The notes under the pieces were generated by a model. That model did not search any database. It was not told the origin of the DNA and saw only the letters and a list, made by a program, of their open reading frames with translations. From IMG/VR virus record IMGVR_UViG_3300030118_007170, positions 6,828-38,881 of that record: a stretch of DNA of 32,054 nt, one strand, 5' to 3'. This document shows, in pieces, positions 1 through 32,054 of the stretch; the stretch's first letter is position 1, and every line of letters begins with the position of its first letter. This stretch comes from a virus. Both the position numbers and the translations under genes were made by a program.

Positions 1-801
1 TTTAATAGAAAGTATAGAATAGCTTTTTATAATCCAGAAGTTTCTTCAAATTCAGAAATCTCTTATTCGTATCATAATCAAACAAGTAAAAAGCATTTAC
101 CTTATAAAGTTTTAGTTAGATCTGTATTTAATACTGCTGAGTTTAATTTCTTAAATACAAATATAAATCCAAATACAGTACCTTATAGTTGGGATAGAAC
201 TTTAGATAATACACTAAACTACAACCCGAACAGTTTTTTGTATCTTGAAAAAGAGAGAACTATTACAATAAGAAGAATAGAGACAACAGAAAGCTCAATT
301 CCAAGCAACTTTGATTTTGAACCTGAAAGCTTAACTTCTGATTATCAAAAAGATGCAGCAAATGACTCTGGTAAGGTAAATCAATTTGAAGGAAATAAAG
401 ATATTACAATATCAGACTATGGAAACGAAACAGATACAGTTAACAAAATAAACTCTTTGTTTTTTGGATTTTCAAATAAACTAGGGACTTGTTATAAAAG
501 ACATCCAATTGAAAGATTAGATGGTTGGAAATATGGTATTTTAAGCGGAGTAAGATCTTATGTTAAGCATAATTTTGATTGGAAAAAATTTGGACAATTT
601 GCTGACAGAGTTAACGGTTCTAAGAATTACGCTATTTTTATAGAAGATGGAAGTGTTAGATATCCAATAGAAAAAACTTTTTATGATCAAAATTTTTATC
701 CAATAGATACAGATACGGCTAGTTCATCTATTTTATCTGCAATGAATACTTACAATAAAGATCATTATTCAAGACACGTAACACCATTTATAGAATCTTA
801 A
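1..801 (+). CDS. Phage virion structural protein, C-terminal part (5' truncated by window edge)
   Basis: The reading frame is open from base 1 with no stop before the TAA at 799-801, so this is the last 266 codons of a longer gene. An internal TTG at 238 is not a credible start because coding continues unbroken upstream. The C-terminal part contains GILSGV, then FGQF, then a Tyr/Pro-rich end. From memory, GILSG followed by FGQF-type motifs recurs in large structural proteins of marine T4-like phages, but this was not searched. No enzyme motif, signal peptide or membrane segment is visible. The next gene follows after 13 bases, so it is the start of a run of co-directional structural genes. 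Function beyond 'virion or tail component' is not assignable. Confidence 0.75.
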   Translation, partial: FNRKYRIAFYNPEVSSNSEISYSYHNQTSKKHLPYKVLVRSVFNTAEFNFLNTNINPNTVPYSWDRTLDNTLNYNPNSFLYLEKERTITIRRIETTESSIPSNFDFEPESLTSDYQKDAANDSGKVNQFEGNKDITISDYGNETDTVNKINSLFFGFSNKLGTCYKRHPIERLDGWKYGILSGVRSYVKHNFDWKKFGQFADRVNGSKNYAIFIEDGSVRYPIEKTFYDQNFYPIDTDTASSSILSAMNTYNKDHYSRHVTPFIES

Positions 802-814
802 TGAAAGAAAAAGC

Positions 815-1915
815 ATGGCAGGAATCTTAGACAAAAAAGAAAGAGTTATTGATTATAAGATAACTAATAATGGTAGATCACAAATTCAAGATGGTGATAT
901 ACGTTATGTCTATGCAACTTTTAGTGATTCTGGTATTATATATAATGAATTGGATAAAAGTTTAACAGACAGTAAACGTAATATATCAGATGAAACACAA
1001 TTCCTTCCCTTTGAAGTGACTTCAAAGGTTAATGATGTTTTAAACCCAGAGTTTGATCTAAAAAACTTTTTAACATCTAATGAAAATAGTGACATTTCTG
1101 AAGAAGGCATAACTTTTAATGACGCAATACAGAAAATAAAAGATACAGAAGTTAAAAATAACAATGTAAGTTTATCTAAAAAATTAATAAATTTAAAACT
1201 ATTAGATACAAAATCTGAAAATGAATTTACTGGTATTAAGTTTGCTAATGAAACTGATGTATTGCAAAACAATAGCTTTGCTTTTAATTTAAAAGAAAAC
1301 TATCCAACACTTTACAATAAAAATCAAAGTTACAAAGAACTTTCAACTCTTATAGCAGATAAGCGTCTTTCTAACAAAACTCCTTTTAAAAGACTAATAC
1401 CTGTAAATAATCAAAATGTCCAACTATATAATGACAATGATTTTAAAAAATACTATTCAGATCAAAACGATGAATTCTATGTCTTAAAAGAATATAATAA
1501 TCCTATTAATGAAATAAATGACGAGGATGATATTGACTCATCAATATTAAAAACTGTAGATGCGTTATTAAAAGACAATAAAGTTTATAAAAAAGAATAC
1601 GTTTTAAGCGAGTATAGCAGAGAAGATACTTTTATATTCAACATGTATGAAAATGATGGTGATATTATAAAAAACTATAGCATTAACAAGCTTAGCTTTA
1701 TAGATCTTGGTGAAAAATTTGACAAAAGAACAGGCAAAAGTAAAAGAATATTTCTTGTTGGCAAAATAATAAAAACAAGAAATGAAGACGATATAGATGT
1801 TGAATTAGTATATAGTTTTAATAAAGGAGTAATACAAAAAAACACAAATAGCAGTCAAATACCTCTTTCTATATATTATAGTTTTGTATGTATGTTTACA
1901 TTAGTTTTGGAGTAA
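815..1915 (+). CDS. Phage structural protein with N-terminal GR-type module (366 aa)
   Basis: ATG at 815 is preceded by GAAAG, a weak ribosome site, 13 bases after the previous stop. The first 45 residues (MAGILDKK, then IDYKIT-x-x-GR, then YATFSDSGIIY) resemble an N-terminal module I recall from virion proteins of marine T4-like phages. A similar pattern opens the 244 aa protein at 11530. The rest is Asn/Lys/Asp-rich, without tryptophan and without recognisable catalytic residues. The context between other large virion-type proteins suggests a baseplate or tail accessory role, which is inference. The following gene starts 3 bases after this stop, with its GGAG ribosome site inside this gene's last codons, so translation is probably coupled. 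Confidence 0.8.
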   Translation: MAGILDKKERVIDYKITNNGRSQIQDGDIRYVYATFSDSGIIYNELDKSLTDSKRNISDETQFLPFEVTSKVNDVLNPEFDLKNFLTSNENSDISEEGITFNDAIQKIKDTEVKNNNVSLSKKLINLKLLDTKSENEFTGIKFANETDVLQNNSFAFNLKENYPTLYNKNQSYKELSTLIADKRLSNKTPFKRLIPVNNQNVQLYNDNDFKKYYSDQNDEFYVLKEYNNPINEINDEDDIDSSILKTVDALLKDNKVYKKEYVLSEYSREDTFIFNMYENDGDIIKNYSINKLSFIDLGEKFDKRTGKSKRIFLVGKIIKTRNEDDIDVELVYSFNKGVIQKNTNSSQIPLSIYYSFVCMFTLVLE

Positions 1916-1918
1916 AAA

Positions 1919-4414
1919 ATGCTATTAGATACTAGATTTTCTAAAAATATATTTAAAAGAATTAATGAAGATAATATAACTTTTAACAAAGAAAAAGATA
2001 ATAGCTTTAGTTTAAATTTTGTACTTCCAGTTAATATAAGCAATAAAATATTTAAGTTTTGCTTTATATTTGAAGACAAACTTAGCAAGTCTAGGTTTTA
2101 CGATATTAAAGCTTCTAGAAACAATAAAATAGAAGTTCTGTATGATAGTGCAAAGGTATTAGATAGTGAACTAAGTATATCTTTAAAGCAAGTTGACTAT
2201 GAAAAATACCTTTTTAGTGATAAGATAACAATATATGCATACAATAAGTTTAAAAACATATTAGATAAAACTGAAATACTTTTAACAAAAAGCCTTGAAG
2301 ATAAAAAAGATTTAGCAAAATTAAAAATAAAATCTTTAAAGTCAAAAAAAGAATTATTAGAAGAAATACCTGTTTTAAATGTATCAAAAGGTATTTTTAA
2401 CTTTAAGTCAGTTTATAGAAGTAATGATTTTAAAATTATATCTTGCTCTATTTTTTTTAATAACAAATCTTATAAAAGTGATATAGAAAAAAGTGGATTA
2501 ATAGAGTTTAATAAGAAAAAGTTTAGAGATCTTTACAATGATTTAAACGATAGTTTTTATAAAAATAAGTCAGTAAAGGTAAATTACGAAATACAAATTC
2601 ATAATAGACTTGTAAATAGAAGTACATATCATATAGACTCAATAGTTTTAGATAGAAACATGTTCTTAAATGATTTTTCTACAAAAGAATACTTAAAAAA
2701 TAGAGTTTATAATTCGATTTTAGTTAGTAATACAATAGATAAAGATGGTAAAAATAAAATTAAAGTAAACTTTAAAAATAAACTATTTAAAGATAGAATA
2801 AAATTAGAAGAAGTATTAGACAGTAAAAGTAAAAAAATAAGTCTGTTTAAAGGTAAAGAATCAGATAATTTAAAAGTAACTGAAAAAGAAATATTTGAGC
2901 AAGATTTAAGCTTCTATACGAAAAGTTCAAAAAGATTTGATAGCTTAGTTTTTTCAATTGATAATGAAAAAATTAGAATTAGAAAAGAAGATATACTAAA
3001 AGTTGACAAAAAAATTAATTTAAAACAAAAAAAACTTTTTAATCAAGACAAACAAAGCTATCATAAAAATTTTATTAAATTCTATAGAGTATTAAGAGAA
3101 AACTTTAAAATAACTTCAACTTTTAATCATAGCAGTAGGAATTTTTTCTCTGAAAGTTTTTCTTTAAATGTTGGTAATTTCAAAAAAGTAGCTGAATCTT
3201 TTGGATACAATCAAGAAGAAAATGATCAAAACTTAGATGATGAGATAAACTTTTTAAAATCTTCTATTTTCGTTATTGAAAAATCATACTATTTTAATAA
3301 CGAGCTATTTGATGTTAAGCAAAAAAACTTTAAGTTAGAAGACTTATTTGATTTTAAAAATATAAAAAATAATACTATTAACTCAAACAAAGATTTAAAT
3401 TTAAATACACAAAGCTTTTCAGGGTTTTTAAGTAATAGATATTCTAAAAAATATCAAAATTTATTAAAAATTGTATCTTTAGATGATAGTGAAGATCTAT
3501 ATAGAAAACTAAGTATACTTAAAAACATAGAAATGTTTACTTATAGTGTTAAATATAACATATATGCAATACCTGTAGATAAAAAATTAAAAGTCATCAA
3601 AGAGTCCGGGTATGATTTAAGTCAGCTTAGTAAAAGAAAAATATATGTTGCTCAAAATCCTGGTAATGATTCTAATATAAACTTAGGAAATAAAACTCTA
3701 AATGAATTTTTAAATCAAGTTTTAGTAAAAGGAATAAACTTTTCTAAAAGAGAAAATATAAAAAAGAATTTTCTTTCTAAAGAAAATACTGATTCTAATA
3801 ACATAGACTTTTGTAAAAATATAATAAATAATTCTATTATTATTAATAGCGAATTTCTAATAAAAAGCTTTGATAACAATCTTATAGAAAGTGAAGTCAA
3901 AAATTCATCAGTTAGAAACTCAAAAAAAGATTTATTGCCTAAAGTAGTTTTTAATAGAGTTTTTGTAGAAAAAGGAAAAATAAAAAGAAATAGAAATATT
4001 TCATCTAGTATGTCTAGTATTAATCATGACATAGTATTAGATATAACTGATACAAAACTTGATAGCTTAGAAGATTTAAATGATATAAGGTTAAAATATC
4101 TATTTTATAAAGATATTGGTTATATAAATGGAGATATTTCAAATTTATCTAAAATAGGAAACGATGTTTTTTATTCAAAAGAGTATATCAATAAAAACAA
4201 ATCAGACTTTAGCTCTTACTTTATTGCTAATGATCTAAAAAACATGTCAATTAAAAATGAAAACAATAAAAAATATCTTTGTCTAAACATTGAAAATGAA
4301 AACATATTGTTAGATATTCTTCAAGATATAAACTCTAGATACAAAATTTTAATAGAGTATACTTATATAAAAGACGATATTTTAATAGAATGTCAAAATA
4401 TAGTTAACTTATAA
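1919..4414 (+). CDS. Large Lys/Asn-rich phage protein, unknown function (831 aa)
   Basis: I do not recognise this protein. The ATG at 1919 lies 3 bases after the previous stop and has GGAG about 7 bases upstream. The sequence is rich in Lys, Asn, Ser, Ile and Phe, and I found no tryptophan in the 831 residues. It has no membrane segment, long coiled coil, nucleotide-binding loop or zinc site that I can see. The alternation of short hydrophobic and charged stretches suits beta-rich structural proteins. It sits inside a tight run of large structural-type genes and is likely a virion or tail component. Its size and the extreme AT content (lysine as AAA, asparagine as AAT/AAC) make sequence-based assignment unreliable. 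Confidence 0.7.
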   Translation: MLLDTRFSKNIFKRINEDNITFNKEKDNSFSLNFVLPVNISNKIFKFCFIFEDKLSKSRFYDIKASRNNKIEVLYDSAKVLDSELSISLKQVDYEKYLFSDKITIYAYNKFKNILDKTEILLTKSLEDKKDLAKLKIKSLKSKKELLEEIPVLNVSKGIFNFKSVYRSNDFKIISCSIFFNNKSYKSDIEKSGLIEFNKKKFRDLYNDLNDSFYKNKSVKVNYEIQIHNRLVNRSTYHIDSIVLDRNMFLNDFSTKEYLKNRVYNSILVSNTIDKDGKNKIKVNFKNKLFKDRIKLEEVLDSKSKKISLFKGKESDNLKVTEKEIFEQDLSFYTKSSKRFDSLVFSIDNEKIRIRKEDILKVDKKINLKQKKLFNQDKQSYHKNFIKFYRVLRENFKITSTFNHSSRNFFSESFSLNVGNFKKVAESFGYNQEENDQNLDDEINFLKSSIFVIEKSYYFNNELFDVKQKNFKLEDLFDFKNIKNNTINSNKDLNLNTQSFSGFLSNRYSKKYQNLLKIVSLDDSEDLYRKLSILKNIEMFTYSVKYNIYAIPVDKKLKVIKESGYDLSQLSKRKIYVAQNPGNDSNINLGNKTLNEFLNQVLVKGINFSKRENIKKNFLSKENTDSNNIDFCKNIINNSIIINSEFLIKSFDNNLIESEVKNSSVRNSKKDLLPKVVFNRVFVEKGKIKRNRNISSSMSSINHDIVLDITDTKLDSLEDLNDIRLKYLFYKDIGYINGDISNLSKIGNDVFYSKEYINKNKSDFSSYFIANDLKNMSIKNENNKKYLCLNIENENILLDILQDINSRYKILIEYTYIKDDILIECQNIVNL

Positions 4415-4427
4415 AATAGGTAATAAA

Positions 4428-7400
4428 ATGTCGAATATACCAGATATTCCAATAGACAATAGATTTAGTGAAATTAGTGAAGCAAGAAGCTCTATAGAAG
4501 AAGCACAAAGAGAAGTAGCTATAAATTCTTCTATATCTTCTAGAAATATTGAAACAATATCAATTGAAAGTATTGCAAGGAATAGAAGAGCAAGAAGATC
4601 ACCTGCGCCAGACTTTGAACAAATATCTTCTTTCACAGATGATATAAGTCAAGGAATTATTCGTAACAACACACAAATAGAAGAAACTTTTTCAAATTAT
4701 ATAGAAACATCTTTAGAAACAATATATGGTGATGGTAATGAAAGCTCTATTGTAGAAAACAATATAATAGAAGAAATATCAACTTTATCCTATGTTGTTA
4801 ATAGTGACTTAAAAGAAGATTCTTTGAAAAACATTAAGAGAAATGGATCTTTAGATATTGCATCTATAATATTTCAAAATATTGACAATATACCTGATAA
4901 TGTGTTTTCATTTTATAATAGTATTACTAATAAAAGTATTTCTAGTGTTCAAACAATATCTCATATAAATCCTAAAAATAAGCTAGTTACTAATCAAATA
5001 TTTAAACTACAAATAAAAGAACCTAACAACAAGATAACAGAAGAATATTATAACAAAGTAGAAATTCAAGCTAAAAAAATGTTTAGCAGAATTCCAAAAA
5101 TTGTTGAATTTGTTGACAGTAAAATAACTGATAAGTTTAGAAAGACAGATACTTACCTAGATTCTATAAAATTTGGCATTGAAAAGTTTGAAGACTTTTC
5201 AAAGAAAAATAATTATGCAAATATAGTTGAAAGATATTTTAACGAAAATTCAACTTCTAAGTATTTAGGAAAGATATACAAGGAATCATCTTTTGATCAA
5301 AGTTTAGTTAATAGTTTTATACAAGGTGTTAATAATAATATTTCAAGTACCCAAGATCAAGATTTAAACTTAAATGAGTTTTTTGGAAAAGGAACAGCAA
5401 TTAGTAATGTTACAAAGTCTTCGCTAATTATTACTGACTTTAAAAACAAAAACGATGATATTTTAGATACTGACTCTTTTATTGCACAGCAATATGCAAA
5501 CTTATCTTGTAGTTTATTTACTTACTATCCTTCTTTATTTAAAAACAATCTTCTTATTTATAACATTACTATTCCAACTAACACGCAAAAACTAGATTCA
5601 AAATCTCCAAAAGTCTGTATTGACGTTGAAAACAATAGAGATAAAAATATTTATAGCTATATTAATTCTGAAAATGTTTCTCTAAATCAGACTTCTTTAA
5701 TAAAAGACACAATGTCGTATACAGAATCTGTTAATTCATTTGAAAAGTGTATTGATAAAGATTTTATACTAGATAGTGGTACAAATATAAGTATATTAGA
5801 TAATACTGAAAGAAATCGCATAAGAAGTATTGATTTAGATATTAATACCTTATCTACACAATTATTTATAGACTTTACAGACTTTGATGACCATTTTATT
5901 AGATTTGAAGAAGTAATAGCTAGTAAATCCGATTCTGATCTTGTTAATTTAAATGCTAGGAAAACTTTTTCTGATATTTTTAGTAGTTATATTTATGAAA
6001 ACTTTATAAATTCAATTTCTATTCAAAATCAAGATATATTTTCTAATTTTTATAAAACATTTAAGTCTTATATTATGTATTACTTAGACAACAACAAAGA
6101 AGAATTTATAGAAGGCTCTAATAGTATTGACTTAGATACTTTTAAATTTTTTAAGAATATTATACAAAAAGTTATTAATAGTAATGAAGATGAAGAAATA
6201 TATAATTTTAATATTCAAAACTTAAGTTCAAATAACAGCTTATATAAAGAAAATATATCTTTTCTTTTAATAAAATATTTAATAGAAAACAATGATATAA
6301 TTAACTTATCGTCTAATGAAATAAAAAATAATATAAATTCTTTAAATAATGATTTAAATTATAGAAACAGAAATCACGTAAATCCTGATATGAATGAAAT
6401 GATTGAAAATAATCAGAATATTATAGAATTTAACGAAAACATAATTTTAAATAAATTTCTTGAAAACAAAAACTTTAAAGACTATATTTTTTCTCCTCTT
6501 AAACCTACTGGATTTAAAAATTTATACAAAGACTATATAAACGGTATTTCAAGACTTGAATTTACGCCATGGATGATTGGATCAAATGCTGACTCTTTAG
6601 CAAGACAAGATGAATTAATACGTGTTTTTTTAAATAGAGACAAAATATTAGAAATGACTAAAAATTACATAAAGACAGTTTATGTAATGAAAGAAATTAC
6701 TAGGAAAACTTTGATACTTTTATTAAGAAAGTTTAATATATTTAACAATAAAGTTCAAAATATGATATCGATGGATTTAAATAGAGATTCTCGATCGTTT
6801 AGTGACTTAAGCATTGATATATTGAAAATTCTAAATAGACAAAGTAATGAAAACTTTTTTTTAACTGGTAACAAAAACTTAGATGTAGAATTAAAATCTA
6901 AAAGTCTTACTATATTAAAAGAATTAATTTCTGGAACAAGTAATTTTATTAATCAAGAAAATAAAAGAAACTATGACTTTTTATCAAAAGATAACTTATC
7001 TTTAAATTCAAATAAGTTATTAATAAATTCAGATTATTTTATTAAAAAACTAAAACTTTCTTATCTTAAAAAACATAACGTAAATATAGAATTGTTTTTA
7101 AATACATGTAAATCTTTAAAAGAAAAAAGCGGGAATTCTTATTTAGCAACTTCTTCAGATAGTAGCAATTCTAATTCTTTTATCTACAGAGAAGATCTAT
7201 TGTTTAAAGAGTTTTACAAGTCTGAAGACGAAAAGTATTATTCTTACTATAATTTTTTTAATTGCAAAGTACAAAACGATTTAAATATTTTTAATACTAA
7301 TTTTATTTTAAACAATGAATTAGAAGACTCATCTTATGATGAAAAGTATAATAAATTTCATTCTTTAATAAAAAACTACTATTTTAAAAATGTATTTAAA

Positions 7401-9836
7401 AATACTTCTACTTACTTGCTTAGTAATATTAAAAACACAAATAGGTATTTTAATCAAACAATTTTAGAAAACAATAAAAACGATATGATATTGCAATATT
7501 TATATTTCTGTTGTTTTGAAAACGAAATATCAAGTGCTAACATTGAAAAAAAATCAATAGTAAAAAGATTCTTAGAGAAGAGTGTTACTAGACTTCTAGG
7601 AATAAATGATACATCTTTTAAATTTAGTATTAATGATGTAGTTAAATCTGACTTTGAAGAAGAAGATGGATCTTTTAACAAAGAAAAGTACAATAAAGAA
7701 ATTTTAGATTCAAACGAAGAATATAAAAAATTAATAAATTCTATTTTTAATTTTAATGAAAATATTGCAAAGTCTACAGAAGTTTTTAGGCTTTATAATT
7801 TAAGACCTTTACTACTAAACATCAATAAAGAAAATTCTGAAGAGTTTTCGTCTAATAACATAACTATTACAGAAGATTTTAATTTTGATAATCAGTTAAG
7901 AAACGAAGGAATAGCAATAAACAATTTCATTGACATAGAATATTATACTTTTCCTTTTAAAAAGCTTACTAGAGAATATGTTGCAACTTATAATATAAAC
8001 AATAATTTTTTTAAATTGATAAATATAAGAAAAAGATTTGAAACTGTATTTGACGAAGAAGGTAATCCACTTCTTTTAGTTAAAGAAAAGTTTAATCATG
8101 TACCTATTAAAGAAAAAAGTAATAATGATACAAATAGTAAGTACATCATAAGTAGTGTTAATAGTGTTCATTATAGTCATAGCGAAAAAATAACAGACAA
8201 CTTTAATGAAATTTGTGAAAAAGAAGGTACGTTATTTAATTTAATAATTAAACAAATAATTTTGACAATAGAATCAATAAAGTCAGATGATCTTTCTTCT
8301 GTAAATGATATTCAAGACGTAAATAATTTTATAGAAAACAATAAAGACTTATACTTTTTTGGAGAAAAAATAATAGAGAATATTTCTGATATATATAATA
8401 TTATTTTTAGAAGAGTAGAACTTTCATCATATAATAATTCATTACCAGATACAAACACTATTGAACAATTAGATTTACCTGAAATTTCTTTTGAAAACGA
8501 GTTAAAGATAGAAAACATATTAGAAGATATAACAAAGTTTGGTAATATAAACAATGAAGAAAAAATAAATTTACACCCAGCTAAAATATATGATACATCA
8601 AAATCTGAAAGTTATTTAAATAAAAATGAACTTTTTAAAGAAAGAAGCGATCAATTTCTAGTTCACAAAGATGGTGAAGTATTAAGCTTTAGTACTAATA
8701 ATTTTATTGAAAATCAAATAATAAAAGCTGCAATTTCAGACCAACTTCAAAGCCTTACGTTTGATATGATAAGCGGATATTATCTTAATCAAAAAGAATT
8801 CTATGAAAACAATCTAAAAGAAGAATTTAAAAATAGTGAATTTGAATTTTTAAAAAACGAGCTTTTATTAGGTGACGAAATATATGAAAACATAAGTAAT
8901 ACATCTTATAAAAGAAACATATACAAAGAAATCTCTAGAATAATGTATGAAAATAAGTCGCTTTATAAAAACTTTGTAAAGAACAAAACCGATATTCATA
9001 CTTATTACAAAGATAACATTAATAAATTTTTCTCTTCTTTAAAGAGTGATTCTAATTATATAAATAGTATTATTAAATACTTAGATCAAGAAGCTTATAA
9101 TAAAAATATACTTACTGTAGGGATTCCAAATAATTTAATTGATAGGATTGATAATAATATTGCTTTAAGTGTTAATATTGATTTTGTTAATCACGAAAAA
9201 ACAAGTGTATCTTCTAAAGAGATAAAATTTATTCCTACGCTTAATAATTTAATAAGCAACTATTATAATCAAGATATCTATAAAAACGAATACAATGGAT
9301 TTATAAGTATTTTTAATGAAAATAATAAAGAAATAAAAGAGAGATATAGTATTGTAAATACATCAGGAATAGATAATACTTTCATTAGTGATATATCAAA
9401 AAATCATATTGATTCGTTCTCTTACAAGAATATATTTAATGTAGCTTATAATAATAGTATAAAAGAAGATTTATTTTTTATAGATGAAAATTATAATAGT
9501 AGACTTATAGACATTGATTTTTATAATCTTATTTTAAGCCTTCGTGAAAGAGACTTTAATCTAATATCTGATATTGATAAAGATATATTTGAAGAAAATA
9601 TTAGTATTGTAGATGATAAATATGTAAAAATACCAGATCTTTCTTATTGCATTTCTAACAATATTAACATTTACAATACTTTGTATGAAATTAATAAAAA
9701 TATATCTAATATAAAGTTTGATAAAATGTTTAAAGAAAAACTTTTTTATGAAATTTACTTTATTCCTATAGACAGAGAGAATAATGATGGTATAACATTA
9801 TATCCTGAGTTTAGTCTTGTTAAACTAAAGCCTTAG
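4428..9836 (+). CDS. Giant phage structural protein, unknown function (1802 aa)
   Basis: This is the largest gene in the window; no function is recognised. The start at ATG 4428 follows AGGT with 7 bases spacing, and the gene ends in TAG. The N-terminal 70 residues are Glu/Ser/Arg-rich and probably helical. Most of the protein is Asn/Ile/Ser/Glu-rich. A less degenerate block around residues 688-785 contains FTPWMIGS, with W715 the only tryptophan I found in the whole chain, followed by a hydrophobic helical stretch. This block may be the conserved core. Proteins of this size in structural modules of myoviruses are often baseplate, tail-fibre or tape-measure components. The lack of long regular helices argues against a tape measure. 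A baseplate or fibre-network role is inference from position only. Confidence 0.75.
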   Translation: MSNIPDIPIDNRFSEISEARSSIEEAQREVAINSSISSRNIETISIESIARNRRARRSPAPDFEQISSFTDDISQGIIRNNTQIEETFSNYIETSLETIYGDGNESSIVENNIIEEISTLSYVVNSDLKEDSLKNIKRNGSLDIASIIFQNIDNIPDNVFSFYNSITNKSISSVQTISHINPKNKLVTNQIFKLQIKEPNNKITEEYYNKVEIQAKKMFSRIPKIVEFVDSKITDKFRKTDTYLDSIKFGIEKFEDFSKKNNYANIVERYFNENSTSKYLGKIYKESSFDQSLVNSFIQGVNNNISSTQDQDLNLNEFFGKGTAISNVTKSSLIITDFKNKNDDILDTDSFIAQQYANLSCSLFTYYPSLFKNNLLIYNITIPTNTQKLDSKSPKVCIDVENNRDKNIYSYINSENVSLNQTSLIKDTMSYTESVNSFEKCIDKDFILDSGTNISILDNTERNRIRSIDLDINTLSTQLFIDFTDFDDHFIRFEEVIASKSDSDLVNLNARKTFSDIFSSYIYENFINSISIQNQDIFSNFYKTFKSYIMYYLDNNKEEFIEGSNSIDLDTFKFFKNIIQKVINSNEDEEIYNFNIQNLSSNNSLYKENISFLLIKYLIENNDIINLSSNEIKNNINSLNNDLNYRNRNHVNPDMNEMIENNQNIIEFNENIILNKFLENKNFKDYIFSPLKPTGFKNLYKDYINGISRLEFTPWMIGSNADSLARQDELIRVFLNRDKILEMTKNYIKTVYVMKEITRKTLILLLRKFNIFNNKVQNMISMDLNRDSRSFSDLSIDILKILNRQSNENFFLTGNKNLDVELKSKSLTILKELISGTSNFINQENKRNYDFLSKDNLSLNSNKLLINSDYFIKKLKLSYLKKHNVNIELFLNTCKSLKEKSGNSYLATSSDSSNSNSFIYREDLLFKEFYKSEDEKYYSYYNFFNCKVQNDLNIFNTNFILNNELEDSSYDEKYNKFHSLIKNYYFKNVFKNTSTYLLSNIKNTNRYFNQTILENNKNDMILQYLYFCCFENEISSANIEKKSIVKRFLEKSVTRLLGINDTSFKFSINDVVKSDFEEEDGSFNKEKYNKEILDSNEEYKKLINSIFNFNENIAKSTEVFRLYNLRPLLLNINKENSEEFSSNNITITEDFNFDNQLRNEGIAINNFIDIEYYTFPFKKLTREYVATYNINNNFFKLINIRKRFETVFDEEGNPLLLVKEKFNHVPIKEKSNNDTNSKYIISSVNSVHYSHSEKITDNFNEICEKEGTLFNLIIKQIILTIESIKSDDLSSVNDIQDVNNFIENNKDLYFFGEKIIENISDIYNIIFRRVELSSYNNSLPDTNTIEQLDLPEISFENELKIENILEDITKFGNINNEEKINLHPAKIYDTSKSESYLNKNELFKERSDQFLVHKDGEVLSFSTNNFIENQIIKAAISDQLQSLTFDMISGYYLNQKEFYENNLKEEFKNSEFEFLKNELLLGDEIYENISNTSYKRNIYKEISRIMYENKSLYKNFVKNKTDIHTYYKDNINKFFSSLKSDSNYINSIIKYLDQEAYNKNILTVGIPNNLIDRIDNNIALSVNIDFVNHEKTSVSSKEIKFIPTLNNLISNYYNQDIYKNEYNGFISIFNENNKEIKERYSIVNTSGIDNTFISDISKNHIDSFSYKNIFNVAYNNSIKEDLFFIDENYNSRLIDIDFYNLILSLRERDFNLISDIDKDIFEENISIVDDKYVKIPDLSYCISNNINIYNTLYEINKNISNIKFDKMFKEKLFYEIYFIPIDRENNDGITLYPEFSLVKLKP

Positions 9837-9847
9837 AAAGATTTAAG

Positions 9848-11461
9848 ATGAAAACAAAAAATATAATATTAGACTTTTCAAATAATACTCTTGAGATTGA
9901 TTACGATTTTATTTATAATTTTTATCAAGAAATAGAAACTATAACTGAAGATGGTTTTATAGATAATTTAAATACTGATTTTAAAAAGAGCAAGTTTATA
10001 AAAATTAATTTTAAGTTTATAAACGAAGCAAGAAAAATTAAAATAAGAGATAGATTTACACCAAATATTAATATTGATTACTTTAGAAGCATTAGTAACA
10101 ATAATTTACCTTTGTCTTTAGACGATAGAAGACTTTTTAATACTTTAAACAAAATAGATAACTACTTTTATATAAATGAAGATGTTAAAGATAGTAGTTA
10201 TACAAATGATAGTGATATTAAAACAACTTTAAGCTATTTTAACTTAAGTAATGATTTAGACTTTTATAAAAACTCTAATTGTGTTTATTACAATAAGAAT
10301 TTAGCTAGCTTTATAAAGAATTCAAAGTCAAATACTAATGTATTGCAGAATAAAAATATTGAAAATATTGAAACTTACAAAAGTGTTTTAAATACTGAAG
10401 ACTTTAATGAAAATTTTAATTCTAATATTATTAATTATATACCAAATATAAGTAATAATTTGTTTTCATACTCAGAAATAGAATCAGACAACAATAAAAG
10501 AAAAAAAGCTTTTATTGGTATTCTTACAGATAAATTTATAAAAGACGAAGACGACTATAAATTAAAAAGTTCAACTTTTTATTTTACTCAAAATCACTTT
10601 TCTAACTTTAGTAGAGAAATAAACGATGTTGGTGTAAAGTATGGAAGAGTTTATAAATATGTTTTTTATCCTGTCTACTTCTATAGTAGACCAACTATTG
10701 ATGAAGGCTTAACTTTAAGTGACTATTTAATTTGTGATACACCTTCAATAACTGAAGATATTTTGTGTGTAGAAAATATAAGGCCAACTGTTATAGGAAA
10801 TTTAAGAGGAAAATATTTTGAAAATAGAAAGTCTTTTAAATTAAGATGGTCACAACCTGCTGAAAATCAAAATGATATAAAAGGTTTTCAGATATTTAAA
10901 AGAACAAGCTTGGATGAGCCATTTATGCTTGTTAAGCAACTAGAAGGTCATAGTAATATTGATTTTTATGATAGAAATGAAAACATAAGTAAAGATCAAG
11001 TTGTACATGAAGAAGGAAAAATATTTAGAGAATACTATGATGATACTTTTAATCCTACAGATATTACAATATATACTATTTGTAGTATTGATGCTCATGG
11101 TTTAACATCAAGCTACTCAGAGCAAATAGCTTTTACATATGACTTTCTAAATAAAAAGACAATTGCAGATCTTGTAAGTACATCAGGTGCACCAATATTT
11201 TATCCTAATTTGTTTGTTCCAAGAAAAACAATATTTTTCGATAATGATGATAAGCTTTCAACAATAACGCCTTCAGCTACAAGAAAAACAAAGTTTACGC
11301 TTATGTTTACACCTGACTGTTTAAAGCATGATACAGAGCAATCAAGTCAAACATTTGAAAAATTATTTAAGAATGAATATGAATTTAGTATATTTAGACT
11401 AAATAATAGAAGTATATATGAAGACAAGATAAGTATTAATTATAACGAACAAGAACAATAA
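9848..11461 (+). CDS. Structural protein with fibronectin type III-like domain (537 aa)
   Basis: Starts at ATG 9848, 11 bases after the previous stop, with AGAAAG as a weak ribosome site. Residues about 313-433 look like a fibronectin type III domain: FKLRWSQP on an early strand, KGFQIFKR on the C strand, then a YTICSIDAHGLTSSYSE segment typical of the last strands. The part before it is Asn-rich and low in complexity. The part after it has a Pro-containing beta-type region ending in charged residues. FnIII-like domains are common in phage tail and baseplate proteins, where they bind carbohydrate or act as spacers. A tail surface role is therefore likely, although no receptor specificity can be read from the sequence. 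It closes the first block of large genes and is followed by a 68-base gap. Confidence 0.75.
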   Translation: MKTKNIILDFSNNTLEIDYDFIYNFYQEIETITEDGFIDNLNTDFKKSKFIKINFKFINEARKIKIRDRFTPNINIDYFRSISNNNLPLSLDDRRLFNTLNKIDNYFYINEDVKDSSYTNDSDIKTTLSYFNLSNDLDFYKNSNCVYYNKNLASFIKNSKSNTNVLQNKNIENIETYKSVLNTEDFNENFNSNIINYIPNISNNLFSYSEIESDNNKRKKAFIGILTDKFIKDEDDYKLKSSTFYFTQNHFSNFSREINDVGVKYGRVYKYVFYPVYFYSRPTIDEGLTLSDYLICDTPSITEDILCVENIRPTVIGNLRGKYFENRKSFKLRWSQPAENQNDIKGFQIFKRTSLDEPFMLVKQLEGHSNIDFYDRNENISKDQVVHEEGKIFREYYDDTFNPTDITIYTICSIDAHGLTSSYSEQIAFTYDFLNKKTIADLVSTSGAPIFYPNLFVPRKTIFFDNDDKLSTITPSATRKTKFTLMFTPDCLKHDTEQSSQTFEKLFKNEYEFSIFRLNNRSIYEDKISINYNEQEQ

Positions 11462-11529
11462 AACATATTAAATATTTTAATAAAAATATATTGTAAATAT
11501 AATTATTATGAAAGGACTATAAATAAACT
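11462..11529 (+). promoter_or_regulatory. 68-base AT-rich leader with AAAGGA ribosome site
   Basis: This is the only gap over 20 bases in the first 21 kb and is almost pure A/T, as expected for a phage promoter region. AAAGGA at 11511-11516 is the likely ribosome site, 13 bases before ATG 11530. A TATAAT-like string lies in the stretch 11495-11506. An exact T4-late-type TATAAATA occurs at 11518-11525, but it lies between the ribosome site and the start codon, so a transcript from it would lack both. No hairpin with a GC stem is present. Confidence 0.3.
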
Positions 11530-12264
11530 ATGGGATTTTTAAATCATACTACAAACAATATTATTATTGATGCAGTTTTAACTGAAAGAGGTAGAGAGTT
11601 ATTGTCTCAAAACAATGGTTCTTTTAAAATAAGCAGTTTTTCTTTTGGTGATGACGAAGTTGATTATACTTTGATCACTAAATATGGAAAAGTTATAGGA
11701 AAAGAAAAAATAGAAAAAAATACTCCTATATTTGAAGCTAACCCAAATGAAAATGTTGCTATTAAGCATCCTTTAATTACTTACTCTAATCCTGTTGATA
11801 CTTTAACAAAGATTCCAAGAATTAAACTTGCAAGCAGTGCTACTAGTATTACTTTAAAAAATGAGTCTACTAATCGACTAGAAACTCATTCTTTAATAAA
11901 AGTAAAAGATTTTATTGAAACAACAGATACTACAGAAACAGTTGACGAAAGACTTTTAGATCATGAATTTATTGTTAAAGTTCATAATGATTTATTAAGA
12001 GTAGAAGGTCAAACGCCAGATGATCTAGATACAAATAAAATTGCAACATATTTTATTGATACAGGCACTGCTGAAGATAGAGAATTTTCAAATCAAAGAC
12101 AAGCAGACTTTACTATTTTTGCTAAAAACGTTGTTAATGCTAATACATTTTCAGTTTATGCAGATCCAAGTGATAGTACTAAGATTCACACGCAAGTTCA
12201 AGTAATTGGAACAGCTTCAGGTTCTTCAAAAATAATTCCAGTTGTAATAAACAAAGTAGTTTAA
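11530..12264 (+). CDS. Conserved phage structural protein (244 aa)
   Basis: The protein begins with MGFLNHTTN, then IIDAVLTERGRELL, then FSFGDDEVDY and KYGK. From memory, this pattern opens a family of small virion proteins in T4-like marine phages, where GDDEVDY is well kept; this was not searched. A short EKNTPIFEA segment follows, then a beta-rich domain ending in a Ser/Val-rich C-terminus. No catalytic motif is visible. Its N-terminus resembles that of the 366 aa protein at 815, suggesting a shared docking fold. It is followed 17 bases later by the 432 aa protein, probably on the same transcript. A baseplate or tail role is inferred from the neighbours. Confidence 0.8.
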   Translation: MGFLNHTTNNIIIDAVLTERGRELLSQNNGSFKISSFSFGDDEVDYTLITKYGKVIGKEKIEKNTPIFEANPNENVAIKHPLITYSNPVDTLTKIPRIKLASSATSITLKNESTNRLETHSLIKVKDFIETTDTTETVDERLLDHEFIVKVHNDLLRVEGQTPDDLDTNKIATYFIDTGTAEDREFSNQRQADFTIFAKNVVNANTFSVYADPSDSTKIHTQVQVIGTASGSSKIIPVVINKVV

Positions 12265-12281
12265 TAGAAGGTTAACAAGTT

Positions 12282-13580
12282 ATGGCAAAAGATTTAATAG
12301 GATCATATATTTCTATAGATGAAAGTAACTCTATATCTAAGAAAAGCAAAGTTCAACAATTAGTAGACATTGTTCAGTCTGATATACATAGTGCTACATC
12401 GAGCAATACTAGAAAGAAATATCAAGCATTTGTAAGTGGAGGCACTGGTCTTACTAACATAACAAGCTCTTTATATCAAACTGTTTTTGACCAAAATCAC
12501 ACATTTCAAACTTCTAATGCTATGTTTGATTGTACAGTTGGATTAAATCCAGCTGGTACAACATATACTGGAGCAAAAACAAGTACAGATAGTGGTGGCA
12601 AAGATATATTTCCTAGTACTACTTTGATGATGAGAGAGAAAGCAAACATTTATAGACAATATGCTTTAAATCTTCTAGGTGATGCAGACGCTACTTTTAA
12701 ATCTCCTTTTGACTCTACAACAACAACAGACGTTATGGATGAAGTTTTATTTATTAACTTCAGAAGGTTATTCACAAGAGATAATATTGTAAAAGAATCA
12801 TTTGCTCTAAGACTTTATCAAAGCGGATCTTTTCTTAAAGATGATGCAGGAAGTGCTTATAATTCGGGTGGTACTTCAGAAACTAATCTCAATATTCAAC
12901 CTGATGCTGTTAGTAACGATAACAATAGTTTGGTTAAAGTAACAGACTCAGGTGCAAACTCTTCTAAAAGAGTAACTGCAGTTGCTGGAGAAGTTGGAAC
13001 TTTAAAAATTGGAACAACAAACGTAGGATTAATATTTTATGATAGTGGAATATTAGTTTTAAATGCTAGTAAAGTATTTGATGGTACACAAATAATGCGT
13101 GGCTTAATATCAGATGTTAATGTAACAAGTAGTGGCACTATTGCTGCTGGAGTTAATAGTTCTTCTTATACTAGCGCAATATCTTACAATGCTGGTCAAG
13201 GATTACTATCTGGATCATTTATTCCTGACATGTGGAGAAAAAGCTCTATTGATGATATTGTTGATCATGTATTAGGTACTAGATTTGATGATGGTAATTT
13301 AACAGCAATAGCATTTAAAAACGAAACGTTTATTAACTCTTCATTAATTTTTTGTAGAGCAGCACCTTCACAATTAAATTATTCTACTAATCCTACTTAT
13401 TTAGATGCTGATGGTAAAATTAGAGTAATAACAGAAGATACTGACGAACCTTTTTCTTTTGTCACTACTATAGGACTACATGATGCTGAAGGTAGATTAC
13501 TTGCTGTTGCAAAAACTTCAAGACCTATAGAGAAGAATTCTGAGACTGACCTATCAATTAGAATTAGATTAGACTATTAA
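12282..13580 (+). CDS. Virion/tail protein with shared C-terminal domain (432 aa)
   Basis: ATG 12282 has AGAAGGT upstream. The protein is rich in Ser, Thr, Gly and Asp, less biased than the genes before it, and reads like a beta-structured surface protein. The last 90 residues contain NYSTNPTY, then FVTTIGLHD, then LLAVAKTSRPI, ending in RIRLDY. The 963 aa neighbour ends with the same pattern, so the two are related at their C-termini. From memory, this ending, with a small glycine-rich turn and a final basic-hydrophobic-Asp-aromatic signature, is common in large structural proteins of T4-like cyanophages. The middle (about 200-300) has short beta repeats with many Ser/Thr/Gly. It is likely part of the tail or fibre apparatus, with no enzymatic function seen. 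Confidence 0.8.
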   Translation: MAKDLIGSYISIDESNSISKKSKVQQLVDIVQSDIHSATSSNTRKKYQAFVSGGTGLTNITSSLYQTVFDQNHTFQTSNAMFDCTVGLNPAGTTYTGAKTSTDSGGKDIFPSTTLMMREKANIYRQYALNLLGDADATFKSPFDSTTTTDVMDEVLFINFRRLFTRDNIVKESFALRLYQSGSFLKDDAGSAYNSGGTSETNLNIQPDAVSNDNNSLVKVTDSGANSSKRVTAVAGEVGTLKIGTTNVGLIFYDSGILVLNASKVFDGTQIMRGLISDVNVTSSGTIAAGVNSSSYTSAISYNAGQGLLSGSFIPDMWRKSSIDDIVDHVLGTRFDDGNLTAIAFKNETFINSSLIFCRAAPSQLNYSTNPTYLDADGKIRVITEDTDEPFSFVTTIGLHDAEGRLLAVAKTSRPIEKNSETDLSIRIRLDY

Positions 13581-13591
13581 AAGTATAAACT

Positions 13592-16483
13592 ATGACTTTA
13601 GTACCACTAAGTAACAAAAACTTTGTTAAAACTACTGTAAAGGTAGCACCTAAAACAACCTACGTATCAGCTAGTAGTGACTGTAATAATTTTGGTGAAT
13701 TAGCAATTAGCGGTACAGGAATATCTGGATCTGTATTTGATAGAGAAGATTTTTCAAAGTCAATTATACCTACAAAGATAGATGGAAAGTTAAAATCTAC
13801 ACTAAACAGTACAACAAAAGATATATTTTCAGAAGGATTTAGTAAAGAAGGAAGTAATATAATTAATGAACTTGAAAGGATTAGAACTGCTGAAGGTGAA
13901 AATTATCAAGATGAGATAAATGCAAACAATTTTAAAAATGAATTCAAAATAAAAAGAACAATTCAAAACTTTCTATACGGAGATGTAAATCTAGACAAAA
14001 AAAACTATGTTAAAAATATTTTATATCCATTTTATAGAAAAAATAAAGACAATGATAATTTAAACAATGTTTATTGGGGGTTTTCTAATTACAATAGTTT
14101 AAACTTTTTCTCACAAGGATTTAATTCATCTTATAATTATTCAAGTCATTCAAATTGCTTAGCTTACCCAAACTTCTATACTAATAATAAATATAATTAT
14201 GACTTTATTAAAAAAGATAACTTTAACGTATCATTTTTTATTAATAGAAGAGAAACTGGATCTATAACTGATCAATGTATTTTACATATTCCAAAAGCTT
14301 TCAGTATATTCTTATCAAATGGATCAAGTACTAATACTAATACATTTGGTAATATTAATAAATATAAAATAAAGACAAGTATTGTTCAAAATGATAGTCC
14401 TTTATCTTTTTCTTATAGCGAAACTACAGACTGTATAAAAAGTAATAATTGGCATTATGTTTCTATTAATTTTATAAATACTACAAATGACTCTTATAGA
14501 GTTGACATTTACGTTGATAATAACATTATACAGACATTTACAATTGACACAATATTTAAATATAGTGAATTTGATAATATTATTTTAATAGGTAATAAAT
14601 TTAATAATTACGATGAATTATCCATTAATTCAAATAGTATTGGTGATAACTCTATTCTTAGAAAAAGATTGTTTTCAAGCACAGGTGTAAATCCAGTTTT
14701 AAATAATAAGTTTATAAATATTGAAAAAAGTATTGATATAAATTCTACAAATGAAGACTTTTTTGACAAAACAAAAACAATGTTTTCTTTAGAAGCTGAA
14801 TTGTGTGATTTTAGAATATACTCTAATTCTCTAGATATAGACAAGATTAAACATAATAGAAAAAATGGTGTAAAAAACGTATTAAGTGAAATATTAGATT
14901 CTGGATTATGTTTTTATTTGCCATTATATTTTGTCCCAGTTGCAATTTTCAAAGAAGCTCTATACAATGCATCAGGAGAGACAAAAAAATTAACTTATAC
15001 ATCACCTGTCAATCCTTATTTTAGTAATTTTTGCGGTGGCCATGAAGTAAATGTTGAAAATTTTGTTTTTGAATTTGTTAGAAAACAAACTCCAAATATT
15101 ATAATCGGTGGAATAGATAAAAACAATTTTTATAAAGACACATCTGTAAGTAGTGTTAATAACCTAATAAGATATAAAAGTGGTTCTAATGAAAACGATA
15201 ATACGCTCATAAGAAAAGGCACGTCAGTTAACGAAATATATACAAAAAACTTATTAGATAATTCAGTAATATCAGATAATGAAAAAATTAATAATCTTAT
15301 ATATAGAAATAACTTTATTCTACCTAATGATAATGGGATACAGAAACAATACTTTAATATAATATCAGATGTATTTTCAAGTAATATATCTAACGATAAC
15401 ATGTCTAATACAACAGGATATGAATCTCAATATAATTTTATTGAAAATTTAGAAGAAAGAAATATAAATACAAAATTAGGCATTACAGATCAAATATCTA
15501 AAAATTATCATGTATCAATGGAAAAGATATATAGTGACTTAAACTTTAACGATCTATATAAAACAAGATATAAAAAAAATTTTTTTACAAAAGATAATGG
15601 AATTCCATATTCTGATGAATTTAATAATGAAGAAAGACCTATTGAAACAATATCAGATATACCTTACACTATATCTAAAGATACATTATATAGTGTAAGT
15701 AACTTATTATATCATAATAATATTGATATAGATACTTGGACAAATAGTAATACTATTGTTACTGAGCCTAATAAAGACAAATATTTAAATTATTATATCG
15801 ATGAATCTAACTTAAGTAATCCTCTAACTAGAAAATATAAGAATATTCATACAACTCAAGATTATGAAGAAAATCATATTTTTAATGGTTTAACTTATAA
15901 ATCTATATTATTACCTTTCAGAGACTTAATGTGTGATGATTCTTATTTCCATAGTGTTATTTTTGATATTTCTAGTCAAATTTACAACAATAAAATAAAA
16001 AAAGGTTCATTTATTTTAAAAGATGTTGATTTACATGGATCTAATGCTAAATTAAAAATTACTTTAAAAGACAACTATGCTGGATGTTTATATAGATGTG
16101 ATTGTGAAACTGAAGTAGCAGATTGGAATTATGTAGGTCATATATTCTATAGCGAGGGTATATCTACTATACTTCATCCAGGAATAGCAAACTTTGGTGG
16201 TAATAACTTTACATGTGAGTTTGAAAGCGAAAGAAGTTTATTTGTTAATGAAATAAACATACCTTGTGAAAGTGGAAAAATTAACAAGAGTTATAATTCA
16301 ACATATAATGAAGACTTAAGAGCTAGTGATAGTGCTTTTGATCATGATGAGAAATTTGTTTATATAACTGATATTAATCTTCATGATGAAAATTTAAATA
16401 TTGTTGCTAAAGCTAAATTAGCTCAACCTGTTCCTAAGAAATCAAGTGACAATATAGTTTTCAGATTAAAAATGGATTATTAA
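13592..16483 (+). CDS. LamG/concanavalin-like structural protein, putative fibre or adhesin (963 aa)
   Basis: The N-terminal 60 residues include TTYVSASSD, an opening I recall from LamG-containing virion proteins of marine phages. Residues about 210-425 look like a laminin G/concanavalin jelly roll: FNVSFFINRR, then WHYVSINF (about 287), IYVDNNIIQTF (about 307), IGNKF and a closing CDFRIYS (about 405) followed by the helix that usually ends such domains. A low-complexity middle follows. The last 150 residues contain YVGHIFYSEG and the C-terminal domain shared with the 432 aa protein upstream (ITDINLHD, AKAKLAQP, ending RLKMDY). LamG folds often bind sugars, so a host-recognition or decoration role is plausible but inferred. 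The stop codon overlaps the next start (TAATG at 16481-16485). Confidence 0.82.
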   Translation: MTLVPLSNKNFVKTTVKVAPKTTYVSASSDCNNFGELAISGTGISGSVFDREDFSKSIIPTKIDGKLKSTLNSTTKDIFSEGFSKEGSNIINELERIRTAEGENYQDEINANNFKNEFKIKRTIQNFLYGDVNLDKKNYVKNILYPFYRKNKDNDNLNNVYWGFSNYNSLNFFSQGFNSSYNYSSHSNCLAYPNFYTNNKYNYDFIKKDNFNVSFFINRRETGSITDQCILHIPKAFSIFLSNGSSTNTNTFGNINKYKIKTSIVQNDSPLSFSYSETTDCIKSNNWHYVSINFINTTNDSYRVDIYVDNNIIQTFTIDTIFKYSEFDNIILIGNKFNNYDELSINSNSIGDNSILRKRLFSSTGVNPVLNNKFINIEKSIDINSTNEDFFDKTKTMFSLEAELCDFRIYSNSLDIDKIKHNRKNGVKNVLSEILDSGLCFYLPLYFVPVAIFKEALYNASGETKKLTYTSPVNPYFSNFCGGHEVNVENFVFEFVRKQTPNIIIGGIDKNNFYKDTSVSSVNNLIRYKSGSNENDNTLIRKGTSVNEIYTKNLLDNSVISDNEKINNLIYRNNFILPNDNGIQKQYFNIISDVFSSNISNDNMSNTTGYESQYNFIENLEERNINTKLGITDQISKNYHVSMEKIYSDLNFNDLYKTRYKKNFFTKDNGIPYSDEFNNEERPIETISDIPYTISKDTLYSVSNLLYHNNIDIDTWTNSNTIVTEPNKDKYLNYYIDESNLSNPLTRKYKNIHTTQDYEENHIFNGLTYKSILLPFRDLMCDDSYFHSVIFDISSQIYNNKIKKGSFILKDVDLHGSNAKLKITLKDNYAGCLYRCDCETEVADWNYVGHIFYSEGISTILHPGIANFGGNNFTCEFESERSLFVNEINIPCESGKINKSYNSTYNEDLRASDSAFDHDEKFVYITDINLHDENLNIVAKAKLAQPVPKKSSDNIVFRLKMDY

Positions 16484-17034
16484 TGAATTTAGGTTTAGAT
16501 ATATCAACTTCTATAATAGGTGTATGTTTATTTGATAATGATAGTTTTGTACTGATGGATAAAATAGATCTTACTAAAACTAAATGTATATTTGAAAAAG
16601 CTAAAAGAGTTGAAAACTACTTTGATAAGTTATCTTCTGATCATAATATAACAAACATTTATATAGAAGATATACTTCAGGCTTTTAGAAGAGGCATGTC
16701 TTCTTCAAAAACTTTAATGCAACTGGCTCGATTCAATGGTGTTGTTTCAAACATTGTATTTCGCAGCTGCGGTTTGATCCCTGTTTACATTAATGTTAAT
16801 ACTGCTAGGAAACTATTAGAAATAAAAATCGATAAAAACAGCGTCATTGACAAAAAAGAACAAGTTTTAAATTGGGTTAACGAAGATTTAGGCGGATATA
16901 ACTGGCCAGAAAAAATAATTAGTCGTGGAAAGAATAAAGGACTTGTAAAATTTGAAAAATTTTGTTATGATATGTCTGACTCATATGTAATATGTAAAGC
17001 AGGTATAAAATTAAATAATGGATATCATAAATAA
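16483..17034 (+). CDS. ruvC: RuvC-like Holliday junction resolvase
   Basis: The RNase H-like fold of RuvC is visible: the first acidic residue D6 in GLDIS on strand one, E62 in YIEDI, and the C-terminal pair D163/D166 in YDMSDSYVI. These match the four metal-binding acidic residues of RuvC (D7, E66, D138/H, D141 in E. coli). At 183 aa the length is normal for the family. It would cut four-way and branched DNA during recombination-dependent replication. In T4 the analogous job before packaging is done by an unrelated enzyme, endonuclease VII (gp49). The start codon overlaps the previous stop (TAATG) and the gene overlaps the primase gene by 17 bases, so it is translated together with replication/repair genes. 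Codon use is still AT-biased. Confidence 0.85.
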   Translation: MNLGLDISTSIIGVCLFDNDSFVLMDKIDLTKTKCIFEKAKRVENYFDKLSSDHNITNIYIEDILQAFRRGMSSSKTLMQLARFNGVVSNIVFRSCGLIPVYINVNTARKLLEIKIDKNSVIDKKEQVLNWVNEDLGGYNWPEKIISRGKNKGLVKFEKFCYDMSDSYVICKAGIKLNNGYHK

Positions 17035-17980
17035 AAGATTAGATTTCTTTGAAAGTTTTATAGATAATTGCCAGCTTGATAAAGATGGTGTTAACTTAAA
17101 TATTTGGTGTCCTTTCTGTAGGAATAAATCAAAAAACAAACTTAAGTTATGTATTCATTTAGAAAAGGGATACTATCATTGTTGGGTATGTGATAAAAAA
17201 GGTTCAAATATACCTAGTCTAATTAAATACGTCAATAAGAACAAAGTAGAAGAGTCTAAAAAATACTTTAAATCTTATAATAAAAAGTTTTCTCTATTTG
17301 AAGAAGATATTATTGAGGAAGAAATAAATGTTTCACTTCCAAATAATTTTAAATTCTTTGTTGAAGACTTTAATCCTATAGATCCAGATGCAAGAGATGT
17401 TTTCAAGTATGCTTTAAAAAGAGGAGTAAATAAACATAAACTGTGCATGTTAAGAATAGGTTATAGTCTTGATAGAGAATATAAAAGGTATTTAATTTTA
17501 CCAAGTTATGATAAAAATGGTAAACTAAATTACCACGTAGGCAGAAACATAGATGTAAGTACACATGATTCTTATAAATACAAAAACGCATCTGTTCCTA
17601 AAAAGAATATTATATTTAATGAACTTAATATAAATTGGAAAATGCCTTTAACTTTAGTTGAAGGACCTTTAGACTTGATAAAAACTAATGATAACTCAAC
17701 TTGCTTACTAGGGTCTACTTTAACAGAAGATATGATTCTTTTTCAAAGTATAATTAAAAATAGAACACCTGTAAATCTTGCGTTAGATAGTGATGCATAT
17801 TCTAAATCTTTAAAAATTGCAAAACTTTTATACTCTTATGATATTGACGTAAATATTGTTGATACAAGAGGTAAAGAAGATGTAGGTGACATGGATAGAG
17901 AATATTTCTTAGAAAAGCTTAATAATTCTAAAAGATATTCTTATAATGACAATTTATTATCTAAGATAAGGATGCTATGA
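17018..17980 (+). CDS. DNA primase, DnaG/gp61-like (zinc finger + TOPRIM)
   Basis: A zinc ribbon opens the protein: C31-x2-C34 (CPFC) and C55-x2-C58 (CWVC) after YYHC. The catalytic core follows with GRNIDVSTHDSYKYKN-type sequence around residues 175-195. The TOPRIM domain carries E215 in LVEGPLDLI and the D257-x-D259 motif in ALDSDAY. At 320 aa it is close to T4 gp61 (about 342 aa) and lacks the C-terminal helicase-interacting domain of bacterial DnaG and the fused helicase of T7 gp4. It would make RNA primers for lagging-strand synthesis; the partner helicase is not in this window. The start lies inside the RuvC gene and the stop overlaps the next start (ATGA at 17977-17980), indicating tight coupling. 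Confidence 0.88.
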   Translation: MDIINKRLDFFESFIDNCQLDKDGVNLNIWCPFCRNKSKNKLKLCIHLEKGYYHCWVCDKKGSNIPSLIKYVNKNKVEESKKYFKSYNKKFSLFEEDIIEEEINVSLPNNFKFFVEDFNPIDPDARDVFKYALKRGVNKHKLCMLRIGYSLDREYKRYLILPSYDKNGKLNYHVGRNIDVSTHDSYKYKNASVPKKNIIFNELNINWKMPLTLVEGPLDLIKTNDNSTCLLGSTLTEDMILFQSIIKNRTPVNLALDSDAYSKSLKIAKLLYSYDIDVNIVDTRGKEDVGDMDREYFLEKLNNSKRYSYNDNLLSKIRML

Positions 17981-20900
17981 GTTTTAAATGCATACATATA
18001 TCAGATGTTCATTTTAGAGGTCTATCGAGACATGATGAATATAAAGTTGTTTTTGAAAGACTTTTTTTAAAAGCTAAAAGCCTTAATCCAAATATAATAT
18101 TTATTGGTGGAGACATAGTACATTCAAAAACACAAGGAATAAGTCCAGAGCTTATTGATATTTTAACTTGGTGGTTTAATTCACTAGCAGAAATTGCACC
18201 TACACATGTAATATTAGGAAATCATGACGGATTAATTCTTAATGAAAATAGACAAGATGCAATTACTCCTATTATAAACGCAATAGACAATAAAAATATA
18301 TTTCTTTATAAAAAAAGCGGAACATATTGTACTGGGATAGAAGGATTTAACTGGTGTGTATTTTCTTGTTTTGATGAAGAAAACTGGAAAAACGTAAAAC
18401 CTGTAAAAAACGAAATAAATATAGCATGTTTTCATGGCGGTGTTTTAGGATCTTTAACAGATAGCGATTGGGATATAAGTGGAGAAGTATCTTTAAGTTT
18501 TTTTAATGGATATGATTTTGGATTCTTAGGTGATATACATAAATTACAATATCTTGACGATGAAAAAAGAATTGCATATCCAGGATCAACAATACAACAA
18601 AACTATGGTGAAAACATAGAAAAAGGATTCTTGTTCTGGGAAATTAATAGTAAATATGACTACACTTCTGAGTTTTTTAGTATTGATAATCCTCATCCTC
18701 ATGTGACTATAGAGTGGAAAAATAATGTTAAAAGTACTATATCTTCTTTAAAAGACTTGCAAGAAAACTCAAAAGTAAGAGTAAGATATAAAGACAATAT
18801 TTCTCAGGCTGAAATAAAACTTATACATGACTTTTTAAAAGAAGAAAAAAATGCTAAAGAAATAGTTTATCAAAACAACGGTATTAAAAACAATACAAAA
18901 GAAGATAAAATAGTTAAAGAAACAAAAATAGATATCAAGTCTGATAGTGATAGAATTAAAATATTAAAAGAATATTTCAGTGAAGAAGATGATAAACTAT
19001 TAAATGAAGTAAACAATTTATATAAAATAAACTTAGATAAAGTATCAAAAGATTATTCAGTATATAATAGCAATGACTGGTCTTTGAAGTCGTTAGAATT
19101 TAGTAACACATTTGGATATGGAAAAAATAATCTTATTAATTTTGATAATCTAGATGGAATTGTTGGTATATTTGGTAATAATAGATGCGGAAAATCATCA
19201 ATTCCTGGAACTTTAATGTATGGATTATTTAATACTACAGATAGAGGTCCTATAAAAAACCAGTACATAGTAAATACAAGAAAAGGTTCATGTCAAGCAA
19301 AGATCAACTTTACAACTTCAGGTAAAGAGTTTGAAATATTAAGAGAAACTACTAAAAAATCAAGTAAAACTAATAAAATAACAACTTCTACAAGTCTTAA
19401 GCTTACAAACAATTCAGGCGAAGAACTTATAAATAAGTCTGAAGAACAAAGAAGAGAAACAGAAAAAGTACTAAGAAGTATTATTGGATCTCATGAGGAA
19501 TTTTTATGTACTACTTTTGCATCTCAAGGAGAAATGAACTCTTTTATTAAAGAAAAGACTACAGCTAGAAAAAAAATTCTTTCAAAATTTTTAAATCTAG
19601 AAATTTATGAAGAGCTTCATAAGCTATCTAGAGATGAATATACTGTAATGAAAAGCAAGCTTAAAGAGTTTAATGAGAAAAACTGGCAAACAATAATTGC
19701 TGATGAAAAGTCTAAAATAGTTAATCTTAAAATAAAAAATGCAGAACTAGAATCAAGCTTAATAGAAATTAGAAATATAGAGATTGAAAAAAGGATTGAC
19801 TTAGAAAAGTTAACTAGTAACTCAAATGATGATCTTATAAGTTGTGAAAAAACAAAGCAAGAAATAAAGTCTATTGAAGATAAAATAGCAAATTTTGAAG
19901 ATATTTTAGAAAATAAATCAAAAAAGCTAGAAGAAAATAAAGAAAAGTCTAGCAAAATAAAAAAGTTTAAGTCAACATTTCCTCTTAAGAAGTTAGAACA
20001 AGACAAAGAAAGAATTGACATTCTTAGTAAAAAGCTAGTTGACTTAAAAAATCAGTTAGGTAATACAAAAACTACACAAAATCGAGCAAAAAATCAGATA
20101 AAGATTTTAAATGAAGTTCCATGTGGTGACAAGTTTAAATCTTGTAAGTTTATTAAGGATGCTCATAGTTCTAAAGACTCATTAAAGGAGTTGGTAGAAA
20201 TTTCAAAAACACTTGAATCTTCTATATTTGAAGTTAAAGAAGTTATAGCTAACTTAGATAAAGTTAAAATAGAGTCTAACTTAAAAAAGTACAATGAAGT
20301 TTTAAATAAAGAATACAAGCTTAAAGTTGACAAGTCTAGTTTAGAATCTGAAATAATAAACATTAAAGAAAAGATAAAAGAAAGCAAGCTTTTACATAAA
20401 GATAAAAATATTTTACTAGAGTCTCTTGTAAATAGTGACAATGATGGTTTGATTAAGAATATTGAGAAGTTAAAAACAGAGTTAAAAGAAGTATCTAAAA
20501 ATATAAATAATTGTGAGATACAAAAACAAGAAAACTTAAGAAGTATCTTCAGACTAGAAAGCAGTATAGAAAATTTAGCTAGTGAAGAAAAAAATTATGA
20601 AGATTTAATTGCAAAATGGCAAATATTTGATTCTTTTACAAAGTCACTTTCTAAAAAAGATGGAATTCCAACAATGTTAATAAATTCTTCTTTGCCTAAA
20701 ATTAACAAAGAAATAAAAAATATTTTAAGTGGAGTTTGCAACTTTGATATAGAACTTGTTGATGAAAGTAATGGTAACTTAAACATCTATATTGATTATG
20801 GTGATTCAAAAAGAATAATAGAGTGCTGTAGTGGAATGGAAAAAATGATATCTTCTATTGCAATAAGAGTTGCTTTAATAAATGTTTCAAATTTACCAAA

Positions 20901-21102
20901 GTCTGATATTTTTATTATTGATGAAGGTTTTGGTTCTTTGGATAGCACGAATATAGAAGCTTGTGGTAGACTATTAAAAAGCTTAAAAAAGTACTTTAAA
21001 ACAATTATGATAATATCACATATAGATTCTATAAAAGATATAGTAGATAAAAATCTTGAGATTATTTTAAAAGGTAAAGACTCGCATGTCAGATTTGAGT
21101 AA
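17977..21102 (+). CDS. Fused SbcD/Mre11 nuclease and SbcC/Rad50 ATPase (gp47-gp46 fusion)
   Basis: One uninterrupted chain of 1041 residues holds both subunits of the recombination nuclease. Residues 1 to about 300 are the Mre11/SbcD phosphoesterase: D10/H12 (SDVHF), D46 (GGDIVH), N82-H83-D84 (GNHDG), H153 (CFHGG) and H188 (LGDIHK). After a charged linker the Rad50/SbcC ATPase begins: Walker A GNNRCGKSS (400-408), Q-loop Q517, a long Lys/Glu coiled coil, a Cys pair C716/C723 at the hook position, signature SGMEK (952-956), Walker B IIIDEGFGSLD (D982/E983) and His switch H1015. T4 encodes these as separate neighbouring genes 47 and 46 in the same order. Its role is end resection and recombination-dependent replication, perhaps also host DNA degradation. 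No frameshift is needed to read through. Confidence 0.92.
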   Translation: MSFKCIHISDVHFRGLSRHDEYKVVFERLFLKAKSLNPNIIFIGGDIVHSKTQGISPELIDILTWWFNSLAEIAPTHVILGNHDGLILNENRQDAITPIINAIDNKNIFLYKKSGTYCTGIEGFNWCVFSCFDEENWKNVKPVKNEINIACFHGGVLGSLTDSDWDISGEVSLSFFNGYDFGFLGDIHKLQYLDDEKRIAYPGSTIQQNYGENIEKGFLFWEINSKYDYTSEFFSIDNPHPHVTIEWKNNVKSTISSLKDLQENSKVRVRYKDNISQAEIKLIHDFLKEEKNAKEIVYQNNGIKNNTKEDKIVKETKIDIKSDSDRIKILKEYFSEEDDKLLNEVNNLYKINLDKVSKDYSVYNSNDWSLKSLEFSNTFGYGKNNLINFDNLDGIVGIFGNNRCGKSSIPGTLMYGLFNTTDRGPIKNQYIVNTRKGSCQAKINFTTSGKEFEILRETTKKSSKTNKITTSTSLKLTNNSGEELINKSEEQRRETEKVLRSIIGSHEEFLCTTFASQGEMNSFIKEKTTARKKILSKFLNLEIYEELHKLSRDEYTVMKSKLKEFNEKNWQTIIADEKSKIVNLKIKNAELESSLIEIRNIEIEKRIDLEKLTSNSNDDLISCEKTKQEIKSIEDKIANFEDILENKSKKLEENKEKSSKIKKFKSTFPLKKLEQDKERIDILSKKLVDLKNQLGNTKTTQNRAKNQIKILNEVPCGDKFKSCKFIKDAHSSKDSLKELVEISKTLESSIFEVKEVIANLDKVKIESNLKKYNEVLNKEYKLKVDKSSLESEIINIKEKIKESKLLHKDKNILLESLVNSDNDGLIKNIEKLKTELKEVSKNINNCEIQKQENLRSIFRLESSIENLASEEKNYEDLIAKWQIFDSFTKSLSKKDGIPTMLINSSLPKINKEIKNILSGVCNFDIELVDESNGNLNIYIDYGDSKRIIECCSGMEKMISSIAIRVALINVSNLPKSDIFIIDEGFGSLDSTNIEACGRLLKSLKKYFKTIMIISHIDSIKDIVDKNLEIILKGKDSHVRFE

Positions 21103-21343
21103 AAAAGAATTATGGAGAAAAATTGACAGCACTAATGAAGAGTTTGTCAAAAAAAACATTAGATTTGTTAGAGAGATTAATGATATTCCACTTTCTCTTG
21201 ATTGTCCTATATGTAAAAAGTTAATAAGCTGTATTGAAGACGTTGAGTTTATGAAAAAAGAAAACTGTTGTGAAGAATGTCATATAGTTTATTATTATAG
21301 TAACAAAGAAAAATGGGAAAATGGCTGGAGACCAAATAAGTAG
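21086..21343 (+). CDS. Small zinc-ribbon protein (85 aa)
   Basis: Four cysteines in two pairs, C40-x2-C43 (CPIC) and C62-x2-C65 (CEEC, with an extra C61), would hold one zinc ion. The N-terminal 35 residues are charged and probably helical, and the protein ends in KWENGWRPNK. From memory, small phage proteins ending in a W-x-x-GWRP motif are common, but their function is not known to me. The gene begins inside the SbcDC fusion gene (17-base overlap in another frame), so it is coupled to it and may assist DNA metabolism or transcription. A DNA- or polymerase-binding role is possible but not shown. Confidence 0.75.
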   Translation: MSDLSKKELWRKIDSTNEEFVKKNIRFVREINDIPLSLDCPICKKLISCIEDVEFMKKENCCEECHIVYYYSNKEKWENGWRPNK

Positions 21344-21388
21344 CTTAATAGATAATTATTAATATTAATTGAAAGGTTTGCGAATAAA
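21344..21388 (+). promoter_or_regulatory. 45-base AT-rich leader before packaging genes
   Basis: The gap between the repair cassette and the packaging genes contains ATTAATATTAATT at 21358-21370, with a 10-base palindrome TTAATATTAA inside it. Then comes the ribosome site GAAAGG (21371-21376), 12 bases before ATG 21389. A similar ATTAATAT string occurs before the scaffold and capsid genes. It may be a phage promoter; in DNA this AT-rich, chance occurrence is quite possible. Confidence 0.3.
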
Positions 21389-21760
21389 ATGGAATATGAT
21401 CTAATACAAAACTTAGGTAATTGTCTAGACAATGTTTATAATAATTATTCAGAGTCACATGATAGAAGAACAGTTGCATCTATAAGAGATGATATGCTTT
21501 GTATTGAGTATAGAACAATATTAAGAGCTGCTAAAGATGTAGAACTCCAGCGACAAATAGATATGCTTAAGTCTGAAACAATGCAAATGATCAAATCTAG
21601 ATTAAAACTAATAAAAGATGATTTTAAAGAATCAGCTGGTAGGTCACTTAGGACAAAAAAAGAAACCGAACATGATTCGATGGAAACATTAACAGTTTCA
21701 GCTTATAATCCTATTAGAACTATTAAGTATAAGTTTGTAGTTTGTTATAAGGTTTCATAA
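21389..21760 (+). CDS. Unknown 123 aa protein in the small-terminase position
   Basis: The first 85 residues are charged and look helical (SIRDDML, EYRTILRAAKDVELQRQIDML and a Lys/Glu-rich continuation). The last 40 look like beta strands (TLTVSAYNP, TIKYKFVVCYKV). No helix-turn-helix or enzyme motif is clear. It lies immediately upstream of the terminase large subunit and overlaps its start by one base (TAATG), where T4-like phages place gp16, the small terminase. That position makes it a candidate small terminase, but at 123 aa it is shorter than T4 gp16 (164 aa) and the sequence itself does not confirm the role. It could instead be another conserved packaging-region protein. Confidence 0.65.
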   Translation: MEYDLIQNLGNCLDNVYNNYSESHDRRTVASIRDDMLCIEYRTILRAAKDVELQRQIDMLKSETMQMIKSRLKLIKDDFKESAGRSLRTKKETEHDSMETLTVSAYNPIRTIKYKFVVCYKVS

Positions 21761-23388
21761 TGTCAAAAAAGCTTTCCAAGCAAAACCAAATAAATGAAAT
21801 AATAAAGTGTGGAAAAGATCCTGTATACTTTATGAACAAGTATTTAAAAATACAACATCCTATAAAAGGATTAATACCATTTAATACTTTTGACTTTCAA
21901 GATGATTGCGTTAAAGATTTTAATGATTATAGATTTAATATTGTATTAAAATCAAGGCAGTTAGGTTTATCAACACTAGCAGCAGCATATTCTGTTTGGC
22001 AAGCTATTTTTTATAAAGAAAAGAATATATTGATAATTGCTACAAAATTAGCTGTTGCGCAAAACTTTATTAGAAAAGTTAAAACTTATATAAAAAGCAT
22101 GCCTAATTGGCTTTTAGTTCCTACAATAACAGCTAATAACAAGCAACAAGTTGAGTTTTCAAATGGCTCTCAAATAAAAGCAGTACCAACATCTGAAGAT
22201 GCAGGTAGATCTGAAGCCTTGTCTTTGCTAATTGTAGATGAGGCAGCTTTTGTAAGAAACTTTGATGAATTATGGATGGGTTTATATCCAACTTTATCTA
22301 CAGGTGGACGAGCTATTATATTATCTACTCCAAATGGTGTAGGTGGACAATATCATGAGCTTTATACAAAAGCTGAAAGAAAAGAAAACAAGTTTAATCC
22401 TATAAAACTTATGTGGGATGTTCATCCTGAAAGAGGCGATGAGTGGTTTGAAAAAGAAACCAAAAACATGTCTAAAAAGCAAATATCACAAGAGTTATTA
22501 TGTGACTTTGCATCTTCAGGAGATACGTTTTTAAATCAAGAAACACTTGAAAAACTTAGAATACTAACTAAAAGCCCCATAGAAAAAAGCGGACCTGAAA
22601 TGAATGTTTGGTATTGGGATTACCCTATAGAAGGAAATAACTATGTAGCTTCTGCTGACGTTTCTAGAGGTGATAGTGGTGACTACTCAACATTTCATAT
22701 AATAAATGTTAATGATATGTCTGTATCTGTAGAATTTAAAGGTAAGATACCACCTGATAATTTTGCATCTCTACTTTATGATGTAGCTAGAAGATATAAT
22801 AAAGCACTTATATGTCCAGAAAATAATGCATATGGATATACAGTTCTATCAAAACTAGGTGATTTAGGTTACGACAATATATACTTCTCTTCAGAAAGAG
22901 AAAAATATAAGTTTCTTTATAGTGATGAAGGCAGTATAGGCAAGGCTGGATTTAATACTAATAAAGAAAGCAGAGAAAAGATTTTAGCAAACTTTGAAGA
23001 ATCATTAAGAAACGGTAGAATAAAAACAAAGTCTATAAGATTAGTATCAGAGCTAAAAACATTTGTTTGGAATGGTAAAAAAGTTGGTGCAATGAAAGGA
23101 TATAATGATGACCTTATTATGTCTTTAGCAATTGGCTGTTGGCTTTCTGATAGTAATAGTGATACATATAATACAATGCAAATTCAATATGCAGATGCTT
23201 TATTGAAAGGTATGCAAGTAAATAATACTGATATTAAGAAAACAAATATGTCTCCTTTCTATAATAGTAAAGAGATAATGGTAAATCCTTTTATTCCTGT
23301 TTATATGGGAGAAAATAGATTTGCTAATAGCAAAGAGTCAACAAAAAAAAATCCTTTGGGTGACTTAAGTTGGTTAATAGGAAAGTAA
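21760..23388 (+). CDS. terL: Terminase large subunit, gp17-like
   Basis: This is the packaging motor and headful nuclease. The ATPase half has a variant Walker A, K64-SRQLGLS-T72, and Walker B LLIVDEAAF with D160/E161. The nuclease half has D300 in SADVSRGDSGD, E354 in CPENNAYG, and D450/D451 in YNDDLIMS, the usual RNase H-like acidic set. The length of 542 aa is a little under T4 gp17 (610 aa). The Walker A lysine is at the start of the loop (KSRQ) instead of the classical GKT place, as known in several phage terminases including lambda gpA. The gene overlaps the upstream one by a base and the portal gene starts immediately after its stop, with AGGAAAG as the portal's ribosome site. Confidence 0.95.
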   Translation: MSKKLSKQNQINEIIKCGKDPVYFMNKYLKIQHPIKGLIPFNTFDFQDDCVKDFNDYRFNIVLKSRQLGLSTLAAAYSVWQAIFYKEKNILIIATKLAVAQNFIRKVKTYIKSMPNWLLVPTITANNKQQVEFSNGSQIKAVPTSEDAGRSEALSLLIVDEAAFVRNFDELWMGLYPTLSTGGRAIILSTPNGVGGQYHELYTKAERKENKFNPIKLMWDVHPERGDEWFEKETKNMSKKQISQELLCDFASSGDTFLNQETLEKLRILTKSPIEKSGPEMNVWYWDYPIEGNNYVASADVSRGDSGDYSTFHIINVNDMSVSVEFKGKIPPDNFASLLYDVARRYNKALICPENNAYGYTVLSKLGDLGYDNIYFSSEREKYKFLYSDEGSIGKAGFNTNKESREKILANFEESLRNGRIKTKSIRLVSELKTFVWNGKKVGAMKGYNDDLIMSLAIGCWLSDSNSDTYNTMQIQYADALLKGMQVNNTDIKKTNMSPFYNSKEIMVNPFIPVYMGENRFANSKESTKKNPLGDLSWLIGK

Positions 23389-25404
23389 ATGGCAGAAAAC
23401 AATAATAATCTATTTAAAAAATTAACAGATTTGTTTAGATCTGGCCCAGTTGTAAGAAGAAGAATTAAAAAGTTCAAAGGTACAACTGCATCTAAATCAT
23501 CATTAGAAGTTTTTAGAAAAGCTCATAGTGATGTTTATAACTCTACTTTAAGTGCATATGGCTCTTATGATAGAATGGCAAGATATTCAGATTTTTCAGA
23601 AATGGAAGCAACTCCAGAAATATCTTCAGCGCTAGACATTTATTCAGAAGAATGCGTTTCACCTGATGCAGAAGGAAATGTACTTCACATATATTCTGAA
23701 AATAGAATGATTAAAAAACTACTAAGTGAACTATTTTATGATGTTCTAAATGTAGATTTTAATATGGTTATGTGGGTAAGAAATCTTTGTAAGTATGGTG
23801 ACTTTTTTCTATTCAATGATATTCATCCTGAATACGGTGTAATTAATGCATTTCCTATTCCTATAGCAGAAATTGAAAGAGAAGAAGGATTTGATAAAGA
23901 TGATCCAGGTGCTGTTAGATTTAGATGGGTAACACAAGGCAACAGAGTTTTAGAAAATTGGCAAGTTTCACACTTTAGACTTTTAGGAAATGATGCATTC
24001 TTGCCTTATGGCGCTTCTGTTCTTGAAGGTGCTAGAAGAGTATGGCGCCAATTAATTCTTATTGAAGATGCAATGCTTGTTTATAGAGTAATAAGATCTC
24101 CTGAAAGAAGAGTATTCTATATAGACGTAGGTAATATACCCCCTGAAAATATTGCTGATTATCTAGAACAAGCACAAACTTCTTTAAAACGAAATGCTGT
24201 TGTAGATAAAACAACAGGGCAAGTAGATCTTAGATATAACCCGCTATCAGTAGACGAAGACTACTTCCTACCTGTTCGTGGCGGAGAAAGCGGAACTCGT
24301 ATTGATACATTAGCAGGTGGATCAAATACTACTGCAATAGAAGATGTAGAATACATACAAAAGAAGCTTTTTGCTGCATTAAAGATTCCAAAAGCTTATT
24401 TAGGTTATGATGAAGATATTGGATCAAAAGCTACTTTAGCTCAAGAAGATGTAAGATTTAGTAGGACCATCCAAAGAATACAAAAAACAATCATCTCAGA
24501 GCTAAATAAGCTTGCAATGATACATTTATATACATGCGGATACACAGATGAAGATCTGTTAAACTTTGATTTAAAACTAAGTAATCCATCAAGTATTGCA
24601 CAACAACAAAAACTGGAATTAATTAGGACTAAATTCGAAATAGCATCTTCAGCTCCTGAATCTATTGTTGATAGAGAATGGGTTAGAAAGCATATTCTAG
24701 ATCTTAATGATGATGAAATTGCTAGAATAGAAAAAGGAAAGATAGCTGATAAATTATCAGATATGGAACTTGAAGGTGTTCAACTAGAATCTCAAGATGC
24801 ATTTAGCTTTGGAGATGAAGGTGAAGAATCTGGCGGAGATGAAGGTGGAGCAGGTTTAGGAGGTGGAGCTGAACCAGAACCAGCAGGAGATGAAGGAGGA
24901 GGAGGTGGTCTAGAAGGTTTATTCTCTGGTGATATGAAAAGTGGAAAAATAATGTCTGAAGAAGATTTTCAAGAAATAGATGAACTTTTAGAAGAAGACG
25001 ACGAAGTATCTGATGAAGCAAAAAAAGTAATCGACAATAAAGGCGCAAACGTAACACAAGAAGCTGGTAATAAAAAAGGATCAAAAAGAGGTAGCTATAG
25101 AAAAAAACAAAATAGTGAAAATAAGCTTATTAAAGATATAGACCCAAATTCAGGAGCGACAAAACTACCAGATACTATTGTAACTGCTAGAGATTTAAGT
25201 GCAAGCTTATCAGATGGTATTATGCCTCAAAGTCCGATTGTTGATAATTTTATAGATAAACAACTAAGTAATAGAATGAGTAAATCACTTGATAGCATGG
25301 GTAGAAAGTTAAATATACAAAACAAAAAAGGTATGTTGACAGAAGGTCTTGATGATTGCGATATACTTATAGATGATGAAGATTATAGCGAAGAGGAAAA
25401 ATAA
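23389..25404 (+). CDS. Portal protein, gp20-like, with Gly/Glu-rich C-terminal extension
   Basis: T4 gp20-type motifs are clear: the start region with SDFSEMEATPEISSALDIY, then RSPERRVFYIDVGNIPP (about 236-252), then NPLSVDEDYFLP (from 284) and GTRIDTLAGG, followed by IPKAYLGYDED. This protein forms the dodecameric ring at the capsid vertex through which DNA enters and to which terminase docks. At 671 aa it exceeds T4 gp20 (524 aa) because of a C-terminal extension. Residues about 476-512 are a Gly/Glu/Ala tract, followed by a charged tail ending in LTEG (650-653) and an acidic end. LTE is a possible prohead protease site. The position directly after the terminase is the expected one. Confidence 0.95.
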   Translation: MAENNNNLFKKLTDLFRSGPVVRRRIKKFKGTTASKSSLEVFRKAHSDVYNSTLSAYGSYDRMARYSDFSEMEATPEISSALDIYSEECVSPDAEGNVLHIYSENRMIKKLLSELFYDVLNVDFNMVMWVRNLCKYGDFFLFNDIHPEYGVINAFPIPIAEIEREEGFDKDDPGAVRFRWVTQGNRVLENWQVSHFRLLGNDAFLPYGASVLEGARRVWRQLILIEDAMLVYRVIRSPERRVFYIDVGNIPPENIADYLEQAQTSLKRNAVVDKTTGQVDLRYNPLSVDEDYFLPVRGGESGTRIDTLAGGSNTTAIEDVEYIQKKLFAALKIPKAYLGYDEDIGSKATLAQEDVRFSRTIQRIQKTIISELNKLAMIHLYTCGYTDEDLLNFDLKLSNPSSIAQQQKLELIRTKFEIASSAPESIVDREWVRKHILDLNDDEIARIEKGKIADKLSDMELEGVQLESQDAFSFGDEGEESGGDEGGAGLGGGAEPEPAGDEGGGGGLEGLFSGDMKSGKIMSEEDFQEIDELLEEDDEVSDEAKKVIDNKGANVTQEAGNKKGSKRGSYRKKQNSENKLIKDIDPNSGATKLPDTIVTARDLSASLSDGIMPQSPIVDNFIDKQLSNRMSKSLDSMGRKLNIQNKKGMLTEGLDDCDILIDDEDYSEEEK

Positions 25405-26238
25405 ATGGCTAAGGTTCATAACAAAAAAAGAAATATCGGCATTATTTATGAACAAATGATTAAATTTATTTGTAGCCGAATGCTAGAAAATGATAAAGAA
25501 ACAGCACAAAAAGGTGTAGAAATAATCAAAGAAAAGTTTAAAAAAGGTACTCAACTAAATAAAGAGTACACTCTTTTTAAAGCTCTGGCTACAACAAAAA
25601 ACACTACAGATAACTTAGCTACTTCAATTATAAGTGAAGCTAAAAAAGCATGTAATAATATGTTTGATAGTAAAAAACTAGAAATTGAAAAATCTAAATT
25701 AATTAAAACACTTAATCATACTTTTGGAAAAGGTGTTATCTTTAAAGAAAATGTTGAAAACTATAGAGTTTATGCAACAATACAAACACTACTAAACGAG
25801 TGGAGAAGCGACGAAACATCTTTTGACTTAATGACTGAATATGAAATTAAGCTTCATAATTCTTTAACAGAAAAAGTAGAAATAAATGTTGAAGATAAAA
25901 AAGAAGCTATTAAAGTTGATAGTTTTACGCTTAAAATGATGAACGAAGTGTTTAACAGGAGATACGATTCTGCTTTAAATCAAACTCAAAAAGATCTTCT
26001 TTCCTGCTTTATTAATAATGATAATGAACTTCTAAGAGAAAAGTTTTGCATACTTAAAGAAAATGCAAAATTAAAACTAGATAGTTATATAAAAGAATGC
26101 AATAACAAAATACTTTCAGAGAAGTATAGCATTGTTAAAAGTAATATAGAAAAACTTGAAGTAGATTTTTATAACAAAGAAAATTTGCAAAAGTTTATGA
26201 CTGTATCTAAGCTCTATGAAGAACTTTTAGGAGAATAA
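25405..26238 (+). CDS. Unknown head-module protein (277 aa)
   Basis: The start follows the portal stop directly, with GAGG just upstream. The protein begins MAKVHNKKRNIGIIYEQMIKFI and is almost wholly helical and charged. I recall the N-K-K-R-N-x-G-x-I-Y-E opening from conserved unknown proteins beside portal and protease genes of marine myoviruses; not searched. In T4 this slot holds gp67 and gp68, prohead core proteins, so a core or assembly role is a fair guess from position. It lacks the acidic composition of T4 gp67 and is longer than gp68. No catalytic motif is visible. Its stop is one base before the protease start, and GGAG of the next gene lies in its last codons. Confidence 0.75.
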   Translation: MAKVHNKKRNIGIIYEQMIKFICSRMLENDKETAQKGVEIIKEKFKKGTQLNKEYTLFKALATTKNTTDNLATSIISEAKKACNNMFDSKKLEIEKSKLIKTLNHTFGKGVIFKENVENYRVYATIQTLLNEWRSDETSFDLMTEYEIKLHNSLTEKVEINVEDKKEAIKVDSFTLKMMNEVFNRRYDSALNQTQKDLLSCFINNDNELLREKFCILKENAKLKLDSYIKECNNKILSEKYSIVKSNIEKLEVDFYNKENLQKFMTVSKLYEELLGE

Positions 26239-26239
26239 A

Positions 26240-26845
26240 ATGAATGCAACTGCTAAACTAATAACAGAGTGGACAAACTTTGAGTATGATCCTAAGATTA
26301 TAAAAGAGCAAAGAGAAAAAGGCCAGCCTCTAATCATGAAGGGTATTCTTCAAAAAGCTGAGACTTTAAATCAGAATGGACGTATTTACCCTAAAGTTAT
26401 CCTTGAAAGAGAAATAAGAAATTACCAAAAGTTTATAAAGGAAAACAGAGCTTTGGGTGAATTAGATCATCCTGACTCTTCTGTAGTTGAGTTAAAGAAT
26501 GCATCACACGTTGTAAAAGAAGCTCACATGGAAGGAAACATAGTATATGGAACTGTTGAGATATTAAATACACCTAGCGGTAAAATACTACAAAGCCTTG
26601 TTGAAAGTGGAATAACTTTAGGAATATCATCTAGAGGTGTTGGAAGTACTAGAACACAAGGTGATATGCAAATTGTACAAGATGATTTCCAGCTTATTTG
26701 CTGGGACTTTGTAAGTGAGCCTTCAACTCCAGGTGCTTTTATGATGAAAGAGGGAAGAGAATTTAATCGTCAACAATTAAACGAGATATTTAACAAATCT
26801 GATAGAATAGATAGAATTTTTAATGACATAATGGAGTGGAAATAA
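26240..26845 (+). CDS. Prohead core protease, gp21-like serine protease
   Basis: The fold of the T4 gp21/herpes assemblin-type protease is recognisable: NQNGRIYPKVILEREI (about 45-59), LGELDHP with the catalytic histidine H77, then VYGTVEIL and GITLGISSRGVGS with the nucleophile serine at S130 or S131. The length (201 aa) matches T4 gp21 (about 212 aa). It cleaves scaffold, core and capsid proteins after L/I-x-E during head maturation, and then degrades itself. Candidate sites of that form occur in the scaffold, capsid and several small neighbours. The stop overlaps the next start (TAATG). Confidence 0.93.
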   Translation: MNATAKLITEWTNFEYDPKIIKEQREKGQPLIMKGILQKAETLNQNGRIYPKVILEREIRNYQKFIKENRALGELDHPDSSVVELKNASHVVKEAHMEGNIVYGTVEILNTPSGKILQSLVESGITLGISSRGVGSTRTQGDMQIVQDDFQLICWDFVSEPSTPGAFMMKEGREFNRQQLNEIFNKSDRIDRIFNDIMEWK

Positions 26846-27267
26846 TGGCAATCTCACACATACCAAGATCAGTAGGGCATAACTTTGCTCCAGAATACCA
26901 GATTAGCGCTGTTCCTTATATGAGATCTTTAACAATTGGTAATACTTTAGTTGATGAATCAAATGATATAAGATCATTTTCATTTCCAAAAATAACTCAG
27001 TGGTTAAGTTTTAAAACATTGGCAGGAGTCACTGTAACAGTTTATTTTTGCAAAGAAGACGCTGTAAACCTATCAAACGGTTTGGTAGTTGCAGCTGAAA
27101 CGACGTTTCCTTTACATTTAAGATGTACTAAGCTATATTTTAATAATAAAGCTGTAAACGCAGGAGGAAATACAGGCTTAGCTATTCAAGTAAGAGCTGG
27201 TTTAACAACAATTGATTCATCTGAGTTTAGCAATGTAGTAGAAACATTTTTAGAGGCTAATAACTAA
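26845..27267 (+). CDS. Putative head-associated beta-rich protein (140 aa)
   Basis: I chose ATG 26845, overlapping the protease stop as TAATG, over the GTG at 26836, because TAATG coupling recurs in this cluster. The protein opens MAISHIPRSVGHNF and is largely beta-strand in appearance (IRSFSFPKI, GVTVTVYFC, TTFPLHLRCTKLYF, GLAIQVRAGL). No enzyme motif is visible. The small, beta-rich make-up and the place between protease and capsid genes would suit a head decoration or vertex protein, but T4 Hoc, Soc and gp24 show no resemblance that I can see. The C-terminus overlaps the start of the next gene by one base. Function is not recognised. Confidence 0.72.
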   Translation: MAISHIPRSVGHNFAPEYQISAVPYMRSLTIGNTLVDESNDIRSFSFPKITQWLSFKTLAGVTVTVYFCKEDAVNLSNGLVVAAETTFPLHLRCTKLYFNNKAVNAGGNTGLAIQVRAGLTTIDSSEFSNVVETFLEANN

Positions 27268-27692
27268 TGGCAAAAGTAAGTAAAAGTTTATTAAAAGAGA
27301 TAGTAAAAGAGTGTTTAGTTGAGATTCTTGCAGAGGGTCTTACAGGTGGAAACGTTGACACATTGAAAGAGAGTGTTGAAAACTTATCTTATGCACATAA
27401 TAGAAATATTAAAAGCATGTTACCACCTAAAAAGAGCAAAAAAGTTGTTAATGAAAACTTTAAAGAGAATACAAGAAAAGTTATAAGTGCAGCAACAAGT
27501 GATCCTGTGATGGCAGCTTTATTAGAAGACACAGCAAATACAACATTGCAGGAGCAAAACAGTGCTGATGGAGCAAAGTTTGCTGCTAAGCCTCAAGATG
27601 AAGTGAGTCAAGTTGTAGCAGAGGCAGAGCCATCTGAGTTATTTGGAGAGGCATCAAATAATTGGGCGCATTTAGCATTTTCTGATGCTTAA
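27267..27692 (+). CDS. Unknown protein with helix plus LAE site, putative prohead internal protein (141 aa)
   Basis: Start ATG 27267 overlaps the previous stop (TAATG) and has AGAGG upstream. The first 23 residues form an amphipathic helix (LLKEIVKECLVEILAE) ending in L21-A22-E23 before G24, a form that fits T4-type prohead protease cleavage. The rest is Ala/Glu/Ser-rich with low predicted order, ending in SNNWAHLAFSDA. T4 internal proteins carry a short N-terminal capsid-targeting sequence removed by gp21 after a similar tripeptide. By analogy this may be targeted into the prohead; that is inference. No further function is seen. Confidence 0.75.
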   Translation: MAKVSKSLLKEIVKECLVEILAEGLTGGNVDTLKESVENLSYAHNRNIKSMLPPKKSKKVVNENFKENTRKVISAATSDPVMAALLEDTANTTLQEQNSADGAKFAAKPQDEVSQVVAEAEPSELFGEASNNWAHLAFSDA

Positions 27693-27771
27693 TATAAAAA
27701 ATAGTTAAAGATTCTTATTTTGATTTATATTTATAATTGAAAATATTTATTAAATCATGGAGAATTTAAAA
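27693..27771 (+). promoter_or_regulatory. 79-base AT-rich intergenic region with GGAG ribosome site
   Basis: This is the longest non-coding stretch in the window. It is nearly all A/T, with TTTATATTTATAATTG around 27722-27739 as a possible promoter core. GGAG at 27759-27762 is 9 bases before ATG 27772 and decides that start over the in-frame ATG at 27757, which would put the site inside the gene. There is no GC-stem terminator. Confidence 0.35.
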
Positions 27772-28050
27772 ATGGCAAGAAGAAAATTAACACCTGCAGT
27801 TATTCGTAGAATCATTAAAGAAGAGAAAGCTCGTTTAAATGAGACTTTAGAGTTAGGGTTGAGTCATCCTAGTGAAGCTCCTAAGAGAACAAAAGAAGTA
27901 GCTGCTCATAAGCTTGCTAGTACACTTGAAGCATGTATTAATCATTATAAGGCATGTAATCTTAAAGAGGCCAAGTTACGTCGTGAATTGAAGAAGATTC
28001 AAGAGACTAAGAGACGTCTTAAGAAAAAGATGTTAAAAACCTTAGACTAA
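27772..28050 (+). CDS. Small basic helical protein, unknown (92 aa)
   Basis: The start is set by GGAG 9 bases upstream of ATG 27772; an ATG 15 bases earlier in frame lacks a ribosome site. The protein is strongly basic: MARRKLTP, helix VIRRIIKEEKARLNE (10-24), then a Lys/Arg-rich coiled-coil-like end (KLRRELKKIQETKRRLKKK). L22-N23-E24 could be a prohead protease site. Several CGT arginine codons appear here, unlike the AGA-dominated upstream genes and like the capsid gene, hinting at stronger expression. A small basic protein of the prohead core that contacts DNA is possible, as with T4 internal proteins, but unproven. Confidence 0.75.
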   Translation: MARRKLTPAVIRRIIKEEKARLNETLELGLSHPSEAPKRTKEVAAHKLASTLEACINHYKACNLKEAKLRRELKKIQETKRRLKKKMLKTLD

Positions 28051-28091
28051 TATTTAAAAGAAATAATTAAAATAAAAGAAAGGTTTTTATT

Positions 28092-28613
28092 ATGGGCGCA
28101 AATGCAACAATGACAAACGAACAGGCAACAAGGCTTGGCGGACAAAGAGCAAAATTTAGTGAAAGCTTTAACGGTAAAGGTGCAGGAGGAGTTTTAACAG
28201 AAATATTTAGTAGTCCTCATGCACCTAGTTCTGGAAATTTTGCAGAATCTAAGTCTGCATTTGATAAGGATTCTGTTGGAAGAGGTAGAAATGTAGATTT
28301 TGAATATGATGTAGATCTTACATATTCAAGCGGAGAAGATTTATACTCTGTTGTAACTTCTCAAGAAGATAAGCCTAATGAAAAAGGTCCACAATTAAAA
28401 ACTATAAAAATAGGTGATAATGGTCAACCAGATATTCAAAATAGTGATCTTCAAGAAGACTCTGGTAGAGTTTCATATATTGGTAATGATAGAGGCTTTG
28501 GAGTATCTCCTGAAGATAGAGAATTACCTAGTAGATACAATAAAAGAGATGACGTTACTTTAGGTGAGTATATAGACTCAGGTAGATATAGTTGGGCAGA
28601 ACCAAATTCTTAA
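28092..28613 (+). CDS. Unknown Gly/Ser/Asp-rich head-module protein (173 aa)
   Basis: AAAGG lies 8 bases before ATG 28092. The protein starts MGANATMTNEQATRLGG and is rich in Gly, Ser, Asp and Glu with few hydrophobic stretches, so it is probably largely disordered. V-L-T-E-I near residue 37 is an L-x-E candidate for the prohead protease. The C-terminus (RYNKRDDVTLGEYIDSG) is more ordered. I do not recognise a family with certainty. The place between protease and scaffold suggests an accessory head or core protein. Confidence 0.7.
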   Translation: MGANATMTNEQATRLGGQRAKFSESFNGKGAGGVLTEIFSSPHAPSSGNFAESKSAFDKDSVGRGRNVDFEYDVDLTYSSGEDLYSVVTSQEDKPNEKGPQLKTIKIGDNGQPDIQNSDLQEDSGRVSYIGNDRGFGVSPEDRELPSRYNKRDDVTLGEYIDSGRYSWAEPNS

Positions 28614-28622
28614 GTTTTAATT

Positions 28623-29717
28623 ATGTCTATACCTTATACTAAATCTATAGCGAATCCTAGTCCAGGTCATTATGATGGAAGAAATGATTTAGGATATGGT
28701 AGATCTGATAATAGTGGATTAGGAAGTAACTGGAATATGGGAGATGCTTTATCATCTCCTAAGGGACAGTGGGATAAAGAAGAAGATTTAGTATTAGTAG
28801 ATTTTGAAAAAGTCTTAAATGAAGTAAAAAACCTTTTTAATCTTTTAGATATTGAATTTGATATAGAAGAAGAATTAGTTGTTGAAGAAATAGAAGTTGA
28901 AAAAATATTTTTGTTTGATGCTGTTGAAGATATTCTTAGTCTATTTGATATTGACATCTATAATTTAGAAGAAGTTGAATTTGACACTGTCGAAGTTAAT
29001 TCTATTGAGCTTTTAAAGCAGCTAAATAACTTTATAGAGCTGTTTGAAATTAAAAGTAGTATAGATTATAATATAGACGAAGAAGATTCAATAGAGATAA
29101 ACAACAAAACTTTGTTTGATCTATTAAAATATAGTCTTAAAATTTTAGATATAGAAATAGATGATTTTGATAGTAAAAATATAGGAATTAATAAGAAAAT
29201 GCATGTTTCATTAAACAAGCAAGCAAGCGACTCATTATCTAAAAGAAAGACTGACCCTTATTCATTCAATGGTTTAGCAAATACATCTCAGTATCTTGGT
29301 GCATCACATAATAGAAAAGGTAGTTTAATAAAGAGTTACATAAAAGAAGTTTTGTTAAGTGAAACTGGAATGGCAGTAACAACTATAGTTAAAGGAACTA
29401 TTGGAAATCCTTATCCTAAGAAAAACGCTATCGGTACAATGGGAATGTCAGGTGCTTTTTATATAAAAAGAGGTGGTTATAAACAATCACGTAAGTCTAC
29501 CACAGATGGTGGTGAAACTGTAGGAGGTAGAACAGGCATTGATGGAAAAAAGAGAACAGGTAGTAAAAGTGATGAAGAATATGAAATACAGTATGATGAA
29601 AATGGTGAGATTATGAGTACAGGTGAGATATTATCAAATACTGTTGACAATACTTTTAAAGATGAAGATAATGTTTCAAAACATACAAAGAGATCTAAAT
29701 TAATAAATTATATGTAG
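28623..29717 (+). CDS. Unknown protein with four 33-residue acidic repeats (364 aa)
   Basis: Starts at ATG 28623, 9 bases after the previous stop, with no clear ribosome site, so coupling is likely. The first 60 residues are Gly/Asn/Ser-rich (SIANPSPGHYDGRNDLGYG). Residues 61-192 are four diverged tandem repeats of 33-34 residues. Their cores are L74-L-D-I77, L107-F-D-I110, L140-F-E-I143 and I174-L-D-I177, each followed by an acidic strand-like segment. Residues 235-247 (LIKSYIKEVLLSE) form a helix ending in L-S-E, a possible protease site. The end is Gly/Lys-rich and disordered-looking. No enzyme motif is seen. It sits with other prohead-type proteins before the scaffold gene; role unknown. 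It ends in TAG. Confidence 0.75.
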   Translation: MSIPYTKSIANPSPGHYDGRNDLGYGRSDNSGLGSNWNMGDALSSPKGQWDKEEDLVLVDFEKVLNEVKNLFNLLDIEFDIEEELVVEEIEVEKIFLFDAVEDILSLFDIDIYNLEEVEFDTVEVNSIELLKQLNNFIELFEIKSSIDYNIDEEDSIEINNKTLFDLLKYSLKILDIEIDDFDSKNIGINKKMHVSLNKQASDSLSKRKTDPYSFNGLANTSQYLGASHNRKGSLIKSYIKEVLLSETGMAVTTIVKGTIGNPYPKKNAIGTMGMSGAFYIKRGGYKQSRKSTTDGGETVGGRTGIDGKKRTGSKSDEEYEIQYDENGEIMSTGEILSNTVDNTFKDEDNVSKHTKRSKLINYM

Positions 29718-29732
29718 CAAATAAAAACATTG

Positions 29733-29749
29733 ATTAATATATAATTAAT
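29733..29749 (+). promoter_or_regulatory. AT-rich promoter-like motif before the scaffold gene
   Basis: ATTAATATATAATTAAT begins 43 bases before the chosen scaffold start. A matching ATTAATATTTATTAA string begins 42 bases before the capsid start. Equal spacing before two highly expressed late genes is suggestive of a shared promoter element, though AT content limits the weight of the match. Confidence 0.3.
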
Positions 29750-29775
29750 AATGATTATGAAATGTGAGTGATTAT

Positions 29776-31572
29776 ATGTCTAATAGTTTATATGAAGAAG
29801 CAATTAATGCTGCAGAGCAAATTAAAGAAGCTGCAGAAAATAAAGTTAAACAACAGTTGATTGAGTCTATGTCTCCTCAAATTAAACAACTTGTTGAAAA
29901 AGCATTGCATGATAAAACAGACGGTAGTCAAAATAAAGAAGTTAATGAAGAAGAGACTACAGAAGAATGTGGTACATACGAGTCTGAAGAATTACAAGAA
30001 GAAACTTTAGAAAAAGTAGACTTAGACAAACCAGATGGAATACCACAAGAACTAGGCGGTGAAATTGTTTCTTCGCCACCAGATGATTCTTTTTTTGATA
30101 CAGACTTAATTAACGAACCAGTTGAAGAGCCAGCATTAGACGTAGAAGACAAATTAGGTAAACAAATAAGTAATGAGTCTATTAATATATTTAAGAAGCT
30201 TATAACTAAGAATGCTCAAAAAAATGCATTAAAAAAGAAGCTTAGACATATAAGAGAAGGCATTACATCATTAAAGAAAGTAATGTTATTATCAGAAAAC
30301 AACCACATTTCAAGAAAAAATGCCAAAAAAATCGTAGAAACATATAAAAATTTATGTCAAGAACTTAAAAATATTAAAACTAACAGCATAATTAAGTCTG
30401 ATACAAAATTATTAAAGGAATATTTAGAAATTTCTAAGGAGTTGAATAACATGTCTAGAAGACAAAGCAAAAAATATTTAAATGAAAGTCTTGATGATCT
30501 CTTAGAGATGCATCTTTTTGAAGAAGATGAAGCAGATGCTGTTGAAGCTGATCCTGAAGCAGATGCTGTTGAAGCTGATCCTGAAGCTGATCCTGTGACA
30601 ACGGTTGATACTGACGGAGTAAGTGATGCTTTAGAAGATCTTTTTAAAGCACTAGGTGCCGATGAATCTTTAAATATAGACGTGACTCAATCTGGTGAAG
30701 GATCTGGTGATTTAGAAGGTGAAGAATCTGATGATTTAGAAGGTGAAGAATCTGATGATGATGACGATGATATATTGTCTGACTTGGAGACTGAGTCTAA
30801 TCAAAAAGACGAGAGTGCTATTTATGAACTAGACGAGACATACTTAGAAATGGACAATGTGTCAGAGCTAGAAGAGATGATTGAGATTGAAGAAATGGAC
30901 AATGTGTCAGAGCTAGAAGAGATGATTGAGATTGAAGAAATGGACAAAATGGAAGGAATGGAAGAGATAGAAACATGTGCTGATGGCTCTAAAGAAGAAG
31001 GAGAGCATATTGAAGAGTCTTCTAGAAGAAAAGGTGAGTTATTCTTAGAAATTGATGAAAACATGTTGAAGAGAGAAATCTCTAAGATGAAGAGAGCAAG
31101 AGGAAATTTATCTGTTGATAATGTTCAATCAAATAAGCTAGATGAAATGAAAATTAAAGCTGTATTAACAAAGGCTGCGAAAAAGAATCGCATGCTTGAA
31201 AGCAAGCTTTCTCAATATAAGAAGGCAGTTCGTCAAATGAAGGGCCAACTTAGCGAAATGAACTTATTTAACGCAAAGCTATTATATGCTAACAAACTAA
31301 TGCAAAACAGAGATTTATCTGTTAAGCAGCAAAGAAAAATTGTTGAGTCTTTAGATAATGCTAAAACTCTTAATGAGGCTAAGCTTCTTTTTGAGAGTCT
31401 TTCAGGATCTTTAACAAACAGCAATGCAAATCGTAAATCAGGTTCGAAATTGACTGAGGGATCTAATCGTAGATTGATTGGTTCTTCTTCAAGATCAACT
31501 TCAAGCGCGCAGTCTCTTAATGAAAGCGTTGCTCTAGATCGTTGGGCAACATTAGCTGGAATTAAGAAATAA
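29776..31572 (+). CDS. Prohead core/scaffold protein, gp22-like, acidic repeat-rich
   Basis: ATG 29776 was chosen over the in-frame GTG at 29764 because GTGAG there serves as a possible ribosome site; 598 residues result. The N-terminus is helical. The centre is very acidic, with three exact tandem repeats (separate entries). The last 170 residues are a Lys/Arg/Leu coiled coil (REISKMKRARGN onward) ending in ALDRWATLAGIKK, an ending I recall from scaffold proteins of marine T4-like phages. L-x-E sites recur (YLNE, TLNE, KLTE, SLNE), as expected for a core cut up by the prohead protease. T4 gp22 is 269 aa, so this is unusually long. It lies just before the capsid gene, the T4 place. CGT/CGC arginine codons rise towards its 3' end. 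Confidence 0.87.
   Translation: MSNSLYEEAINAAEQIKEAAENKVKQQLIESMSPQIKQLVEKALHDKTDGSQNKEVNEEETTEECGTYESEELQEETLEKVDLDKPDGIPQELGGEIVSSPPDDSFFDTDLINEPVEEPALDVEDKLGKQISNESINIFKKLITKNAQKNALKKKLRHIREGITSLKKVMLLSENNHISRKNAKKIVETYKNLCQELKNIKTNSIIKSDTKLLKEYLEISKELNNMSRRQSKKYLNESLDDLLEMHLFEEDEADAVEADPEADAVEADPEADPVTTVDTDGVSDALEDLFKALGADESLNIDVTQSGEGSGDLEGEESDDLEGEESDDDDDDILSDLETESNQKDESAIYELDETYLEMDNVSELEEMIEIEEMDNVSELEEMIEIEEMDKMEGMEEIETCADGSKEEGEHIEESSRRKGELFLEIDENMLKREISKMKRARGNLSVDNVQSNKLDEMKIKAVLTKAAKKNRMLESKLSQYKKAVRQMKGQLSEMNLFNAKLLYANKLMQNRDLSVKQQRKIVESLDNAKTLNEAKLLFESLSGSLTNSNANRKSGSKLTEGSNRRLIGSSSRSTSSAQSLNESVALDRWATLAGIKK
30532..30585 (+). repeat. Tandem 27-base repeat, 2 exact copies (ADAVEADPE)
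   Basis: Two identical 27-base units at 30532-30558 and 30559-30585 encode ADAVEADPE twice, followed by a partial third (GCTGATCCTG). The DNA identity suggests recent slippage or unequal recombination in the acidic centre of the scaffold gene. Confidence 0.9.
30709..30756 (+). repeat. Tandem 24-base repeat, 2 exact copies (DLEGEESD)
   Basis: Units at 30709-30732 and 30733-30756 are identical and encode DLEGEESD twice, running on into an Asp tract (GATGATGACGATGAT). The copies keep the frame. Confidence 0.9.
30847..30945 (+). repeat. Tandem 45-base repeat, 2.2 exact copies (EMDNVSELEEMIEIE)
   Basis: Identical 45-base units at 30847-30891 and 30892-30936 are followed by the first 9 bases of a third (30937-30945). 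Each encodes a 15-residue acidic segment. Complete nucleotide identity over 90 bases points to a very recent duplication. Confidence 0.93.
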
Positions 31573-31592
31573 TTTTTTATTTTACAACTTAA

Positions 31593-31608
31593 ATTAATAT
31601 TTATTAAC
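31593..31608 (+). promoter_or_regulatory. AT-rich promoter-like motif before the capsid gene
   Basis: ATTAATATTTATTAAC starts 42 bases before the capsid ATG and matches the element before the scaffold gene in sequence and distance. A separate promoter for the capsid gene would be expected because it needs far more transcript than its neighbours. Confidence 0.3.
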
Positions 31609-31620
31609 AATAAACAAAGA

Positions 31621-31626
31621 AAAGGA
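31621..31626 (+). promoter_or_regulatory. Strong ribosome binding site of the capsid gene
   Basis: AAAGGA lies 8 bases before ATG 31635, at near-optimal spacing, and sets the start of the capsid gene. Confidence 0.75.
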
Positions 31627-31634
31627 ATTTTTAA

Positions 31635-32054
31635 ATGACATTTTCATTACAAAAATTAACTGAAGGCATTCGTGATCGTCACGTAGGCCAACAAAACAAA
31701 AGATTGGTCGAGAAGTGGTCTCGTACCGGCCTTTTACGTGGTATGGGCGATGTTAACCGCGAAAATATGGCAACTCTTCTAGAGAACCAAGCAGCTCAAG
31801 TTCTTCGTGAGAGCAGCAGCATGACTAACGGTGACGTTGGTGGTTTCTCTAACATTGCATTTCCAATCGTTCGTCGTGTATTCGGTGGACTTATTGCAAA
31901 CGAGCTTGTTTCAATTCAACCAATGAGTTTACCATCAGGTCTTCTCTTCTACCTAGACTATACATATGGTCAAGATAGCGGTGCATATTCACAAGGTGAG
32001 TCAATCTATGGTGGTCCAGCTGGTAAAGCTATCCAAAGCGGCGCACTTGCTTCT
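31635..32054 (+). CDS. Major capsid protein, gp23-like (N-terminal 140 codons; 3' truncated by window edge)
   Basis: The frame is open to the window end. The N-terminal region MTFSLQKLTEG is followed by a probable pro-sequence. The capsid core then starts with DVGGFSNIAFPIVRR, VFGGLIANELVSIQPM and SLPSGLLFYLDYTYG, strongly T4 gp23-like (T4 has VQPMNSPTG in the same place). L57-R58-E59 before S60 aligns with T4's FLTE-A cleavage after E65, so the mature protein probably begins at S60. The gene differs sharply in codon use: of nine arginine codons in the first 81 residues eight are CGN (seven CGT) and one AGA. A 60-base sample (31741-31800) has 28 G/C against 7 in 6301-6360. This suits very high expression of the most abundant virion protein. 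Confidence 0.95.
   Translation, partial: MTFSLQKLTEGIRDRHVGQQNKRLVEKWSRTGLLRGMGDVNRENMATLLENQAAQVLRESSSMTNGDVGGFSNIAFPIVRRVFGGLIANELVSIQPMSLPSGLLFYLDYTYGQDSGAYSQGESIYGGPAGKAIQSGALAS

Follow-up and report, generated by a model that had tools for sequence, protein, structure and literature searches.

Described single-chain and two-subunit Mre11–Rad50 systems

In E. coli SbcCD and T. maritima Mre11–Rad50, the nuclease and the ATPase are two subunits that assemble as M2R2. T4 gp47/gp46 and the SbcD/SbcC of Herelleviridae are likewise products of separate genes, with one to five intervening genes, and carry GHxH at nuclease motif V and a CxxC hook; according to their annotation, T4 gp46/47 are needed for recombination and to degrade host DNA. 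Fusions of Mre11 and Rad50 into one chain were described in 2011 by Yoshida, Claverie and Ogata from Mimivirus (R555), a Bacillus phage, plasmids, bacteria and eukaryotes; several fusion events were inferred overall, and R555 homologues reached their highest abundance in the viral fractions of metagenomes (PMC3175470). The Bacillus phage named there as carrying a fusion, 0305phi8-36 (NC_009760, EF583821; PMC3175470), was left out of our comparisons. Our literature search for other single-chain Mre11–Rad50 reports, or for the phage group studied here, returned nothing relevant beyond that paper.

The window analyzed here is a stretch of 32,054 nt (positions 6,828 to 38,881 of IMG/VR record IMGVR_UViG_3300030118_007170, itself a 38.9-kb fragment), and it encodes a protein of this R555-like kind, a kind already known since 2011. 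By its published description, R555 has the same one-chain domain order as the window protein and shares with it two motif changes, GDxxH at the last His of motif II and Asp for His206 at motif V, but it is longer (1351 versus 1041 aa), whereas the window protein is encoded in the genome of a tailed phage and its hook is C-x6-C. Fold matches of the predicted structure in BFVD support kinship with the R555 family: the best were proteins of Tupanvirus, Harvfovirus, Yasminevirus, Terrestrivirus and Catovirus, followed closely by one of Tenacibaculum phage pT24 (969–1389 aa, aligned over at least 1096 columns).

Two named phages carry fused relatives. The Microcystis phage Mel-JY01 protein (WWT39521.1, 1066 aa, 34% identity) is also encoded with a primase one small gene upstream, but it has the canonical CxxC hook and is annotated only as an AAA domain protein. 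The pT24 protein (YP_009876626.1; locus L143, 4480–8412) shares the fusion and the GDIH and SGME motifs, but is 1310 aa long and very divergent, with CxxC in its coil. Though a Mre11/Rad50 fusion, it was deposited merely as a "metallo-phosphoesterase."

Architecture of the fused protein

The welding of a Mre11/SbcD nuclease to a complete Rad50/SbcC in a single chain is confirmed: the gene is one open frame on the plus strand (17977–21102, 1041 aa) with no internal stops. Pfam Metallophos covers residues 4–188 at 44 bits, above its cut-off, and phrog_77 (SbcC) covers residues 250–1038 at 150 bits. The PDB relatives found by sequence for the two halves are T. maritima Mre11 and Rad50 and E. coli SbcD and SbcC, and the fold matches in the PDB to an AF2 model of the protein (mean pLDDT 81, pTM 0.48) include Mre11–Rad50/SbcCD head complexes and SbcD.

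The chain runs from nuclease through cap, flexible linker and Rad50-binding helices to a complete Rad50/SbcC with a coiled coil of about 350 residues, all on the plus strand, with domain limits that are our interpretation of AF2 secondary structure. The phosphoesterase (nuclease) domain comprises residues 1–245 (17977–18711), supported by the Metallophos match, motif alignment and AF2, and is followed by the capping domain (residues 246–300; 18712–18876), supported by AF2 and the E. coli SbcD alignment. The linker (residues 301–322; 18877–18942) is poorly conserved and, with pLDDT below 50 at residues 303–316, predicted to be disordered. Predicted helices at 323–333 and 339–353 form the two-helix (HLH) Rad50-binding domain (residues 323–353; 18943–19035), which aligns with T. 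maritima Mre11 203–366. A 13-residue fusion junction (residues 354–366; 19036–19074) then leads to the first Rad50 strand. Rad50 ATPase lobe I (residues 367–541; 19075–19599), containing Walker A and the Q-loop and assigned from PDB sequence matches, motifs and AF2, is separated from lobe II by AF2-predicted coiled-coil helices, the ascending arm (residues 542–712; 19600–20112) and the descending arm (residues 727–891; 20155–20649), which flank the hook apex (residues 713–726; 20113–20154). Lobe II (residues 892–1041 plus the stop, with an AF2 start at about 897; 20650–21102) was assigned from PDB sequence matches and motifs, including SGME, IIDEGFGSLD and H1015.

The fusion joins a natural Mre11 C-terminus to a natural Rad50 N-terminus, because E. 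coli SbcD 211–397, of 407 residues, aligns with profile positions 175–361; SbcD thus ends where the Rad50 of the fusion begins. Cap, HLH and short joint are all retained, and in T. maritima geometry about 9–12 residues would bridge the ends of Mre11 and Rad50 (PMC3175470). Since the two proteins are fused end to end (cap, linker, HLH, Rad50), the 1:1 stoichiometry proposed in the initial annotation follows from the architecture. With its stoichiometry fixed, a single-chain Mre11–Rad50 is also a convenient structural tool for studying how the nuclease docks on the ATPase.

Catalytic motifs

The initial annotation had placed complete Mre11 and Rad50 motif sets in one 1041-residue frame, and a 28-row alignment in which these motifs are conserved bears this out. 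All five Mre11/SbcD phosphoesterase motifs are present: D10-x-H12 (DVH, 10–12), GDIVH (45–49), GNHD (81–84), H153 and GDIH (185–188). The metal ligands D10, H12, D46, N82, H83, H153, D186 and H188 are invariant across the 28 members. The earlier description of the motifs was accurate as far as it went, but motif V reads GDIH in place of the usual GHxH, and the C-x6-C hook had gone unmentioned. Cellular Mre11 carries a His at the motif V position held by Asp in the fusion. GDIH occurs in all 166 full-length fused proteins, a set for which GDIH was also among the selection criteria.

The heads carry the features of Rad50/SbcC: Walker A (GNNRCGKS, 400–407), the Q-loop (Q517), the SG signature (SGME, 952–955), Walker B (IIDE, 980–983) and the His switch (H1015). 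Across the 28 members, K406/S407, Q517, S952–G953, D982–E983 and H1015 are invariant.

The fused form in a clade of aquatic phages

A first scan of IMG/VR returned 41 relatives, and an alignment-based scan at least 581, from which we carried forward the best 80. To avoid bias toward fused genes, we also searched with the nuclease half alone: among 80 relatives, 77 were fused (1044–1077 aa), three were cut by a contig end and none was split, in a search whose patterns derived from fused members, so that split relatives of great divergence may have escaped it. Once duplicates were removed and relatives collected, we had 166 distinct full-length fused proteins of near-constant length from independent contigs, answering the initial suggestion to look for other phage fusions; the genes of the Mel-JY01 and pT24 genomes are likewise fused. 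Judged from these sequences, the fused form is universal within this large, abundant, mostly aquatic tailed-phage clade. The initial view that such a fusion is unusual for phages does not stand, given this clade and the fusions known since 2011 (PMC3175470). A form once thought sporadic thus appears as the fixed form of a large phage clade, inside its core replication–packaging cassette.

Purifying selection acts strongly on both halves: dN/dS was 0.04–0.27 for the whole gene, 0.03–0.17 for the nuclease domain and 0.01–0.09 for lobe II, and in the linker it was below 1 in all pairs tested. Eighteen large relatives (contigs of 103–284 kb, which may be incomplete, plus Mel-JY01) have one strong SbcC match each, and it is the fusion. 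Additional Metallophos matches in some of them are separate frames of 220–278 aa.

In a 484-kb phage (LR756508.1; locus L003, 4375–8600), the fused gene is broken right after GDIHK by an insert of about 1 kb. This insert holds a 305-aa frame that, judged by eye, resembles a homing endonuclease; searching the insert against Rfam for an intron gave no match.

Alternative readings

That a sequencing or assembly artefact joined two genes is recommended only by the rarity of fusions in well-studied phages, and we give it virtually no credence, in view of the distinct fused proteins of near-constant length on independent contigs and the fused genes of Mel-JY01 and pT24, which reject it. A hidden stop or sequencing error had been named at the outset as the finding that would overturn the fusion, and it is excluded because of the 166 fused relatives and the low dN/dS over the whole gene. 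It is also improbable, if less extremely so, that one chain is translated while two proteins do the work, through cleavage in the disordered linker at 303–316 or an internal start. Such a product pair could be read from the predicted disorder and poor conservation of the linker, but the linker precedes the HLH, and a cut there would part the HLH from its own nuclease. To our knowledge, every Mre11 has a flexible linker before the HLH. The short joint between HLH and Rad50 is moreover kept throughout the fused relatives, with no split among the 77 of the nuclease-half search.

The nuclease might instead be inactive or repurposed, for example as a structural DNA tether or an anti-defence factor, a reading to which GDIH, in 166 of 166 proteins partly selected on it, and the C-x6-C hook, in 97 of the 166, lend themselves. 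We regard it as unlikely: the remaining metal ligands are invariant, Asp is a good metal ligand that R555 and the SbcD of phage KEY share at motif V, and the nuclease domain is as constrained as its dN/dS indicates. The reading we prefer is a working single-chain Mre11–Rad50 nuclease.

A variant hook apex

The C-x6-C hook is the sole unusual detail of this fusion. The CxxC of Rad50/SbcC is absent from the window protein, where motifs and alignments place C716-x6-C723 (20122–20145) in the apical loop, in the pattern PC-x3-[FY]-x2-C; the protein is therefore Rad50-like by its heads, with a variant apex. Among the 166 fused proteins, 97 have Cx6C, 68 have CxxC and one has another spacing. CxxC was present in every split phage SbcC examined and in that of E. 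coli, except in Moorella phage MTATph1, which has neither form. Recent work on T4 describes CxxC as an absolutely conserved hook (PMC13402864), and we found no description of a C-x6-C Rad50 hook in the literature searched, which was covered in part.

On the head tree, the hook distribution requires two changes, the second being that of loci L114 (1341–4479) and L117 (3618–6756). The heads of these two proteins belong to the Cx6C clade, and their apex (690–790) is closest to CxxC-clade proteins (36–41% identity); because heads and apex match different clades, hook modules seem to have been exchanged by recombination, with L114 and L117 as putative chimeras. Tentatively, and with slightly less than even confidence, we suggest that the clade rebuilt its apex from CxxC to PC-x3-[FY]-x2-C, that the resulting dimer is linked by metal or redox chemistry in a changed geometry, that hooks have recombined, and that hook and fusion together would make a self-contained single-gene Mre11–Rad50 machine. 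The C-x6-C hook offers a natural test of how far Rad50 needs the CxxC zinc site to dimerise.

Origin of the fusion

Separate trees of the nuclease and the ATPase heads both put 31 fused phage forms on one side of a branch and the split forms of T4, SPO1-like phages and E. coli on the other (support 90/98 for the nuclease and 99/95 for the heads), in trees with long branches and few split rows, built without cellular fusions or R555. Such a topology is consistent with a single ancient fusion in the sampled forms. The initial annotation had asked for such trees, and the fused forms do group together, but the T4-like ancestry that it proposed, by loss of a stop between genes 47 and 46, is not supported: genes 46.2 and 46.1 intervene in T4, the nuclease-before-ATPase order is general, being found also in E. 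coli (where sbcD and sbcC overlap by 4 bases), and each of the two trees parts the fused from the split forms. Neither T4-like closest split relatives nor adjacent genes, as a fusion derived from T4 gp47–gp46 would have, were found.

A bacterial or plasmid origin was rejected. Plasmid sequences gave only weak tblastn matches, to the Rad50 lobe, and the matches to genome contigs were nearly all to MAG contigs, several of them probably phage. In a "WOR-3 chromosome" MAG (CP070664.1; locus L133, 5998–8055), a phage-like primase and the fusion gene end in a stretch of N, which looks like a mis-joined phage fragment.

Locus context and proposed role

The fusion lies in a conserved one-strand order of RuvC, primase, fusion, two small frames, terminase and portal. 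In the window, the plus strand carries a RuvC-like Holliday junction resolvase (16483–17034; phrog_159/827, E 2e-7 to 6e-7), a DnaG-type primase (17018–17980; phrog_47, E 3e-34, with TIGR01391 below its own cut-off) and, downstream, the terminase large subunit (21760–23388; phrog_2, E 2e-48). The stop codon of the primase and the ATG of the fusion share the four bases ATGA, and a primase lies directly 5' of the fusion in 175 of the 178 loci with enough sequence. Same-strand neighbours include RuvC upstream in 93 relatives and terminase downstream in 120. Phage primases adjoin R555-like genes on marine scaffolds as well (PMC3175470).

From its domain anatomy, motifs, conservation, single copy and RuvC–primase cassette, we read this protein, with a probability of roughly 0.8, as the single-chain Mre11–Rad50 (SbcDC) nuclease with which a large, mostly aquatic clade of tailed phages processes DNA ends, a member of the R555-like fused family of which two chains would equal M2R2 and trim ends for recombination-dependent replication. 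We infer the dimer form, the nuclease and ATPase activities and the replication role; T4 gp47/gp46 and the Herelleviridae proteins, with a homologous nuclease and ATPase, probably perform the same task. By homology, two chains would form the M2R2 equivalent, each N-terminal phosphoesterase riding on its flexible linker while the HLH anchors it at the base of the coiled coil of its own or the partner chain. The ABC heads would close around ATP and gate access to DNA, and the coils of the two chains would meet at the hook. The probable job of the enzyme would be to trim or resect DNA ends or hairpins to 3' overhangs, which may feed recombination-dependent replication and so supply concatemers to the adjacent terminase.

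Elsewhere in the window, four frames had no PHROG match: 1919–4414 (831 aa), 4428–9836 (1802 aa), 9848–11461 (537 aa) and 13592–16483 (963 aa). At 88 loci the fusion is preceded by a relative of the 963-aa frame. The G+C content of the window (1–32054) is about 21–26% over its first 12 kb and climbs to about 30–35% in the structural genes.
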